In this document: in pieces, positions 1 through 64,000 of the stretch
How positions within the stretch are numbered: the first letter of the stretch is position 1
Layout: the number at the start of each line of letters is the position of its first letter
Assembly (NCBI GenBank): GCA_946554335.1
Contig: CAMNSA010000002.1
Span: forward strand, 186,001-250,000
Direction: 5' to 3'
DNA from: an uncultured Neglectibacter sp.
GTDB taxonomy: Bacteria > Bacillota > Clostridia > Oscillospirales > Acutalibacteraceae
Length of the DNA stretch: 64,000 nucleotides
Notes under the pieces: model-generated
Database searches by the model: none
The model's input: only the letters and a program-made list of their open reading frames with translations
Told to the model about the DNA's origin: nothing
Translations under genes and position numbers: made by a program

Positions 1-206
1 GTGACGGAGATCCCTCTTTGCTTCTCAATTTCCATCCAATCGGAAACGGCGTGGCGAGAATTTCTCTTCCCTTTCACCATGCCGGCCAAGGCTATGGCGC
101 CGCCGTACAGCAGAAATTTTTCTGTTAAGGTGGTTTTTCCGGCGTCCGGGTGAGAGATGATGGCAAAGGTGCGCCGGCGCTGGATCTCGTTTTGATAATC
201 TGGCAA
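1..206 (-). CDS. prfC: Peptide chain release factor 3, N-terminal part (runs off the window)
   Basis: This is the first 68 codons of a translational GTPase. Reading the minus strand gives [19 protein letters not shown], then [10 protein letters not shown] (P-loop, G1) and [15 protein letters not shown] (switch I region, G2), which is the classic start of RF3. RF3 recycles RF1/RF2 from the ribosome after termination. The start is taken as TTG because a GAAAGGAAG ribosome site lies 9 nt before it and a well-formed promoter lies just upstream; longer in-frame extensions would begin inside or ahead of the promoter. EF-G, LepA and TetM-type proteins share the GTPase motifs, but the [21 protein letters not shown] stretch is characteristic of PrfC. 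Confidence 0.93.
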
Positions 207-275
207 TGAAAACAGCTTCCTTTCTTGCTGAAATGGGCTGAAAGCCAAATGTAAGGCTTCTTTGACAGGCAATAA

Positions 276-304
276 ATTATAGCATGAGACTTTGGAAAAT
301 TCAA
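276..304 (-). promoter_or_regulatory. sigma-A-type promoter for prfC
   Basis: On the minus strand TTGAAT is followed after 17 nt by TATAAT. Transcription would start near position 269, leaving a leader of about 60 nt before the TTG start of prfC. Confidence 0.75.
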
Positions 305-320
305 GATTTGCGGCCAGGCT

Positions 321-349
321 TTGACAGATTTCGGCGGGGAACTGTGATA
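321..349 (+). promoter_or_regulatory. possible promoter of the SipW cassette
   Basis: A perfect TTGACA is followed after 17 nt by GTGATA, a poor -10 box. It is the best candidate between prfC and the surface-protein gene and would place transcription start near 356, favouring a translation start near 446. Confidence 0.4.
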
Positions 350-445
350 GGTTGTAGGGAGAAATCAACAGGGGAAAGGCTTCTGCCGGAAGCCTTAGGC
401 AATAGGCGTCAGCAAATCGCCTATTGGAGCGCTGTCCCCGAAAGG

Positions 446-1771
446 ATGATCCCATTGCAGCGGTCCTATAGAAGAGTTTTCGGAGCGATCTCCCTTTTTA
501 TTCTTTTTTGGGTCTTGTCGCAGCCAGTGGAAGCGCAGGAAAGCGGCAGACGGCAGGAGGTCAAGGGCTGGAGCCTTTCCTGCCGCCGGGAGGCAGATCT
601 CAAGGAGGAAGGGTCGCGTGTTTTTGAAGTGAGCATAGAGGTGGAGGCAAAGCGGGAGAAAAAAGAGAACACGCTTTCCCGAATTTCCGCCGCCGAGCTT
701 TCTTCAAATGCGGAAAAGCCTGAGAAAGAAGAAAAGGATGGCCGGGAGAAAAGGGGAGAACAGCCTCTTTCTGTCACTGTGCGTGAAACGCTGGACCCCC
801 GTTTTTCCCTTTTGCCGTCGGAGGAGAGAAAGCTTAAAAGCGCCGGAGCGCAGATCGGGGAAAAGCCGGATGGATCTGTCTCCATCAGCTGGGAGGCAGC
901 CTTTTCCGGGGAGGAGGAAACGCCTTGGAGCGCAGTCTTTTCCGTGCAGGCAAGAAAGGATTTTCCCGGGGGAAACGAGGTGCCGCTTTTCTCAGAGGAA
1001 AGCGGCGTGTATCAGAATGGCCGTCCCCTTTGGGAATTTTCCGAGTGCCTTTTGAACGTGCCTTTTTCTCTCCCGCTGTCCCCCTGTTCCCTCACTCTGT
1101 TTTTGGGGGAGAAGATCCCCAAAACCGTGAAAGGGAAAACATTGGAGGACCTGATGCTGTCAGGCAGCCCGGTAAATTGGTATGGGAAAGGGGAGACAGG
1201 GACGCTCTCGGTTTTTTGGAAAAAGCCTGATTCCACCCCGGTAGGGACTCTTTCTCAGCTGGGAGAGATCCGTCCGGTGGGGGATACGCAGTACGCCTTT
1301 TCCCTTTCCTATACGCCGTATGAGACAGGTAAAAAGGGGCTGGGGACCCCGGTGAAGGAGACGGAGGCCTCCTCCCTCCTGCGGGTGAATGTGGTAGAGG
1401 GGAGCCTAACCGTGCAGGCCGTGAGCGAAGGTAAAGGGGGGGCGCCCCCACTGTTCCTTTTGGAGTCAGATCAGCTTTCTCTTTACCGCTTGGGAGAATA
1501 CCGGAAAACCACGGCGGGCAGGACACTGTATCAGGCGGATTTTTCCGGACTCCCCTTTGACAAGTACCGGGTCACTCAGCTTTCCCCCGACTATGAAGAG
1601 GTCTCCGAGGAATATTGGGTGGGAGCCTGCCCCGGAAATGACACGGTAGACTTTCAAAGAGCCAGTGTGAAAACCTGGATGGAGCTTACCCCGAAGAAAA
1701 AGGGAACGGGCTTTGAAACCGGAATGAAAAGGGAAGCCTTTCATCTGTTTCCCCGGGACACTCTGTATTGA
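446..1771 (+). CDS. Secreted cell-surface protein of a SipW-type cassette (pilin-like domains)
   Basis: About 441 residues. A signal peptide is visible ([22 protein letters not shown], given here only by its ends: basic residues, about 15 hydrophobic residues, then AQE). After it comes a charged linker rich in E and K, then a domain with W-x-A...[22 protein letters not shown]...NVPF, the pattern of isopeptide-type pilin and adhesin domains in Clostridia (GGN-x-V...GV...NVP). The C terminus has neither an LPXTG motif nor a transmembrane anchor. The ORF is open further upstream to 284, but that part is not signal-like; ATG at 446 or TTG at 455 (better spaced from AAAGGA) are the likely starts. 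The stop overlaps the signal peptidase start, so the two are coupled. The family assignment rests on motif similarity only. Confidence 0.6.
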
Positions 1772-2271
1772 AGGGGCGGGACTTGTTCTGCCGGATTCCC
1801 CTGTGGATGTTCACCCTGTTGGGGGCCGTCCTTTTGCTGACGCGGCTTTTGGGGATTCGGATCTACGCGGTGGCAAGCGGCAGCATGGAGCCCGCCTATC
1901 AGGTGGGCGGCCTGATTTTCGTCCGGAAAACAGAGCCGGAAAAGATCCGGGAAGGAGACTGCATCACCTATCTGTTTCAGGAGAAGACCATTACCCATCG
2001 GGTCCAGCGGATCGACCGGGACCGGAGGGTGTTCCTGACTAAGGGAGACGGGAACGCGGCCCAGGACGCGCCGGTTCCCTTTTCCGCGCTGGTAGGAAAG
2101 GCTTCTTCCTTCGCCGTTCCCCTTCTGGGGTATGGAGTGATATGGCTGAAGGGCTTGAGCTGGTGGGAGGCGGCGATCCTGATGGGAGGGGCGCTTGCTC
2201 TGACACTGATCTGGGATATCGTGCTCATTGGAAGACTGAGGAGGCGAAGAAAACGGCGTGAGGCATCGTAA
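1768..2271 (+). CDS. sipW: Type I signal peptidase, SipW/archaeal-ER type
   Basis: A 167-residue membrane protease. An N-terminal membrane segment (about residues 10-30) is followed by YAVASGSMEPAYQVGGLIFV, where the SM motif holds the catalytic serine, then GDCITYLF, THRVQRI (the H replaces the usual catalytic lysine in SipW-type enzymes) and LTKGDGNAAQDAPVP. A second membrane segment (about 130-155) and a basic tail end the protein. The start is TTG overlapping the previous stop by 4 nt (TTGA). SipW-type peptidases process alternate signal peptides of neighbouring exported proteins, which fits the two neighbours. The general assignment is secure; which substrates it cuts is inferred from context. 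Confidence 0.9.
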   Translation: MKGRDLFCRIPLWMFTLLGAVLLLTRLLGIRIYAVASGSMEPAYQVGGLIFVRKTEPEKIREGDCITYLFQEKTITHRVQRIDRDRRVFLTKGDGNAAQDAPVPFSALVGKASSFAVPLLGYGVIWLKGLSWWEAAILMGGALALTLIWDIVLIGRLRRRRKRREAS

Positions 2272-2851
2272 AGGCTATCTGGTTTTAGGGCTTTTCCTCC
2301 TCCTGGCGGGGTGGGTCGTTTTGGGAGGCAAGTTCTTTTCCCCGGGAAAAAGCAGCCCTTCCGCAAAACAGTCGGGCAAGCCTGAGGCAATCGAGGCGCA
2401 GGTCGAGCTTTGCCGGGAAGCGCAAGAGGAGGGGGCTCCGACTCTATCGGGAGAAACGGCGGCAAAACGAAAGCTGTGGGTGGAAAATACCGGTAACGCG
2501 CCTTGCTATGTCCGGGTCAGGCTCAAGCTGCCCAAGGCGGAGAAAAAAGAAATATTAGAGCTGGGGAAGCTCATGGGCGAGGAGTTTGTCGCTCTGGATT
2601 TTCGGGAAAAGGAGGGGGAGCCCTGCTGGGTCCGGGACGGAGAGTATTTTTATTACCGGGATCCGGAAACGGAAAACCTGCTTTTTCCGGGGGAAGCGAC
2701 ACTTCCCATTTACGACGCGGTCCGGCAGAACCAGAGCCTTAGGGGGAAGCTCTCCTCCAAAGTGGACTGCGAGCTGATCGCGTGGGCCCAGGCAGTCCTG
2801 CCGCAGGAAGGAAAAAGCGAGCTGGAGATCTGGACTCTATTTGAGCGGTAA
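2258..2851 (+). CDS. SipW-dependent-type exported protein (TasA/camelysin-like)
   Basis: 197 residues starting with GTG inside the last codons of sipW, with a GGAGG site upstream. The N terminus is a basic stretch plus one hydrophobic segment (residues about 5-25), followed by a single globular region with WVENTGNAPCYVRVRLKLP, a signature seen in alternate-signal-mediated exported proteins beside SipW peptidases. Later motifs include DGEYFYYRDPETENLLFPGE and a C-terminal AWAQAVL. Its position directly after sipW supports it as a processing substrate. Function is unknown; biofilm-fibre or surface-layer roles are only suggested by the TasA comparison. Confidence 0.65.
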   Translation: MRHRKGYLVLGLFLLLAGWVVLGGKFFSPGKSSPSAKQSGKPEAIEAQVELCREAQEEGAPTLSGETAAKRKLWVENTGNAPCYVRVRLKLPKAEKKEILELGKLMGEEFVALDFREKEGEPCWVRDGEYFYYRDPETENLLFPGEATLPIYDAVRQNQSLRGKLSSKVDCELIAWAQAVLPQEGKSELEIWTLFER

Positions 2852-2882
2852 ACAGCTTTATTTCGGAAGGGGAGCATATTCC

Positions 2883-2963
2883 ATGTATTTGATCGGTATC
2901 GGACTTTATGTGACAGCCGCGATTCTGCTGGCCTGTTTTCTGACTTTGCTGAAAAAACGATGA
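2883..2963 (+). CDS. 26-residue single-pass membrane microprotein
   Basis: A short ORF, MYLIGIGLYVTAAILLACFLTLLKKR, shown here only by its features: about 20 hydrophobic residues with small residues in the middle and a KKR positive tail. An AAGGGGAG ribosome site sits 8 nt before the ATG, and a strong terminator follows 30 nt after the stop, so the ORF fills the otherwise unexplained space at the end of the SipW cassette. No family is recognised. The strong ribosome site and clean membrane profile make it more than a chance ORF, but conservation is untested. Confidence 0.55.
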   Translation: MYLIGIGLYVTAAILLACFLTLLKKR

Positions 2964-2992
2964 GCGGGGAGAAACGCTTCCCGCACAGTGAG

Positions 2993-3033
2993 AAATCAGC
3001 CCGGCCGCCAAAGTTTGGCGGCCGGGCTGATTT
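2993..3033. terminator. bidirectional terminator between the SipW cassette and the YuiD-like gene
   Basis: A perfect 20-bp inverted repeat around one central base (AAATCAGCCCGGCCGCC... on the left arm). It separates two convergent genes and carries short T/A runs on both sides. Confidence 0.8.
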
Positions 3034-3055
3034 CTTGGAAAAACACAGGCGATTT

Positions 3056-3544
3056 TTAAGGGGCAAAGGAGCTGCGGATCAGGTGGGCTAAAAAGGCGAT
3101 GAGAAAGCCCAAAAGCGCTCCGCAGATCACCTCGATCAACCGATGCCCCAGCGTTTCGTTGAGCTTGGGGATCGCTTCCTTCAAGCTTTCCCGATCCACC
3201 TCCTCGCCGGTTTCCTCCAGGCGCTCCACGATCAGGTTGATGGCCTTGGCATGAAGACCCGCCGCCCAGCGCACGCCGGTAGCGTCATACATGACGATGA
3301 GGGCCAGCACAAAGGAAAGGGCAAAGATCGGTGAATTGAAGCCGTAGAGATAATAGGAGGTCAAAAGCACGGAGCAGGTGACCGCCGAATGAGAGCTGGG
3401 CATCCCGCCGGCGCCTGCCAGCCGGTGCCGATCCAACTTTTTGTGCTTCGCGGCGTCTATCAGGGTTTTGAGGAGCTGGGCGCTGGGCCAGGCGATCACG
3501 CTGACATTGATCAGGTCGTTGGAAAAAAGAAAAGAAAGATCCAT
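3056..3544 (-). CDS. Divergent PAP2 family membrane protein (YuiD-like, DUF212)
   Basis: 162 residues, matching the family's usual length of about 155-160. Visible motifs are KHKKLDRHRLAGAGGMPSSHSA near residues 33-54 (the PSSHS phosphatase motif), MYDATGVRWAAGLHAKAIN, and GHRLIEVICGALLGFLIAF at the end. Several hydrophobic segments indicate a polytopic membrane protein. The family is related to acid phosphatase/vanadium haloperoxidases; its substrate is unknown. It is a single gene convergent with the SipW cassette. Confidence 0.85.
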   Translation of the reverse strand: MDLSFLFSNDLINVSVIAWPSAQLLKTLIDAAKHKKLDRHRLAGAGGMPSSHSAVTCSVLLTSYYLYGFNSPIFALSFVLALIVMYDATGVRWAAGLHAKAINLIVERLEETGEEVDRESLKEAIPKLNETLGHRLIEVICGALLGFLIAFLAHLIRSSFAP

Positions 3545-3661
3545 ATGCGCCCCTTCTGTGTGATTTTCTGCTCCCCTACATTGTAAGGGCTGAAGGGAAG
3601 CCTGTCAATCAGTTTTGAGGCAGCTGGGGAAGAATGGCCTTTTCATCAGAGGGAAGATTGC

Positions 3662-3690
3662 TTGAATCAACGGGAAGGTTGTGATAAAAT
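3662..3690 (+). promoter_or_regulatory. sigma-A-type promoter of the queH operon
   Basis: TTGAAT, 17-nt spacer, TAAAAT. Transcription would start near 3697 and give a leader of about 150 nt before queH. An 8-bp inverted repeat (ATAACAAT at 3689-3696 with ATTGTTAT at 3706-3713) overlaps the start region. Confidence 0.7.
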
Positions 3691-3717
3691 AACAATGGCA
3701 GAGCTATTGTTATTTAC

Positions 3718-3781
3718 AAAGAAGCCTTTAAACTGCGAAACAGTTTACTTTTGCTTCGCAAAAGATCAGGCTTCTTTTATT
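3718..3781 (+). promoter_or_regulatory. three-way-junction structure in the queH leader
   Basis: An outer 10-bp stem (3718-3727 with 3768-3777) encloses two perfect 7-bp hairpins (3729-3747 with loop CGAAA; 3748-3764 with loop TTC) and ends in TTTTATT. All stems are perfect. It could be a branched terminator/attenuator, or a dispersed palindromic element; it does not match the preQ1 aptamers known to me. Confidence 0.6.
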
Positions 3782-3850
3782 AAGTAAGTGCAAAACCACG
3801 GGCGTCTGAAGGGAAAGATGGGGAAAGCTTTTTAGAAAGGAGGGGAGAAA

Positions 3851-4489
3851 ATGGAAAAGCGAAATTATCATCGGGAGCTTCTGAAAATTCTGGACGGGCT
3901 TTCGGAAAAACCCAAGCTGCTGCTTCACGCCTGCTGCGCCCCCTGTTCCAGTCATGTGCTGGAATTCCTCTCTCCTTACTTTTCCATTTATCTTCTCTAT
4001 TATAATCCCAATATTTCCCCTGCGGAGGAATATGAGAAACGGCGGGAAGAGCTGCGGCGTCTGATTCGAGAAATGCCTCTCAAAGGAGAGGCGACCCTGC
4101 TCCCCTGCGACTATCGGGGAGAGGACTTTTCTAAGCTTTCCCGCGGCCTGGAAAACGAGCCAGAAGGTGGAGCCCGATGCCTCAAATGCTATCGCCTGCG
4201 GTTGGAGGAGGCCGCCAGAGAAGCCAAGCGCCTTTCCTGCGATTACTTTACCACCACCCTGTCCATCAGCCCCTTGAAAAACGCCCGGGCACTCAATGAG
4301 ATCGGAGAAGAGGTGGGAAAGAAATGGGGCGTTGCCCATTTGCCCGCGGATTTTAAAAAACAGGACGGCTATAAAAGATCCATTGAGCTGTCCCGGGAAT
4401 ATGGGCTTTACCGCCAGGACTACTGCGGCTGTATCTGCTCCAAAGAGGAAAGCAAGCGAAGGAAGGAAGAGAAAAAAGATGCCAGTTAG
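3851..4489 (+). CDS. queH: Epoxyqueuosine reductase QueH
   Basis: A 212-residue cytosolic enzyme that reduces epoxyqueuosine to queuosine in tRNA, the last step of Q synthesis; it is the non-cobalamin alternative to QueG. Motifs: LLLHACCAPCSSHVLEFL near residue 25-40 (paired cysteines), YYNPNISPAEEYEKR, CLKCYRLRLEEAA, DYFTTTLSISPLKN, and DYCGCICS near the C terminus; these cysteines bind the Fe-S cluster and accessory metal in the family. An AAAGGAGGGGAG site precedes the ATG. Its 3' end overlaps the next gene by 11 nt, so the two are translationally coupled. Confidence 0.95.
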   Translation: MEKRNYHRELLKILDGLSEKPKLLLHACCAPCSSHVLEFLSPYFSIYLLYYNPNISPAEEYEKRREELRRLIREMPLKGEATLLPCDYRGEDFSKLSRGLENEPEGGARCLKCYRLRLEEAAREAKRLSCDYFTTTLSISPLKNARALNEIGEEVGKKWGVAHLPADFKKQDGYKRSIELSREYGLYRQDYCGCICSKEESKRRKEEKKDAS

Positions 4490-5294
4490 TTTCAAAGGGG
4501 TTTCCTATCAGGCGGCGGACGCCCATGCTCATATCTATCCGGGAAAGATTGCGGAGAAGGCTACCGCCTCGGTCGGAGATTTTTACGATATCGAAATGCA
4601 GAATATAGGCTTGCCTCATGTGCTTTATGAGCGGGGGAGCGAAGCGGGGATCGACCGGTTTCTGGTATGCTCTGTCGCTACCAAGGTGGAGCAGGTGCGC
4701 TCCATCAACGAGTTCATCGAGGAAAAGTGTAAAAAGTATCCTCAGTTTATCGGGCTGGGAGCCTGGCACCAGGATGTGAGGGACATCGAGGGGGAAATGG
4801 AAGATGTCCAGCGCCGGGGCCTGGTGGGGATCAAGCTTCACCCGGATTTCCAGCACTTTTTCATCGACGCCCCCAGCATGATCCCGGTATACCGGGAGGC
4901 AAACCGGAGGGGCCTTACGGTTCTGTTTCACACAGGAGATTCCCGCACAGACTTCTCCTCTCCCGGGCGATTGCAGAATGTGATTGATAAGATCCCGGAC
5001 TTTACCTGTATCGCCGCCCATTTAGGGGGCTACTCTGAATGGGAGGAGGCTAGAAAGGCCTTACAGGGCAGCAATGTCTATATCGATACCTCCAGTTCCC
5101 TTTTCGCAGTGAGAAAGGAGCAGGCCCGGGAGAGTATCGCTCATTTTGGGATAGAGCACACCATGTTCGGTACAGATTTTCCCATGTGGAGCCCCAGGGA
5201 GGAGCTGGAACGCTTTTTCCGCCTGGGATTCTCGGAGGAGGAGAACAGACAGATTCTCTACGGGAATTTCGCAAAGCTGTTTCATCTCGTATGA
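4479..5294 (+). CDS. Amidohydrolase-family (COG2159-like) metal-dependent hydrolase
   Basis: 271 residues forming a TIM-barrel amidohydrolase. Metal-site motifs are visible in order: DAHAHIYP near residue 13 (H-x-H), GIKLHPDFQ near 123, LFHTGDSR, IAAHLGG, and MFGTDFPMW near 235 (the conserved D). The start ATG lies inside queH. The longer open frame from 4296 is the shifted reading of queH and is not used. Substrate unknown. The coupling to queH is probably only operonic and does not by itself link it to queuosine synthesis. Confidence 0.85.
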   Translation: MPVSFKGVSYQAADAHAHIYPGKIAEKATASVGDFYDIEMQNIGLPHVLYERGSEAGIDRFLVCSVATKVEQVRSINEFIEEKCKKYPQFIGLGAWHQDVRDIEGEMEDVQRRGLVGIKLHPDFQHFFIDAPSMIPVYREANRRGLTVLFHTGDSRTDFSSPGRLQNVIDKIPDFTCIAAHLGGYSEWEEARKALQGSNVYIDTSSSLFAVRKEQARESIAHFGIEHTMFGTDFPMWSPREELERFFRLGFSEEENRQILYGNFAKLFHLV

Positions 5295-6064
5295 TCACGA
5301 AAGAGCAGCAGGAGCGTTTTCTGGCCGCCTGCCGGAAAACTATGAAAAGCTCCGGAGGAAAAAAGGGCATCGGCACCCTGGGAGAACGCACGCTGCACGC
5401 CGCGATCAAGGCCTATCTGGAGCCGGAGGAAACAAGGCATGAGGTCCCGGTGGGGCCCTTTGTAGCGGATATTCGAAAAGAGGACGGGATCGTGGAGATC
5501 CAGACCAGGGATTTTAACAAGCTGAGAAAGAAACTGGATTATTTTCTGGAGCTGGGCCCTGTGACAGTGATCTATCCGGTGCCCATGAGGAAATGGCTTT
5601 CCTGGATCGAAGAGGACGGCACGGTGATCCCGCCGAGGAAAAGTCCGAAACAGGCCGGCCCTCAGGAGATTTTTCGGGAGCTTTACCGGATCAAGTCCTT
5701 TTTGAAGGAGGATGGACTTCGGTTTTGTATCCTGCTGCTGGAGCTGGAGGAATACCGGCTGAAGAATGGCTGGGGAAACGGGGGAAAGCGGGGCTCCACC
5801 CGTTTTGACCGGATGCCGGTGGCGCTGCTGGACGAGGTGTGGATCACAGGTCCTGAGGATTACGGGAAGTTGATCCCGGAGACTCTCGGAGACTCCTTTA
5901 CGGCCAAGGAATTCTCCAAAGCTGCTCGTATTTCCGAAGGAATGGGTACTCTCTCCATGAATGTGCTTCATTTTGTAGGCGCGGCGGAACGGGTTGGAAA
6001 AAAGGGAAACGCCTATCTTTATCGCAGACGCGCCGCCGCTTTCCAAGATCAAATGAAAAAATAA
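5291..6064 (+). CDS. Conserved hypothetical protein, possible PD-(D/E)XK-like fold plus C-terminal winged helix
   Basis: 257 residues; start ATG overlaps the previous stop (ATGA). The N-terminal half has LGERTLHAAIKAYLEPEE, VGPFVADIRKEDGIVEIQTRDF (spacing E...D...E-x-Q resembles a restriction-nuclease-like core), then LRKKLDYFL and VTVIYPVPMRKWLSWI. The C-terminal part (about 200-257) reads FTAKEFSKAARIS...LSMNVLHFVGAAERVGKKGNAYLYRR, which looks like a winged helix-turn-helix ending in a basic beta wing. Third gene of the queH unit. I do not recognise a named function; the nuclease-like reading is inference from motif spacing. Confidence 0.6.
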   Translation: MITKEQQERFLAACRKTMKSSGGKKGIGTLGERTLHAAIKAYLEPEETRHEVPVGPFVADIRKEDGIVEIQTRDFNKLRKKLDYFLELGPVTVIYPVPMRKWLSWIEEDGTVIPPRKSPKQAGPQEIFRELYRIKSFLKEDGLRFCILLLELEEYRLKNGWGNGGKRGSTRFDRMPVALLDEVWITGPEDYGKLIPETLGDSFTAKEFSKAARISEGMGTLSMNVLHFVGAAERVGKKGNAYLYRRRAAAFQDQMKK

Positions 6065-6069
6065 AGAGT

Positions 6070-6109
6070 AAAAAATCGACAGGCACGGTGAAGTGCTTGT
6101 CGATTTTTT
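6070..6109. terminator. terminator after the queH unit
   Basis: A hairpin with arms AAAAAATCGACA/TGTCGATTTTTT and a short apical GCAC/GTGC stem. A on the left and T on the right allow it to serve both the queH unit and the convergent transporter gene. Confidence 0.8.
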
Positions 6110-6169
6110 CAAGGCCTCGGACTTTGGGCGCCTTTGCCGTCTTCTGCGAAAAAACGCGTGGTTATCCTG

Positions 6170-7039
6170 CTATGCCCAGATCGCCATCGCAAGCGTTCCC
6201 GCCGCCATCAGGGCAAGGCCGACAAAGGCCTTCTTGCTGAGCTTTTCCCCAAAAACGAAGTAGGAAAATATTACGGTCGCCAGAATACTCAGCTTGTCGA
6301 TGGGCGCCACCACGCTGACCACGCCGTTTTGAATCGCGTAGTAGTAGCATAGCCACGACGCCCCGGTGGCCAGACCGGAGAGCGCGATAAATACAAGCTC
6401 TCGCCGGTCGATGGTCTTTATCTGCCCCTGCTTGCCCCGGGCAAAGACGATGATCCATGCCAGAATCAGGACCACGCCTGTGCGAATGGCAGTGCCCAGG
6501 TTGGATTCCACATTTTCAATGCCCACCTTCGCTAGAATAGAGGTGAGCGCTGCGAATACGGCGGAGCCCACGGCATAGGGAAGCCACTGCTTTCCGGAGC
6601 TATTGTTCTGCCGGTCCTTTCGCTCGATCATCAGGAAGATCCCGGCGCCCAGCAGAGCCGTTCCTACCAGTTTGGTGATCAGATGCTCGGTTTCTCCAAA
6701 CAAGAGGATCGCCAGAAGCACCGTTAAAACGGTGCTGGATTTGTCGATGGGGACTACTTTGTTGACATCTCCTATGGACAGCGCCTTGAAGTAGCAGATC
6801 CAGGACGCCCCGGTGGCCACTCCCGAAAGGATCAGAAACAGCAGGGATTTCAGGGTGATGTCCATAAGCGTTCCCGCAGAACCTACGATAAATACCATGA
6901 CCCAGGTGAACAAAAGCACGATGATGGTGCGCAGGGCCGTGGCCACATCGGAATCGGTTTTTTGAATTCCGCATTTGGCGAGGATAGAAGTCAAACCGGC
7001 AAACACGGCAGACAAAACTGCCATCAAAAGCCAGAACAT
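6170..7039 (-). CDS. EamA/DMT-family transporter
   Basis: 289 residues made of two homologous halves, each with about five membrane segments. The duplication is visible: FAGLTSILAKCGIQKTDSD in the first half and FAALTSILAKVGIENVESN in the second, and LSGVATGASWICYFKAL against LSGLATGASWLCYYYAI, both followed by V..V.PIDK. Each half ends LLFGE/FVFGEKL. This is the EamA drug/metabolite exporter architecture. The start ATG is preceded by AAAGG; the open frame extends upstream, but the promoter lies there. The substrate cannot be told. Confidence 0.9.
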   Translation of the reverse strand: MFWLLMAVLSAVFAGLTSILAKCGIQKTDSDVATALRTIIVLLFTWVMVFIVGSAGTLMDITLKSLLFLILSGVATGASWICYFKALSIGDVNKVVPIDKSSTVLTVLLAILLFGETEHLITKLVGTALLGAGIFLMIERKDRQNNSSGKQWLPYAVGSAVFAALTSILAKVGIENVESNLGTAIRTGVVLILAWIIVFARGKQGQIKTIDRRELVFIALSGLATGASWLCYYYAIQNGVVSVVAPIDKLSILATVIFSYFVFGEKLSKKAFVGLALMAAGTLAMAIWA

Positions 7040-7073
7040 ATGTATCAACCTTTCCCTTATCGATTTTGGTCTT

Positions 7074-7102
7074 ATTATACACCCGCACCAGAGACTCGTG
7101 AA
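7074..7102 (-). promoter_or_regulatory. promoter of the EamA transporter gene
   Basis: On the minus strand TTCACG, 17 nt, TATAAT. The -10 box is perfect and the -35 box matches 4 of 6. Confidence 0.55.
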
Positions 7103-7224
7103 GCGCCTCTCGCACAAGCCGGAATTTCCGGGAGCAGCGGAGGCAAGGGCTCTCTTAACAACCACCAGCTGACAACTGCCTGACGGCAGCTTTTACCAGC
7201 AGCTCGTTTAAATTTCACTCAGCT

Positions 7225-7264
7225 AAAAAAAAACAGAAGGCTCAAAAGAGCCTTCTGTTTTTTT
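7225..7264 (-). terminator. terminator of the tRNA-Ser pair
   Basis: An 11-bp stem (ACAGAAGGCTC/GAGCCTTCTGT) with loop AAAA and T tracts on both strands, immediately after the CCA of tRNA-Ser(GCU). Confidence 0.85.
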
Positions 7265-7353
7265 GGCGGAGAAGGAGGGATTTGAACCCTCGCGCCAGTT
7301 ACCCGACCTACTCCCTTAGCAGGGGAGCCCCTTCACCACTTGGGTACTTCTCC
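7264..7353 (-). tRNA. tRNA-Ser (anticodon GCU)
   Basis: A class II tRNA with acceptor arms GGAGAAG/CTTCTCC, T-loop GGTTCAAATCC, long variable arm, anticodon loop CTGCTAA giving GCT, and an encoded CCA end. It reads AGC/AGU codons. Confidence 0.95.
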
Positions 7354-7393
7354 ATGGTGAAATCTATGATACCATATGGATTGGATAGGCGTT

Positions 7394-7482
7394 TGGCGGA
7401 GAGGAAGAGATTCGAACTCTTGGTCCCTTGCGGGATCACTAGTTTTCAAGACTAGCTCCTTAAACCACTCGGACACCTCTCC
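7394..7482 (-). tRNA. tRNA-Ser (anticodon UGA)
   Basis: Class II tRNA with acceptor arms GGAGAGG/CCTCTCC, anticodon stem CTAGT/ACTAG around TTGAAA (anticodon TGA), variable arm with GATCCCGCAAGGGACC, T-loop GTTCGAATC, and encoded CCA. It lies 40 nt upstream of tRNA-Ser(GCU) and is probably cotranscribed. Confidence 0.95.
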
Positions 7483-7498
7483 ATCCGGCACGGGTAAT

Positions 7499-7528
7499 AG
7501 TTTACCACACAAGCTCCCGGAATGTCAA
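7499..7528 (-). promoter_or_regulatory. promoter of the tRNA-Ser pair
   Basis: Minus-strand TTGACA, 18 nt, TAAACT, about 17 nt before the tRNA 5' end. Confidence 0.6.
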
Positions 7529-7576
7529 CGCTTTCTTGAAAAACTTCCCAGGACCTTTTCCGGAAAGGAAGGCCTC

Positions 7577-7957
7577 CTAAGAAAGCTCCACCCGGCGGCA
7601 AAGGTCGCAGATCGCCATGGCAGGCAGGGAAAGCAGGATCCACAGCAAAGTATAGGGCAGGCAGATCTGGCCGAAAATATTGAAGGGAACATTGGAATAA
7701 TCCCAGACGTCAAAGTGAAGCAGCCCGTTTACCACCAGCCCGGTGGCGAACTCTACGCCGGTGATGATCCCGGCGCCTGCCGCGCACCTGATACCCATGC
7801 CGCGCCCGGAGAGCCTTTCGCAGCAGATCCGGTTGATTAGACACAGGCACACGCCTCCTGCGAGCGCCATGGAATAGTGAGTCTTGCCCCGCCACATCAT
7901 CTCTAAAGTGGGGTAGGCGCAGCTTCCGGTGAGGAAGAGAAGTCCGTCGAGGTTCAT
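7577..7957 (-). CDS. Small membrane protein, putative ABC-transporter type IV family (PF06541-like)
   Basis: 126 residues with about four membrane segments. Family motifs: CAYPTLEMMWRGKTHYSMALAGGVC near residues 13-37, IITGVEFATGLVVN, FDVWDYSNVPFNIFGQICLPYTLLW near 84-108. These WDYS-x-P-x-N-x-x-G-Q and E-x-x-x-G motifs are typical of a family annotated as putative ABC transporter (CmpB) though no ATPase domain is present. An AAGGAG site lies 7 nt before the ATG. It stands alone between the tRNAs and galE. Function unknown. Confidence 0.75.
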   Translation of the reverse strand: MNLDGLLFLTGSCAYPTLEMMWRGKTHYSMALAGGVCLCLINRICCERLSGRGMGIRCAAGAGIITGVEFATGLVVNGLLHFDVWDYSNVPFNIFGQICLPYTLLWILLSLPAMAICDLCRRVELS

Positions 7958-8056
7958 GAAAAAACTCCTTTTTATTTGAAAATTCCTTTCTCAGCAGTGT
8001 GCGCAGTTTCCCCTTGTTTATTTTCCTTTTCGGCTGTTTCTTTCTGGAAATTTTCC

Positions 8057-8085
8057 TTGTATTTCTTTCGTGAATTCCCTATAAT
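8057..8085 (+). promoter_or_regulatory. promoter of galE operon
   Basis: TTGTAT, 17-nt spacer, TATAAT; transcription start near 8092, about 55 nt before the GTG start of galE. Confidence 0.75.
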
Positions 8086-8145
8086 GAGCCTGTAGGAAAA
8101 AGGCTCTTAAAAAGAACAGTATTTTTGGAAAGGCGGGGTCTTATC

Positions 8146-9168
8146 GTGAGAGTTTTAGTGACAGGCGGCGCCGGATATATCGGCTCCCATACGGCGATCG
8201 TCCTGTTGGAGCAGGGATATGAAGTGGTGATCGTGGACAATCTCTGCAACAGCAAGCGGGTGTCGGTGGACCGGATCGAAGAGCTCAGCGGGAAAAAGGT
8301 CTCTTTTTATGAATATAATGTGTGCGACGAAGAAAAGCTGCGGGAGGTTTTCAGGAAGGAAAAAATCGACGCGGTGATCCATTTCGCGGGTCTCAAGGCG
8401 GTGGGGGAATCCGTGGAGAAGCCCCTGGAATACTACGCCAACAATGTGGGCTCCACCCTGACGCTTTTGAAGGTGATGGAAGAGTTCGGCGTGAAAAATA
8501 TCGTGTTCAGCTCCTCCGCCACCGTGTACGGCGATGTTGAGAACCCGCCTCTGCGGGAGGACGCCAGGCTTCCTCACCATGCCAACTGCCCCTATGGCAC
8601 TACCAAGCTGATGATCGAGCAGATCTTGACCGATCACACCCACGCCCATCCGGATTTTAACGCCGTGCTTCTCAGGTACTTTAACCCCGTGGGAGCTCAC
8701 AAAAGCGGCCGCATTGGAGAGGACCCGGCGGGGATTCCCAACAACCTGTCCCCCTACATCATGCAGGTGGTGGTGGGAAAGCGGGAGAAGCTCCATGTGT
8801 TCGGCAACGACTATCCCACTCCTGACGGCACCTGTATCCGGGACTATATCCATGTGGTGGACCTGGCAGAGGGCCACGCGGCGGCGCTCAGGCTGTTTGA
8901 GCAGGGAGACTGCGGCCTGCGCGTTTACAACCTGGGCACAGGCCACGGATATTCCGTGATGGAGGTGCTGAAGGCTTTCACCGAGGCGGCCGGACAGGAG
9001 ATCCCCTATGTGGTGGACGGACGGCGTGCGGGAGATCTGCCGGAAAGCTACGCGGACTGCACAAAGGCCAAGCGGGAGCTGGGCTGGGAAGCAAAGAGAA
9101 CGCTCAGGGATATGTGTGAAGATTCCCTGCGCTGGCAAAGGATGAACCCCAATGGATTTGAAGATTGA
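8146..9168 (+). CDS. galE: UDP-glucose 4-epimerase
   Basis: 340 residues, the usual length. It interconverts UDP-glucose and UDP-galactose in the cytosol using bound NAD. Rossmann motif VTGGAGYIGSHTAIVLL at the N terminus, then FSSSATVYG (catalytic S/T) and CPYGTTKLMIEQIL (Y-x-x-x-K), RYFNPVGAH, GTCIRDYIHVVDLAEGH. The GTG start is chosen because a GGAAAGGCGGGG site lies just ahead; the in-frame TTG further upstream would overlap that site. The 3' end overlaps maf by 17 nt. galK lies four genes downstream, so galactose metabolism genes bracket this unit. Confidence 0.97.
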   Translation: MRVLVTGGAGYIGSHTAIVLLEQGYEVVIVDNLCNSKRVSVDRIEELSGKKVSFYEYNVCDEEKLREVFRKEKIDAVIHFAGLKAVGESVEKPLEYYANNVGSTLTLLKVMEEFGVKNIVFSSSATVYGDVENPPLREDARLPHHANCPYGTTKLMIEQILTDHTHAHPDFNAVLLRYFNPVGAHKSGRIGEDPAGIPNNLSPYIMQVVVGKREKLHVFGNDYPTPDGTCIRDYIHVVDLAEGHAAALRLFEQGDCGLRVYNLGTGHGYSVMEVLKAFTEAAGQEIPYVVDGRRAGDLPESYADCTKAKRELGWEAKRTLRDMCEDSLRWQRMNPNGFED

Positions 9169-9742
9169 ACCCATCATATTAGCCTCCGCCTCTCCCAGCC
9201 GGAAAATGCTGCTCACACAGGCCGGCGTGAGCTTTGAGGTGGTGGTGTCCGGCGTGGATGAGACGGTGCCGGAAACTTATACGCCCGCTCAGACGGTGGA
9301 GTGCCTTGCCCAAAGAAAGGCTCAGGCGGTGGAGAAACTGAGGCCGGGCCGGGTGATCCTGGCGGCGGATTCCATTGTCTCCATCGACGGGCTGATTTTA
9401 GGAAAGCCGGAAAACGACGAGGCGGCTGTTAAAATGCTTCACCGCCTTTCCGGCAGGACTCACGAGATCTTTACCGGCGTGTGCCTTTTGATCCCGGATG
9501 GCCTTGAAGGCCTCAAGACCCAGGTGTTCCACGACGTTACACAGGTGACCTTTTTCCCGCTGACCGACGAGGAGATCCGGGAGTATGTGGCCAAGGGTGA
9601 GTCCAGAGGCAGAGCGGGCTCCTATGGGATCGAAGGGAAAGGCGTTATCCTGATCAGCGGCATCAAAGGAGACTACTCCAATATTGTAGGCCTGCCGGTG
9701 GCCCAAACACTGCGCCGCCTAAGAGGGCTCCCGCTGAAATAG
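9152..9742 (+). CDS. maf: Maf-family nucleoside triphosphate pyrophosphatase
   Basis: 196 residues. Maf proteins hydrolyse non-canonical or canonical nucleotides (dTTP/UTP type) to monophosphates and are linked to septum regulation. Motifs: LASASPSRKMLL at the N terminus, ILAADSIVSIDG (catalytic D near residue 73), GKPENDEAAVKML, RAGSYGIEGKGVILISGIKGDYSNIVGLP near the C terminus. The usual SPRR signature reads SPSR here, so the first arginine is replaced by serine. Starts inside galE, so the genes are coupled. Confidence 0.93.
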   Translation: MDLKIEPIILASASPSRKMLLTQAGVSFEVVVSGVDETVPETYTPAQTVECLAQRKAQAVEKLRPGRVILAADSIVSIDGLILGKPENDEAAVKMLHRLSGRTHEIFTGVCLLIPDGLEGLKTQVFHDVTQVTFFPLTDEEIREYVAKGESRGRAGSYGIEGKGVILISGIKGDYSNIVGLPVAQTLRRLRGLPLK

Positions 9743-9811
9743 AGCGCGGATCTGTCCTTTTGCGGCAGCACCTGAACAGGCTCTTCTGCGTAGGATGGCA
9801 GGGGTGGTTTT

Positions 9812-13723
<3,912 letters not shown>

Positions 13724-13769
13724 ACGCTCCTTTTTTTCTTAAATCGCAATGTGCATGAGAAAATTTTGC

Positions 13770-13804
13770 CGACAGGGGGAAATCTGTTTTCTCCCTGTCG
13801 TTTC
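13770..13804 (+). terminator. terminator after galK
   Basis: Stem CGACAGGG/CCCTGTCG continued by GAAA/TTTTC around a small loop, followed by TTTCC. Confidence 0.7.
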
Positions 13805-13805
13805 C

Positions 13806-13834
13806 TTGCAGAGAAGAGGAAATTGTGCTATACT
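13806..13834 (+). promoter_or_regulatory. promoter of the miaB-mutSL operon
   Basis: TTGCAG, 17 nt, TATACT. A small palindrome TATCCC-AC-GGGGATA follows at about 13845-13859 in the leader and could be a binding site. Confidence 0.6.
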
Positions 13835-13873
13835 AAACTTCGAATATCCCACGGGGATAAAGGAGCGTGAGCA

Positions 13874-15298
13874 ATGGAAAAAGAGCTTGCCCAACAGGAG
13901 CTTGCCCGGCAGGAAGCCCTTTCCACAGAGGCGGGTAAGCTTGCGCGGCTTCGAACCAACGGCAGACAGCCCATCGCCTTTGTGAGAACTTACGGCTGCC
14001 AGCAGAATGTGGCGGACGGGGAAAAAATTAAGGGCCTGTTAAAGCGCATGGGGTTTGCCTTTACACAGACGGCTGAGGACGCCGACTTTATTCTTTTTAA
14101 TACCTGCGCAGTGCGGGAGCATGCCCAGGAGCGGGTGTTCGGAAATGTGGGGGCGCTGAAAAACATCAAGCGCCGCAATCCCTCCCTGATCATCGCCGTG
14201 TGCGGCTGCATGACAGAGCAGGAGCAGGTGGCCGAAAGGCTCAAAAAGAACTTCCCCTTTGTGGACATCGTGTTTGGTACTCATATGATCCACCGGCTGC
14301 CGGAAATGCTTTACAAGGTGCTGAAGGATTCTGAGCGGGTGGTTCTGCGCGGCGGAGAAGAAGGGGAAATTTTGGAGGGGATCCCCGTCCTTCGGGACAA
14401 GACCTCCAGGGCCTGGGTCACCGCCATGTACGGCTGCGACAATTTCTGTTCTTACTGCATCGTGCCCTACGTGCGGGGCCGGGAAAAAAGCCGGGATCCT
14501 TCCGAGATCCTCCGGGAAGTGGGTTCTCTGGTGGAGGAGGGGTATCGGGAGATCACCCTCTTGGGACAGAATGTGAATTCCTACGGGAAGAATCTTCCCG
14601 CAGGGTCGGAGAAAATCAATTTTGCAGAGCTTTTAAGGCGCATTGACCGGCTGGAGGGAGATTTTCGGATCCGTTTTATGACCTCCCATCCCAAGGACGC
14701 CTCCGAAGAACTGTTCGAGGTGATGGCCGGGAGCCGCCATATTCCTCACTATATCCATCTGCCCTTCCAGTCTGGAAACGACAGGGTGCTTTCCGAGATG
14801 AACAGGCGCTATAACCGGGAGCAGTACCTTGCCCTGATCCGCAAAGCGCGGGAGCTGATGCCGGATATCAGCTTTACCTCCGATGTGATCGTGGGCTTTC
14901 CGGGTGAAAGCTATGAAGAGTTTCAGGACACCCTTTCCCTCATAAGGGAAGTGGGCTTTACCAATCTTTTCACCTTTATTTTCTCTCCCAGAGAGGGCAC
15001 CAGGGCGGCCAAAATGGAGGACCCCGTTTCCCATGAGGAAAAGACCAAATGGTTTGCGGAGCTTTTGAAGGTGCAGGAATCCTGCGCGGCTCAGATCTGC
15101 CGGAAAATGGTGGGAAACACCTACCGGGTGCTCATTGAGGACCGCAATGAAAAAAGCGGGCTGCTGTCCGGACGCACGGAAAGCAGCCATATCATTGAAT
15201 TTCCCGGGGAGGATAGCCTTATCGGCAGGTTTGCCCGGGTGAAGGCGACGGAGGGGAAAAGCTTCCTGCTGCGGGGAGAATTGCAGAAAGCGGAATAG
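13874..15298 (+). CDS. miaB: tRNA-2-methylthio-N6-dimethylallyladenosine synthase
   Basis: 474 residues, radical-SAM methylthiotransferase that adds the 2-methylthio group to i6A37 of tRNA. UPF0004 domain with cysteines in TYGCQQNVADGEKI, FNTCAVREHAQERVFGN and AVCGCMTEQEQ; radical SAM motif GCDNFCSYCIVPYVRGRE (CxxxCxxC) near 185; C-terminal TRAM domain ending around EDSLIGRFARVKAT. AAAGGAG precedes the ATG. miaA, which makes the i6A substrate, is four genes downstream in the same run. Confidence 0.96.
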   Translation: MEKELAQQELARQEALSTEAGKLARLRTNGRQPIAFVRTYGCQQNVADGEKIKGLLKRMGFAFTQTAEDADFILFNTCAVREHAQERVFGNVGALKNIKRRNPSLIIAVCGCMTEQEQVAERLKKNFPFVDIVFGTHMIHRLPEMLYKVLKDSERVVLRGGEEGEILEGIPVLRDKTSRAWVTAMYGCDNFCSYCIVPYVRGREKSRDPSEILREVGSLVEEGYREITLLGQNVNSYGKNLPAGSEKINFAELLRRIDRLEGDFRIRFMTSHPKDASEELFEVMAGSRHIPHYIHLPFQSGNDRVLSEMNRRYNREQYLALIRKARELMPDISFTSDVIVGFPGESYEEFQDTLSLIREVGFTNLFTFIFSPREGTRAAKMEDPVSHEEKTKWFAELLKVQESCAAQICRKMVGNTYRVLIEDRNEKSGLLSGRTESSHIIEFPGEDSLIGRFARVKATEGKSFLLRGELQKAE

Positions 15299-15365
15299 AA
15301 AAAACTTCGTTCTCAGAAGGAACGGATACATTTTAAAAATTTTCAGTAAAGGAATGTGAGTTTCA

Positions 15366-15770
15366 ATGGATATGATTCAAATGGCAAAGGATCTGGGCAA
15401 GGCGCTTCAGCAGGATCAGGTGTATCTTGATATGCAGCTGGCCCGTCAGGCCAGCGATGAGGACGAAAGCCTCCAGGAGGCCATCGGCGAATTCAACCTG
15501 AAGCGGATGGCCATCAATAACGAGGCCCAGAAGGAAGAACGCAGTGAGGAGACCATGAAGCGCCTCAACGAGGAGTTCCGGGCGGTTTACGCCAGGATCA
15601 TGCAGAACGAAAACATGATTCGCTACAACGACGCCAAAATGGCCCTGGACGCCACGGTGCAGCGCCTGACCGCAATCATCACCCTGAGCGCGGAGGGCGA
15701 GGACCCGGAGACCTGCGACTATGAGGCGGCCTGCAGCGGAGACTGCTCCTCCTGTGCCGGGTGCCACTGA
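15366..15770 (+). CDS. YlbF/YmcA-family regulator with C-terminal cysteine cluster
   Basis: 134 residues, mostly helical (DUF964/Com_YlbF domain: LGKALQQDQVYLDMQLARQ... and FNLKRMAINNEA). The C-terminal tail CDYEAACSGDCSSCAGCH holds five cysteines. In Bacillus, YlbF with YmcA and YaaT forms a Y-complex that acts with RNase Y and binds Fe-S clusters; a cysteine tail fits that metal-binding role. Located between miaB and mutS as in many Clostridia. Function by family analogy. Confidence 0.85.
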   Translation: MDMIQMAKDLGKALQQDQVYLDMQLARQASDEDESLQEAIGEFNLKRMAINNEAQKEERSEETMKRLNEEFRAVYARIMQNENMIRYNDAKMALDATVQRLTAIITLSAEGEDPETCDYEAACSGDCSSCAGCH

Positions 15771-15857
15771 GCCTGAAAACCGGGCCGGGCAGACCGGCCG
15801 TTTTGAAGAAAGAAAACTGGCTGATTTTCAGCCTGCCGGAAAGGAGCGTGGGACGGT

Positions 15858-18476
15858 ATGGCAGACTTTTCCCCCATGATGAAGCAGTACTTTGAGACCA
15901 AGGAGAAATACCCTGACACCATTCTCTTTTTCCGGTTAGGGGATTTCTACGAAATGTTTTTCAGCGACGCTAAAACCGTTTCCCGTGAGCTGGAGCTCAC
16001 CCTGACCGGCAGAGAATGTGGTCAGGAGGAACGCGCTCCTATGTGCGGCGTGCCCTTTCACAGTGCGGAATCCTACATTGCCAGGCTGGTGGCCAAGGGG
16101 TATAAGGTGGCGATCTGCGAGCAGATGGAGGACCCGAAGCTTGCCAAGGGCCTTGTGAAGCGAGATGTGATCCGGGTGATCACGCCGGGCACCGTGCTGG
16201 AAAACAGTATGCTGGACGAGGCGAGAAACAACTATATCTGTTCTCTCTGCTACAGGGAAAAGGCGGCGGGGCTCTGCTTTGCCGATGTTTCCACGGGAGA
16301 GCTGGCGGTAGACCAGGTCTTTGCCCCGGACCGGGAGTCGCTGATCCATCTGTTGGAGGACAGGCTTTCCCGGTATATGCCAAAGGAGATCCTGATCAAT
16401 CCCCAGGCGACCGACCTTTTGGGGCTGGAAACCTTTATCAGAGATAAGCTTTCCGCCTCTCTCGAATGTCTGGATTTTGAAGAGTACCAGCAGGAGACTG
16501 CCTCAAAGTCCGTCCTGAATCAGTTTGGAGAAGAGAAGCTTGCCTCCCTTTCTGACAAGCCCCTGATCGTGCTCTCTCTGGGGGCGCTGCTGGGGTATCT
16601 CAGACGCACCCAGATCAACGGCCTGGAGCGTATGGCAGAGGTTGAACTGGTTTCTGACTCCGCCATCATGGGCCTGGACGTCACCGCCCGCAGAAATCTG
16701 GAACTAACGGAGACTATGCGCAATAAGGAGAAGCGGGGGTCGCTGTTGTGGGTGCTGGACCGCACCAAAACGGCTATGGGAAAGCGGCTGATCAAAACCT
16801 GGCTGGAGCAGCCTCTTTTGAGCCCTGCCAAGATCACTTTGCGTCTTAACGCTGTGGAGGAGCTGACGAAAAATCCGCAGCTGCTGGACGAGGTCACCGG
16901 ACAGCTTACCGGGATCTATGACCTGGAGCGGATCATGACCCGCATTGTTTACGGCTCCGCCAATGGGCGGGAGCTGCGCTCTCTGGGAGGGGCGCTGGAA
17001 AAGATCCCAGGATTGAAAACATTGCTTTCCGGCTGTGAGGCGACCTTGCTCAAAAGCTTGGAGGAGCAGCTGGACGGCCTGGAGGATATCGCCTCCCTGA
17101 TCGACCGCGCCATTGTAGAGGAGCCTCCCTTTACCATCCGGGAAGGGGGGATTATCCGGGAGGGCTACAGCCCCCAGCTGGATGAGATCAGAGGCGATCT
17201 GGACGGGGGGAAGGGCCTCATTGCCTCCATTGAGGCGAGAGAGAAGGAGCGCACAGGGATCCCCAAGCTGAAAACCGGGTATAACCGTGTGTTCGGCTAC
17301 TACATAGAGGTGTCCAACAGCTATAAGGATCAGGTGCCCGAGGACTATATCCGCAAGCAGACACTCACCGGCGGCGAGCGGTATATCACCCCGGAATTAA
17401 AGGAATTGGAGAACCGGATCCTGAGCGCCCACGACAGGTCCATCGCCATGGAAAGTAAGCTCTTTGAAGAGGCGCGGGCTCAGGTGGCCGCCCAGCTTTC
17501 CAGGGTACAGGCCACGGCCGAGGCGGTGGCGGCGCTGGATGTGCTGGCCTCCTTCGCGGTGGTCGCCATCAAAAACGACTATTCAAGGCCCGTGATCAAT
17601 GTCAGCGGAAAGCTGTATTTGAAGGACAGCCGCCACCCTGTGGTGGAAGCTCTTTTGCAGGACACGCCCTTTGTGCCAAACGATGTGGACATGGATATGA
17701 ACGACAACCGGGTGGCTATCATCACCGGCCCCAATATGGCGGGGAAATCCACCTTTATGCGGCAGATCGCCATCATCGTCATCATGGCGCAGATCGGCTG
17801 CTTTGTCCCGGCAACCGTGGCGGAGATCGGTATCGTAGATCAGATCTTCACCCGGGTAGGCGCTTCTGACGACCTGTCCGCGGGGCAGTCTACCTTTATG
17901 ATCGAAATGGCCGAGGTAGCGGACATTTTAAAGCACGCCACCTCCAAAAGCCTGGTGATCTTTGACGAGATCGGCCGGGGCACCTCCACCTTCGACGGCA
18001 TGAGTATCGCGAGAGCCGTGCTGGAATATGTTCACGACAAAAAGCTGGTGGGAGCGAAGACTCTGTTTGCCACCCATTACCATGAGCTTACGGCGCTGGA
18101 GGACAGCTTGCCCGGCGTGAAGAATTTCAATATCGCCGTGAAGAAGCGGGGAGACGATATTACCTTCCTGCGCAGGATCGTCCGGGGCGCAGCGGACGAC
18201 AGCTTCGGCATTGAGGTGGCAAAGCTGGCGGGCGTGCCGGAAAAGGTGATCCGCAGGGCCAAGCAGGTGCTGGAGGAGCTGGAAAACTCTGACACGGCTC
18301 CGGAAGAGCGCGTTTCCCGGTCCCACCGGGAGGAGCCGGTACAGCTGACCATGAATTCCGCAGACAGCGGCGTGCTGCAAAAGCTTCGGGCCATGGATGT
18401 GAACAATCTGACGCCTATGGAGTGCATGAACGCTCTGTTTGAGCTTGTCAGTCTTCTAAAGCAGGAGAACGAATAA
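15858..18476 (+). CDS. mutS: DNA mismatch repair protein MutS
   Basis: 872 residues, full length. Mismatch-binding FRLGDFYEMFFSDA (F-x-E near residue 30), connector and lever domains, clamp, and the ABC-type ATPase with TGPNMAGKSTFMRQ (Walker A near 620), ATSKSLVIFDEIGRGTSTFDG (Walker B/signature) and FATHYHELT (switch H). C-terminal helix-turn-helix region precedes a short tail. Start ATG with GGAGCGTGGG upstream. Directly followed by mutL. Confidence 0.98.
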   Translation: MADFSPMMKQYFETKEKYPDTILFFRLGDFYEMFFSDAKTVSRELELTLTGRECGQEERAPMCGVPFHSAESYIARLVAKGYKVAICEQMEDPKLAKGLVKRDVIRVITPGTVLENSMLDEARNNYICSLCYREKAAGLCFADVSTGELAVDQVFAPDRESLIHLLEDRLSRYMPKEILINPQATDLLGLETFIRDKLSASLECLDFEEYQQETASKSVLNQFGEEKLASLSDKPLIVLSLGALLGYLRRTQINGLERMAEVELVSDSAIMGLDVTARRNLELTETMRNKEKRGSLLWVLDRTKTAMGKRLIKTWLEQPLLSPAKITLRLNAVEELTKNPQLLDEVTGQLTGIYDLERIMTRIVYGSANGRELRSLGGALEKIPGLKTLLSGCEATLLKSLEEQLDGLEDIASLIDRAIVEEPPFTIREGGIIREGYSPQLDEIRGDLDGGKGLIASIEAREKERTGIPKLKTGYNRVFGYYIEVSNSYKDQVPEDYIRKQTLTGGERYITPELKELENRILSAHDRSIAMESKLFEEARAQVAAQLSRVQATAEAVAALDVLASFAVVAIKNDYSRPVINVSGKLYLKDSRHPVVEALLQDTPFVPNDVDMDMNDNRVAIITGPNMAGKSTFMRQIAIIVIMAQIGCFVPATVAEIGIVDQIFTRVGASDDLSAGQSTFMIEMAEVADILKHATSKSLVIFDEIGRGTSTFDGMSIARAVLEYVHDKKLVGAKTLFATHYHELTALEDSLPGVKNFNIAVKKRGDDITFLRRIVRGAADDSFGIEVAKLAGVPEKVIRRAKQVLEELENSDTAPEERVSRSHREEPVQLTMNSADSGVLQKLRAMDVNNLTPMECMNALFELVSLLKQENE

Positions 18477-18493
18477 GGAAGGGAGGGGCTCCT

Positions 18494-20449
18494 ATGCCGA
18501 AAATTCAAGTGCTGGATAAAAAGGTCGCCGAATTGATCGCGGCGGGAGAAGTGGTAGAGCGCCCCTCCTCCGTCATCAAAGAGCTGGTGGAAAACGCGGT
18601 GGATTCCGGCGCCAGTGTGATCACGGTGGAGATCCGAAACGGCGGCGTCACCTTTATGCGGGTGACGGACAACGGCTGCGGAATCCCTGCCCAAGAGGTG
18701 CCCACCGCCTTTTTACGCCACGCCACCAGCAAGGTGAAAAAGCAGGATGATCTTTACTCCATCGCAACCTTGGGCTTTCGGGGAGAGGCGCTGGCGTCCA
18801 TTTCGGCGGTGTCTCATGTGGAGATGCTGACGAGAGCCCGGGGAGAAGACCTGGGCGTGCGCTATACAGGCGGGGGAAATGAGGAGTATACCCTGGAGGA
18901 GGCCGGGTGTCCGGAGGGCACCACCTTTCTTGTTAGGGACCTCTTCTATAACACTCCCGCGCGCATGAAGTTTTTGAAGAAGGATTCTACGGAAGGAAAT
19001 GCCGTGGCGGGAATTCTGGATAAAATGGCCCTTTCCCATCCGGAGATCTCCTTCCGTTTTTTACGGGACGGGAAAGAGGTTTTGCACACGCCGGGGGACA
19101 GTCGGCTTTCCTCCGCCATCTATACCGTTTACGGGAAAGAGTTTTTCTCCTCCCTGATCCCCGTGGACTATGAGCTGGGCCATGTGAAGGTAGGGGGCTT
19201 TGTCAGCGCTCCTGCCGGATGCAGACCCAACCGCAGTATGCAGAATTTCTTTATCAACGGCCGCTTTATCAAAAGCCGCACGGCCATGGCGGCCTTGGAG
19301 GAGGCCTATAAAGGCTCTGTGATGGCGGGCAAATTTCCCGCCTGTGTTCTGCACCTCTCCCTTTCCTTTGAGGCGGTGGATGTCAATGTCCATCCGGCTA
19401 AGCTGGAGGTGCGCTTTGTCAATGAACGGCCTATTTTTGACGCGGTGTATCACGGGGTGAAATCCGCCCTGCTCTCCGGGGACAAAACGAAGGTGATGAC
19501 CTTCCGAAAGCCCCCCATAGAGCTGGAAGCCCCTGTAGAGCGGGCGCCTCAACTGAAGCTGGATCTCTCCGAAGCGCCCCACAGAGAAAAGCCTGTTTTG
19601 AAGGAACCCCTCCGGGCCGGGGAAATAAAGCCTGTTTCTCCCCTTTCCTTTGAGGGAAGGGAGCAGCTTCTCCGGGACGGCGGCGCGCGGGAGGTTTCTT
19701 CTCCCGCTCCCAAAGAGTTTGAAGCATACTTAAACCGGGTGATCGACCGGGAGCCTGTACCCCGGAAAATACAGGAGGAGAAGCCGGTTTTCCCGCCGGA
19801 AGAGCAGGCTCCTCCAAAACAGCAGGAACCGCCTAAGGAGGAGCAGGCCTCCCTGTGGGAGCTGGCCTCTTCCCGGGAGCTTTCCCACAGGATCATCGGA
19901 GAGGCCTTCGGGACCTATCTGATTCTGGAATACGGCCCGGACAGCCTGATGCTCATCGACAAGCACGCCGCCCACGAGCGGCTGCTCTATGAAAAACTGA
20001 AGGCCCGGAATATCGGAACAGACGCCCAGGAGTTGTTGGAGCCTGTGCCGGTCACCCTGGAAAAGGACGAGTATTCCGCGGTGCTGAGCTTTCGGGAGGA
20101 ACTGATGAAAGCCGGGTTCGAGGTGGACGATTTCGGAGCGGGCACCGTGCTGGTGCGCAGTGTACCCCTTTTGCTGGACGGCGCGGACGCGGCCGGCGCT
20201 GTGATGGAGATCGCGGGGAAGCTCTGCTCCCTGAAAACGGACCTCACAACAGAGCGGCTTGACTGGGTGTATCACAATGTGGCCTGCAGGGCCGCCATGA
20301 AGGCCGGCGATCAGACCACGAAGGAGGAGCTGGCCGCTCTGGCCCAGGCACTGGAGGAAAATCCTCAGGTCAGGTACTGCCCCCACGGCAGGCCGGTGTA
20401 TATCCTCATCAAGAGAAGAGATCTCGAGCGTCAATTCGGCAGAGCGTAG
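18494..20449 (+). CDS. mutL: DNA mismatch repair protein MutL
   Basis: 651 residues. GHKL ATPase motifs: ERPSSVIKELVENAVDSGA, VTDNGCGIP, FRGEALASISAVSHV, GTTFLVRDLFYNTPARMKFLK. A long proline/glutamate-rich linker (about 340-455) leads to the C-terminal domain with LIDKHAAHERLLYEKL, a variant of the endonuclease motif DQHA-x2-E-x4-E with K for Q, plus ACRAAMKAGD and CPHGRPVYILIKRRDLERQF. So a nicking MutL as in Firmicutes lacking MutH. GGAAGGGAGG precedes the ATG. Confidence 0.97.
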   Translation: MPKIQVLDKKVAELIAAGEVVERPSSVIKELVENAVDSGASVITVEIRNGGVTFMRVTDNGCGIPAQEVPTAFLRHATSKVKKQDDLYSIATLGFRGEALASISAVSHVEMLTRARGEDLGVRYTGGGNEEYTLEEAGCPEGTTFLVRDLFYNTPARMKFLKKDSTEGNAVAGILDKMALSHPEISFRFLRDGKEVLHTPGDSRLSSAIYTVYGKEFFSSLIPVDYELGHVKVGGFVSAPAGCRPNRSMQNFFINGRFIKSRTAMAALEEAYKGSVMAGKFPACVLHLSLSFEAVDVNVHPAKLEVRFVNERPIFDAVYHGVKSALLSGDKTKVMTFRKPPIELEAPVERAPQLKLDLSEAPHREKPVLKEPLRAGEIKPVSPLSFEGREQLLRDGGAREVSSPAPKEFEAYLNRVIDREPVPRKIQEEKPVFPPEEQAPPKQQEPPKEEQASLWELASSRELSHRIIGEAFGTYLILEYGPDSLMLIDKHAAHERLLYEKLKARNIGTDAQELLEPVPVTLEKDEYSAVLSFREELMKAGFEVDDFGAGTVLVRSVPLLLDGADAAGAVMEIAGKLCSLKTDLTTERLDWVYHNVACRAAMKAGDQTTKEELAALAQALEENPQVRYCPHGRPVYILIKRRDLERQFGRA

Positions 20450-20465
20450 GAGGAAGGAGACCTTT

Positions 20466-21446
20466 ATGGACAAGCTGCTGGCGGTGCTGGGGCCTACCGC
20501 CTCCGGGAAAACTGCGCTGGGGATTGATCTTGCAAAGAAGCTTTCCGGAGAGATCATCTCCTGCGATTCCATGCAGATCTATCAGGGCCTTTCCATCGGT
20601 ACGGCGAAGCCTACCAAAAAGGAGCTTTCCGAAGCGCCTCATCACCTGATCGGCTTTTGCCCCGTGGAGAAAAGCTTCAGCGTTTCCGATTATGTGGCTT
20701 TGGCCGAGAGGACCGAACAGGAGATCCGGGCGCTCGGCCACTTTCCCATTTTGGTGGGCGGGACCGGGCTGTACGCCCGGGCGTTCCTAAGAGGGATCAG
20801 CTTTGAAGCCCAGGGAAAGGACGAAAAGCTTCGGGCCGCTCTGCAGGAGGAGGCGAAGCAGATAGGGATCCGGCCCCTTTACGAGCGCCTTCAGAAAATC
20901 GATCCAAAAGCGGCTCAGAAGATCCATCCCCACAACGAAAAGCGGGTGCTTCGGGCGCTGGAATTTTTTGAGGCCACCGGGATGCTTTTTTCCCAGCAGG
21001 AAGAACGCTCCAAGCAGGCCCTGCCGAGATACGATTATCGGGTGCTCTGCCTTTGCTTTCGGGACAGGCAGACGCTTTACCGCCGTATTGACAGCCGTGT
21101 GGACGAAATGATGGAGCGGGGGCTGCTGGAAGAGGCGCAGGATTTCTTCGAAACTGTAAGCGGGTCCGCGGAAAAATTTACCGCCGCTCAGGCCATCGGC
21201 TATAAGGAGCTGTTTCCCTGTTTTTTGGGAGAGATCACGCTTTCTCAGGCGGTGGAAAACATAAAAAGAGAGAGCCGCCGGTACGCAAAGCGTCAGATCA
21301 CCTGGTTTTCCAGAGAGGAAAACCGATATGACCTCTATGTAGATGATTACCCCGGTGTCAAAGAGCTTGCAGACGACGCCCTGCGGCTTTTGGAACGGGA
21401 TGGATTTCTGAAAGGCGGAAGGGAGGAAGGTCGCCTTGAACAGTAA
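20466..21446 (+). CDS. miaA: tRNA dimethylallyltransferase
   Basis: 326 residues. Transfers the dimethylallyl group to A37 of tRNAs reading UNN codons. P-loop GPTASGKTALGIDLA near residue 9, DSMQIYQGLSIGTAKPTKKE, APHHLIGF, VGGTGLYARAFLRG, NEKRVLRALEFFEATG, QAIGYKEL, YAKRQITWFSRE near the C terminus. AGGAGACCTTT spaces the ATG. Stop overlaps the next gene by 11 nt. The hfq gene that often follows miaA is absent. Confidence 0.97.
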   Translation: MDKLLAVLGPTASGKTALGIDLAKKLSGEIISCDSMQIYQGLSIGTAKPTKKELSEAPHHLIGFCPVEKSFSVSDYVALAERTEQEIRALGHFPILVGGTGLYARAFLRGISFEAQGKDEKLRAALQEEAKQIGIRPLYERLQKIDPKAAQKIHPHNEKRVLRALEFFEATGMLFSQQEERSKQALPRYDYRVLCLCFRDRQTLYRRIDSRVDEMMERGLLEEAQDFFETVSGSAEKFTAAQAIGYKELFPCFLGEITLSQAVENIKRESRRYAKRQITWFSREENRYDLYVDDYPGVKELADDALRLLERDGFLKGGREEGRLEQ

Positions 21447-22758
21447 AAAAATCAGAAGGTTCGGGGCATGGGCCATCGCCTTCCTGGTGCTTTTGTACGT
21501 GGGTTATCAGTTTTACACCGTGCAGAATAAGGGCGTGCGTACCGAGACGGCCATGTACGCCACAGTTTCGGACACCCTTCAGGCAAAGGGCTTTGCCATC
21601 CGCCGGGAAACCGTGGTGCAGGAAGGCTTTAACGGCGTGCTCAACTACCGGGTAGCGGACGGAGAGCGAGTGGCCCAGGGAGGGGCTATCGCCGATGTTT
21701 TCGCGGGGGAAAGCGACGCTGCCGCCAGAAACAGGATCAGCCAGCTTGACAGGGAGATCAGGAATCTGGAAGCGTTGACGGATTCGGACGACCACTATGT
21801 TTCCAATCCCGCCTTTATCGGCAACCAGATTTACACCTCTCTGGAATCCATTTTAAACGAGTTCAGAAACGGAAATTACACTCGCCTTTCCGCACTGAAG
21901 GAAGACCTTTTGACTTCATTAAACCGGAAGCAGCTTCTCACCGGCGAGGAAAAAAGTGAAGACTTTGAAGAACGGCTCTCCCTGCTTCGCGAGGAGCGGA
22001 ACCGGCTGGAAGCCTCGGCCGGAGAGCGGATCGACACCATCTTTTCCCCGGAGGCGGGTTATTTCGTCAGCGTGACGGATGGGATGGAGTACGCAGTGGA
22101 TATGGAACGGGTCCTCGCCCTCACCCCCTCTGAGGTCACAAAGCTGCAAAACGCGGCCCAGGAGGGTGGCTCGGCGGCGGGAGCGGCGGCCCCCATCGGA
22201 AAAGTCTCCGGAGAATTCAACTGGTATCTCGCCTGTGTGTTTTCAGAGGAGGAGATGGGAAGATTTGAAGGGGTCACTGAAGTTTATCTGGACATTCCCT
22301 TTGCCAGCACAGAGCAGATCCCCGCTGTGATTGCCGCCAGAAATCTGGATCCCGTCACCGGGGAGACCGCGGTGATTTTTGAGTGCTCCTATATGGATGG
22401 CGGGATCGCCCTGCTGAGAAACGAAGGGGTGCAGATCACCTTGCGCAGCTATTCCGGCGTGCTGGTCAAAACGGAGGCCTTGCACTTTGCCGATGTGGAG
22501 CGCACCCTCTATGACGAGGAAGGAAACGAAACCGGCACTCAGGTGGAAAAGAATGTAAAAGGCGTTTATGTGGAATACGGAGGAAGGCTGAAATTCGTAC
22601 AGGTGTTTACCGAAAAGACCGTCAACGGCCACGCCATCTGCAAAACGCAGCTCAGCGATGAAGAGCAGGCCGCTCTGGTCACGGATTCCACGATCCAGCT
22701 TTACGATGAAGTTGTAACAGAAGGGACGGATCTTTATGACGGAAAGCTTGTTCGCTGA
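21436..22758 (+). CDS. HlyD-family membrane-fusion-like protein of the division cluster
   Basis: 440 residues, TTG start with GGGAGGAAGG upstream. One N-terminal membrane segment (about 10-28) precedes an extracytoplasmic part. A lipoyl/barrel-sandwich half motif is seen (GFAIRRETVVQEGFNGVLNYRVADGERVAQGGAIADVF), then a coiled-coil-prone stretch (residues about 90-195: ISQLDREIRNLEAL..., LSLLREERNRLEAS) and a second half with IFSPEAGYFVSVTDGMEY. In Clostridia such proteins sit before yggS-sepF and are annotated as HlyD efflux adaptors. No transporter partner is adjacent, so a division or envelope role is possible. Role unproven. Confidence 0.75.
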   Translation: MNSKKIRRFGAWAIAFLVLLYVGYQFYTVQNKGVRTETAMYATVSDTLQAKGFAIRRETVVQEGFNGVLNYRVADGERVAQGGAIADVFAGESDAAARNRISQLDREIRNLEALTDSDDHYVSNPAFIGNQIYTSLESILNEFRNGNYTRLSALKEDLLTSLNRKQLLTGEEKSEDFEERLSLLREERNRLEASAGERIDTIFSPEAGYFVSVTDGMEYAVDMERVLALTPSEVTKLQNAAQEGGSAAGAAAPIGKVSGEFNWYLACVFSEEEMGRFEGVTEVYLDIPFASTEQIPAVIAARNLDPVTGETAVIFECSYMDGGIALLRNEGVQITLRSYSGVLVKTEALHFADVERTLYDEEGNETGTQVEKNVKGVYVEYGGRLKFVQVFTEKTVNGHAICKTQLSDEEQAALVTDSTIQLYDEVVTEGTDLYDGKLVR

Positions 22759-23455
22759 GCGATGCCAGGACTTTGACGAAAACTTTTCCCGTATCCGGGA
22801 AAGGATGGAAAAGGCGGCTCTGTCCTGCGGCAGAAATCCGGAGGACATCACTCTTTTGGCGGCGGTGAAAACCGTTCCGGTGGAGCTGATCAACTACGCC
22901 TTAAAAAAAGGACTTCGTGTCATTGGGGAAAACAGGGTGCAGGAATTCCTGGAAAAATATGACAGACTTCTTAAAGATCAGTGTGAATGTCAGTTTATCG
23001 GCCGCCTGCAAAGCAACAAGGTGAAATATTTGATCGGCAAGGTGACCTGCATCCAGTCCGTGGACAGCCTGAAGCTGGCAAAGGAAATCTCCCGCCTGTC
23101 GTCAAACGCCGGGGAGGTTACTCAGGCGCTGGTGGAGGTGAATATCGGGAGAGAGGAGAATAAAGGCGGGATCCTTCCGGAAGCCTTAGAGGAGTTCCTC
23201 AGAGAGGCAGGCGGGCTTCCCGGAATTCAGTTCAAGGGGCTGATGGCCATTCCTCCCGTTTGTGAGGACCAGGGGGAGCTTTGCAGGTATTTTTCCGCCA
23301 TGTTTCAATATTATGTTGACATGAGGGAGAAAAAAATAGATAATGTAAGTATGGAATGTCTTTCTATGGGCATGTCCTCTGACTTTGAGGAGGCGATTCG
23401 CTGCGGCGCCACCATGGTGCGCATCGGTTCCTCTCTTTTTGGAAAACGCAGCTGA
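22736..23455 (+). CDS. YggS-family pyridoxal-phosphate homeostasis protein
   Basis: 239 residues, alanine-racemase-like PLP barrel. Motifs: ITLLAAVKTVPVELI (PLP lysine near residue 45), GENRVQEFLEKY, CQFIGRLQSNKVKYL, QALVEVNIGREENKGGI, GLMAIPPV, LSMGMSSDFEEAIRCGATMVRIGSSLFG. Starts inside the preceding gene (23 nt overlap). The protein buffers PLP; in Firmicutes it is usually encoded just upstream of sepF, as here. Confidence 0.95.
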   Translation: MTESLFAERCQDFDENFSRIRERMEKAALSCGRNPEDITLLAAVKTVPVELINYALKKGLRVIGENRVQEFLEKYDRLLKDQCECQFIGRLQSNKVKYLIGKVTCIQSVDSLKLAKEISRLSSNAGEVTQALVEVNIGREENKGGILPEALEEFLREAGGLPGIQFKGLMAIPPVCEDQGELCRYFSAMFQYYVDMREKKIDNVSMECLSMGMSSDFEEAIRCGATMVRIGSSLFGKRS

Positions 23456-23493
23456 TCGTACAAGGAAAATGCCGATTTTAGGAGGTCGATGGG

Positions 23494-23973
23494 ATGCCGG
23501 GCTTTGTGGATAAATTGCATAAGATGTGGAAGCCTCCGGAGGATGAGTACGAGGACGACGAGTATTACGACGCGCCGAAGGAAGCGGAAGACTATGATCC
23601 TACCTTCTCGGAGCCTGTGCGCAGGGTGTCCTTTTCCTCCTTTTCCTCCCGGGATTCTCACAGCAATAAGGTGGTCAATATCAATGCCAAGGCCCAGCTT
23701 CAGGTGGTTTTATTCCAGCCGGTTACCTTCGGCGAGGAGACCCGGGCCATTGCCGATGAACTCATTGCCCGCCACACGGTGGTGCTGAATCTGGAAAAGA
23801 CGGAAAAAGATGTGTCCCGCCGCGTGGTGGATTTTCTCAGCGGCGTGGCTTACGCGAATAACGGGAAGATCAAGCGCATCGCAACCAATACCTTTATCAT
23901 CACGCCCTACAATGTGGATCTGACCGGTGACGATGTGCTGGACGAGCTGGAAAACAGCGGCCTCTACTTTTAA
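23494..23973 (+). CDS. sepF: Cell division protein SepF
   Basis: 159 residues. An N-terminal amphipathic membrane-targeting helix (MPGFVDKLHKMWK) is followed by an acidic linker rich in D, E and Y and the C-terminal DUF552 domain (VVLFQPVTFGEETRAIADELIARHTVVLNLEKTEKDVSRRVVDFLSG..., here quoted in part by its start and end). SepF binds FtsZ and anchors the Z-ring to the membrane. Overlaps the next gene by one base. Confidence 0.95.
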   Translation: MPGFVDKLHKMWKPPEDEYEDDEYYDAPKEAEDYDPTFSEPVRRVSFSSFSSRDSHSNKVVNINAKAQLQVVLFQPVTFGEETRAIADELIARHTVVLNLEKTEKDVSRRVVDFLSGVAYANNGKIKRIATNTFIITPYNVDLTGDDVLDELENSGLYF

Positions 23974-24722
23974 TGATGAAAGAGCGGGAGGATAAGCTTT
24001 TTTTCAGCAAGATAGAGGACCTGTGGCGGCTTTCTCAAAAAAGGCCCTGCTTCTCCGCCTTTCTCAACGAGAATGAGGCGGCGGGGGCCGAGGATTTTCT
24101 GAAAGGGAAAAAGGGTGCCTCCTTCCTCTTTTGGGGAGGCTATGAGGAGGCAAAACGAAAGCTTTTGGGTGTGTTTCCGGACTATTTGGAAGCGGATCTG
24201 TCCCTTTTCCCATTGGAACCTCTGAGCTTTACTTATCGGGAAGAGGATGAGCTTTCTCACAGAGACTTTTTGGGCTCTTTCATGGCTTTGGGCGTGGAGC
24301 GCAGCACAGTGGGAGATATTTTACCCGGAAAAGGGCACTGCGTCGCTTTCGTGAAAAAAGAGATGGCGGATTATTTCTGCCAGAATATTCGAAAGATCGG
24401 AAGGACCGGCGTCCGGATAGAATCGGGAATCATCGGGGAACTGCCCTGTGAGCAGAAATTTTTGGAATATCGCGGAACGGTGGCCTCCAAAAGGCTTGAC
24501 TGTCTGGTGGCGTTTTTTTGCCGTACCAGCCGGGAAAAGGCCGCCGAATTGATCGCGTCCAAGGCGGTGTCCCGGAACCATCGGGAAGCGCTTTCCGGGG
24601 CGCAGCAGACGGAGGAAGGCGATGTGCTTTCTATTCGGGGAAAGGGAAGATTCCTTATCGACCGGTTCGGCTCTTTGACGCAAAAGGGCAGGATCCAGGT
24701 CGAGGGCAGGAAATATCAATAA
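23973..24722 (+). CDS. YlmH-family RNA-binding protein (S4 domain)
   Basis: 249 residues. An N-terminal region with FSAFLNENEAAGAEDFL and FWGGYEEAKRKLLGVFPDY, central HRDFLGSFMALGVERSTVGDIL (typical YlmH motif), then a C-terminal S4 domain (SKRLDCLVAFFCRTSREKAAELI...). YlmH acts in ribosome rescue or quality control and division gene clusters in Bacillus. Start is ATGATG overlapping the sepF stop, without a good ribosome site, so it is probably coupled to sepF. The usual ylmG between them is missing. Confidence 0.92.
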   Translation: MMKEREDKLFFSKIEDLWRLSQKRPCFSAFLNENEAAGAEDFLKGKKGASFLFWGGYEEAKRKLLGVFPDYLEADLSLFPLEPLSFTYREEDELSHRDFLGSFMALGVERSTVGDILPGKGHCVAFVKKEMADYFCQNIRKIGRTGVRIESGIIGELPCEQKFLEYRGTVASKRLDCLVAFFCRTSREKAAELIASKAVSRNHREALSGAQQTEEGDVLSIRGKGRFLIDRFGSLTQKGRIQVEGRKYQ

Positions 24723-24732
24723 GGGGGATGGG

Positions 24733-25740
24733 ATGATGCTCACCATCAAGGAGATCAATGAAATCAGCTTTGGAAAGGCCGGATTCTCCGGATACAAGCC
24801 GGAGGATGTGGATAAATTTATTGACGAGGTAGCCTCTTCTTTTCAGGAGCTGACCGCGCAAAGGGATGAAGCGGAACAGAAGACTGCGCAGCTTACGGCG
24901 CGGCTTTCCGAGCTGGAATCTCAGAACTCCGATATGCAGAAAAAGCTGGCTGTCCTGGCCCAGAAGGTAGAGTCTTACCGCAACGAGGAGGACGGGATCA
25001 AGGACGCGATCTTAAGCGCCCAGAGGCTGGCCAAGGACTCTGTGCAGGAGGCCAGGGACAAGGCGGAGGTCATTTTGGCAGACGCCCGGGACGAGGCCAA
25101 GGGGCTGCTGGAAAATGCCAAGCTGGAAGCCTCCAAGCTTGCCAAGGAATATATGGCCCAGGCCGATGACAAGAGAGAGGAGCTGGAAGAGATCAAGCGG
25201 CAGGTCACGGCCTTTCGCAGTTCTCTCCTGGAAATGTATAAAAAGCATTTGGAGGACATCAACCGGATCCCGGCTTTTCGGGTGAAGGAGTCCGCCCCGC
25301 CGGTAGAAGAGAAGCCGGAGGAAAAGGAGCCGGAAAAACCGGAGGATCCCCATGAGTCCGGCGGGTCCGCGGAAGAAGCCCAGACGGAAGAGGCGTATGA
25401 GGAAGAAGAACCCGCGGAGGACTATGAGGAAGAAGCGGGGGAGTATGAGGAAGAGCCCGAAGAGGAAGAGTATGAGGAAGAAGAGTACGAGGAGGAAGAA
25501 CCCTATGTGGAGGAGCCTACCCGAACTCTGCACGACAAGGTGAATTTCTCCGCCCAGGGGCCTATTTCCCCCAAGCCCCTGGAGGATCTTCCCGAGGAGG
25601 ACGACCTTACGGATGTGGGCATTGATGTGCGGACTTATTCCAATATTCCGGAATCTCTCAGAAGGGAAAAAAGCTCTCATTTCAGCAATCTGGAATTTGG
25701 CGAGGGAGTAGACCTCGGCGGGAAAAAGCGTAAAAAGTGA
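24733..25740 (+). CDS. DivIVA-domain protein with long acidic tail
   Basis: 335 residues. N-terminal DivIVA lipid-binding motif (EINEISFGKAGFSGYKPEDVDKFIDEV), a long coiled coil (about 35-170), then a highly acidic low-complexity segment of E and Y (about 195-262) and a tail ending GKKRKK. DivIVA marks curved membrane at poles and septa. The E-rich stretch is longer than in Bacillus DivIVA. AAGGGGG precedes the tandem ATG codons. Confidence 0.92.
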   Translation: MMLTIKEINEISFGKAGFSGYKPEDVDKFIDEVASSFQELTAQRDEAEQKTAQLTARLSELESQNSDMQKKLAVLAQKVESYRNEEDGIKDAILSAQRLAKDSVQEARDKAEVILADARDEAKGLLENAKLEASKLAKEYMAQADDKREELEEIKRQVTAFRSSLLEMYKKHLEDINRIPAFRVKESAPPVEEKPEEKEPEKPEDPHESGGSAEEAQTEEAYEEEEPAEDYEEEAGEYEEEPEEEEYEEEEYEEEEPYVEEPTRTLHDKVNFSAQGPISPKPLEDLPEEDDLTDVGIDVRTYSNIPESLRREKSSHFSNLEFGEGVDLGGKKRKK

Positions 25741-25970
25741 TCTCTTTAAAGAGAAAAACGGGAAAGGGCGGCTTCGCGCCGCCCTTTCCGGTAAAATAAC
25801 CACTTCGTGGTCATTGGGAAGAAGGTTTTGCTGCGCAAAAGCACCGACCTTCTTCGGGTGATACACAAAGACTTATGGTCGGGCCGCAAGGCAGCGCACT
25901 TGAGAAAGGCGTCTTCACGAGTGCCCACCGCAGGTGTGAAACGCCAGAGGACGAATCACTTCGTGGTTCA
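25741..25970 (+). other. structured intergenic region between divIVA and lspA
   Basis: About 260 nt without a credible gene. It holds a palindrome TCTCTTTAAAGAGA, a 12-bp hairpin at 25761-25789 (loop TTCGC, without a T tract), a 5-bp hairpin with TTC loop at 25799-25811, a nested pair at 25818-25855 (GAAGAAGGT/ACCTTCTTC around TTTGC/GCAAA) and a 7-bp hairpin at 25953-25969. The lspA reading frame is open through part of it, but this is not needed for a signal peptidase. Confidence 0.6.
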
Positions 25971-26004
25971 ATTATGTTATAAAAAAGGAGCCCTGTCTAT
26001 CGTG

Positions 26005-26523
26005 ATGGAAAAGCCAAAGAAGAAAACGCTTCGAAACACTCTTCTGGTCCTCATATCTGGAGCCGTCCTGCTGGCGGCGGACCAGATCTCCAAGTATTTC
26101 ATAGAGCTCTACTTAAAGCCGGTAGGTTCCGTGACGGTGATCCCCCATTTTCTGGAGCTTTCCTATCTGGAGAACACCGGCGCCGCCTTCGGCCTGCTTC
26201 AGGGGCAGACCTGGCTTCTGGCCCTTGTGACGGCGATAGCTTTTGCGGGGATCATCGTGCTGGTGCTCCGCTATCAGAATCACAGCTTTTTTAGCCTGGC
26301 CTGCGCGGCCCTTGTCTTGGCGGGGGGGCTGGGAAACCTGCTGGACCGTTTTCTGCGCGGCTATGTGATCGACTTTTTTCATGTCCTGTTTTTCGGATAC
26401 ATTTTTAATTTCGCGGACTGCTGCATCACGGTGAGCGCCGTTTTATTCCTGATCCATGTGTTTTTCTTTGCAAAGGAAAAGCCGAAAAAAGAGCCGGAAG
26501 CACCGGCAGAGGAGCAGTCGTGA
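26005..26523 (+). CDS. lspA: Lipoprotein signal peptidase
   Basis: 172 residues with four membrane segments. Motifs: LLAADQISKYF near the N terminus (D of the DQ-x-x-K region), LSYLENTGAAFGLLQGQTW, LAGGLGNLLDRFLRGYVIDFF (catalytic N-x-x-D) and NFADCCITVSAVL (F-N-x-A-D). It removes signal peptides from prolipoproteins. A GTG one codon upstream (26002) is 11 nt after AAAGGAG and is an alternative start. A basic N terminus (MEKPKKK) precedes the first segment. Its 3' end overlaps the rluD-like gene by 4 nt. Confidence 0.95.
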   Translation: MEKPKKKTLRNTLLVLISGAVLLAADQISKYFIELYLKPVGSVTVIPHFLELSYLENTGAAFGLLQGQTWLLALVTAIAFAGIIVLVLRYQNHSFFSLACAALVLAGGLGNLLDRFLRGYVIDFFHVLFFGYIFNFADCCITVSAVLFLIHVFFFAKEKPKKEPEAPAEEQS

Positions 26524-27440
26524 GCCGGGAGATCAGGCTCAGCGTGGAACAGGGAGGGATCCGCGCCGATCGGTTCCTTTCGGGGGCGCTGGAGGAGCTG
26601 ACTCGTTCGGCGGTGCAGAGGCTGATGGAGAAGGGGCTGGTCCTCTGCAACGGAAAACCCCTTTTAAAAAGCGGGAAGCTGGAAGCAGGGGACGAGATTA
26701 CCCTTTCCATCCCGGAGCCGGAGGCGCTGGATGTGGAGGCCCAGGAGATCCCCCTGGAGATCGTCTATGAGGACGAGGACCTGCTGGTAGTGAACAAGCC
26801 CAAGGGAATGGTGGTGCATCCTGCACCGGGAAACCAGGACGGGACGCTGGTAAATGCTCTGCTCTGTCATTGCGGCAGTTCCCTTTCCGGGATCAACGGA
26901 GTGCTTCGCCCTGGGATCGTTCACCGCATCGACAAGGACACCAGCGGTTTGTTGGTCGTGGCAAAAAACGATTTTTCCCATAACCGGTTGGCTCAGCAGA
27001 TCAAAGAACACAGCTTTACAAGGGAGTATCAGGCGGTTGTGTACGGCGGATTTTCAGAGGATTCGGGAACGGTCGACGCCCCCATCGGTCGGCACCCTGT
27101 AGAGCGGAAAAAGATGGCTGTTCTGCAAAGCTCGTCCACGGCGAGAAGCGCAGTCACTCATTTTTCTGTTGTTGCCCGGTATGGGGGATTTACCCATCTT
27201 CGCCTTCGCCTGGAGACGGGCAGAACGCATCAGATCCGGGTGCATATGGCCTATCTGGGCCATCCGGTAGCGGGCGACCCGGTCTACGGTCCCAAAAAGG
27301 TGATCACCGCGCTTCGCGGCCAATGCCTTCACGCGGGGAAGATCGGTTTTCTGCATCCCCGCAGCGGGGAGTATCTGGAGTTTTCCGCAGACCTGCCGGA
27401 GTATTTTAAAAGCTTTCTTTCCACCTTAAAAGAAAAGTAG
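26520..27440 (+). CDS. RluA/RluD-family pseudouridine synthase
   Basis: 306 residues. N-terminal S4 RNA-binding domain (IRADRFLSGALEELTRSAVQRLMEKGLV), then the catalytic domain: LLVVNKPKGMVVHPAPGNQDGTLVNALL, GIVHRIDKDTSGLLVVAKND (catalytic D in RIDKDTSG), LRLETGRTHQIRVHMAYLGHPVAGDPVYG. GTG start in the last codons of lspA (GTGA). RluD-type enzymes modify uridines of 23S rRNA helix 69, but paralogues are hard to separate by sequence. Confidence 0.94.
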   Translation: MSREIRLSVEQGGIRADRFLSGALEELTRSAVQRLMEKGLVLCNGKPLLKSGKLEAGDEITLSIPEPEALDVEAQEIPLEIVYEDEDLLVVNKPKGMVVHPAPGNQDGTLVNALLCHCGSSLSGINGVLRPGIVHRIDKDTSGLLVVAKNDFSHNRLAQQIKEHSFTREYQAVVYGGFSEDSGTVDAPIGRHPVERKKMAVLQSSSTARSAVTHFSVVARYGGFTHLRLRLETGRTHQIRVHMAYLGHPVAGDPVYGPKKVITALRGQCLHAGKIGFLHPRSGEYLEFSADLPEYFKSFLSTLKEK

Positions 27441-27452
27441 GGGAAATGTCTC

Positions 27453-27836
27453 TTGAAACGATGGGTAGAATTGATGTTCCTTTTTCTCTTTGCCGCTGTG
27501 ACCTGTCTTGCGCTGTTTCTCTCTTGCTTTGGCTCCTTTCAAAAGGCGCCTCTTCTCCCATCCCCGGAGGGAGAAGAGAGCTTCTCAGAGAGTAAGGATA
27601 CACTCTCTGAGAATGACATCCGAAAGGAAAGCTCAGAAGCGCAGCGGCTCGATTTGAACACGGCTACCCTGGAGGAGCTTCAGGCTTTGCCGGGTATCGG
27701 CCCGAAGCTTGCGAAACAGATCCTGGATTACCGGGAGGAGTGCGGGAAATTTTTCTCTGTGGATGAGCTTTTGGAGGTGCCGGGAATCGGCGAAAAGAAG
27801 CTGGAAGCGATCAGGGAAATGGTGAAGGTGAATTAG
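27453..27836 (+). CDS. ComEA-like helix-hairpin-helix protein with N-terminal membrane anchor
   Basis: 127 residues from a TTG start (AGGGGA 8 nt before). One membrane segment (about 6-27), a short polar linker, and a C-terminal tandem HhH domain: LDLNTATLEELQALPGIGPKLAKQILDYRE and FFSVDELLEVPGIGEKKLEAI. ComEA binds incoming DNA during transformation; here the SLBB domain of Bacillus ComEA is absent. No comEC is in the window, so a DNA-uptake role is only possible. The TAG stop is the first unit of a TTAG repeat tract. Confidence 0.82.
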   Translation: MKRWVELMFLFLFAAVTCLALFLSCFGSFQKAPLLPSPEGEESFSESKDTLSENDIRKESSEAQRLDLNTATLEELQALPGIGPKLAKQILDYREECGKFFSVDELLEVPGIGEKKLEAIREMVKVN

Positions 27837-28018
27837 TGGTTAGTAATTAGTAATTAGTCGTTAGCAGTTAGAAAAAGTCCCTTCTCTAACCACTCATATC
27901 TAAAATCTAACCACTAACGACTAAAAACTAAAAACTAAAAGACCGCCCCTTGATAAACAAGGGGCGGCTTGTCTAATATCCAGCATCTAGCATCCAGAAT
28001 CTAATATCTACAACTACC
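27833..28018. repeat. TTAG/CTAA-rich inverted repeat tract (copy 1)
   Basis: Left arm TTAG repeated five times with 3-nt spacers, such as TTAGTGG TTAGTAA (27833-27871); right arm CTAA repeats (27884-27940); a further CTA-rich tail at 27973-28018. The arms contain complementary blocks (GGTTAG/CTAACC, GTCGTTAG/CTAACGAC). Confidence 0.75.
27943..27971. terminator. terminator between the ComEA-like gene and the oxidoreductase gene
   Basis: Nine-bp stem CCGCCCCTT/AAGGGGCGG with loop GATAAAC, placed between convergent genes inside the repeat tract. Confidence 0.65.
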
Positions 28019-28027
28019 TTTAGCCGC

Positions 28028-29020
28028 TCAATCCCTTTCAAAACGGATCCCGGCCTTTTTCCGGATACCTTCCAGCAGCCTTGCCGCCTGCAAGGCCAGC
28101 TTCCGGCAGGACTCATACTCTTCCCGATACTTTTGGGGCTCCGTGATGAAGCGGAAGAAGTCCCGCGCCTCATAGCCCATCATTTTATGCTTTTCCTCCG
28201 CATCCGCGAAAATGGATTCTGTTTTCCCGTCCCGCCCCTGAAAGGTGATGCCGGAAAGGTGTGAGATGGAAGCGACCGTCACCGTGCCCTCGCTGCCCTG
28301 AAACTCAGAGTTTTCTGTGGCGTCGCCGATTTTGGAATAGGTGATGACGGCGGTGGTTTCCGGGTACTTCAGGAGAACAGCGCCGCAGCCGTCTGCTCCG
28401 CTTGACAGGAAGGAGGCTTCGGCATGAAAGCTCTCCGGCTCTCCCAATAGGGCAAGGGCGGGGTAGATGCAATAGATCCCCAGATCCATCAGCGCCCCGG
28501 TTTCCAAGCTGGGATTAAAAATATTGGGCAGTTCCCCCTTTTCAAAGGACTCCCATTTGGAGGAGCGCCTGCAAAAATCGATTTTCACTAGAGACAGCTT
28601 CCCGGCTTTTTTCAATGTGTCCTCTAAAAGCCTTCTCTGGGGAAGATGGAGAAAGAGAATGGCCTCTAAGAAGATCAGCCCTTTTTTGTCCGCAAGCTCA
28701 TAGAGCTCCTTCACTTCACGCTCCCTTGCGCACAGTGGCTTTTCACAGATTACATGTTTGCCGTGCTCTAAAAAGGTTTTAGCCTGTTCAAAGTGAAAAG
28801 CATTGGGGCTTGCAAGGTATACAGCGTCGATGAGGGATGAGCGCGCCATCTCTTCCAGGGAGGTAAACACGGAAGAAGCGCCGTGCTTTTCGGCAAATTC
28901 CTCGCCCCGTTCCCTTGTGCGGGAATAGACCGCGGAAAGCTCCCAGAGCCCGCTTTCCTTTGCGCCGCCTATATATTCGTCAGTGATCCATCCGGAGCCC
29001 ACAGTTCCAAATCGCAGCAT
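28028..29020 (-). CDS. Gfo/Idh/MocA-family NAD(P)-dependent oxidoreductase
   Basis: 330 residues. Rossmann fold start LRFGTVGSGWITDEYIGGA, then AVYSRTRERGEEFAEKHGA, YLASPNAFHFEQAKTFLEHGKHVICEKP (the EKP motif with the catalytic lysine), EAILFLHLPQRRLLE and GALMDLGIYCIYPALALLG (the conserved D-x-G-x-Y). Related to glucose-fructose oxidoreductase and inositol dehydrogenase; substrate unknown. Last gene of the ppx-to-here minus-strand run, 36 nt after pepT. Confidence 0.9.
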   Translation of the reverse strand: MLRFGTVGSGWITDEYIGGAKESGLWELSAVYSRTRERGEEFAEKHGASSVFTSLEEMARSSLIDAVYLASPNAFHFEQAKTFLEHGKHVICEKPLCAREREVKELYELADKKGLIFLEAILFLHLPQRRLLEDTLKKAGKLSLVKIDFCRRSSKWESFEKGELPNIFNPSLETGALMDLGIYCIYPALALLGEPESFHAEASFLSSGADGCGAVLLKYPETTAVITYSKIGDATENSEFQGSEGTVTVASISHLSGITFQGRDGKTESIFADAEEKHKMMGYEARDFFRFITEPQKYREEYESCRKLALQAARLLEGIRKKAGIRFERD

Positions 29021-29056
29021 GAGAGAATCCTTTCTGTTCCGCTTTTTTCAAGGAAA

Positions 29057-30265
29057 TTACAATATTTTTTCCATGGCGGTCTTTAAAATATCCTTGATCT
29101 TGACCATGTCCTCCAGCACCACATATTCCTGCTTCCCGTGGGCGTTGCAGCCGCCGGTGCAGAGGTTGGGGCAGGGCAGTCCCAGATAGGAAAGCCGCGC
29201 TCCGTCAGTTCCCCCGCGGATGGGAATGGTCACCGGCGTTACCCCGTGTTCCAGCATGGCCTCTTCCATTACCTTGACGATCTCCATTCTGGGGAGGATC
29301 TTCTCTTTCATATTGTAGTAGGTGTCTTTTAAGGAAAGACTTACCGGCTTGGAGGGGTATTTGGCGTTGAGAAACGCGGCGGCGTCTCTCATCAGCTGTT
29401 TTTTCTCTTCAAAAAGCTCTTTGTCATGATCCCGGATAATGAATTGCAGGGTGGTGCTTTCCACGGTTCCCTCCATCTCGTCCAGATGGATAAAGCCCTC
29501 GTAACCCTCTGTGTGCTCCGGCACCTCGGCCTTTGGCATCAGAGAGCAGAATTCCAGGGCTACCGTCATGGAATTGAGCATTTTCCCCTTTGCGCTGCCG
29601 GTGTGGATGCTTCTGCCCTCGACCTGCACCTTGGCTGAGGCGGCGTTGAAATTCTCATATTCCAGCTCTCCCAGGGCGCCTCCGTCTACCGTATAGGCAA
29701 AGTCACACCCGAAGGCCTCCACATTGAAATGGCTGGCTCCATCACCGATCTCCTCGTCCGGGGTAAAGGCCAGCTTGATGGGACCGTGAGGCTTCTTTTC
29801 CCGGAGAAGCTCCCATGCAGCGCAGAGGATCTCCGCAATTCCCGCCTTATCGTCTCCGCCCAAAAGCGTAGTCCCGTCGGTGGTGATCAGGGTCTTTCCC
29901 ATTTGCCCGGCAAGATGGGGAAAATCTTTTGGAGAGAGGGAAAGCTTTTCTCCCAGAATGATCACGCCGCCGTCGTAGTTTTCAATAATCTGCGGATGAA
30001 TGTTTTCTCCGGAAACACCGCCGTAGGTGTCCATATGGGCGATGAGGCCCACCGTGTTTTTCCGAGAAGCGTCTGTAGCGGGAATAGAGCCGTACACATA
30101 GCCGAATTCGTCCATATGGGCGTCCTCGATGCCCATCTTTTTCATCAGCTCTACAATGTGGGCGCCCAGCACCTTCTGTCCGGATGTGCTGGGAGTAGAA
30201 CCGCTTTTCTCATCAGAAGCGGTGGGGTAGGACACAAGGTCCAGAAATACCTCTTTTATATCCAT
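29057..30265 (-). CDS. pepT: Peptidase T (tripeptide aminopeptidase)
   Basis: 402 residues, M20 family di-zinc metallopeptidase. Motifs: TVGLIAHMDTYGGVSG (zinc H and D), LLGGDDKAGIAEIL (bridging D), LAFTPDEEIGDGA (catalytic E-E), FAYTVDGGALGELEYENFNAA (zinc D), GRSIHTGSAKGKMLNS, IPIRGGTDGARLSYLGLPCPNLCTGGCNAHGKQEY (last zinc H). It releases N-terminal residues from tripeptides in the cytosol. A short insertion (SGSTPSTSGQKVLG) follows the normal YPTASDEKS opening. Confidence 0.95.
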   Translation of the reverse strand: MDIKEVFLDLVSYPTASDEKSGSTPSTSGQKVLGAHIVELMKKMGIEDAHMDEFGYVYGSIPATDASRKNTVGLIAHMDTYGGVSGENIHPQIIENYDGGVIILGEKLSLSPKDFPHLAGQMGKTLITTDGTTLLGGDDKAGIAEILCAAWELLREKKPHGPIKLAFTPDEEIGDGASHFNVEAFGCDFAYTVDGGALGELEYENFNAASAKVQVEGRSIHTGSAKGKMLNSMTVALEFCSLMPKAEVPEHTEGYEGFIHLDEMEGTVESTTLQFIIRDHDKELFEEKKQLMRDAAAFLNAKYPSKPVSLSLKDTYYNMKEKILPRMEIVKVMEEAMLEHGVTPVTIPIRGGTDGARLSYLGLPCPNLCTGGCNAHGKQEYVVLEDMVKIKDILKTAMEKIL

Positions 30266-30311
30266 TTTCCTGTCTCCTTTCCTTTGGAAAAAAGATTTTG
30301 AAGCTGCCGCC

Positions 30312-31187
30312 TCAGGCTTCTTCCCAATAGCGCTTTAAATTGGCAAGGCCGATGCGAAGAGCGTCTGAAGGGGGCTCCATCCCCTCGAATTCGATGGCGA
30401 TGGTGCCGTCAAAGCCGGAGGCTTTCAAAAGGTGCAGGCACTGCTTGACAGGGACGTTGCCGTGTCCCACAATGGTGCCGCGCAGATAATTTCCTCCCCG
30501 GGTCTGGAAGCTTCCCTCTCCGGGGTCACCCGCGCTGTAGGGCTTGTAGATAAAGTCTTTGGCATGTACATATTTCACATAGGGGGCCACTCTGGCGGCA
30601 GCCGACGCCGGATCCTCGTCCGCGCACAGGAAGTTGCCGATATCGCACAAGAGTCCGAAGTTCGGGTGGTCAACTGCGTTGTAAAGCGCCTCTACTCTTT
30701 GAGAATCCTGAGAGAAGAAGCCGTGGTTTTCCGTCATGGTCATAACGCCCTTTGTCTGGGCATAGGCGGCCACCTCCCGGCAAGCTTCAGAAAGCTTCGG
30801 CAGAAGAGCGGCATAGCTGCGGTAAATTCCGGAATTCCTTGCGTAGCCCTGGGTCACATCGTGGCGCATCCTGGGCGCGCCCAAAGCGGCCGCCGCGTCT
30901 ACCCAGCCCTTGACCCGGGCAATTTCTTTTTCGGTATCCTGATTGCTGCCGTTTAAGAAGTCGGCGCCCACAGCCAAAGAAGAGATGGGAAGCCCCGCCT
31001 TCTCTGCGGCTGTTTTCAGCTTCTCCGCCTGGGGGATCAGGTCCTCCTTTGCGTCAAAGTTTACAAAGTCTACCGCTTCCGCGGCGTCAAAGCCCAGTTC
31101 CTTTGCCTGCTGCAGGGCGTCTTCCGGAGTCATCTTTCCCGTTCGAATCACGCTCCAAAAGCTGTAGAGGCTCACTGAAAATTTCAT
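30312..31187 (-). CDS. Sugar phosphate isomerase/epimerase, AP endonuclease 2 fold
   Basis: 291 residues, TIM barrel. Motifs: FSVSLYSFWSVIRTGKMTPEDALQQAKELGFDAAEAVDF at the start (given in part), AKGVMTMTENHG-type strand (TKGVMTMTENHGFFSQD), FGLLCDIGNFLCADEDPA (metal D), YVKYVHAKDFIYKP (H-x-K-D), GTIVGHGNVPVKQCL and GTIAIEFEGMEPP. This pattern is common to xylose-isomerase-like catabolic isomerases. Its closeness to a Gfo/Idh oxidoreductase, with pepT between, suggests sugar or inositol derivative metabolism, but the substrate is unknown. Confidence 0.88.
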   Translation of the reverse strand: MKFSVSLYSFWSVIRTGKMTPEDALQQAKELGFDAAEAVDFVNFDAKEDLIPQAEKLKTAAEKAGLPISSLAVGADFLNGSNQDTEKEIARVKGWVDAAAALGAPRMRHDVTQGYARNSGIYRSYAALLPKLSEACREVAAYAQTKGVMTMTENHGFFSQDSQRVEALYNAVDHPNFGLLCDIGNFLCADEDPASAAARVAPYVKYVHAKDFIYKPYSAGDPGEGSFQTRGGNYLRGTIVGHGNVPVKQCLHLLKASGFDGTIAIEFEGMEPPSDALRIGLANLKRYWEEA

Positions 31188-31236
31188 GGTGTCTGCTTCC
31201 TTTCCGCAATATGATTTTTGTGAGAAAATAAGAGGT

Positions 31237-31722
31237 TTACCGGACGAAATCCTTTTTCAGCCTGACGGGGACAAAGGCTTCCATCATGCCGTTTCCCAGC
31301 GCGGCTATCACCTCCGGCGGGGTGATGATGTGGCCCATGGAATAGTGGCCGGGCCTCTCGTCCGGCTCAAAGACAGGGCTTGCTTCAATATAGCTTTTTG
31401 CTTCCTGATAGAGCTTTTGGTTTGCGGCTTCATCGTGGTCCCAATAAAAATAGGTGAGATAAATTCCGCCGTCAAAGGCGACCTTCTCATAGCCTCCGTC
31501 AGACATTCCTTCCTCCAGAGCATACCACCATTCCAAAGCGCCGGCCTCCTGGTTGAAAAAGAGAAAATCCCTGGGGATGAAGCTGTCTCTGGCAGAGGGC
31601 TTGACGGCGCTGAAATAGGCGTTGAATTTTCCCAGTACACCTGACGGTGAGAAATCACAGCTTGGGTCTGGGCCGGAGGTTACGGCGGTAAAGGGAGGAA
31701 GAGAAATGATGCGAAAATCCAT
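31237..31722 (-). CDS. Stand-alone GyrI-like effector-binding domain protein
   Basis: 161 residues. The order of elements, an early ITxG-like strand, FNAYFSAVKPSARDSF, ALEWWYALEEGMSD, YEKVAFDGGIYLTYFYWDHDEAANQKLYQEAKSYIEASP, and a closing MEAFVPVRLK strand, resembles the GyrI/SOUL-type small-molecule-binding domain found behind AraC and MerR regulators, here without a DNA-binding part. Such proteins bind hydrophobic ligands or inhibit gyrase. Assignment is by pattern only; it is cotranscribed with its neighbours. Confidence 0.6.
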   Translation of the reverse strand: MDFRIISLPPFTAVTSGPDPSCDFSPSGVLGKFNAYFSAVKPSARDSFIPRDFLFFNQEAGALEWWYALEEGMSDGGYEKVAFDGGIYLTYFYWDHDEAANQKLYQEAKSYIEASPVFEPDERPGHYSMGHIITPPEVIAALGNGMMEAFVPVRLKKDFVR

Positions 31723-31751
31723 AAAAGCACCTCGTGTTTCAGATTTTAAAA

Positions 31752-32828
31752 TTAATCGCCGAAGCTGATGCCGATCTGCCGGGCGGCCCGGATCTCGTCA
31801 CAGTCTACCGGAACAGACTTGAGCTTTCCGGCCACCTCTTCCAGCGGGACCGGCACCGTGGCGCCGTTTACCATTCCCACCATTACGCCGAAGGTCTTTT
31901 CCTTGATAAAGCGGGCGGCTGTTGCGCCTAACCGGGTACACAGCACCCGGTCGTACGCGCAGGGGCTGCCGCCTCGCTGGAAATGGCCGGGCACGCAGAC
32001 GCGGATCTCATTGTCGATCTTGTCCTGAAGCTCTTCGGCGATGCGGTAGACGATGGAGGGATGCTGGAAATCCGCTCTGGCCTTTTTAAATTCTTTTTTG
32101 GAAAGAGCCGCCTCTTCCTTGGAAATGGCCCCCTCCGCCACAGCCAGAATAGAGAATTTCTTTCCGTTTTCAATGCGGTTATTGAGAGTTTTGGCCACCT
32201 TGTTGATATCGTAAGGGATCTCCGGCAGCAGGATGACGTCGGCCCCTCCAGCGATACCGGCGGAAAGGGTGAGCCAGCCCACCTTGTGGCCCATCACCTC
32301 CACGATGAAGATCCGCCCGTGAGAGGTGGCGGTGGTGTGGATGCAGTCGATCACATTGGTCGCGATCTCCACCGCGCTGTGGAAGCCGAAGGTCACATCG
32401 GTGCCCCAGATGTCGTTGTCGATGGTCTTGGGCAGGTGGATGACGTTCAGCCCTTCCTCCCGAAGGAGGTTGGCGGTTTTCTGGGTGCCGTTTCCGCCCA
32501 GGATCACCAGGCAGTCCAGCTTCATCTTCCTGTAGTTATCCTTCATGGACTTTACCTTGTCCACACTGTTTTCATCGATGACCCGCATGGTCTTAAAGGG
32601 CTGGCGGGAGGTCCCCAGCAGCGTGCCTCCCAGGGTGAGAATTCCGGAAAAATCCTCGCTGGACATCAGCTGGTATTCCCCAAAGATCAGGCCCTTATAG
32701 CCGTCCTTGATGCCATAGATCTCCACATTTTTTCCGAATTCCTCATAGAGCCCCTTCGCGACGCCCCGAATAGCGGCGTTCAGACCCTGGCAATCTCCTC
32801 CGCTGGTTAAAATACCGACTCTTTTCAT
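31752..32828 (-). CDS. pfkA: 6-phosphofructokinase with GGNGT active-site variant
   Basis: 358 residues, PFK family. Motifs: VGILTSGGDCQGLNAAIRG, LVILGGNGTQKTANLL, HLPKTIDNDIWGTDVTFGFHSA (catalytic D region PKTIDND), VEVMGHKVGWLTLSAGIAGGAD, VPGHFQRGGSPCAYDRVL. Canonical ATP-PFK has GGDGS where this has GGNGT; the glycine that favours ATP over PPi is kept but the adjacent aspartate is asparagine. It phosphorylates fructose 6-phosphate in glycolysis; the phosphoryl donor should be treated as unproven. 58 nt downstream of ppk. Confidence 0.88.
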   Translation of the reverse strand: MKRVGILTSGGDCQGLNAAIRGVAKGLYEEFGKNVEIYGIKDGYKGLIFGEYQLMSSEDFSGILTLGGTLLGTSRQPFKTMRVIDENSVDKVKSMKDNYRKMKLDCLVILGGNGTQKTANLLREEGLNVIHLPKTIDNDIWGTDVTFGFHSAVEIATNVIDCIHTTATSHGRIFIVEVMGHKVGWLTLSAGIAGGADVILLPEIPYDINKVAKTLNNRIENGKKFSILAVAEGAISKEEAALSKKEFKKARADFQHPSIVYRIAEELQDKIDNEIRVCVPGHFQRGGSPCAYDRVLCTRLGATAARFIKEKTFGVMVGMVNGATVPVPLEEVAGKLKSVPVDCDEIRAARQIGISFGD

Positions 32829-32886
32829 GTGTTACTCTTCCTTTCTGTTGTGATGTCAATGATGTTACCTGATGGAACAGGACAAT

Positions 32887-35013
32887 TTATTTATTTTCCG
32901 GCGCGGAGTGGATGGGAATCAGGGGGCTGTCCCCATTCGTCTTTTTCAGCTGCGCCATCCGCTCCTGTGCCCGGCGGTAAAAGGTGAGCTGGCTGGAAAA
33001 GGCTTTCTTTCCCCGGCGGTCCACATGAAGATAAGAGGTGTCAGGCTGCATCAGGCGCGCGTTGGTGTTATCCTGCCGGAAGGTATCCAGAATCTGGAAA
33101 GCTCGGGCCTTTAAATCCTCGTCCTCAATGGGGAATACCAGCTCGATGCGGCGATCCAGGTTTCTGGGCATCCAGTCCGCGCTGCCCATATAGATCTGAG
33201 GATCTCCGCCGTTTTCGAAACGGAAGATCCGACTGTGCTCCAGAAGCTGCCCCACAATGCTGATCACGGTGATGTTTTCGCTGATCTCAGCAAGCCCCGG
33301 GATCAGACAGCAGATCCCCCGCACCACCAGGTGCACCGGAACCCCGGCCTGAGAGGCCTCATACAGCAGGGAAATAATCTCTGGATCCACCAGAGAGTTG
33401 ACCTTGGCGGTAATGCCGCAGGGCAGGCCCTTCCGGGCATTTTCCGTCTCCGCCTTGATCCTCTGGCAGAAAAAGCTGCGCATCCCGTGGGGCGCGACCA
33501 CGAAGCGGCGGTACTGCGGGGGGCGGGAATAGCCGGTGATCACATTGAACAGGGAGGAGGCGTCCGCCCCGTACTGGCTGCTGCAGGTGAAAAGGCCGAT
33601 GTCCGTGTAGATCCGGGCGGTGGAATCGTTGTAGTTCCCGGTGCCCAGGTGCAGATAGCGGCGGATCCCGTCCTCCTCGTTTCGCACCACCAGGGCGATC
33701 TTGCAATGGGTCTTTAAGCCGTGCAGACCGTAGATGACATGGCAGCCCGCCTTTTCCAGCTTCTGGGCCCAGTTGATATTGTTCTCCTCGTCAAATCGCG
33801 CCTTCAGCTCTACGAGGACCGTGACCTGCTTCCCGTTTTCCGCCGCCTTGATCAGCGCGGCGATAATGGGAGAATTGCCGCTGACCCGGTAAAGGGTCTG
33901 CTTGATGGCCAGCACATTGGCGTCCACAGCAGCCTGCTCAATAAACTGCACCACGCAGTCGAAGCTTTCGTAGGGGTGATGCACCAGCCGATCTTTTTTC
34001 CGGATCGCCGCGAAAATGTCCTCTTCTCCCCAGAAATCACAGGCGGGGGTCACAGGGCGGATGGGCTTGAAGCACAGGCCTTCGCACCCGGAAATCCCTG
34101 CAAACTTGGAAAAGAAGGTGAGGTCCAAGGGGCCGGGGACCTCGTAGATCTCGCTTTTCTTGATTTTCAGCATGTCGATGAGAAATCCGCGCAGGTCTTT
34201 GTCGCATTTTTGCAGCAGTTCCAGACGCACCGGGCGTCCCCGGGATCTGCGCTTAATGGATTTTTTCACTTCGCTCATAAAATCCTCGGCTTCCTCGTCG
34301 ATCTCCAGATCCGAGTCCCGGGTGATCCGGAAGGGACAGGCGGCCTTGATATCGTGCAGCTCAAAAAGCTCGCTGAGCTTTTCCGAGATGATCTCCTCCA
34401 GCAGGGTAAAGGAGCGTCCGTTTTCTTCGGGCAGCTCCAGAAAGCGGGGGAGAATGGAAGGCACCTGCACAATGGCAAAGCATTTTTCCCGCTCTCCCTT
34501 TTTTCCCTTCTCCTTTCCACGCAGGGACACGGCGATATTCAGAGACTTGTTCGCAAGCATGGGGAAGGGGCGGCTGCCGTCCACTGCCAGCGGGGTGAGC
34601 ACGGGAAACAGCACCTTGTGAAAGTATTCCGAAATATACTCCCGCTGCGATTCGTTCATCTCCTCACAGGAGAGAAACCGTATGCCGTGCTTTGCCATGA
34701 CCGGGGCGATGGAACGGTGCAGACAGGAATACTGCCTTTCCATGAAGTGATGGGTCTTTTCCTCCAGCTGCTTCAAAAGCACCTCCGGGGAGAGATCAAA
34801 GGATTCCTTTCCCTTGTAGCCGGAGTTGACTTGGGCCTTGACTCCCGCTACCCGAACCATGAAAAACTCGTCCAGATTGGAGCCTGTGATTGCTAAAAAG
34901 CGCAGGCGCTCCATCAGGGGGTTCTCCTTTTTAAAGGCCTCCTCCAGCACGCGGGCGTTGAAATCCATCCAGCTCAGTTCCCGGTTATAATAGGGCAGAT
35001 TCTTTTCAACCAT
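32887..35013 (-). CDS. ppk: Polyphosphate kinase 1
   Basis: 708 residues, full length. N-terminal domain YYNRELSWMDFNARVLEEA, FLAITGSNLDEFFMVRVAGVK; catalytic core HPYESFDCVVQFIEQAA, LAIKQTLYRVSGNSPI, LVELKARFDEENNINWA, HGLKTHCKIALV and YLHLGTGNYNDSTARIYTDIG (the phosphorylated histidine lies in this part), then GSADWMPRNLDRRIELVFPI. It makes polyphosphate from ATP at the membrane. The ppx gene lies upstream on the same strand, so synthesis and breakdown are encoded together. Confidence 0.97.
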   Translation of the reverse strand: MVEKNLPYYNRELSWMDFNARVLEEAFKKENPLMERLRFLAITGSNLDEFFMVRVAGVKAQVNSGYKGKESFDLSPEVLLKQLEEKTHHFMERQYSCLHRSIAPVMAKHGIRFLSCEEMNESQREYISEYFHKVLFPVLTPLAVDGSRPFPMLANKSLNIAVSLRGKEKGKKGEREKCFAIVQVPSILPRFLELPEENGRSFTLLEEIISEKLSELFELHDIKAACPFRITRDSDLEIDEEAEDFMSEVKKSIKRRSRGRPVRLELLQKCDKDLRGFLIDMLKIKKSEIYEVPGPLDLTFFSKFAGISGCEGLCFKPIRPVTPACDFWGEEDIFAAIRKKDRLVHHPYESFDCVVQFIEQAAVDANVLAIKQTLYRVSGNSPIIAALIKAAENGKQVTVLVELKARFDEENNINWAQKLEKAGCHVIYGLHGLKTHCKIALVVRNEEDGIRRYLHLGTGNYNDSTARIYTDIGLFTCSSQYGADASSLFNVITGYSRPPQYRRFVVAPHGMRSFFCQRIKAETENARKGLPCGITAKVNSLVDPEIISLLYEASQAGVPVHLVVRGICCLIPGLAEISENITVISIVGQLLEHSRIFRFENGGDPQIYMGSADWMPRNLDRRIELVFPIEDEDLKARAFQILDTFRQDNTNARLMQPDTSYLHVDRRGKKAFSSQLTFYRRAQERMAQLKKTNGDSPLIPIHSAPENK

Positions 35014-35224
35014 ATGCCATCTCTTTCCTTTCTCCCGAACGGGATTTTTATGGGAAGTTCAGATCGTTCTAATTGTGCGGGTGTTGGCTTATTTTATCCT
35101 CAGAAGGGAAAGTCAAAGGCAAGCTCTATCCCCTCAGGCGCTCCGCGCCAGCGGGAGCACGGTTTTTCAAGCCGTGAAGTGAAATTCGCTAAAGATTGAG
35201 CTTCAGCTCCATCTTTTTTGCCCT

Positions 35225-35263
35225 TCTCTAACGAATAATATCTAAAATCTAACAGCTAACTCG
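35225..35263. repeat. CTAA-rich repeat tract (copy 2) at the ppx stop
   Basis: CTCTAACGAATAATATCTAA followed by more CTAA units. On the minus strand the ppx TAG stop is the first TTAG unit. Confidence 0.65.
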
Positions 35264-36812
35264 CCAGCTGGAACTTTACGGACAGCTCCGGAGAGAGGCC
35301 AAAGGCTTTCCGGAAAAATCCGGAGGCCTCCCCGAAGGCCCATTTTTCCAGCAGACAGTTGCTGTGAGAGGTGAGGGCGGAAAACAGCACCCGGTCCTCC
35401 TCCAGGGAGATCCGCAGCCCGGAAAGCTTTCCCTGGTGGGATTTGTCCAGGGCGTTTGCCGCCCGGAAAATAGCGGAAAGCTTGGAAACAACGATCTGCT
35501 TTTCCTCCGGCAGCAGGGAGAGGTCCAGGTTTTCTTCTAAGTCGGGAGAGCCGGAAATACTGCCCGCCACAAAGGCGACCTCCTTGATCTGGGCCCGTGT
35601 AAGGCCGAAGAGGTCCATCTCCCGAATCAGGTCGTAGGTGCAGCGGTCATGACTTCCGGCGTTGATGAAGCTGCCGCAGCTGTGAAGCAGAGAGGCAAGC
35701 TCCAGAGTGATCCGCTCTGAAAAGCCCAGACCGTGGATCTTTTTCAGCTTATCAAAGGTTTTGCAGGCAAAGGAGCTGACCCTTTTCGCGTGACTGAGAT
35801 CCACTCCAAACCGCTGGGCCAGCACCTCCGCGCTGGCTCTGGCCCCCTCCGCAAGCCAAAGCTTCAGATCTCCCGCGCTTTTGGGCGTGAGCTGTTCACG
35901 GGCCACCGCCTGGGAAAGCTCCGACTTGACGGAAAGGATCCGCTCTGCCTTGGGCTGGAAGCGAAGCAGCCCGTGGTAGATCGCCAAAGCAAAGTAAAGC
36001 AGGGAGGCGTTATCAAGGGGGATCTCATAGCGCTGGGCGATCCCCTCGGCTGTCATGGGACGCACAGCCTGATACAGGGAGGAGAGCTTATTGCGGCTGA
36101 TCCAGTATCGGCCGTTTTCTTCTTTCGCGCCGCAGAGCCGATACAGCTTATCCATTTCAGAGCCGGTGAAGATCAGGCTTTCAATGGGAAATTCCGGGAG
36201 ATGCACCCGGCTGAAAAGTGTGTCCAGATACTCCTCCGCGACGAAGGGGGAATCGTCCGTTTCCCGATACAGGCGAGAGACCAGATCGTGAAGCTTCAAA
36301 GTGCCGATAGGAATATTCTGGGAGAACACAACCTTCCTCCCGTCGTACACCGTCAGCCCCACACTGCCGGAGCCCACACAGGCGATGAGGGAATACCCGT
36401 CAGAAAGCTGCTTGAGCCCTTCTAGCTGTTTGATCGTTTCAAAGCAGAGCAGAGCCCGCTCTTCACTTTCCTCCAGTACGGACACCTCCGCGCCGTTTCG
36501 CACCTTGAGCTGATCGGAAACCAGCGCGCGGTTTTTCGCCTCCCGCAGAGCCGCCGAGGAGATCACCTTGGGACATTCAATGCCGTAGGAGAGCAGGGCG
36601 GAATAAAATTTCTGAAGTACGCCGGAAAGCTCTCTCAGGCTTTCAAAGCTGATGCCGCCCGTCTCAAATACATCCCGTCCCAGATGCACGGGGTATTCCA
36701 GCAGATCCAAAAGGGAGAGCGCCCCCTTTTTCAGCTCTGAAACCTGCATTTTGACGCTGTCTGAACCAATTTCAATGACCGCTGCCGCGCGGGTCGGATA
36801 TTTCTTGTTCAA
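35256..36812 (-). CDS. ppx: Ppx/GppA-type exopolyphosphatase/guanosine pentaphosphatase
   Basis: 518 residues. ASKHA fold: AAAVIEIGSDSVKMQV (phosphate 1, usually IDxGSNS), ISSAALREAKN, and IACVGSGSVGLTVYDGRKVVFSQ (usually GGGS, here GSGS). The C-terminal half carries an HD-like helical domain (LELASLLHSCGSFINAGSHDRCTYDLI... FGLTRAQIKEVAFVAG). TTG start with GGAGTGGG upstream. It degrades polyphosphate or pppGpp; with rel elsewhere in this window either is plausible. Both phosphate motifs deviate from the consensus, so activity is likely but not certain. Confidence 0.88.
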   Translation of the reverse strand: MNKKYPTRAAAVIEIGSDSVKMQVSELKKGALSLLDLLEYPVHLGRDVFETGGISFESLRELSGVLQKFYSALLSYGIECPKVISSAALREAKNRALVSDQLKVRNGAEVSVLEESEERALLCFETIKQLEGLKQLSDGYSLIACVGSGSVGLTVYDGRKVVFSQNIPIGTLKLHDLVSRLYRETDDSPFVAEEYLDTLFSRVHLPEFPIESLIFTGSEMDKLYRLCGAKEENGRYWISRNKLSSLYQAVRPMTAEGIAQRYEIPLDNASLLYFALAIYHGLLRFQPKAERILSVKSELSQAVAREQLTPKSAGDLKLWLAEGARASAEVLAQRFGVDLSHAKRVSSFACKTFDKLKKIHGLGFSERITLELASLLHSCGSFINAGSHDRCTYDLIREMDLFGLTRAQIKEVAFVAGSISGSPDLEENLDLSLLPEEKQIVVSKLSAIFRAANALDKSHQGKLSGLRISLEEDRVLFSALTSHSNCLLEKWAFGEASGFFRKAFGLSPELSVKFQLAS

Positions 36813-36854
36813 GCTCTACCCACTCCAAATCATGAAAAGTAAGGTCTTACTGAA

Positions 36855-36883
36855 ATTATAGCAAACATGGAAAGGAGATTCAA
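36855..36883 (-). promoter_or_regulatory. promoter of ppx-ppk
   Basis: Minus-strand TTGAAT, 17 nt, TATAAT; transcription start near 36848, about 36 nt before the TTG start. Confidence 0.8.
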
Positions 36884-36947
36884 TGAAGGATCCGCTTTTT
36901 TCTGGACTTTTCCGGCGCTTTCTGAAAAAATTATTTCCATTTTGCTA

Positions 36948-36976
36948 TTGATTTTTTTCTCTTTATCGGATATAAT
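36948..36976 (+). promoter_or_regulatory. promoter of tRNA-Ser(GGA)
   Basis: TTGATT, 17 nt, TATAAT; start near 36983, about 10 nt before the tRNA. It lies back to back with the ppx promoter. Confidence 0.8.
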
Positions 36977-36992
36977 AGCAAAGCCGAGATAC

Positions 36993-37079
36993 GGAGAGGT
37001 ATTCTAATTGGTAAGGAGCCACATTGGAAATGTGGTGTGCCGCAAGGCATTGTGCGTTCGAGTCGCATCCTCTCCGCCA
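36993..37079 (+). tRNA. tRNA-Ser (anticodon GGA)
   Basis: Class II tRNA: acceptor GGAGAGG/CCTCTCC, anticodon stem CCACA/TGTGG around TTGGAAA (anticodon GGA), variable arm with GTGCCGCAAGGCAT, T-loop GTTCGAGTC, encoded CCA. It reads UCC/UCU. The third serine tRNA in this window. Confidence 0.94.
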
Positions 37080-37089
37080 AGCAAAGGAG

Positions 37090-37115
37090 CGCCGGAGCAT
37101 TTCCGGCGTTCTTTC
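37090..37115 (+). terminator. terminator/attenuator between tRNA-Ser and asnS
   Basis: CGCCGGA/TCCGGCG hairpin with 5-nt loop followed by TTCTTTCT. It ends the tRNA transcript or partly attenuates asnS, which has no other clear promoter. Confidence 0.6.
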
Positions 37116-37151
37116 TCTATTATCACCATGGGAAAGCGGGGAGCAAAAGCT

Positions 37152-38546
37152 ATGAAGCATCAGGAAGTAGCGGCGTTTTATAAGGATCTTTCCGCCTGGG
37201 CGGGCAAGACGGTGACCGTCTGCGGCTGGGCAAGGTCTATACGGGATTCCAAGACGCTGGGATTTATCGATTTGAATGACGGCACCTCCTTTAAGGGTGT
37301 ACAGATCGTCTTTGAGGACGGAAAAATAGAGAATTTCAAGGAGATCGCCTCCCAGAATGTGGGGGCGGCCCTCCGGGTGACGGGAACGCTGATCGCCACG
37401 CCTGAGGCGAAGCAGCCCTTTGAGATCCATGCTCAAAAGATCGTGGTAGAGGGCCCTTCCGCGCCGGAGTATCCGCTGCAGAAAAAACGCCATTCTGTGG
37501 AATACCTGCGCACCATCGCCCATCTGCGCCCCAGGACCAACCTTTACAGCGCGGCTTTTCGCGTCCGTTCCGCCGCCGCCATGGGAGTACACAAATTTTT
37601 CCAGGAGAACGGCTTTGTCTACTGCCACACGCCTATCATTACCGCCAGCGACTGCGAGGGTGCGGGGGAGATGTTCCAGATCACCACGCTGGATCTGGAT
37701 AACCTGCCGAAAACGGAAGACGGCGGGGTGGACTACAAGCAGGACTTTTTTGGGAAGCATACCTCCCTGACGGTTTCCGGTCAGCTGGAGGTGGAGTGCA
37801 TGGCTCAGGCCTTTGGCAAGGTCTATACCTTCGGCCCCACCTTCCGCGCGGAGAATTCCAACACCACCCGGCACGCGGCGGAGTTCTGGCAGATCGAGCC
37901 GGAGATCGCCTTCGCGGACCTCAATGACGACATGGATGTGATCGAGGCGGCCATCAAGTATGTGATCAACTATGTGATGGAAACCTGCCCCCAGGATATG
38001 GAATTCTGCAACACCTTTGTGGATAAGGGTCTGATCGAGCGGCTCTCTCATGTGGCGGATTCCAACTTTGCCCGGGTCTCCTACACCGACGCCATTCAAA
38101 TTCTGGAGCAGCACAACGACCAGTTTGAATACAAGGTCTCCTGGGGCGCCGATATCGCCACAGAGCATGAACGGTATCTCACCGAAAAGCATTTCGGAAA
38201 GCCTGTGTTTGTCACGGATTATCCCAAGGAGATCAAGTCCTTCTATATGCGTCTCAATGACGACGGAAAAACGGTTGCCGCCACTGATCTGCTGGTGCCG
38301 GGCATCGGAGAGCTTGTGGGAGCCAGCCAGCGGGAAGAGCGGTATGATGTGCTGCTGGACCGTATTCACGAGCTGGGCATGAAAGAGGAGGATTACTGGT
38401 GGTATCTGGAGCTGAGGAAGTATGGCGGCACCAAGCATTCCGGCTTCGGCATCGGCTTCGAGCGGCTGGTCATGTATCTCACCGGCATTGAAAACATCCG
38501 GGATGTGGCCCTGTTCCCCAGAACGCCCGGCGCGGTGGAATTTTAA
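37152..38546 (+). CDS. asnS: Asparaginyl-tRNA synthetase
   Basis: 464 residues, class IIb synthetase charging tRNA-Asn. N-terminal OB fold ([25 protein letters not shown]), motif 2 [22 protein letters not shown], motif 3 [30 protein letters not shown] at the C terminus. The ATG at 37152 has GGGGAG 8 nt upstream; an in-frame ATG 24 nt earlier lacks a site. It lies 72 nt after tRNA-Ser(GGA) and may be read through from that promoter. No T-box is visible in the short leader. Confidence 0.95.
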
Positions 38547-38568
38547 AACAGCTTACCATAAGCAGAGA

Positions 38569-38618
38569 AAACGGGACGCTTGCAAAACAATCCGTTTTGC
38601 AAGCGTCCCGTTTTTTTA
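38569..38618 (+). terminator. terminator of asnS
   Basis: Long perfect stem AACGGGACGCTTGCAAAAC/GTTTTGCAAGCGTCCCGTT with loop AATCC and a T tract. Confidence 0.9.
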
Positions 38619-38876
38619 GTTGTTAGTTTTTAGTTGTTAGATTTTGGATTCTAGATACTGGATACTAGACACGGGCCCCAACTCGCTTCCTTGCCTCTCG
38701 CTGCTTCTCCTACTTGGCTCTCCTGCGTAAGGAGAGCTGTCAGCGAAGCTGACTGAGAGGTCGTGCCATAGTAGTTGTTAGTTTTCAGTCGTTAGTGGTT
38801 AGAGAAGGTCTTGACTCCCTCTGACGAGAGAGCCAAGCCCTTATCTAACGACTAATATCTAATATCTAACAACTAC
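38617..38876. repeat. composite intergenic repeat region (TTAG tracts and palindromic unit, copy 3)
   Basis: The gap between asnS and the next gene is over 600 nt. It begins with TTAG units running out of the terminator T tract (38617-38670), then a palindromic unit at 38713-38761 with GCTCTCC/GGAGAGC and TCAGC-GAA-GCTGA hairpins, then TTAG units (38768-38802) mirrored by CTAA units (38842-38876; TAGTTGTTAG/CTAACAACTA perfect). I see no gene here; a 60-codon ORF over 38892-39074 has no ribosome site. Confidence 0.7.
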
Positions 38877-38911
38877 CAAAGGGGGAGCCAAGTGGTGGCC
38901 TTTCCCTCTCA

Positions 38912-38934
38912 CCTCCCCTTACAACAAGGGGAGG
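38912..38934. repeat. 9-bp hairpin in the asnS downstream gap
   Basis: CCTCCCCTT/AAGGGGAGG with loop ACAAC. No T tract follows, so a terminator role is doubtful. Confidence 0.5.
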
Positions 38935-39017
38935 CTAAAGAAAAATCAGGCCGCCTGCTGAAGGACATTTTGCGCTGCCGTCCGCAATCGGGCGCGGCGG
39001 TTCATCGTAATTTTCGG

Positions 39018-39046
39018 TTGTGCCGGAAAGGATTTTGTGATAAGAT
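39018..39046 (+). promoter_or_regulatory. promoter of the O-antigen-ligase-like pair
   Basis: TTGTGC, 17 nt, TAAGAT; start near 39053, about 110 nt before the ATG. Confidence 0.55.
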
Positions 39047-39162
39047 AGCTACAACGGTGAAGACTGAACTGTGAAGGCGGCCGTTTTTTGAAGCCTTGAG
39101 ACCGCTTTTGGGAAAGCCGCGTTTCTTTTAAACTAACGGTAGATACTGTAGGGGAATTTTTC

Positions 39163-40674
39163 ATGAATATACTTTCGCAGAAACGCAGCGCGTTTTTCCA
39201 TACAGGAGAGTTTATGGCTGCCCTGCTACTTTTGCAGCCTCTCTTAGATGTGCTCTCCTACTTCATGATAAAGCTGGAGGCCACCTTCTTTACCACCGCC
39301 CTGCGCACCGTTCTGCTTTTTACGGTGAATTTTTACGCCTTTGCGGTTTCCAGGAAAAAGAAATGGCACCTGGCCCTTTATGGGATCTTGGGAGGCTTCT
39401 GGCTTTTGCACATGCTCAACTGCTTTCGCATCGGGTATCGGGATCCCATGGGCGACGCGGCGGAGTATTTAAAGCTCGTTCAGTTTCCCCTGTGGACCTT
39501 GGCTTTTCTCACCCTCTTTCACCGCAAAGCGGAGCTTTCCGGCGCTGTGATCGGATGGCTGGCGGCGGATCTCGCGTTGATTTTGCTGGTGATCCTTCTT
39601 TCCTTCGGAACCGGGAACCCGGTGTATACCTACGATTATCCCGAGCGGGGGATGCAGATCGGCGTGCTGGGCTGGTTCGGTGTTCCCAATGCCCAAAGCG
39701 CGGTGGTGGCCGCCCTTGTCTCTCCCTTTTTGCTTTGGGGGTTTCAAAAAAAGCGGTTGTGGCTTTTCTCCCTTTGCTGCGTTATCGGCTTCGGCCTTTT
39801 GTATCTGACCGGCACCCGTCTCACCTATTTTGCCGCCTTTTTGATCGCGGCGGGATTTCTCCTTCTGCTGCTTTGGAACAGGGAGCCCCTGCGGTTTTGC
39901 GTGCCTCTTCTGGCGGTTTTGGCGCTGCTTGTTGTCTGTAAGGGTTTTTCCCCTATGCAGGAAAGACAGGCCCGCTCTGAAAACTCCAATACGCTGTATC
40001 AGGAGAAAACGGATGAGATCATGGGTGAGGACAAGGACTTTGTCTATGTAGAGGGGGAGGAGATTCCGGAAGAGACCCTTCGGAGGCTTGAGACCCTTTA
40101 CACTGAGGTTTACGGAGGCCCCGGCCCTTACGGGCTGCCCCTTTTGGGGGATATGATCGAGAAGTTCGGCCTTGACCGCGTCATGGAGGCCTATCACTAC
40201 ACGATTTCACCCAAACAGCTTTACAATGCCCGGCTGCGAAAGCTCACTGCCCTTCATCTTGTCTGGCAGGACCAGGATCTGCCTACGAAGCTTTTGGGCT
40301 TTGAATATGCCAACTGTGAGCTGGGCGGAAATATTTACGACCCGGAAAATGATTTTCAGCCTCTTATTTACTATTATGGATTTTTAGGCGCGGCTCTTTA
40401 TCTTGCCCTTCCCGTGGGGCTGGTGCTTTGGGCGGTTTTCTGCTTCTTCCGAGATCCCAGAAGGTTTCTGTCTCTGCCCTTCGGCGCCGCCGCCATAATG
40501 TTCGCCCTCTGTCTGGGTGCTGCGCAGTTCTCCGGGCAGGCTCTGCGCAAGCCCAGCGTTTGCGTTTACCTTTCTCTGTCTGCGGCGCTGGTGCTGGAGC
40601 ACTGTGAAAAATGCCGGACGGAGAAAAAGAAAAGCGGCTTGCCCGTATATCGTCCGCCGGACGCCGCATATTAG
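39163..40674 (+). CDS. O-antigen ligase/polymerase-like membrane protein, copy A
   Basis: 503 residues with about ten membrane segments. Characteristic parts: LLLLQPLLDVLSYF near residue 25, FWLLHMLNCFRIGYRDP, GWFGVPNAQSAVVAALVSPF, LYLTGTRLTYFAAFLIAAGF, a large extracytoplasmic loop (about 265-400) with VMEAYHYTISPKQLYNARLRKL and LPTKLLGFEYANCELGGNIYDPENDF, and a final SGQALRKPSVCVYLSLS. This is Wzy/WaaL-like topology. AGGGGA lies 7 nt before the ATG. It is a diverged duplicate of the next gene. No glycosyltransferases are nearby, so the glycan it acts on is unknown. Confidence 0.75.
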   Translation: MNILSQKRSAFFHTGEFMAALLLLQPLLDVLSYFMIKLEATFFTTALRTVLLFTVNFYAFAVSRKKKWHLALYGILGGFWLLHMLNCFRIGYRDPMGDAAEYLKLVQFPLWTLAFLTLFHRKAELSGAVIGWLAADLALILLVILLSFGTGNPVYTYDYPERGMQIGVLGWFGVPNAQSAVVAALVSPFLLWGFQKKRLWLFSLCCVIGFGLLYLTGTRLTYFAAFLIAAGFLLLLLWNREPLRFCVPLLAVLALLVVCKGFSPMQERQARSENSNTLYQEKTDEIMGEDKDFVYVEGEEIPEETLRRLETLYTEVYGGPGPYGLPLLGDMIEKFGLDRVMEAYHYTISPKQLYNARLRKLTALHLVWQDQDLPTKLLGFEYANCELGGNIYDPENDFQPLIYYYGFLGAALYLALPVGLVLWAVFCFFRDPRRFLSLPFGAAAIMFALCLGAAQFSGQALRKPSVCVYLSLSAALVLEHCEKCRTEKKKSGLPVYRPPDAAY

Positions 40675-40779
40675 AGAGGGACAAGAGCGCCGGGCCTGTC
40701 GAGCATTGAGACGGATCGTTTGCGCGGCGGGTTTCGGATCGAAAAACCCGGGCACAGAATGGGGGACTTCCTGATAATT

Positions 40780-42378
40780 ATGGATTTTTATAAGAAGTGG
40801 AAAGAATATCTGACAGAGCGTCTGCCGAAAATCGTGCTGATCCTGCTCATCATCCAGCCTTGTCTGGATGTGTTGTCCTTCGGAATGACTAAGCTCGGCA
40901 CCACCATTTTCTCCACCCTGATCCGTTTTCTCATGCTGGCTGTAGTGGGGCTTTTGGGATTTTTGGTCACTGACAAAAAGAAGGCCTATCTCATCATTTA
41001 CGGGGTGATGGCGGGCTTTTGGGTGCTGCATGCCGCCAATGAGTTTCGCATCGGGTATGTCTCTTTTTATGAGGATACTGCCAATTACTTGAGAATTCTC
41101 ACGCTGCCGGTGTTTCTGCTTACCTTTCTCATCTTTTTTGAGAAGAAGGGGGAAGAGGTCAGAAAGGTCATTGGAATCGGCTTTGCAGTCAACATGGGCC
41201 TTTCCGCGCTGTTTACCGCCCTGCCCTGGGGCCTTTCTCTTCTGGGATTGGGAGAGCCGGTTTATACCTATGACAAGCTGTATTTGGGCTTCATGGGCTG
41301 GTTCGCTGTTCCCAACGCCCAAAGCTGTATTCTGGTGCTGCTTGCACCCCTTACCATGTTCCTCGCTTACCGCACAAAGAAGCTGTGGTTCTTTGCCCTT
41401 GCCTGCTTCGTAAGTATTTTCATGCTGTTTATCACCGGGACAAAGCTTACTTACTATTCTATTTTCCTGATCCCCGCAGGCTTCTTTGTTCTTTTCCTGC
41501 TGAATTCCGGAAGGCGGAAGGCTTTGCCCTTCGCGGGGATCCTGATAGCCGTTTTGGCGGTGGCTGTGGTGTTCCGTCAGTACGCCCCCATGCAGATCCG
41601 GGAAAGCATGTCCTCTTATTCCCAGGGCCTTCTGGGCGACCTGGTGGAGGAAAGCCTGTCCGAGGCCGGAGCGGATGAAGAGGTGCGCAAGGCGATCGAG
41701 GAGGGCCTGGAGGAAGAAGAGACGGACTTTGAGGCCGCCCGAAAGCTTTTAAAGGTGCGCAGGAGTCTGATGGGAATTTACACCGCCGATGAGCTTTACG
41801 GCGAAATATTGAAGGATGTAAACGATCGTTTCGGACTGTACAATGTGATGGAGGCCTATCACCATTCCGCCCACACCGGCGTGCTTTCCGATCTGCGTTT
41901 GCGAAGGACAAATTACGCGAAGCTGATGTGGCAGGAATGTGATATTCCCACAAAGCTTTTAGGTTTCGAGTACAGCGCGATGATCCACAACGGCACGATC
42001 TATGACATGGAAAACGATTTCCCTTCCATCTACTACAACTGCGGCCTGATAGGGCTTCTTCTCTATCTTTCCCTGTTTTTGTATATCGCCGCGGCGGCGG
42101 TCAAGGGATTTTTGCGGGACCCCTTGCACTACCTTACGGTGGAGTTGGGGGCCGTGGGAATGACGGTGGTGCTGGCTCTGGCTGCCGCCCAGATCTCCGG
42201 CTATGTGTTCCGCAGACCCAATGTGGCGATCTACCTGGCGGCAGCGTCGTCTTATCTGTGTTATCTCTCCCGGAATGTGCAGGCGCCGGAGGAAAACCCC
42301 TGGAAAAAGCTTTGGCAGCTGATAAAGAAATGGGGAAAAGCGCCTTTTCGCAGGAGAAAAAAAGAAAATCCCGTCTGA
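40780..42378 (+). CDS. O-antigen ligase/polymerase-like membrane protein, copy B
   Basis: 532 residues, paralogue of the preceding gene: LLIIQPCLDVLSFGMTKLG, FWVLHAANEFRIGYVS, GWFAVPNAQSCILVLL, FITGTKLTYYSIFLIPAGF, VMEAYHHSAHTGVLSDLRLRR, IPTKLLGFEYSAMIHNGTIYDMENDFPS and ISGYVFRRPNVAIYLAAA line up in order with copy A. It has an extra acidic insertion in the large loop (about residues 285-325, EEVRKAIEEGLEEEETDFEAA). ATG at 40780 matches copy A in N-terminal length; an in-frame ATG lies 21 nt upstream. The basic C-terminal tail faces the cytoplasm. Confidence 0.75.
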   Translation: MDFYKKWKEYLTERLPKIVLILLIIQPCLDVLSFGMTKLGTTIFSTLIRFLMLAVVGLLGFLVTDKKKAYLIIYGVMAGFWVLHAANEFRIGYVSFYEDTANYLRILTLPVFLLTFLIFFEKKGEEVRKVIGIGFAVNMGLSALFTALPWGLSLLGLGEPVYTYDKLYLGFMGWFAVPNAQSCILVLLAPLTMFLAYRTKKLWFFALACFVSIFMLFITGTKLTYYSIFLIPAGFFVLFLLNSGRRKALPFAGILIAVLAVAVVFRQYAPMQIRESMSSYSQGLLGDLVEESLSEAGADEEVRKAIEEGLEEEETDFEAARKLLKVRRSLMGIYTADELYGEILKDVNDRFGLYNVMEAYHHSAHTGVLSDLRLRRTNYAKLMWQECDIPTKLLGFEYSAMIHNGTIYDMENDFPSIYYNCGLIGLLLYLSLFLYIAAAAVKGFLRDPLHYLTVELGAVGMTVVLALAAAQISGYVFRRPNVAIYLAAASSYLCYLSRNVQAPEENPWKKLWQLIKKWGKAPFRRRKKENPV

Positions 42379-42386
42379 CTGAAAAA

Positions 42387-42432
42387 GAGGAACCGCCTTT
42401 TCCGAGATTTTTTCCGGAAAAGGCGGTTCCTC
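42387..42432 (+). terminator. terminator after the ligase-like pair
   Basis: Perfect 18-bp stem GAGGAACCGCCTTTTCCG with its complement and loop AGATTTTTTC. Confidence 0.8.
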
Positions 42433-42444
42433 AACACAAAAAAA

Positions 42445-42473
42445 TTGACAAATGAGAAAAAAAGCACTACAAT
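42445..42473 (+). promoter_or_regulatory. promoter of the thiT riboswitch transcript
   Basis: Perfect TTGACA, 17 nt, TACAAT; start near 42480, just before the aptamer. Confidence 0.85.
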
Positions 42474-42491
42474 AGGGGACGAAAAATGAAA

Positions 42492-42597
42492 GAAGGGGTG
42501 CTTGCCGGGTAGGCGGCTGAGAGGAGCTTTGAGCTTAAACCCTTTGTCCTTTGGGACAGGAACCTGATTCGGATAATACCGACGGAGGGAGCATTTC
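42492..42597 (+). promoter_or_regulatory. TPP riboswitch (THI element)
   Basis: All conserved blocks are present in order: GGGGTGC, GGCTGAGA, AAACCC, GGAACCTGATTCGGATAATACC and CGGAGGGAGC (quoted in parts). The aptamer binds thiamine pyrophosphate. It sits directly upstream of the thiamine transporter gene, which is the standard arrangement. Confidence 0.95.
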
Positions 42598-42658
42598 ATC
42601 ATAAAGAAAGAAATTTCTTTGAAAGAATTTTCTTTCCATTTGAGAATGTGTTTTCTGT

Positions 42659-42694
42659 GCCATTTGGATTTTTCCAAATGGCCTTTTCATTTTT
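42659..42694 (+). terminator. expression-platform terminator of the TPP riboswitch
   Basis: Nine-bp hairpin GCCATTTGG/CCAAATGGC with loop ATTTTT followed by CTTTTCATTTTT. It lies 28 nt before thiT, so TPP binding should cause premature termination. An A/T-rich hairpin (GAAAGAAATTTCTTT) between aptamer and terminator may form the antiterminator. Confidence 0.8.
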
Positions 42695-42721
42695 CAACAC
42701 ATTTTTTATGAGAGAGGAAGA

Positions 42722-43357
42722 ATGAAAATGAACACTCGACTTTCCAAAACTACCTTGAACCTGGTGCTGGGCGGTATCCTGGTGGCCATGGGCACTGTGC
42801 TGTCCTTTTTGAAGGTGCTGGACATGCCCTACGGCGGCTCTATCACCCTGTGCTCCATGCTGCCCGTAATGGTGTTTGCCTATCGTTCCGGCATGAAATG
42901 GGGCCTGTTCGCAGGCGGCGTGTTCAGCGTTTTGCAGCTGCTGTTCGGTCTGCAGGCTCTCAAGGGGCTTACGCTTGCTATGGTGATCGGTTCCGTGTTT
43001 CTCGACTATCTCCTGGCCTTCACCGTGCTGGGTCTCTCGGGGATGTTTCGCGGAAAAATCAAAAATGACACGGCGGCCTTCACTCTGGGCGCTTTGGTCG
43101 CCGGGCTGCTGCGGTATCTTTGCTCTTTCCTGTCCGGGTGGCTTCTCTGGAGCCAGTTTACCGAGGTGACAGAGATGCAGGGGCTGATTGCAAACTTTTT
43201 CCCGGGCGCTTCTCAGATGACGGGAACCATCCTCGCAGTGTTCTATTCCCTTCTCTATAACGGAAGCTACATGGTCCCGGAGATCCTGATCACCTGCGTG
43301 GTAGGAGCGGTGCTGATGCGCTTTGCGGGAAAATACATTTTGCGTGAGACTGCCTGA
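42722..43357 (+). CDS. thiT: Energy-coupled thiamine transporter ThiT (ECF S component)
   Basis: 211 residues with six membrane segments. Family features: LNLVLGGILVAMGTVLSFLKVLDMPYGGSITLCSMLPVMVFAYRSG near residues 12-57 (quoted by its ends LNLVL and YRSG), GLLRYLCSFLSGWLLWSQF, and SLLYNGSYMVPEILITCVVG. ThiT is the substrate-binding component that works with a shared ECF module (not in the window). The TPP riboswitch and terminator ahead of it confirm the vitamin. AGAGAGGAAGA precedes the ATG. Confidence 0.96.
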   Translation: MKMNTRLSKTTLNLVLGGILVAMGTVLSFLKVLDMPYGGSITLCSMLPVMVFAYRSGMKWGLFAGGVFSVLQLLFGLQALKGLTLAMVIGSVFLDYLLAFTVLGLSGMFRGKIKNDTAAFTLGALVAGLLRYLCSFLSGWLLWSQFTEVTEMQGLIANFFPGASQMTGTILAVFYSLLYNGSYMVPEILITCVVGAVLMRFAGKYILRETA

Positions 43358-43460
43358 GGAAAGCTCTTTTCGATTTCCGGCAGAATAAAAAAAGAAGGTG
43401 TCGGAGAGAATAAAGCTTGTAAAGCGAAGGCTTTATAATCTATTCTTTGTGAGGTGCCTT

Positions 43461-43787
43461 ATGAATCAGCTTGAATGTCAAGTGACTTCCTGTCAGCATT
43501 ACTGCGACAACCGGTGCTGCTTGCCCGGCATCCATGTAGACGGCCCTGCGGCCCGGGAGAGCGGAGAGACCTGCTGCGCTTCCTATGAGGAGAGACACAG
43601 CGGTGCGGGGGAGAACCTTTCTTCCCAGGGCAGTCCCTCTTTGGATTCTTCCATCCAGTGTCAGGCTCAGCACTGCGCCTATAATAAGGACTGTAAGTGC
43701 GAGGCAGAATGTGTCTGCATAGGCTGCTGCTGCGGCGATGTCACTTCCAAAAGCGGCACAGAGTGCTGCACCTTTCAGAACAAGTAA
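43461..43787 (+). CDS. Protein with two DUF1540 cysteine-rich domains
   Basis: 108 residues with 21 cysteines or nearly so. Two copies of the DUF1540 motif: LECQVTSCQHYCDNRCCLPGIHVDGPAA near the start and IQCQAQHCAYNKDCKCEAECVCIGC near residue 68. Cysteine spacing suggests metal binding. GAGGTG lies 5 nt before the ATG; the open frame from 43398 has no site. DUF1540 proteins are common in spore-forming Clostridia; function unknown. A TATAAT at 43434-43439 may be its -10 box, but no good -35 is seen. Confidence 0.82.
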   Translation: MNQLECQVTSCQHYCDNRCCLPGIHVDGPAARESGETCCASYEERHSGAGENLSSQGSPSLDSSIQCQAQHCAYNKDCKCEAECVCIGCCCGDVTSKSGTECCTFQNK

Positions 43788-43801
43788 TTGAGAGATTGCA
43801 A

Positions 43802-43846
43802 AAAAAGAACAGGGCCTTGTCCGAATGGACAAGGCCCTGTTCTTTT
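43802..43846 (+). terminator. terminator after the DUF1540 gene
   Basis: Perfect stem AAAGAACAGGGCCTTGTCC with complement, loop GAAT, T tract. Confidence 0.9.
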
Positions 43847-44012
43847 GGAAACAGCTCCGTTCTTTCGGAAAAAGATCCTGCCATTTCTGTGGAGGTTCAG
43901 AAAATTTTTGGAGGGTCGGTAGTTTTTTGGCGGGCTTTGTGGTAAAATTTCTCCTTGGAAAAGGCAGAGGGAAGAAGTTCCCTGTGTGCCAAAAAGAGGA
44001 GTGTCATTAACT

Positions 44013-44861
44013 TTGAATATCAAGCTGCTTGCTTTTGACCTGGACGGCACCACTTTAAGCGATTCCGACCATGTTTCCGAAAAGAACCGGGAGGCCCTCG
44101 TGCGGGCCTTTCAAAAGGGCGTGCTGCTGGTACCGGCCTCCGGAAGGCTGTTTACCTTTCTTCCCAAAGAGGTAATGAGTCTGCCGGGTCTGAGATGGGT
44201 GATCACCTCCAACGGGGCCGCCGTGTATACCCTTCCGGACGGGAAGCCGTTAAAAAAGAGCCTGATCCCCAATGAAACGGCAAAAAAGCTCTATGAGGTC
44301 ATCAAACAATATGATATCTATCGGGAGTTTTACAACGAGGGGAGAGCCATGGTAGAGCGCAGCTTTTTTGAGCGTTCCCGTACCGAGATGGGAATCCCGG
44401 AGCGCAAATGGAAATTTCTTTCAAAGGATTATGTCTTTGTGGAGGACATGGAAAAGACTCTGGAGGAGACCGGCCTCTGCCCGGAAAAGGTGAATCTTCT
44501 CTATCTGCCCACCAAAGAGCTTCGTGAAAAGCTTTGGAAAGAGCTGGAAAGAATCGAAGGCCTCAGCTTAAGCTCTTCTTTTTCCGACAATATCGAGGTA
44601 AACGCCCGACAGGCCAATAAGGGCGCGGCCCTTAAAACCCTGTGCGAGATGCTCGGTATCCCGCCGGAGGAGGTCATGGCCATCGGCGACAACGGAAACG
44701 ATGTGTCCATGCTGGAATTTGCCGGGTGCTCTGTCGCCATGGGGGGCGGCTCCGAGGAGGCCCTGCAGGCGGCAAAATACCGCACCGGCTCTCATGACCG
44801 GGACGGGTTGGCCCAGGCGATCGACCGGTTTGTTTTGACTGCGGGCGGCCGCTGCGAATAA
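44013..44861 (+). CDS. Cof-type HAD-IIB family phosphatase
   Basis: 282 residues. HAD motif I LLAFDLDGTTLSDSD at the N terminus, motif II LVPASGRLF, VITSNGAAVY (cap entrance), KGAALKTLCEMLGIP with the motif III lysine, and motif IV MAIGDNGNDVSMLEFAG. IIB cap domain between about 85 and 195. The TTG start is chosen by the distance to the DxD motif and GAGGAG upstream; GTG at 43986 is an in-frame alternative. These enzymes dephosphorylate sugar phosphates or cofactors such as FMN and PLP; substrate not predictable. Confidence 0.88.
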   Translation: MNIKLLAFDLDGTTLSDSDHVSEKNREALVRAFQKGVLLVPASGRLFTFLPKEVMSLPGLRWVITSNGAAVYTLPDGKPLKKSLIPNETAKKLYEVIKQYDIYREFYNEGRAMVERSFFERSRTEMGIPERKWKFLSKDYVFVEDMEKTLEETGLCPEKVNLLYLPTKELREKLWKELERIEGLSLSSSFSDNIEVNARQANKGAALKTLCEMLGIPPEEVMAIGDNGNDVSMLEFAGCSVAMGGGSEEALQAAKYRTGSHDRDGLAQAIDRFVLTAGGRCE

Positions 44862-44868
44862 AAAAGAG

Positions 44869-44894
44869 AAAAGGCCTTAGGAAAGCCTTTTCTC
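44869..44894. terminator. terminator between convergent HAD and GNAT genes
   Basis: GAGAAAAGGC/GCCTTTTCTC hairpin with A-rich and T-rich flanks; it overlaps the last codons of the GNAT gene. Confidence 0.6.
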
Positions 44895-45341
44895 CATTTC
44901 TCCGGAATCGTGGAATCCCAGCTTTTCATAGAGGCCCCGCCCCTTTTCAGTGGGCTGAAGCTTTACGGCCTCAATCCCCTTGCTTTTTAGCCAGCAGAGC
45001 ACCGCCTCCATCAGTTTTGCCGCGTATCCCTGCCGCCTCTTTTCGGGGATGCAGTAGACATCGATCACATAGCCGTAGCGGGGATTTTTGAAAAAGCAAA
45101 AGGGCACGCCGCCCTTGATCACTGCCCCGGCCACTGCCGCGGGACAAGGTTCTTCTCCGGTTTCGTCATAGGCGATAAAGTGGCAGCAGCTGTCTTCACG
45201 GTACAGGGACGCATATGTTTCCTGAATTTGTGCTGCGGCGTTTTTCCGCAGCAGAAAGGACACGCCGCTTTCCTGAAACAGCTTCAGCTTCATCTCCACA
45301 ACGAGAGGAAGCTCCTGTTCTTTAGCTCTGACAATGTACAT
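44877..45341 (-). CDS. GNAT-family N-acetyltransferase
   Basis: 154 residues. Acetyl-CoA binding motif A: YVIDVYCIPEKRRQGYAAKLMEAVL (R/Q-x-x-G-x-G/A loop), then VKLQPTEKGRGLYEKLGFHDSGEMEKRL. The N-terminal strand and helix (IVRAKEQELPLVVEMKLKLF) are typical. Substrate unknown. Convergent with the HAD gene and 36 nt upstream of the PAP2 gene on the same strand is reversed in order (PAP2 is transcribed first). Confidence 0.88.
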   Translation of the reverse strand: MYIVRAKEQELPLVVEMKLKLFQESGVSFLLRKNAAAQIQETYASLYREDSCCHFIAYDETGEEPCPAAVAGAVIKGGVPFCFFKNPRYGYVIDVYCIPEKRRQGYAAKLMEAVLCWLKSKGIEAVKLQPTEKGRGLYEKLGFHDSGEMEKRLS

Positions 45342-45376
45342 AAACCGCGTCCTTTCTTTGGCATGGGGAAAATGGA

Positions 45377-45940
45377 TTATTTCAGGGCAGCCTTGCCGCT
45401 GTGACTTTCATAGAGCAAAACCACCGTCACCGCGCAGCAGATCCCCAAAAGCGCGCCGAGAAGCACATCGGAAGGCCAGTGTACGAAGAGAAAAATACGG
45501 GAAAAAGCGATGAGGATGGCGAGAGTGAGCGCCGGTATCCCCAGCTTTTTATCAGTAAAGAGAAGCACCGAGGCCGAGGCGAGGGAAGAGCAGGTGTGCC
45601 CGGAGGGAAAGGAGTATCCTGCGGGCGGAGAAATGAGAAGAGTGCAGTAATTCGGAAATTGCTGGAAGGGCCGGGGCCGGCATACCAGATTCTTGAGCAA
45701 AACCTCCCCCAGCAGAAAGCCAGTTCCCATAGCGCACAGCATGAAAATGCCGGTGCGCCTTTTTTGTGGAAAAAAAAGGAGAATCAGGGCCAAAAGGATC
45801 CAAAAGACCCCGCCCTCCCCCAGATAGGTGAGAATGGGGAACAGCGTGTCCGTAACCGGATTATGAAAGTGCTCCTGGACAAAGGTCATCACGGCGGCGT
45901 CAAAGGAATTGACGGCGGAAAACAGGCTGATGCTGCCCAT
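45377..45940 (-). CDS. PAP2-family phosphatase
   Basis: 187 residues with five to six membrane segments. Phosphatase motifs: KNLVCRPRPFQ (K-x6-RP), SFPSGHTCSS (PSGH) and SRIFLFVHWPSDVLLGALLG (SR-x5-H-x3-D). AAAAAGGAGG lies before the ATG; the open frame upstream is not used. PAP2 enzymes of this type remove phosphate from undecaprenyl pyrophosphate or lipid phosphates at the outer face of the membrane. Substrate not proven. Confidence 0.9.
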   Translation of the reverse strand: MGSISLFSAVNSFDAAVMTFVQEHFHNPVTDTLFPILTYLGEGGVFWILLALILLFFPQKRRTGIFMLCAMGTGFLLGEVLLKNLVCRPRPFQQFPNYCTLLISPPAGYSFPSGHTCSSLASASVLLFTDKKLGIPALTLAILIAFSRIFLFVHWPSDVLLGALLGICCAVTVVLLYESHSGKAALK

Positions 45941-46130
45941 GTGAAAGATCCTCCTTTTTTGTAAAGCCGCTTTCCGTGAGGCGTGACACAATAACCTGCC
46001 GCGCTGAAAAGAAGGGATCTGTAACCAGAATAGCACCTTGTCTGGACAGCGTTGTGTCATGTTTTCTTTTTTTAAAAGAAAAAGCTTCACGCCTTAACCG
46101 TTTTTCGGGAAAGCCGCTGCTCTTTCTGCC

Positions 46131-46203
46131 ATTATATCAAATTTTCGGGGACTGCAACAGCCTTTTTCCCGGATTCATAAAGAATGTCTTTCACGAATAT
46201 AAT
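46131..46203. promoter_or_regulatory. bidirectional promoter region between PAP2 and P-type ATPase
   Basis: A 320-nt gap without a gene. Plus strand: TTCATA (46174-46179), 18 nt, TATAAT (46198-46203) before the ATPase gene. Minus strand: TATAAT at 46131-46136 with a weak TTGCAG 15 nt upstream, giving a leader of about 190 nt for the PAP2 gene. Confidence 0.5.
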
Positions 46204-46260
46204 TTTCTGAGGACAGGACGAAACCTCGGGGAAATTCGAGAGAAAGGCATGGTTTTTCAG

Positions 46261-48888
46261 ATGGAGTTTCACAGCGTAAGCTGGCAGGAAACAGCTGAAC
46301 AGCTGGGCGTAGACCCGCGGCGGGGCCTTGCGCGCACCCAGATCCAAAAGCGGTTTGCAGGCTTTGGCAAAAACGAAATCAAAGAGGGTAAAAAAAAGAA
46401 TCTGCTTTTGCGGTTTTTGGGCCAGTTTAAGGATCTCATGGTCTTGATCCTGCTCATGGCCGCCGGGATCTCCTTTGCGGTGTCATGGTTCGAGGGGGAT
46501 GGGAATTTTGTGGATCCCATCATTATTCTGGCCATTGTGCTGTGCAACGCTCTCATTGGAATGACGCAGGAAATGCGGGCGGATAAAGCAATCGCCGCCT
46601 TGAAGAAGCTCACCTCTCCCCACGCCCATGTGCTGCGGGAGGGAAAACGCTGTGAGGTGGAAAGCTGGCAGCTGGTGCCGGGGGATGTGGTGTTTCTCTC
46701 CTCCGGAGACCTGGTGCCTGCTGATATCCGGCTGCTGAAAACAGTGGAGCTGAAAGCCGAGGAATCAGCTTTGACGGGAGAGTCCCTTCCGGTGGAGAAA
46801 ACGGCGGAGCTTCTCTGTCCGGAGCAAGCTCCCTTGGCGGAACGAAAGAACATGGTGTTCGCCTCTGCCGGAATCGCCTCCGGCTCCGGTGTTGGGATCG
46901 TTGTGAACACCGGAATGAACACGGCTATGGGGAAGATCGCCGCCATGCTGGAAAAGGAAAAAACCCCGGAAACGCCTCTGCAGAAAAAGCTCAGCGAAAC
47001 CGGAAAGGTGCTGGGAGGCGGGGTACTGATCATCTGCCTCGTTATCCTGGGACTGGGGCTTTTGCAGCACACCGCGCCCCTGGAAATGTTTATGATCGCC
47101 ATCAGCCTGGGCGTGGCCGCCATCCCGGAAGGGCTGACGGCGGTGGTGACAATCGTTTTGGCTATGGGCATGAAGCGAATGGCTCAGAAGCGCGCCATCA
47201 TCCGCCATATGCCGGCGGTGGAAACCCTGGGAAGCACCCAGGTGATCTGCTCTGACAAAACGGGGACTCTCACTCAGAATCAGATGACGGTAACGGCGTT
47301 CTGCGGGGCCTATGGAGGGGAAAACCTGGAATCGGCGGGGGCGCAGTTCGCGCTGGAGCTTTCCGTGCTCTGCAACAATTCGGAGATACAGGGCAGCGCA
47401 CTTCTGGGAGACCCTACGGAAACTGCCTTTCTGCCCGCCTGTAAAAAGACGAAAATGCAGCTGGAGGAGGCGTTCCCGCGGGTAGGAGAGATCCCCTTTT
47501 CCTCTCTGAGAAAAATGATGACTACCGTTCACAAGCTGGAAAACGGATACCGTATCATCAGCAAGGGCGCGCCGGATGTGCTGATCGCGCGCTGCAGCAG
47601 GCTGAGAAGAGGAAGGGAAGAGGTTCCCTTTACCGGGGGGATGAAGGCAAAGCTGCTTTCCGATAACGAAAAACTGGCTGCTTCGGCGCTCAGGGTGCTG
47701 GGAGTAGCGTATCGGGATGTTTCCGAGCTTCCCGGAGATGACAGGAGCATCGAAAGCGAACTGGTGTTCTCAGGGCTCATCGGTATGGAAGACCCGCCCC
47801 GGCCGGGAGTCAGGGAAGCGGTGCTGGAATGTAGGCGAGCGGGGATCTTGCCTGTGATGATCACGGGAGATCACGCCGCCACGGCGCTGGCCATTGGAAA
47901 GCGCATCGGCATTACAGGAGAAAACGGGCGGGTGATGACCGGAACGCAGCTGGAGGAGCTTTCCGCCACACAGCTCAGCGAGAAAATTTTCGACTATCAG
48001 ATTTTTGCCAGGGTCTCTCCGGAGCATAAGGTGAAGATCGTCAAAGCCTTTCAGCACAGGGGCATGGTGGTGGCCATGACAGGAGACGGGGTAAACGACG
48101 CGCCGGCTCTCAAAAGCGCGGACATCGGCTGCGCAATGGGGAAAAACGGCACAGAGGTGGCGAAGTCCGCCGCGGATATGGTGCTGACAGACGACGATTT
48201 CTCCACCATCGTCAGCGCGGTGCGGGAGGGCAGAGGGATCTACAGGAATATCCGGAAAACCATCCATTTTTTGCTTTCCTGCAATATCGGAGAGGTGCTG
48301 GTGGTGCTGATGGCCTTCTTGCTTCGCCTGCCCACGCCGCTGCTTGCGATCCATCTGCTGTGGGTGAATCTTGTCACCGATTCTCTTCCGGCACTGGCGC
48401 TGGGGGCGGACCCCTTCGGAAAGGATATCATGGAGGAGCCTCCCCATAAAAGGCAGGAGGGGATTTTTTCCGGGGGAATGGGCTTTTCCATCGCGGTGGA
48501 GGGCTGCCTTGTAGGGGCGCTTTCTCTTTTAGCCTATACCATCGGACGCATCCGATTTGACTTAGACCCCGCAAATCCCGTCATCGGCAGAACCATGGCC
48601 TTCGCGGTGCTGAGCCTTTCCCAGCTGGTGCATAGCTTCAATATGCGCAGCGAACATTCTGTCATTCGGCTGGGGGTCTTCTCCAACCGGAAGCTGAACG
48701 GAGCCTTCCTGATCTGTTCCTTCCTGATGGCCAGCGTGATCCTGTTCCCAACTTTAAATGCCGTATTCAAAACGGCGGCGCTCACATTCTCTCAATGGCT
48801 GATCGTCTGGGCGCTTTCGCTGTTTCCTCTTCTTGCCGTGGAGGGCGAGAAGCTGCTGCTGGAGAGCCGTTCCAAAAATAAGAAATAG
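46261..48888 (+). CDS. Calcium-type cation-transporting P-type ATPase
   Basis: 875 residues, P2 type. N-terminal cation ATPase domain (SVSWQETAEQLGVDPRRGL), actuator ALTGESLPVEK, M4 ion site VAAIPEGLTAVV, phosphorylation motif CSDKTGTLTQNQM, hinge VMITGDHAATALAIGKRIGI, MTGDGVNDAPALKSADIG, M5/M6 SCNIGEVLVVLMAF and LLWVNLVTDSLPALALGADP. The PEGL, N-x-x-E and N-x-x-x-D residues match Ca2+ pumps of the SERCA/LMCA1 group. ATG at 46261 fits the family's normal N terminus; ATG at 46249 is possible. It exports Ca2+ from the cytosol. Confidence 0.93.
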   Translation: MEFHSVSWQETAEQLGVDPRRGLARTQIQKRFAGFGKNEIKEGKKKNLLLRFLGQFKDLMVLILLMAAGISFAVSWFEGDGNFVDPIIILAIVLCNALIGMTQEMRADKAIAALKKLTSPHAHVLREGKRCEVESWQLVPGDVVFLSSGDLVPADIRLLKTVELKAEESALTGESLPVEKTAELLCPEQAPLAERKNMVFASAGIASGSGVGIVVNTGMNTAMGKIAAMLEKEKTPETPLQKKLSETGKVLGGGVLIICLVILGLGLLQHTAPLEMFMIAISLGVAAIPEGLTAVVTIVLAMGMKRMAQKRAIIRHMPAVETLGSTQVICSDKTGTLTQNQMTVTAFCGAYGGENLESAGAQFALELSVLCNNSEIQGSALLGDPTETAFLPACKKTKMQLEEAFPRVGEIPFSSLRKMMTTVHKLENGYRIISKGAPDVLIARCSRLRRGREEVPFTGGMKAKLLSDNEKLAASALRVLGVAYRDVSELPGDDRSIESELVFSGLIGMEDPPRPGVREAVLECRRAGILPVMITGDHAATALAIGKRIGITGENGRVMTGTQLEELSATQLSEKIFDYQIFARVSPEHKVKIVKAFQHRGMVVAMTGDGVNDAPALKSADIGCAMGKNGTEVAKSAADMVLTDDDFSTIVSAVREGRGIYRNIRKTIHFLLSCNIGEVLVVLMAFLLRLPTPLLAIHLLWVNLVTDSLPALALGADPFGKDIMEEPPHKRQEGIFSGGMGFSIAVEGCLVGALSLLAYTIGRIRFDLDPANPVIGRTMAFAVLSLSQLVHSFNMRSEHSVIRLGVFSNRKLNGAFLICSFLMASVILFPTLNAVFKTAALTFSQWLIVWALSLFPLLAVEGEKLLLESRSKNKK

Positions 48889-48909
48889 GGGCGCCTCAGG
48901 CGCCCCTAA
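48887..48909 (+). terminator. terminator after the ATPase gene
   Basis: TAGGGGCGCC-TCA-GGCGCCCCTA; the T-rich stretch after it is interrupted (AAATGTTCTT). Confidence 0.55.
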
Positions 48910-48945
48910 ATGTTCTTGATCTAAAGAGGCGCTAAGGTCAAAGGC

Positions 48946-48978
48946 CCTTTCTAACAACTAATAACTCCCCTCTAATAA
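48946..48978. repeat. CTAA-rich repeat tract (copy 4) at the nfo stop
   Basis: CTAACAACTAATAACTCCCC then CTAATAACC. On the minus strand the nfo TAG stop is the first TTAG unit (GGTTATTAG). Confidence 0.6.
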
Positions 48979-49811
48979 CCAGCACGGTAAAGGCTTTTTA
49001 CCATCGCGATCTCTCTCCCGTACCCTGCCAGATCATTGGGCGTCTCCAGATAAAACGGCAGTTCCCGAAGCTGTGGGTGGTTGACGAGCTGTTCTATCGC
49101 GTCAAGCCCCAGCTCGCCTTCGCCCAGCTTTTGGTGCCGGTCCTTGTGGCTTCCCAGAGGGTTCATGGTGTCGTTTAAATGGATGGCCTTGAGCTTAGGA
49201 AGGCCGATCACACGGTCAAAGTCCTCCAACACAGCATTGAGACGCCCTTTGATATCGTAGCCTCCGTCAAAAACATGGCAGGTGTCCAGACACACGCCCA
49301 TTTTTTCCGGGAGACTTACCCGCTTCAGGATCTCCTGAAGCTCCTCAAAGCTTCTCCCCACCTCTGAGCCCTTTCCCGCCATGGTTTCCAGCAGCACGGT
49401 GGTGGACTGATTGGGGGAGAGAATCTCATTTAGCTGGGAAGCGATGAGCTCGATGCCCTTTTTCGCCCCCTGCTTTACATGGCTTCCGGGATGAAAATTA
49501 TAGAGGCTTCCCGGGATATGCTCCAGCCGCATAAGGTCGTCTGCCATGGTGTTTCTCGCAAACTCCCTGAGCCCTTCGTCTGCCGCACATGCATTCAGGG
49601 TGTAGGGGGCGTGGGCCAGAATGGGGAAAAAGTGATGTTCCTCCGCCAGTGCACGATAGGCGGCAATATCGGATAAATCCAGCTCTTTCGCTTTTCCGCC
49701 TCGGGGATTACGGGTGAAAAACTGAAAGGTGTTGGCTCCGATTTTCAGGGCTTCCTCTCCCATATGGAGAAATCCCTTTGCGCTGGAGAGATGGCATCCG
49801 ATTTTCAGCAT
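48972..49811 (-). CDS. nfo: Endonuclease IV
   Basis: 279 residues, TIM barrel with three zinc ions. Motifs: [120 protein letters not shown]. It cuts abasic sites in base excision repair. AAGGAGG before the ATG at 49811; the longer frame overlaps the NUDIX gene by much more. The start overlaps the NUDIX stop by 7 nt, so both are in one transcript. Confidence 0.96.
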
Positions 49812-50338
49812 GGCGCGGCCTCCTTGTCTGGCAGAGAAAAGGGCTCTGTTTTCAACAGCTCCTCCATGATAGAGGTTTCCCGCAAAACCCAGGGATTCCT
49901 CTCTTTCTTCAAAAGCGCCCGGTTTTTTTCCAGAGCCGGGGGCAGAGCGAACCACACCGGGCGAAATTCTTCTTCCAGCTCATAGTCTTCCAGAGAAAGA
50001 GCAGAAGGCGCGCCCTCTACCTCGCAGAAAAAGTAGTGGGAGGTCATTTCCAGAATATCGGCGGTCGTTCCCCTGCGCCGTTCTTTTGCGGTGCACCAGA
50101 GCTTTTGAGAGCCTGCCTTCATACGGTAGCCGGTCTCTTCCAGAATCTCCCGGGACAAAGCGTCCTCAAGGCTCTCGTTTTCCTCTACGCCTCCGCCTGG
50201 GAATTTGTAGTCTCCAAACTTGTTGGTCACCAGGAGAAGCTTTCTGTTGTTTACAATGATCCCCCTCACCGCGGTGCGGAATAACACAGAGCCGCCCTCG
50301 GGATAGTTTTTACTGTCAAAAATGAAGGTTCGTTCCAT
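49805..50338 (-). CDS. NUDIX hydrolase
   Basis: 177 residues. Complete NUDIX box [24 protein letters not shown] (G-x5-E-x7-RE-x-x-E-E-x-G-h), preceded by [25 protein letters not shown]. Substrate unknown; it could clean oxidised or unusual nucleotides, which would fit its coupling to endonuclease IV. The C terminus contains a charged helix region. Confidence 0.9.
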
Positions 50339-50344
50339 GGGGAA

Positions 50345-51070
50345 TTATTCCTTTTCCAGAATATTGGTGGTGATGAAATCCACACCCCATGAGATCAGGC
50401 GCCGGGCGTCCTCCTCCTCGTTTACCGTCCAGCAGTTGACGGTGATCCCTTTGGCGTGAAATTCCTCTACCAGCTCCTTTGTCAAAACGGGGAAATAGAT
50501 GTCCAGGTCGATCTTATCTGCGGCAAGCCGGTCGGAAAGTCCCGCAGGAATGGTGCTTGTCAGGAACTGGCAGGGCTGAGCGGGAAGAAGCTTTCTCAGC
50601 TTTACAAGGTTTTCATAGGCAAAGGCGATGAAAACCACATGGTCAAGCCATCCGATTTCCCGGATCCGCGCGACGATCTCCTGAAGCTCTTCCGGCGTGA
50701 AGTCGGATTTCAGCTCCAAGACAGCGGTCTTTTCGTACTGCTTGCAGATGCCGATATATTCCTCTAAGGTGGGAAGGCACAGGTCGTTCCGGTCCTTTTT
50801 CCCGTTTCGGTTTTGAAGCCGGATCTGCCTCAAAGAGTCAAAGGTACTCTCTTCCACATTGATCTGGTCGCCGCTTACCCGGAGGGTATCCCCATCGTGG
50901 ATCAAAATGAAATTTCCGTCGGCGGTGCGGTGAATGTCTGTTTCGATCCCGTAATAAGAGCGGTTTCCCGCGGCTACGAAAGCTGCGCAGGTGTTTTCCT
51001 TTTCCAGTCCGCTCAGGCCTCGGTGGGCCACCAGCTGAGTTTTTCCGGCGTTTACTTTGCAGGTGTTCAT
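50345..51070 (-). CDS. Glycerophosphodiester phosphodiesterase
   Basis: 241 residues, GDPD TIM barrel. Motifs: LVAHRGLSGLEKENTCAAFVAA (H-R...E-N-T), GIETDIHRTADGNFILIHDGDTLRVSG (E-x-D metal site and H-D), LPTLEEYI, AVLELKSDF (E-x-K), and the C-terminal VNCWTVNEEEDARRLISWGVDFITTN. It releases glycerol 3-phosphate from glycerophosphodiesters. No signal peptide, so probably cytosolic. AAAAAGGAG lies 9 nt before the ATG. Confidence 0.95.
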   Translation of the reverse strand: MNTCKVNAGKTQLVAHRGLSGLEKENTCAAFVAAGNRSYYGIETDIHRTADGNFILIHDGDTLRVSGDQINVEESTFDSLRQIRLQNRNGKKDRNDLCLPTLEEYIGICKQYEKTAVLELKSDFTPEELQEIVARIREIGWLDHVVFIAFAYENLVKLRKLLPAQPCQFLTSTIPAGLSDRLAADKIDLDIYFPVLTKELVEEFHAKGITVNCWTVNEEEDARRLISWGVDFITTNILEKE

Positions 51071-51093
51071 GATAGAAGACTCCTTTTTCACTT

Positions 51094-51870
51094 TTATCTG
51101 TCAGAGCAAGGCTCTGAATCTGCTGGCTTGAGGGCCCTGGTGGCCCAGAAGGTGGGGATATGATACTCGTGCAGCTTTCCCTCTCCGTTGAAGTCCTCAT
51201 AAAGATGGGTGAGGAGAAAGCCGGCTTCCAGCTGGCCGCCGATCTGCTCTTCCAGAGTGTGGGAAAACTGAATTCCCCAATCGTTTTTCATGGAGTCCTC
51301 ATAGAGCGCGGGGTCCTTTAAGGGGTCAGAGGGCAGCTTGTATTTTAAGAAGGTTTCCGTTTCGTCGAAAATAAAGTTCATGCCGTTGTCCAGACCGCAC
51401 AGCAGAACGCCGTTTTCCCTGAGGATCCGGAAACACTCCCGAAAAATCGGCTTGACCTCCCTGACATAGCAGTTGGAAACGGGATGAAAGATCAAGTCAA
51501 AGGAGTTGTCCTCAAAGGGCAGGGGCTTTGTCATGTCGCACTGCAAAACCTCCACCTCATAGCCCTCCCGCCGGGCCACTTGACGCTCCGCCTCGCATTG
51601 GGCAAGAGAGTAATCCAGAACGGTGCAGTTAGCCCCCAGGGCGGAGAAAATGGGGATCTGCTGCCCGCCTCCGCTGGCAAGGCCCAGCACCTTTTTCCCG
51701 TTCAGGTCGCCGAACCAGTGATGTGGGACCGCCTTTGTGGGCGTGAGGAGCACCTGCCACTCTCCGTCTTTTGCCTTTTGGTATTCCTCGTGAGTGATCG
51801 ATTTTCCCCATTGCCAGCCGTTCTCGCACCACCGATCGATCACTTTGGAATTGATCTCCTGGTATTCCAT
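51094..51870 (-). CDS. Class I SAM-dependent methyltransferase
   Basis: 258 residues. SAM motif I GKKVLGLASGGGQQIPIFSALG near residue 60, acidic end of strand 2 VLDYSLAQCEAE, VEVLQCDMTKPLPFEDNSFDLIFHPVSNCY (motifs II-III), FRECFRILRENGVLLCGLDNG. The N-terminal YQEINSKVIDRWCENGWQWGKSITHEEY is typical of a small methyltransferase group in Clostridia. Substrate unknown. AAAAAGGAG precedes the ATG. First gene of the methyltransferase-gdpD-NUDIX-nfo run. Confidence 0.88.
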   Translation of the reverse strand: MEYQEINSKVIDRWCENGWQWGKSITHEEYQKAKDGEWQVLLTPTKAVPHHWFGDLNGKKVLGLASGGGQQIPIFSALGANCTVLDYSLAQCEAERQVARREGYEVEVLQCDMTKPLPFEDNSFDLIFHPVSNCYVREVKPIFRECFRILRENGVLLCGLDNGMNFIFDETETFLKYKLPSDPLKDPALYEDSMKNDWGIQFSHTLEEQIGGQLEAGFLLTHLYEDFNGEGKLHEYHIPTFWATRALKPADSEPCSDR

Positions 51871-52081
51871 CGGTTTCTCCTTTTTGAAAGCTCTTATCAA
51901 AGCAGCGGACTGAATCGCTCTATATTGCGCCGTCCGCACAATACGGAGCGCACGGGTAAGTCTCTGTCGTTTTTTCTATCATACCTCTTGAAAGGTCAAT
52001 TAGCAAGGAGAGATTTCCATAGGCTTCTCTCTCCAAAATAAAAACAGCCTCGCGCTTCTAAAAATAGAACCGCAAAGCTGC

Positions 52082-52285
52082 TTATTCATCGGGAATATAT
52101 TCGGCTACATCTTCTAACCGGCAATTCAAAATTGCACATAGCTTGTCCAGCGTATGCGTTGATACCGGCAGATTAGCCTGGAGACGCTGAACGGTTGCAT
52201 GGCTCATGCCGTGCTTGAAACGCAGGGTATAGGTTGTCACCTTCTGTTCTGCCATTGTTTTCCACAACGGCGCATAGTGAATCAT
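52082..52285 (-). CDS. Small XRE/Cro-type helix-turn-helix regulator
   Basis: 67 residues, almost only an HTH domain: IHYAPLWKTMAEQKVTTYTL then a recognition part around MSHATVQRLQANLPVSTHTLDKLCAILNCRLEDVAEYIPDE. This is the HTH_26-like form found in mobile elements and phages. AAGGAGG lies before the ATG. It is divergent from the SLOG gene and the space between contains paired TATGGCT half-sites, so it probably regulates both. Confidence 0.85.
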   Translation of the reverse strand: MIHYAPLWKTMAEQKVTTYTLRFKHGMSHATVQRLQANLPVSTHTLDKLCAILNCRLEDVAEYIPDE

Positions 52286-52299
52286 CGTCTCCGGCCTCC

Positions 52300-52328
52300 T
52301 TTACAGTCTTTATTATGGCTGATATAAT
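52300..52328 (+). promoter_or_regulatory. promoter of the SLOG/DUF1273 gene
   Basis: TTTACA, 17 nt, TATAAT. The -10 box lies between the two half-sites of the first operator. Confidence 0.8.
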
Positions 52329-52359
52329 GGCCATATGGTATGGCTATTATTTAGCCATA
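52314..52359. promoter_or_regulatory. two paired operators for a divergent regulator
   Basis: Pair 1: TATGGCT (52314-52320) and GGCCATA (52329-52335). Pair 2: TATGGCT (52339-52345) and AGCCATA (52353-52359). Equivalent bases of the two pairs are about 25 nt apart. Likely the binding sites of the adjacent XRE protein. Confidence 0.7.
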
Positions 52360-52377
52360 CCACAAAGGAGGCGGATT

Positions 52378-52899
52378 ATGATATTTGAAAAATGTTGTGC
52401 ATTTACAGGCCATCGTCCGAGGAAGTTTCCCTGGGGCTACGACGAGTCCGATGCCCGATGTGTCGCGCTGAAAGAAACGCTTACCAAAGAGATTGCCAAG
52501 CTGGTTGAGGCCGGATATACCGATTTCCTATCCGGTATGGCGGAGGGAGCGGATACCTGGGCGGCGCTTGCTGTCCTTGCTCTGAAAAGAAAGAATCCCG
52601 CGTTGAAGCTTCACTGTATCCTGCCCTGTGAGGGACAGGGGGACAAGTGGTCAGCTTCAGCGCGGGAACTCTATTTTTCTATTTTGGAGCAGGCGGACGA
52701 GGTCGTGTATGTGAGTCGGGAATACCATGACGGCTGTATGCTCAAACGCAACCGCTATCTGGTAGATCACGCCGCCTGCCTGCTGGCTGTTTATGATGGA
52801 GAATGGAGGGGAGGGACGGCGATGACGGTGCGGTATGCCCGGAAGCTGGGGCGGGAGGTTATCGCTTTAAATCCCAATGCGGTAATGCCAACCTTCTAA
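52378..52899 (+). CDS. SLOG/DUF1273-family protein (YpsA-like)
   Basis: 173 residues, Rossmann-like SLOG fold. Motifs: CAFTGHRPRKFPWGYDESD at the N terminus, FLSGMAEGADTWAALAVLAL, LHCILPCEGQGDKWSASARELY, ADEVVYVSREYHDGCMLKRNRYLVDHA, LLAVYDGEWRGGTAMTVRYAR. SLOG proteins bind nucleotides or related ligands and occur in defence and mobile-element contexts; Bacillus YpsA affects division. AAAGGAGG before the ATG. Paired with a divergent XRE gene. Its precise role is unknown. Confidence 0.88.
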   Translation: MIFEKCCAFTGHRPRKFPWGYDESDARCVALKETLTKEIAKLVEAGYTDFLSGMAEGADTWAALAVLALKRKNPALKLHCILPCEGQGDKWSASARELYFSILEQADEVVYVSREYHDGCMLKRNRYLVDHAACLLAVYDGEWRGGTAMTVRYARKLGREVIALNPNAVMPTF

Positions 52900-52991
52900 A
52901 GATGTTTGTGGCTTATGCAAATATCTCTCCCTTTTTTCCACCCAATATGATATAATAACAAAAACTTTGCAATGTCTGTGAGGAAACTGAT

Positions 52992-53114
52992 ATGTCCACC
53001 AACCTCTCCAAACAGAAGCGGGACGACCTGCTCTCCAAAATCTCCGCGATCCGGGCCTATATCGCCGCCGCGCCCTGCGCGAGTTTTTCGGCGGCAAGGG
53101 CGGCGGTGGGCTGA
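52992..53114 (+). pseudogene. 5' stub of a type III restriction-modification methyltransferase (mod) gene
   Basis: Forty codons: STNLSKQKRDDLLSKISAI, RAYIAAAP, then unrelated residues and a stop. The first 28 residues match the usual N terminus of Clostridial Mod subunits, which continue DENTGNLLSYLSELEKDV; the match ends at about 53076, where the sequence becomes the 3' end of the opposite-strand DUF4180 gene. A TATAAT at 52951-52956 and GAGGAAACTGAT before the ATG are left over from the lost gene. No catalytic domain remains. The Mod reading is from memory of the family. Confidence 0.6.
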
Positions 53115-53434
53115 AAGTAAATGTCCCGCCCGTGATTGCTCTCATACATAAAGTCCTTTAAGGGCTTGCTGGTATACTTGGAAAAATCCCCGTACACCGC
53201 AAAGCGCACGCCGTAGTTGATGAATTTCTGCAAAATTTCTCCTGCCAGGCAGGTGCTCAAAACAAAGAAGTCATTGATTATGGCCTCTTTATTTAAAGCG
53301 ATATTGGTGCAGCCTGTGTCATATTTCACCGTCATGATCAGTTCCAACGCGGACTGGACGTCCTTGATCAGCACCTCATCGCTGTTTATGACCGCGATCT
53401 CTGTATTGCTTATCTTTAAAACTTCTGTTTTCAT
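53057..53434 (-). CDS. DUF4180-family protein, C terminus altered by a junction
   Basis: 125 residues: MKTEVLKISNTEIAVINSDEVLIKDVQSALELIMTVKYDTGC at the start (quoted by its ends MKTEVL and YDTGC), IALNKEAIINDFFVLSTCLAGEILQKFINYGVRFAVYGDFS, YTSKPLKDFMYESNHGRDIYF. Family members end near EKLAQ; here GAAAI and a stop are added from the opposite strand of the mod stub. The family is unannotated in function. It lies 12 nt downstream of the GNAT gene. Confidence 0.8.
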   Translation of the reverse strand: MKTEVLKISNTEIAVINSDEVLIKDVQSALELIMTVKYDTGCTNIALNKEAIINDFFVLSTCLAGEILQKFINYGVRFAVYGDFSKYTSKPLKDFMYESNHGRDIYFQPTAALAAEKLAQGAAAI

Positions 53435-53446
53435 GTTGTACCTCTT

Positions 53447-54217
53447 TCACTTGTTCATTTCGTCAACGATGTTCTTGGGCTTCACCGTCATTTCCACCCA
53501 GGCAGGGACAAAGCCGCTTTTTACGGCGTTTCGGGCGGAGCGGATGTTTGACCAGGCGCAGCAATAAAACGGGACCTTTCCTCTTTCCAGAATTTCCACG
53601 GCCAAATTGCTTGTCATAGCGGAGGCGATCCCTTTTCTGCGGTATTCCGGCAGCACATCCACGCCGATCTGCCACATCTCTTCACAGTCGGCGGAGCAGG
53701 CCGCAAGCCCAATCAGCTTCCCCTTTTCAAAGGCGCCCACGCCCAAAACATCCAGCTCTTTTCTGTCCTTGCACAGCGCGTTGCTCCACTGGGGCACATA
53801 GAGCTCTGAAAAGTCTTTTTGCTCCAGAACCTTCAGCTCGTAGTCACAGGACAGGCGCGTGAGCTTATTCAGATCGGGCAGAAAATATTCCGCCATAAAG
53901 CAGACCTTCTGGCCGAAAGGCTCCAGGCGCTCCTCCAGCCAGTGCAGATTCGGTGTTTCAAAGCAGTGGAAGAATTCAAATTTCTGAAGATACTCTTCCA
54001 CAAGTTCCCTGTATTCTCCTTTTACGGACGCGACGATATTGCTTCCATAGGAAACCAGGTTGCAGGCGATAGGCTCTTTGTAATATTTTCTGGCCAAAGG
54101 GCTGAGACTGAATTCTACAACGACATTTGCGCTTTTCAGAAAATCTGTATCGGACGCGTTAAGGTCTATGGCGGACTGCTGCATTGCAATTTTCAATATT
54201 TCTTGATTGCTGAACAT
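53447..54217 (-). CDS. GNAT-family N-acetyltransferase
   Basis: 256 residues: an N-terminal domain of about 130 residues and a C-terminal GNAT fold with LIGLAACSADCEEMWQIGVDVLPEYRRKGIASAMTSNLAVEILERGKVPFYCCAWSNIRSARNAVKSGFVPAW (quoted by its ends LIGLAA and GFVPAW; the acetyl-CoA loop is RRKGIA). GGGAG lies 5 nt before the ATG and within the last codons of the preceding frameshifted gene, so translation may be coupled. Substrate unknown. Confidence 0.88.
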   Translation of the reverse strand: MFSNQEILKIAMQQSAIDLNASDTDFLKSANVVVEFSLSPLARKYYKEPIACNLVSYGSNIVASVKGEYRELVEEYLQKFEFFHCFETPNLHWLEERLEPFGQKVCFMAEYFLPDLNKLTRLSCDYELKVLEQKDFSELYVPQWSNALCKDRKELDVLGVGAFEKGKLIGLAACSADCEEMWQIGVDVLPEYRRKGIASAMTSNLAVEILERGKVPFYCCAWSNIRSARNAVKSGFVPAWVEMTVKPKNIVDEMNK

Positions 54218-54220
54218 GAA

Positions 54221-54570
54221 TTACTCCCTTCGATGTTTGACGGTCTTAACAGAGGCAATCAGTTTTCTGCGAATGGTTCCACACTTGTTGAGTAATCTTT
54301 TATAATCTGTACCATCAAACGAATTTAACTTAAATAGAATTTCAAGCCAATACTCTGTTTTCATAACACTCTTTTAAAGCAATTTCTAATTTGTTTATAA
54401 AATCGGCATTGCTCTGTGCATATTTTGCTTCATGTGAATTGGCACCGATGGATGAACAAGAACGCAATAATTGATTGACAAATACAGAGCGGCCTTTTAT
54501 TCCATCACAAATTGTGGTTGTTTCAACAGTTAGCTCTACTGCTAATTCCTTAATTTTTTTTGTGATCCAT
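54221..54570 (-). pseudogene. Four-helix-bundle protein (TIGR02436/23S rRNA intervening-sequence-protein family) with two frameshifts
   Basis: ATG at 54570 has AAAAGGAG 5 nt upstream, but the frame breaks after MDHKKN in a run of eight A (plus-strand T run 54554-54561). With one A less it reads MDHKKIKELAVELTVE..., VNQLLRSCSSIGANSHEAKYAQSNADFINKLEIALKECYE. A second break in a run of four A (54358-54361), again corrected by removing one A, gives TEYWLEILFKLNSFDG...RRKLIASVKTVKHRRE and a stop 3 nt before the GNAT start. The span is exactly two bases over a 116-codon gene, the normal family size. Family hallmarks are QLLRSxxSIGAN-x-x-EA and ADFxxKLxIALKE. Either a recently broken gene or assembly slips in A runs. 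Confidence 0.75.
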
Positions 54571-54583
54571 AAAAACTCCTTTT

Positions 54584-54763
54584 GCGATATGCTCGCTTCG
54601 CTCGTGCGATATATTTCACTTCGTGAAATGCGATATAATCTTTGCTTTTTTCCGATTGTGATATGATATAAATTCCTTCTTCTCGTTGCGCAGAGACATA
54701 TCGCGTGCTTGCACATATCACATCTGTGGGATATATCGCAAATTCGTAAGGAATTTATATCGC
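54584..54763 (-). repeat. GCGATAT/ATATCGC repeat array in front of the four-helix-bundle gene
   Basis: GCGATAT at 54584, 54606 and 54630; ATATCGC at 54698, 54733 and 54757; near-copies in between (TGATAT, ATATCAC). Small palindromes lie between units: TTTCAC-TTC-GTGAAA, GTGC-TT-GCAC, AAATTC-GTAAG-GAATTT. The array ends at the rlmD stop codon, which it supplies (GCGATATAA). Confidence 0.8.
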
Positions 54764-56125
54764 GTTCTGTTTGCACAGCAAACAGACACATTCCACATGG
54801 GCGGTGGCGGGGAACATGTCCACAGGGCAGGCTTTTATCAGAGGATAATGAAGCTCTTGAAACTGCTTTAAATCTCTCGCCAGAGTGGCGGGGTCGCAGG
54901 AGACATAGACGATCCTTTCCGGCGAGTAGGAAGAAACCGTCCGGATCAGCTCCGGCGTACAGCCCTTGCGGGGCGGGTCCAGGATCACCACATCCGGGGA
55001 GAGCCCCTCCCTTTTTAAGACGGCGGCGGCCTCTTCGGCGTCCGCGCAGAGGAAACGGGCGTTTTGAATGTGGTTTTTCCCCGCGTTTTCTTTAGCGTTT
55101 TCCACCGCCTCCGGCACGATCTCCACCCCGATGAGCTCTCGGGCAAAATGAGCCATGGAAAGGCCGATGGTTCCAGCTCCGCAGTAAAGGTCTAACAGGG
55201 TCTCTTTCCCGGTGAGTCCGGCATATTCCGCCGCCTTTTTATAAAGGCGCTGGGCCTGGTGATGGTTCACCTGATAAAAGGAGGCGGGGGAGATGGAGAA
55301 GGTCAGGCCGCAGAGCCTGTCCTCCAGAGCGTCCTTTCCGAAAACAGTGCGAAACTCCTTGCCCAGAGCCACATTGGTCCTTTCCCGCTGAGTGTTGATC
55401 TGGAAGCCGGAAAGCCCCGGCAGGGCCTCTCTGAGCGCGTGAAGCAGCTCCGCTTCGTGATGAAGTCCGTTTCCGTTTACCACCACGCACACAGACACCT
55501 CGCCGGTCTCTTCCCCTTTCCTCAGGTACAGGCGGCGCATTTTCCCCTTGTGAGTGCTTTCATCATAGACAGGATCCCCGTAGGTTTTCGCCCACTGCCG
55601 GAAAGCCTCCATTGCGGCGGTAAACTCCTTTGGCTGTAAGCGGCAGGCATTACAGCTTACGATCCGGTGGGAATTGCGGGCGTAAAAGCCCATCTGCAAA
55701 TTACCCTCCCGGTCAAGCCCCAGAGGAAGCAGGGCCTTGTTGCGGTAGCCGTCCCGGCTGGGAGCCGCCAAAATGGGCTCCAATGGGGGATCCGCGATCC
55801 CGCCGATCCGGGAAAGCGCTTCCCGCACCCGATCCTCCTTCAGGCGACATTCCTCTTCATAGCTGATATGGCGAAAGCAGCACCCGCCGCACTGGGCGAA
55901 AACGGGACAGTCCGTTTCCACCCGGCTGGGAGCGGGGGAAAGGATCTCTATGAGCTTCCCGAAAGCATAATTCTTCGCCGTTTTGAGGATCTTGGCCCGG
56001 ATTCGGTCTCCAGGGGCGGAGAGGGGGACGAAAACGGCTTCTGCACCCACTCTCCCCACACCGGCGCCCTCGGCCGTCATGCCGGTGACGGAAAGTTCCA
56101 CGATCTGATTTTTTTGAAGCTCCAT
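54755..56125 (-). CDS. rlmD: 23S rRNA (uracil-5-)-methyltransferase, RlmD/RlmCD type
   Basis: 456 residues. N-terminal TRAM domain (LSVTGMTAEGAGVGRVGAEAVFVPLSAPGDRI), Fe-S cysteines in DCPVFAQCGGCCFRHISYEEECRLK, SAM domain LLDLYCGAGTIGLSMAHFA, VVILDPPRKGCTPELI and VYVSCDPATLARDL (catalytic C in SCDP-adjacent motif and PPRKGC), and VDMFPATAHVECVCLL. It methylates U747/U1939-type positions. The last residues NAI and the stop come from the repeat array, showing that the array was inserted at, or recombined into, the end of this gene. Confidence 0.93.
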   Translation of the reverse strand: MELQKNQIVELSVTGMTAEGAGVGRVGAEAVFVPLSAPGDRIRAKILKTAKNYAFGKLIEILSPAPSRVETDCPVFAQCGGCCFRHISYEEECRLKEDRVREALSRIGGIADPPLEPILAAPSRDGYRNKALLPLGLDREGNLQMGFYARNSHRIVSCNACRLQPKEFTAAMEAFRQWAKTYGDPVYDESTHKGKMRRLYLRKGEETGEVSVCVVVNGNGLHHEAELLHALREALPGLSGFQINTQRERTNVALGKEFRTVFGKDALEDRLCGLTFSISPASFYQVNHHQAQRLYKKAAEYAGLTGKETLLDLYCGAGTIGLSMAHFARELIGVEIVPEAVENAKENAGKNHIQNARFLCADAEEAAAVLKREGLSPDVVILDPPRKGCTPELIRTVSSYSPERIVYVSCDPATLARDLKQFQELHYPLIKACPVDMFPATAHVECVCLLCKQNAI

Positions 56126-56496
56126 AGCCGCTTTCCCGCCTTTTTCTCACAAAGATCCCGTCGTTTTTTAACGATTCTGTTCAGAGGGTTTTCCCCAATA
56201 ATCGAATTTCTGATACTTGGAGAAACCTGGTACTTTTTGCGAAGCAAAAAGGGAACCGCTTCCGAAAAAAGCTCTTGGCCTTTTTCTGTTCAGAGGCTTC
56301 TTCCTGATAACAGATGGTTAAATAGCAATGACATTATTTAACCATCTGTTATTTTAACATAATGAGGGAGGAAAGTATAGTCTGTACCTCTTCGTGGTTT
56401 TACCGGAAAAGAAGCCGAGAATCTAGTAAATTCTTCCCTAAACAGGTCGTCGCTACTTGTGCAGATTATGCAAAAAGTAGATTCTTCGTGAATTTC
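56126..56496. other. AT-rich intergenic region upstream of rlmD with palindromes
   Basis: About 370 nt without a credible gene. Contains CTTTTTGC-GAA-GCAAAAAG (near 56233-56251), and a perfect 16-bp inverted repeat TAACAGATGGTTAAAT (56308-56323) with its complement (56336-56351), loop 12 nt, then TTTTAAC. The large inverted repeat could end a plus-strand transcript or bind a regulator; no gene feeds it from the left. Confidence 0.6.
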
Positions 56497-56525
56497 TTGA
56501 CAAATCATGCTTGCCCCGATATAAT
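56497..56525 (+). promoter_or_regulatory. perfect consensus promoter of a candidate small RNA
   Basis: TTGACA, 17 nt, TATAAT, both boxes perfect. No protein gene starts within 250 nt downstream before the terminator. Confidence 0.85.
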
Positions 56526-56531
56526 AGAGCC

Positions 56532-56643
56532 GTAAAGTTGATTACAAGTTCCGCGGCCGAAGGCTTGGCCGCACTTTTCAATACAACTCCTCCCCAAAAG
56601 AAGAAAAAGGATCGGTTCCCGATCCTTTTTCTTCTTTTTTATC
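56532..56643 (+). ncRNA. candidate small regulatory RNA with C-rich anti-Shine-Dalgarno segment
   Basis: A unit of about 110 nt bounded by the consensus promoter and a strong terminator. It holds a hairpin GCGGCC-GAAGGCTT-GGCCGC, then an unpaired AACTCCTCCCC stretch complementary to AGGAG/GGGGAGG ribosome sites, then the terminator. The only ORF (TTG start at about 56539) has no ribosome site. Ends are predicted, not mapped. C-rich single-stranded motifs are typical of Firmicute sRNAs that block ribosome binding. Confidence 0.6.
56595..56641 (+). terminator. terminator of the candidate small RNA
   Basis: Perfect stem of about 20 bp, AAAAGAAGAAAAAGGATCGG with its complement, loop TTC, then T6. 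Confidence 0.9.
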
Positions 56644-56733
56644 CAGTCTGACCTTTCGCGCGTACTCCCTTCCCTGAACGCGCCGGGAAGAGAACAAGAT
56701 ATGGGGCGTAAGAGGGAAAATCGCCCGCAGATA

Positions 56734-56762
56734 TTGAATATCTCCTGGAATAATGATAAAAT
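56734..56762 (+). promoter_or_regulatory. promoter of recJ-rel-hemZ
   Basis: TTGAAT, 17 nt, TAAAAT; start near 56769, 28 nt before the GTG start. Confidence 0.75.
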
Positions 56763-56796
56763 ATGATGTCAAATGTGAAGCAAGGGAGCAAGCAGG

Positions 56797-58851
56797 GTGA
56801 ATGTGAGGAGATGGGAGGTCGCGGACCTCAATAAGGAACAGGCTGCGCAGCTGGCAGAGCGGTACGGAATTCCCTTTTTTCTTGCCATGATGCTGGAGAT
56901 CCGCGGCTTTTCCGGGCAAGCGGAGGAGCTGCTGAGCGGGGAGATCCTGCTTTCCGATCCGTTTTTGATGAAGGATATGGATCGGGCGGCAGAGCGGATC
57001 CGCCTTGCGCTGGACCGCTTTGAACGCATCGCGGTTTACGGAGATTACGACGCAGACGGCGTTACCGCTACCGCCATGCTGTATACCTATCTGGAGGCCC
57101 GGGGCGCCGATGTGATCTATTATATTCCCCAAAGAGAAGGGGAAGGCTATGGAATGAATCCCGGGGCGGTGCACAAGCTTGCGGATCAGGGAGTGAAGCT
57201 GATCGTCACTGTGGACAATGGGATCTCCTCCTTTGAAGAGGTGCGCCTTGCGAAAGAGCTGGGGATAGACGTGGTGGTGACTGACCACCACCAGCCTCAG
57301 GAGACCTTGCCGGAGGCCGTCGCCGTGGTGGACGCTCACCGAAGGGATGATGAAAGTCCCTTCCGGGACTTTTGCGGGGCGGGCGTGGTGCTCAAGCTCC
57401 TCATTGCCCTGGAGGATGGGGAAGCGGCCGCCGTTTTGGAGGAGTTTGCCGATCTGGCGGCTCTGGGCACAGTGGGAGACGCGGTGCCGCTTTTCGGAGA
57501 AAACAGGAGCATCGTCAAGGCGGGAATGGAGCTTTTGAGGCGGCAGACGCGCCCGGGGCTCAGCATCCTGTTTTCCAAGTGCTCTTTGAGCCCGCAGATG
57601 TCCACTGCCTCCTCTTTGTCTTTTTCCGTCATTCCCAGGCTGAATGCTACAGGACGGATGGGCTCTCCGGAGCGGGCGGTGCGGCTGCTCGTGTGCGAGG
57701 AGGAGGAAGAGGCAGAGCTTCTGGCCCAGGAGATCTGCGATGATAACGAAGACCGCAAGGCGGTAGAGGCGCAGATCGCCGCCCAGGCGTTTGAGACGAT
57801 TGAGAAGGATCCCACCCTTGCCTTTGAGCGGGTGATCGTAGTGAGCGGGAGAGGCTGGCATCACGGCGTGATCGGGATCGTGGCGGCCCGGATTACGGAG
57901 CGCTGCGGCAAGCCCTGTATTGTGATCTCCGAGGATGGAGAATATGCAAAGGGCAGCGGCCGCAGCGTGGAGGGCTTTTCCCTGTTTGAAGGGGTATCCG
58001 CCTGCAAAGAGCTGTTAGAGCGCTTCGGCGGCCATCCCATGGCGGCAGGTATCAGCCTGAAAGCGGAAAATGTCCCTGCCTTTCGGGAGAAAATCAATGC
58101 ATATGCCAAAGAGGCTTTCCCGGAAATGCCTGCTTCCGTCCTCCATCTGGACTGCAAGCTGAACCCCGCCTCTCTTTCTGCCCAAATGCCGGATCAGCTG
58201 CGGGGGCTGGAGCCCTTTGGAAGCGGAAATCCGCAGCCTCTGTTCGGACTTTACGGCATGGAGCTTTTAGAGGTGGTCCCGGTGGGGGGAGGGGCGCATC
58301 TGCGCCTGGTGTGCCGCCGGGGCGGAGTGAAGGTCACCTGTATGCGTTTTGGAGTCCGGCAGGAGCAGTTTCCCTATTCCCCGGGAGCGGTGGTAGACCT
58401 GGCGGTATCGCTGGAGTCCAAGGAGTTTAGGGGGGAGGAGCAGTTGACGGTAAGCGTGAGAGATATCCGGCTTTCCTCTCTGAACGAAGAGGAGTCTATA
58501 CACAGCTACAGAGTCTATGAGAAATACCGCAGAAGAGAACCCATGCCGGGACAGGAGGCCCGTCTTCTGGCGCCCACTCGAGAGGACCTTGCCCTATTAT
58601 ACCGCCTGATCGCCGCGGGGAGAGGCGCCCCCCAGGGTTTGGGACAGATGGTGGGGAAGCTAAAGGACAGATTTCAGCTGGGAAAGCTGCTGCTTTGTCT
58701 GGAAGCCCTGGAAGAGCGGGGACTGATTCGGACTGAGATCTCCGATGAGATCTGTACGGCGGTTGTTTTGGAAACCTCCGGGAAGGTGGATGTATTTGCC
58801 TCCTCAGTGTTTGGCACCATGAAAATGCTCATCGAGCAGGAAAGGAGATAG
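56797..58851 (+). CDS. recJ: Single-stranded-DNA-specific exonuclease RecJ
   Basis: 684 residues. DHH motifs: VYGDYDADGVTATAML, IVTVDNGISSFEE, VVVTDHHQP, and CGAGVVLKLLIAL; DHHA1 part GWHHGVIGIVAARI, KGSGRSVEGFSLFEGV, LERFGGHPMAAGISL; then an OB-like domain (LRGLEPFGSGNPQPLFG) and a C-terminal extension of about 120 residues. It degrades ssDNA 5'-3' in repair and recombination. GTG start with GGGAG 9 nt upstream. Confidence 0.96.
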   Translation: MNVRRWEVADLNKEQAAQLAERYGIPFFLAMMLEIRGFSGQAEELLSGEILLSDPFLMKDMDRAAERIRLALDRFERIAVYGDYDADGVTATAMLYTYLEARGADVIYYIPQREGEGYGMNPGAVHKLADQGVKLIVTVDNGISSFEEVRLAKELGIDVVVTDHHQPQETLPEAVAVVDAHRRDDESPFRDFCGAGVVLKLLIALEDGEAAAVLEEFADLAALGTVGDAVPLFGENRSIVKAGMELLRRQTRPGLSILFSKCSLSPQMSTASSLSFSVIPRLNATGRMGSPERAVRLLVCEEEEEAELLAQEICDDNEDRKAVEAQIAAQAFETIEKDPTLAFERVIVVSGRGWHHGVIGIVAARITERCGKPCIVISEDGEYAKGSGRSVEGFSLFEGVSACKELLERFGGHPMAAGISLKAENVPAFREKINAYAKEAFPEMPASVLHLDCKLNPASLSAQMPDQLRGLEPFGSGNPQPLFGLYGMELLEVVPVGGGAHLRLVCRRGGVKVTCMRFGVRQEQFPYSPGAVVDLAVSLESKEFRGEEQLTVSVRDIRLSSLNEEESIHSYRVYEKYRRREPMPGQEARLLAPTREDLALLYRLIAAGRGAPQGLGQMVGKLKDRFQLGKLLLCLEALEERGLIRTEISDEICTAVVLETSGKVDVFASSVFGTMKMLIEQERR

Positions 58852-58854
58852 GCC

Positions 58855-61053
58855 ATGACAAAAATGCAGATCAGCACCTTCGGAGAGCTTCAAAAGATGA
58901 TCCGGGAGAGCGACAAGGGGTACGACGAAAACCGGATCGAGGCGGCCTATCTGCTGGCCGAGGAAAAGCATATCGATCAAAAGCGCAGCAGCGGCGAGCC
59001 CTATATCATTCACCCCCTTTCCGTGGCGGCGATCCTTGTAGGTCTCGGCATGGATACGGAATCCGTGATGGCCGGGCTGCTCCACGATGTGGTGGAGGAT
59101 ACCGACTGCACGCTGGAGGATCTCGCAAGGCAGTTCGGCAATGAAGTCTCTCAGCTGGTAGACGGAGTTACCAAGCTGGGCAAGATCCCCTTTTCCTCCC
59201 GGGAGGAGCAGCAGGCGGAGAACCTGAGAAAAATGCTGATGGCAATGGCCGAGGATATCCGGGTCATTATCATCAAGTTCGCGGACCGGATGCACAACCT
59301 CACGACGCTGGAATATGTGTCCCCCCAGAAGCAGCGGGATAAGGCGCTGGAATGTCTGGAGGTCTACGCCCCCATCGCCCACCGCTTAGGTATCCGTACC
59401 GTCAAGGAGTTTATGGAGGATATTTCCTTAAAGTACCTGGACCCCTCCGCCTATGAGGAGATCGAGGAGGACTTGGCGGCCAGAGGGGAGAGCCGCAAAC
59501 AGTTTATTGAGGACACCAAGGCGCTGATCAAGGGCAGAGTGGAGCTTTCCATCCCCGATGTCTATATCGAGGGCCGGGTAAAAAGCATTTACAGCATTTA
59601 CCGAAAAATGTTCATCCAGGGCAGAAGCTTTGAAGAGATCTTTGATGTATTCGCCGTGCGGGTCATCGTGGACACCATTGAGGACTGCTATAATGTGCTG
59701 GGTATCGTCCACGATATGTTCCAGCCCCTGCCCAACCGGTTCAAGGATTATATCTCCATGCCCAAGCCCAATATGTATCAGTCCTTGCACACCACGGTGA
59801 TCAACAAGGCGGGAGTGCCCTTTGAGGTCCAGATCCGCACTTGGGAAATGCACCATACCGCGGAATACGGCATCGCGGCCCATTGGAAATACAAGCTGGG
59901 CATGTCCGCCAAGGAGTCGGACGACAACGCTTTGGACGACCGCTTGGCGTGGATCCGGCAGATGCTTCAAAACCAGGAGGAAAGCGAAGATGTTACCGAC
60001 CTGGTCCATTCCATCAAAAGCGACCTCATTCCGGAAGAGGTGTTTGTGTTTACACCCAAAGGGGATGTGGTGAATCTTCCTTTAGGCTCCACTGTCATCG
60101 ACTTTGCCTATGCCATCCACAGCGCGGTGGGGAACCGGATGATCGGGGCAAAGGTGGACCGGCGAATCGTGCCGCTGGACTACAAGGTGAAGACCGGCGA
60201 GATCATCGAGATCCTTACCACCAAGGAGGCCGGAAAAGGGCCTAATCGGGACTGGCTCACGCTGGTGCGCACCAGCGAGGCCAGAAATAAGATCCGGGCC
60301 TGGTTCAAAAAGGAAAAGCGGGACGAGAATATTGTGGAAGGCCGGGCAGAGCTGGAACGGGAGTTTCGCAGAAACGGGATCGCCGCTTCCCGGCCGCTGC
60401 TGGACTTTATGCTGGAGAGCGTGGGAAAACGCCACAGCTGCGCGACCATAGAGGACCTGTACGCCGCCATCGGTTACGGCGGGATCCAGCTGTGGAAGGT
60501 GCTTCCCCGCATCAAGGAAGAATATCTGCGCCTTCAGCGCAGCGAGGGGATCCAGGAGGAGCCTGTGCCCCAGCTTTCTCCCGCGCCGAAAACCAAGGTG
60601 GCGAACGGCGTTTTGGTAGAGGGGGAGGAAAACTGTCTGGTGAAATTCTCCCGGTGCTGCAATCCCCTGCCGGGAGACGAGATCATCGGCTTTGTCACCC
60701 GGGGCTTCGGCGTCTCCATCCATAAGAGAGACTGCTCTAATGTTCCGAAGGATCTGTCTCTCGCCGCGGAACCGGAACGGTGGGTGAAGGCCCATTGGTC
60801 GGGAGAGGTCCAGGACGATTTCAAATCCACCCTGCACATTGTGGCGGTGGACCGCGCCGGGCTTCTGGCGGATGTGACGCTGCAGCTTTCCAGTATGCAT
60901 ATCTTCATCCATTCTCTCAATTCCCGTCAGGAGCGGAACAGCTCCAACGCCGTAATTTCCGCGACCATATCCATCAATGGGCTCCCTCAGCTGCAAACCA
61001 TCATGGAGCGCCTTTCCAAGGTCCCCGGCGTGATCTCCATCGACCGCAGCTGA
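58855..61053 (+). CDS. relA: Bifunctional (p)ppGpp synthetase/hydrolase
   Basis: 732 residues of the long RelA/SpoT (Rel) type. HD hydrolase domain: SSGEPYIIHPLSVAAILVGL, GLLHDVVEDTDCT, IKFADRMHNLTTLEY, so hydrolysis is intact. Synthetase: GRVKSIYSIYRKM, VIVDTIEDCYNVLGIVHDMFQPLPNRFKDYISMPKPNMYQSLHTTVI (quoted by its ends VIVDTI and SLHTTVI), QIRTWEMHHTAEYGIAAHWKYK. TGS domain EVFVFTPKGDVVNLPLGSTV, and a C-terminal CC/ACT region with FSRCCNPLPGDEIIGFVTRG. Sets the stringent response. AAAGGAG before the ATG, 3 nt after recJ. Confidence 0.97.
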   Translation: MTKMQISTFGELQKMIRESDKGYDENRIEAAYLLAEEKHIDQKRSSGEPYIIHPLSVAAILVGLGMDTESVMAGLLHDVVEDTDCTLEDLARQFGNEVSQLVDGVTKLGKIPFSSREEQQAENLRKMLMAMAEDIRVIIIKFADRMHNLTTLEYVSPQKQRDKALECLEVYAPIAHRLGIRTVKEFMEDISLKYLDPSAYEEIEEDLAARGESRKQFIEDTKALIKGRVELSIPDVYIEGRVKSIYSIYRKMFIQGRSFEEIFDVFAVRVIVDTIEDCYNVLGIVHDMFQPLPNRFKDYISMPKPNMYQSLHTTVINKAGVPFEVQIRTWEMHHTAEYGIAAHWKYKLGMSAKESDDNALDDRLAWIRQMLQNQEESEDVTDLVHSIKSDLIPEEVFVFTPKGDVVNLPLGSTVIDFAYAIHSAVGNRMIGAKVDRRIVPLDYKVKTGEIIEILTTKEAGKGPNRDWLTLVRTSEARNKIRAWFKKEKRDENIVEGRAELEREFRRNGIAASRPLLDFMLESVGKRHSCATIEDLYAAIGYGGIQLWKVLPRIKEEYLRLQRSEGIQEEPVPQLSPAPKTKVANGVLVEGEENCLVKFSRCCNPLPGDEIIGFVTRGFGVSIHKRDCSNVPKDLSLAAEPERWVKAHWSGEVQDDFKSTLHIVAVDRAGLLADVTLQLSSMHIFIHSLNSRQERNSSNAVISATISINGLPQLQTIMERLSKVPGVISIDRS

Positions 61054-61084
61054 AAATGTCTCCCCAGGAAAAAGGAAGAGTGTC

Positions 61085-62551
61085 ATGAAGCTTTTTTTAG
61101 AGGGCAACAGCTTTCGCTATGAGTGTGAAAACCTATGCCGCCTGTTTTTTCCCTATAGCCCGGTCTGCCTGGAGGAGCCCTCCCAAAACGAGGAAGAGCC
61201 CTGGGCGGTGGCCAGGATCCAAAGCGGAGAAGGGAACCTGCTTTACGAGGTCCAGGTGGGGGCCGGAGAGAAAAAAGTGTGCAGGCAGGCAATAAAGCCG
61301 GAGCTTTTGGAATATCATCTTACAAACCTCCTCTACGCCGCCTTCTGTGAGTTGACGGGGTATACCCCCTCCTGGGGGATGCTTACCGGGATCCATCCGG
61401 TAAAGCTTTTGCGTCAATACTGTGAGGAGTTGGGAGAAGAGGCCGGCGCGGAAAAATTCCGGGCCCACTGTCATGTGAGCGCCCCCAAAACGCAGCTTGC
61501 CCTCAGGACCCTTCGGGCCCAGAGGCCGGCAGTGGAGCTTTTGGAGGAAAACGATTTCAGCCTTTATGTGTCCATCCCCTTTTGCCCCACCCGGTGCGCG
61601 TACTGTTCCTTTGTGTCCCAGAGCGTAGAGCAGGCGAAAAAGCTGATGGATCCCTACTTTGAGCTGCTGCTTCTGGAGATCCGGGAAACGGCCCGGGTCA
61701 CAAAGGGGCTGGGGCTTAACCTGTTAAGCGTCTATATCGGCGGTGGGACGCCCACCACCCTTTCCGCCTCTCAGCTTTCCGCCCTGTGCGAAGAGATCCG
61801 GACACAGTTCGATTTTTCCCGCTGCCGGGAATTTACGGTGGAGGCAGGAAGGCCGGACACCATTACCGAGGAGAAGCTTTCCGCGTTGAAAGCGGCGGGG
61901 GTGAGCCGCATCAGCATTAACCCTCAGACGCTTTCCGACCAGGTACTTCAAAATATCGGGAGGCGCCATACGGCACATGACACGATCAAAGCCTTTGAGC
62001 TGGCGAGAAAAGCGGGGTTTGAGGAGATCAACGCTGACCTGATCGTAGGTCTGCCGGGAGACAGCCTTTTCGGATTTCAACGCTCCTTGGAGGGCGTTCT
62101 CGAGCTGGGGGCGGAAAACATTACGGTACACGCCCTGGCGTTGAAGCGCTCTGCCCGTCTGGTGAATGAAGGTGGGGACCTCTCCCTGCACAAAAGAGGG
62201 GAAGAGACAAGGGCGATGATGGATCATTCCATCGAAAGGCTGACAAAAGAGGGCTATGAGCCCTACTATCTTTACCGGCAGACCCGCATGGCGGGGAACC
62301 TGGAAAATACCGGCTGGGCAAAGCCCGGAAAGCTATGCCTCTATAATATTTATACCATGGATGAGTCCAACACCGTCATCGCCTGCGGGGCGGGAGGAGT
62401 TTCCAAGCTCAAGGACCCGTACAGCGGCAGACTGGAGCGGATCTTCAACTTCAAGTACCCCTACGAATACATTGACAGAAACGGGGAAATCCTCAAACGA
62501 AAGGAGGGTATCATCAGGCTTTATGAGCAGTTTCGCCAGCGGTTACATTAA
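61085..62551 (+). CDS. hemZ: HemZ-type radical SAM coproporphyrinogen dehydrogenase-like protein
   Basis: 488 residues. N-terminal region of about 155 residues without clear motifs, then the radical SAM barrel: YVSIPFCPTRCAYCSFVSQ (CxxxCxYC), LLSVYIGGGTPTTLSASQL, FTVEAGRPDTITEEKLSAL, RISINPQTLSDQVLQNIGRRHT, INADLIVGLPGD. GRPDT replaces the ANP usually seen in HemN, which is the HemZ pattern. In recJ-rel-hemZ order as in many Clostridia. Whether it acts in haem synthesis here is unproven since no other haem genes are present. Confidence 0.9.
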   Translation: MKLFLEGNSFRYECENLCRLFFPYSPVCLEEPSQNEEEPWAVARIQSGEGNLLYEVQVGAGEKKVCRQAIKPELLEYHLTNLLYAAFCELTGYTPSWGMLTGIHPVKLLRQYCEELGEEAGAEKFRAHCHVSAPKTQLALRTLRAQRPAVELLEENDFSLYVSIPFCPTRCAYCSFVSQSVEQAKKLMDPYFELLLLEIRETARVTKGLGLNLLSVYIGGGTPTTLSASQLSALCEEIRTQFDFSRCREFTVEAGRPDTITEEKLSALKAAGVSRISINPQTLSDQVLQNIGRRHTAHDTIKAFELARKAGFEEINADLIVGLPGDSLFGFQRSLEGVLELGAENITVHALALKRSARLVNEGGDLSLHKRGEETRAMMDHSIERLTKEGYEPYYLYRQTRMAGNLENTGWAKPGKLCLYNIYTMDESNTVIACGAGGVSKLKDPYSGRLERIFNFKYPYEYIDRNGEILKRKEGIIRLYEQFRQRLH

Positions 62552-63479
62552 ATATATCAATCATTTGGAGCAGATCAACGACGCGGCGGTCACTTCCCCT
62601 GGGCGGATGATCCGGGAGGTGGAGGACTCCTATCACGAGCACCTGAAAAACATCGCAAGAAATATGACGGAGCAGCACACAGGCGCCCGCGTCTGTATGC
62701 TGGCCGGGCCCAGCAGCAGCGGTAAGACCACCACGGCGCATCTGCTGAAAATGTATCTCGAGGGCTTCGGCGTTCGGACGGTCATTATTTCCCTGGACGA
62801 TTTCTACCGGGGCGCGAAGCTTGCCCCGAAGCTGCCCAGCGGAGAGTATAACTATGAATCGGTAGAGGCGCTGCGGGTGGAAAAGGTGAAGGACTGTCTC
62901 TCAGAGGCTATCTCCACCGGAAGCTTCCGGGTGCCGAAATACAATTTTTCCCTGGGCCGCCCGGAGGGAAAGGAACGGGAATACCGGATCAGGAAAGAGG
63001 ATATGCTTATCGTGGAAGGTCTGCACGGTTTAAATCCGGTCTTCACAAGGGACCTTCCGGAAAAGAGCTGCATCAAGCTGTATGTCAGCGTCAAGCAGCA
63101 GATCAAGGACGCCAACGGAGAGGTGATCTCTCCCCACTATCTGCGGCTGGTGAGAAGGATCGTGCGGGATATCCAGTTTCGCAGCACCAGCCCGGAGGTG
63201 ACCATTTCCATGTGGCCTCAGGTGGTGGCGGGGGAGGATATGTACATCCGGCCTTACCGGTTGAGCGCGGACTATACTGTGAATTCCATCCATATCTATG
63301 AGCCCTGTGTGCTGCGCACCATCGCGATCCCCCTCTTGCGCCAGATTGCGGAGGACAGCCCCTATTACCGGAAGGCCAGAGATCTGGAATCCCGCCTGAT
63401 GCGCTTTGAGCCTGTTCCCGTGGAGCTTGTGCCGGAGGACTCCATGCTTCGGGAATTTCTGGGCCCCAAGGGAAGGTAA
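62523..63479 (+). CDS. Uridine-kinase-like nucleoside kinase
   Basis: 318 residues. P-loop RVCMLAGPSSSGKTTTAHLLKMYLEGFG near residue 58, VRTVIISLDDFYRGAKLAPKLPSGEYNYESVEAL (the DDFY motif), FRVPKYNFSLGRPEGKEREY, IVEGLHGLNPVF, then a helical tail. Larger homologues carry an N-terminal TGS/ThrRS-like part, which is absent here. It begins inside hemZ; GGAGGG lies 14 nt before the ATG, farther than ideal. Probably phosphorylates uridine or cytidine; exact substrate unknown. Confidence 0.85.
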   Translation: MSSFASGYIKYINHLEQINDAAVTSPGRMIREVEDSYHEHLKNIARNMTEQHTGARVCMLAGPSSSGKTTTAHLLKMYLEGFGVRTVIISLDDFYRGAKLAPKLPSGEYNYESVEALRVEKVKDCLSEAISTGSFRVPKYNFSLGRPEGKEREYRIRKEDMLIVEGLHGLNPVFTRDLPEKSCIKLYVSVKQQIKDANGEVISPHYLRLVRRIVRDIQFRSTSPEVTISMWPQVVAGEDMYIRPYRLSADYTVNSIHIYEPCVLRTIAIPLLRQIAEDSPYYRKARDLESRLMRFEPVPVELVPEDSMLREFLGPKGR

Positions 63480-63562
63480 GGCAGCGCGCCCGGAGGGCCG
63501 GGTTTGACGCCCTTATTAAGGGATATGTAAGAGAATCGTAAATTTTCCGGGTGGAAAACACC

Positions 63563-63590
63563 TTTACTTTCCCCTCTGTTATGCTATAAT
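63563..63590 (+). promoter_or_regulatory. promoter of the zinc-ribbon gene
   Basis: TTTACT, 16 nt, TATAAT; start near 63597. Confidence 0.55.
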
Positions 63591-63651
63591 ACAGTTAGAG
63601 AAAGCGAAGGCTTGAGCTTTCTTCCACCTATTTTAAAGGAGGTATCATTTC

Positions 63652-64000
63652 ATGGGTATTTTAGATGATGTGGTCATAAACGCAAAATCAGCAGCGGAGG
63701 CTGTGGGCAAGAAGGCAGGACAGCTGGTGGATGTCTCCAAGCTGCGCATCAGCGCCGCAGAGATCAATTCCGAGATCACCAAGCGCTATCAGGCCCTGGG
63801 CCAGTATGTTTACGAGGATCTTCGGGATAAGATCTCTGAGGACACCGAGGCTGCCGGGAAGGTAACGGAGCTGGATGAGTTGACCGCGCAGTACACCGCG
63901 GTGATGAAGGAGCTCAACGACAAGCAGAATCGCACCGTGTGCCCCTCCTGCGGAAAGCGCTGCTCTTCCGGGGACGCCTTCTGCTCTGTTTGCGGAACGA
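63652..64000 (+). CDS. Coiled-coil protein with C-terminal zinc ribbon (runs off the window)
   Basis: At least 116 codons. The first 75 residues are helical and alanine/lysine/glutamate rich (DDVVINAKSAAEAVGKKAGQ, LRISAAEINSEITKRYQALG), then a second helix and a treble-clef zinc ribbon CPSCGKRCSSGDAFCSVCG at the window edge. AAAGGAGG before the ATG. Proteins of this kind are common and uncharacterised in Firmicutes; the zinc ribbon suggests nucleic-acid or protein binding. The end is missing. Confidence 0.8.
   Translation, partial: MGILDDVVINAKSAAEAVGKKAGQLVDVSKLRISAAEINSEITKRYQALGQYVYEDLRDKISEDTEAAGKVTELDELTAQYTAVMKELNDKQNRTVCPSCGKRCSSGDAFCSVCGT

Follow-up and report, generated by a model that had tools for sequence, protein, structure and literature searches.

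Among described systems, the intervening sequences (IVS) of 23S rRNA genes share their protein family with the locus analysed here; in one published IVS, tandem 7-nt repeats precede the gene and the first of them is the site of RNase III cleavage (PMC4990558). Mobility of the IVS was proposed in 1993 and is still one of several hypotheses (PMC4990558). The Gut-1 RNA has been presented as a noncoding RNA from human gut metagenomes only, certainly an RNA and probably not cis-regulatory (PMC2864571). For neither the S23/IVP protein nor the IVS is there an agreed function or route of movement.

In REPIN/RAYT and IS200/IS605 systems, small mobile palindromes are linked to a single protein gene present in one copy, with Y1 transposases that recognise hairpins. 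In diversity-generating retroelements, as in the elements described here, a hairpin stands next to the 3' end of a gene. Cyanobacterial small dispersed repeats, reportedly treated by Elhai et al. in 2008, are tiny hairpins among heptameric repeats and are thought to be mobile; we know of no protein linked to them. In the open-access literature, covered mostly at title level, we found no paper that links arrays of the kind described below, Gut-1 and IVP genes.

The array and the broken IVP gene behind rlmD

The first-pass annotation of the window (the whole stretch of 64,000 nucleotides that was analysed) had reported, 5' of a gene of the TIGR02436 family, a repeat array reaching into the end of rlmD. 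This array is present at 54584-54763, with hairpins and small palindromes between its units, and it does reach into rlmD, since unit 1, GCGATATAA, encodes the last residues of the gene and supplies its stop codon (Table 1). The annotation had counted three units in each direction; we count 4+4, because two of the units are one-base variants. Such words are concentrated here, 8 of the 20 in the 64-kb window lying within this 200-base segment, for which the remainder of the window predicts 0.038, and a word-blind 6-mer score gives the array 6 units, a value attained in 2 of 2000 resamplings of the region under a Markov model. The arms of the 14-nt inverted pair are conserved as GATATAAATTCC and GGAATTTATATC in related arrays. 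Against the Rfam model of Gut-1, which has a cut-off of 50 bits, the array scores too low with 27.5 bits on one strand and 20.3 on the other, the 27.5-bit match lying in the left half-array at 54693-54765.

Table 1. The element and its target gene, in coordinates of the window
Feature	Coordinates	Strand	Description
rlmD, target gene	54755..56125	-	Open reading frame; RlmD by TIGR00479; terminal hairpin and unit 1 overlap its final codons and stop
Terminal hairpin	54766..54786	-	5' arm 54778-54786, rlmD coding; 3' arm 54766-54774, inverted copy; 3-nt loop
Left half-array, units 1-4 with intervening hairpins	54698..54763	-	GCGATAT 54757-54763, GCGATAT 54733-54739, GTGATAT 54715-54721, GCGATAT 54698-54704
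Long inverted pair	54665..54761	-	Arms 54748-54761 and 54665-54678, 14 nt, complementary throughout
Right half-array, units 5-8 with intervening hairpins	54584..54664	-	ATATCAC 54658-54664, ATATCGC 54630-54636, 54606-54612 and 54584-54590
Ribosome-binding-site-like AAGGAG and ATG	54568..54581	-	AAGGAG 54576-54581, ATG 54568-54570; read from sequence
IVP four-helix-bundle gene (TIGR02436/PF05635), two frame breaks	54221..54570	-	Profile matches and frame reading

The family assignment was right: the gene matches TIGR02436 at 4e-14 and PF05635 at 1.3e-11, and its longest frame piece passes both curated cut-offs (52.7 bits against 24 and 45.1 against 33.8, respectively). The protein had been taken for an intact one of 115 residues, but the frame in the window is broken twice. 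From the ATG behind the ribosome-binding site it runs into a stop after six codons, most of the protein lies in a second frame and its C-terminal part in a third, and the window copy therefore has no intact frame. Intact IVP copies are present at other loci, and intact relatives match PDB 2rld at 1.4e-28. What the window holds is thus the degenerate remnant of a small element made up of a terminal hairpin, a 4+4 array and an IVP gene. Elsewhere in the same genome a second, intact PF05635 gene (L001) forms a separate locus inside a 23S rRNA gene, and two further arrays (L003 and L004), made of GTGATAT words and lacking a gene, pass the Rfam cut-off for Gut-1 in a search at E up to 1 that gave sub-cut-off matches in 4 of 14 control genomes too.

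Recurrence, unit words and folding of the arrays

IVP relatives occur in 110 of 250 genomes of the family, the window's own included. An array precedes the gene in L022 and in all nine of the closest loci read, which are L009-L017 with the window's own among them and share 77-87% identity with the window piece (a tenth match at 74% having been left out). Beyond these, we used the best 80 of 443 confirmed relatives from a scan of named genomes (78 of the 80 from MAGs, many from ruminant guts) and 40 more distant loci, hand-picked rather than random, from the IVP relatives in the 250 family genomes. Among the hand-picked loci, 26 of 40 score at least 6 units and 11 have exactly 4+4; scores of at least 6 were reached in 5 of 1200 Markov resamplings and, for control stretches downstream of the IVP gene, in 3 of 39 loci. 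Their words differ from those of the window (TGAAAT, TGATAT, TGATGT, TTATAT and others), and an absence of arrays from loci below 60% identity is ruled out, most of these loci having other unit words. Of 121 loci, 96 were positive with the array detector, and 55 of the 96 show the commonest form, exactly 4+4; this shape is partly built in, because the detectors demand a word together with its reverse complement, and nulls are therefore given. A classifiable array, in one of nine word classes, stands at 92 of 118 IVP loci and is lacking at 26 (the best 80 of 443 and the hand-picked 40 combined, less L099 and L190, each of which gave under 85 residues, and without the window copy), so that the recurrence among homologues proposed as a check by the first-pass annotation is borne out. 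In L104 and L106 the IVP gene lies between two array halves.

On a tree of the IVP proteins, which has few columns and many weak forks, the unit word changes 11 times for nine words and 92 tips (mean 48 and minimum 40 in 300 shuffles), and the target class changes 23 times (shuffles mean 38, minimum 32). To judge by these sequences, the unit word tracks the IVP protein, and the target tracks it less. Such joint variation of word and protein makes it likely that the protein helps to recognise the array, and what it recognises is probably the unit word itself.

The spacers between units are themselves self-complementary: in 81 arrays, 318 of 415 close with at least 4 pairs, against 20% when halves are swapped between spacers. 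RNAalifold, run on 17 arrays out of 22, paired units 1-8, 2-7 and 4-5, with two-sided changes in 13 of 40 consensus pairs, the invariant units being uninformative on pairing; it did not predict a 3-6 pairing in these 17 arrays, perhaps because the lengths of the hairpins misalign the units. The array would thus form a ladder of four short helices and, at three junctions, the hairpins. Because the GATATAAATTCC segment can pair within its own neighbourhood or, alternatively, with the GGAATTTATATC segment in mid-array, there would be two competing folds. Folding of the window's array, which the first-pass annotation had also suggested, gave z scores of -2.63 as RNA and -1.96 as DNA, so that the array on its own is moderately unusual.

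Insertion sites, empty sites and spread

An RlmD-type end (DMFPxTxHVE) precedes the element in 35 of the 80 scanned loci (the best 80 of 443) and in 38 of 120 loci overall. Other elements lie behind tRNA genes for Arg, Ser, Leu, Gly, Val, Pro, Gln and Thr, ARAGORN finding a tRNA in 17 of the 18 loci given to it, and others again behind genes that we named by sequence reading: an HI0933-like flavoprotein (L094, L116 and L135), a cysteine-rich gene (L117 and L136), a glycosylase-like gene and a histidine kinase. With 88 of the 92 classified loci entered, a co-directional frame of at least 90 codons ends at 58 of 76 non-tRNA junctions (random positions 15%), and an antisense frame is found at 11 of the 76 (random positions 11%). 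Six loci (L081, L091, L125, L126, L133 and L144) start instead, by eye, at a TATAAT-like box. Among 14 pattern matches to tRNA-like ends in four genomes, 7 lead to an array and 6 to a terminator-like end, and 1 is an unclear tRNA. In genome G076, tRNA-Gln and tRNA-Thr are followed by the same hairpin and by 95% identical arrays, both contigs ending in the element. In L130 the end of a recombinase gene appears, by reading, to be fused to an rlmD-like end before the array.

In the window's genus, rlmD-family matches were found in 26 of 29 genomes, its own included. Among the 30 loci read (up to 130 nt each, ten weaker matches left out; L048, L053, L054, L059 and L069 cut by contig ends), the window alone has an array behind the gene, and neither an array nor a terminal hairpin was seen in the 29 others. 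Several rlmD genes of the genus carry other C-terminal additions that resemble integration products. Empty sites, as expected of the inserted unit that the first-pass annotation had suspected, thus exist at rlmD, with the array in 1 of 30 genus loci, and filled and empty sites can be paired at the kinase and the glycosylase-like gene as well. At the rlmD site of one genus, L154 is filled and L155 empty, with the same gene following and an interval of 607 against 35 nt. The histidine kinase was matched in 13 of 22 genomes of a genus: four loci are filled (L224, L226, L227 and L233), eight lack an array and L228 is partial, the intervals being 698 nt in L224, 41 nt in the empty L225 (kinase 96% identical) and 152 nt in L228. 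The last of these holds the terminal hairpin and the left half-array only, a solo half-array; a deletion between direct half-array repeats such as those in L224 would produce it. The glycosylase-like gene was matched in 10 of 11 genomes and read in nine, where L214, L215 and L216 are filled and six are not, three of the six unfilled loci having the same next gene; intervals are 782 nt in L214, 209 nt in L217 and 35 nt in L221. In L215 (glycosylase 99% identical) the same base is filled by another IVP lineage, in which TCGATAT and GCGATAT words are mixed.

In all three filled/empty comparisons the insert is discrete, measures about 0.57-0.75 kb and contains the array and the IVP gene only, with a second half-array at the kinase and glycosylase sites; by size and reading, no recombinase lies inside any of the three. 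Repeats of at least 14 nt between the left part of the element and the DNA behind its gene occur at 17 of 96 loci, and in L082, L092, L101, L103, L139, L175 and L183 they include the left half-array. The 3' ends of genes and tRNA genes are classical integrase sites, and the elements could be passengers of integrases, riding on ICEs or islands that use the 3' ends of rlmD (rumA) and tRNA genes, with the terminal hairpin as attachment core. The C-terminal additions to rlmD in the genus look derived from integration, and the apparent fusion in L130 would fit the same reading. However, the three inserts just described hold nothing but the array and the IVP gene, and neither the solo arrays nor the copies behind two tRNA genes of one genome need an island; we regard carriage by integrases as unlikely.

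Across 38 rlmD sites the distances between IVP proteins and between rlmD proteins are unrelated (Mantel r 0.026, with values of up to 0.186 among 999 permutations). In 25 pairs whose IVP proteins are 92-96% identical, the rlmD proteins are 39-61% divergent; near-identical IVP genes beside such divergent rlmD genes argue that the unit moves. Of 95 loci, some with a misplaced array start, 70 have a terminal hairpin of at least 7 bp (9 bp in the window); random places drawn downstream of the gene gave one in 20 of 581 cases. In 37 of the 38 rlmD loci (L174, which has no unit, being out), the mean score of fit between a 3' arm and the 5' arm of its own locus is 12.6, against 6.1 with 5' arms from other loci; no other locus's 5' arm fits better in 25 of the 37, and another does in 12. 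Within the 25 close pairs, own arms beat swapped ones in 20 (means 14.5 and 9.6). At rlmD sites the terminal hairpin is therefore predicted to pair with the gene's own last codons. We limit the idea of a target copy to rlmD-type sites: at the kinase the terminal hairpin consists mostly of extra sequence rather than target, and at tRNA sites it is terminator-like and can travel with the element, which contradicts a target copy at every site.

Two-sided changes in hairpins, and own arms that fit best in 25 of 37 rlmD loci, would also be seen if the array were an RNA structure of the rlmD 3' UTR, kept vertically, with arms that co-vary by compensatory mutation. Against this stand the empty sites, the discordant relatedness (the Mantel coefficient rules against vertical keeping) and the many unrelated targets, and we consider such a structure highly improbable. 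Recombination between homologous gene ends is a further alternative. The 24-nt target stretch of rlmD is more alike between close elements (0.77) than between distant ones (0.59), which suggests that some of the gene end may arrive together with the element; over the 30 nt before the DMFP codons the values are 0.495 and 0.492, and in an ungapped comparison of stretches 90-150 nt away they are slightly higher again for close elements (0.46 and 0.37). Likewise, L233 has the last codons common to the filled kinases in a kinase that is otherwise 66% identical, probably an import together with the last codons of the gene. Units might thus spread within short gene-end segments by homologous recombination and with no new insertion, their arms being inherited and then perfected by quasi-palindrome correction. 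However, similarity is not raised in the 30 nt before the DMFP codons, where import with long flanks likewise finds no support, and new insertion is needed to account for target genes that are unrelated and for tRNA targets of at least eight isotypes, which makes recombination alone an improbable account.

The first-pass annotation had proposed a discrete mobile or selfish unit, and filled and empty sites, recurrent arrays, horizontal spread and the unrelated descent of element and host gene all support it. By sequence comparison, the unit is very probably a mobile element that has moved among the 3' ends of many genes and tRNA genes. Carriage by phages or plasmids was rejected as the main route: one relative was found in viral contigs and two in unannotated faecal phage records. 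All three have arrays, and phages may therefore carry some elements. The 25 plasmid records with IVP relatives are all below 60% identity and mostly cyanobacterial. By eye, IVP genes lie near short repeats on plasmids of Treponema, Planktothrix, Nostoc and Bernardetia and, within Clostridia, in Monoglobus.

Movement and relation to known systems

As a whole, the observations are best explained, with a probability that we put at about 0.6, by a mobile hairpin ladder with its IVP, inserted by annealing of the terminal arm at the target end. A transcript or single strand would fold into the ladder, with units 1-8, 2-7, 3-6 and 4-5 paired and hairpins protruding at the junctions; the IVP protein would bind this ladder, recognising its unit word, and the resulting nucleoprotein would be the mobile form. 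The terminal arm, which complements the final 10-20 nt of the target gene, would anneal there, and host replication or repair enzymes would fill in and switch templates, leaving the inverted target match beside the element. Positioned behind stop codons and in tRNA trailers, the insertion would be harmless. The step of annealing and template switching, taken by itself, is a tentative proposal.

The unit encodes no enzyme and none was found associated with it, and the element likely spreads without an enzyme of its own. Among the 250 genomes, Y1 transposases show no association with the presence of IVP, and the window's own genome has none at 1e-6, which rules against a Y1 transposase as the mover. 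The elements might instead be retroelements, their RNA copied by a reverse transcriptase in trans, with the IVP acting as Avd does in diversity-generating retroelements. The IVP resembles Avd (PMC10053308), and direct half-array repeats around the gene, together with a solo half-array, look like the behaviour of LTRs. However, reverse transcriptase is not associated with IVP in the 250 genomes (40 with both, 70 with IVP only, 43 with reverse transcriptase only, 97 with neither; odds ratio 1.29, p 0.42, in a set with incomplete genomes and with IVP matches that are not all array elements), and it was not detected in five of the nine genomes of the closest clade. This absent association rules against a reverse transcriptase acting in trans, and we think a retroelement improbable.

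The ladder-and-IVP element also bears on Gut-1. Half-arrays reach the cut-off of Gut-1 (RF01706) in 8 of the 20 loci searched; the passing elements that have a gene include L184, L186, L195, L199, L206 and L212, of which L195 and L212 lie behind tRNA genes, and in L195 both halves match, on opposite strands. On this evidence the Gut-1 RNA corresponds to the half-array of these elements, which gives an orphan RNA a genomic identity. Gut-1 as published comes without a linked gene or mobility (PMC2864571), and the window's array scores below the Gut-1 cut-off. The empty and changed sites, the solo remnants and the unit word that tracks the protein make both mobility and recognition between protein and nucleic acid directly testable, in what would be a mobile element of about 0.6 kb without a known recombination enzyme.

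REPIN/RAYT and IS200/IS605 have a Y1 nuclease, whereas the IVP is a four-helix bundle and shows no association with Y1 genes. Diversity-generating retroelements have a related four-helix protein in Avd, but the association with a reverse transcriptase is absent for IVP. A wider grouping is speculative, and we would rather doubt than assert it: Gut-1, the IVS and the short repeats that surround IVP genes elsewhere among the phyla might form one superfamily of enzyme-free ladder/IVP nucleoprotein elements, inserted behind tRNA, rRNA and protein genes by terminal-arm annealing, with an inverted target copy left alongside. The nearest comparison is with the IVS, which have the protein family in common with the element and are represented in the window's own genome by the PF05635 gene within the 23S rRNA gene. 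In contrast to the IVS, the window's element lies outside rRNA, behind rlmD, and its relatives lie behind tRNA and protein genes; its array is inverted, 4+4 and set with hairpins, and its empty sites are clear, whereas the cited IVS repeats are direct and few. The element may thus be seen as one of the IVS kind that lives outside rRNA and whose mobility emerges from the comparison of genomes.

Elements at the ends of rlmD-type genes

The end of rlmD, behind which the window element lies, seems also to be used by another kind of element, as at seven other loci (L049, L056, L061, L063, L064, L066 and L072) the rlmD-family gene carries a long C-terminal extension (containing ESKATYEEIKAYVLEKYGLKVSSLYISQVKRKCG) that begins immediately 3' of the same HVETV codons. 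At one further array-bearing locus, L130, our reading of the sequence on the upstream side of the array gives the end of a recombinase-like gene, rlmD-type HVECVV codons, a hairpin, and then the array. This arrangement looks like the result of a different element having entered at the junction of rlmD and the array.

Arrays and genes in the same genome

Other parts of this genome hold an array with no gene, a candidate half-array, and an rRNA-borne member of the intervening sequence protein (IVP) family (see table). The far side of the gene-less array carries about 17 nt that repeat, in inverted form, the upstream gene's end, which is a long-range form of the pattern of target and inverted copy. 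The candidate half-array scores 39 bits against Gut-1 (Rfam RF01706), under the cut-off of 50 bits, and looks like a solo half-array of the TGAAAT type. A TAGTCGTTAGAC-like repeat, in copies that are inverted and imperfect, flanks the gene within the 23S rRNA gene; this is an ordinary rRNA intervening sequence, residing in the same genome as the non-rRNA version.

Features in the window and at other loci of the same genome
Feature	Location	Coordinates	Remarks
GNAT acetyltransferase and DUF4180 genes	Window	53057-54217	Immediately 3' of the broken IVP gene, same strand
Gut-1 array without gene	L003, contig C5	1236-1620	
Candidate solo TGAAAT-type half-array	L005, contig C1	1480-1560	Behind GAAAAAAGCACGCC hairpin
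Intact PF05635 gene	L001, contig C13	1501-1821	Inside 23S rRNA gene

Phage and plasmid carriers

Three loci of viral origin (L206, L211 and L212; a viral contig and two records of phages from faeces) also bear IVP elements with arrays, that of L212 behind a tRNA-Arg, and these are possible vectors. On plasmids of Nostoc, Planktothrix, Treponema, Bernardetia, and Monoglobus (L207-L210 and L213), IVP genes lie near other short repeats such as GGAAAG/CTTTCC (Treponema) and TAGTGAT (Bernardetia); the Monoglobus gene is broken, has inverted repeats on either side, and is set between restriction genes.

Variant arrangements of array and gene

At L098, a tandem duplication upstream of the gene comprises the right half-array together with the first part of the IVP gene, with 14 reverse units within 600 nt. 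At two other loci, L104 and L106, the forward half-array stands on one side of the IVP gene and the reverse half-array on the other, a placement that resembles that of the gene inside an rRNA intervening sequence.
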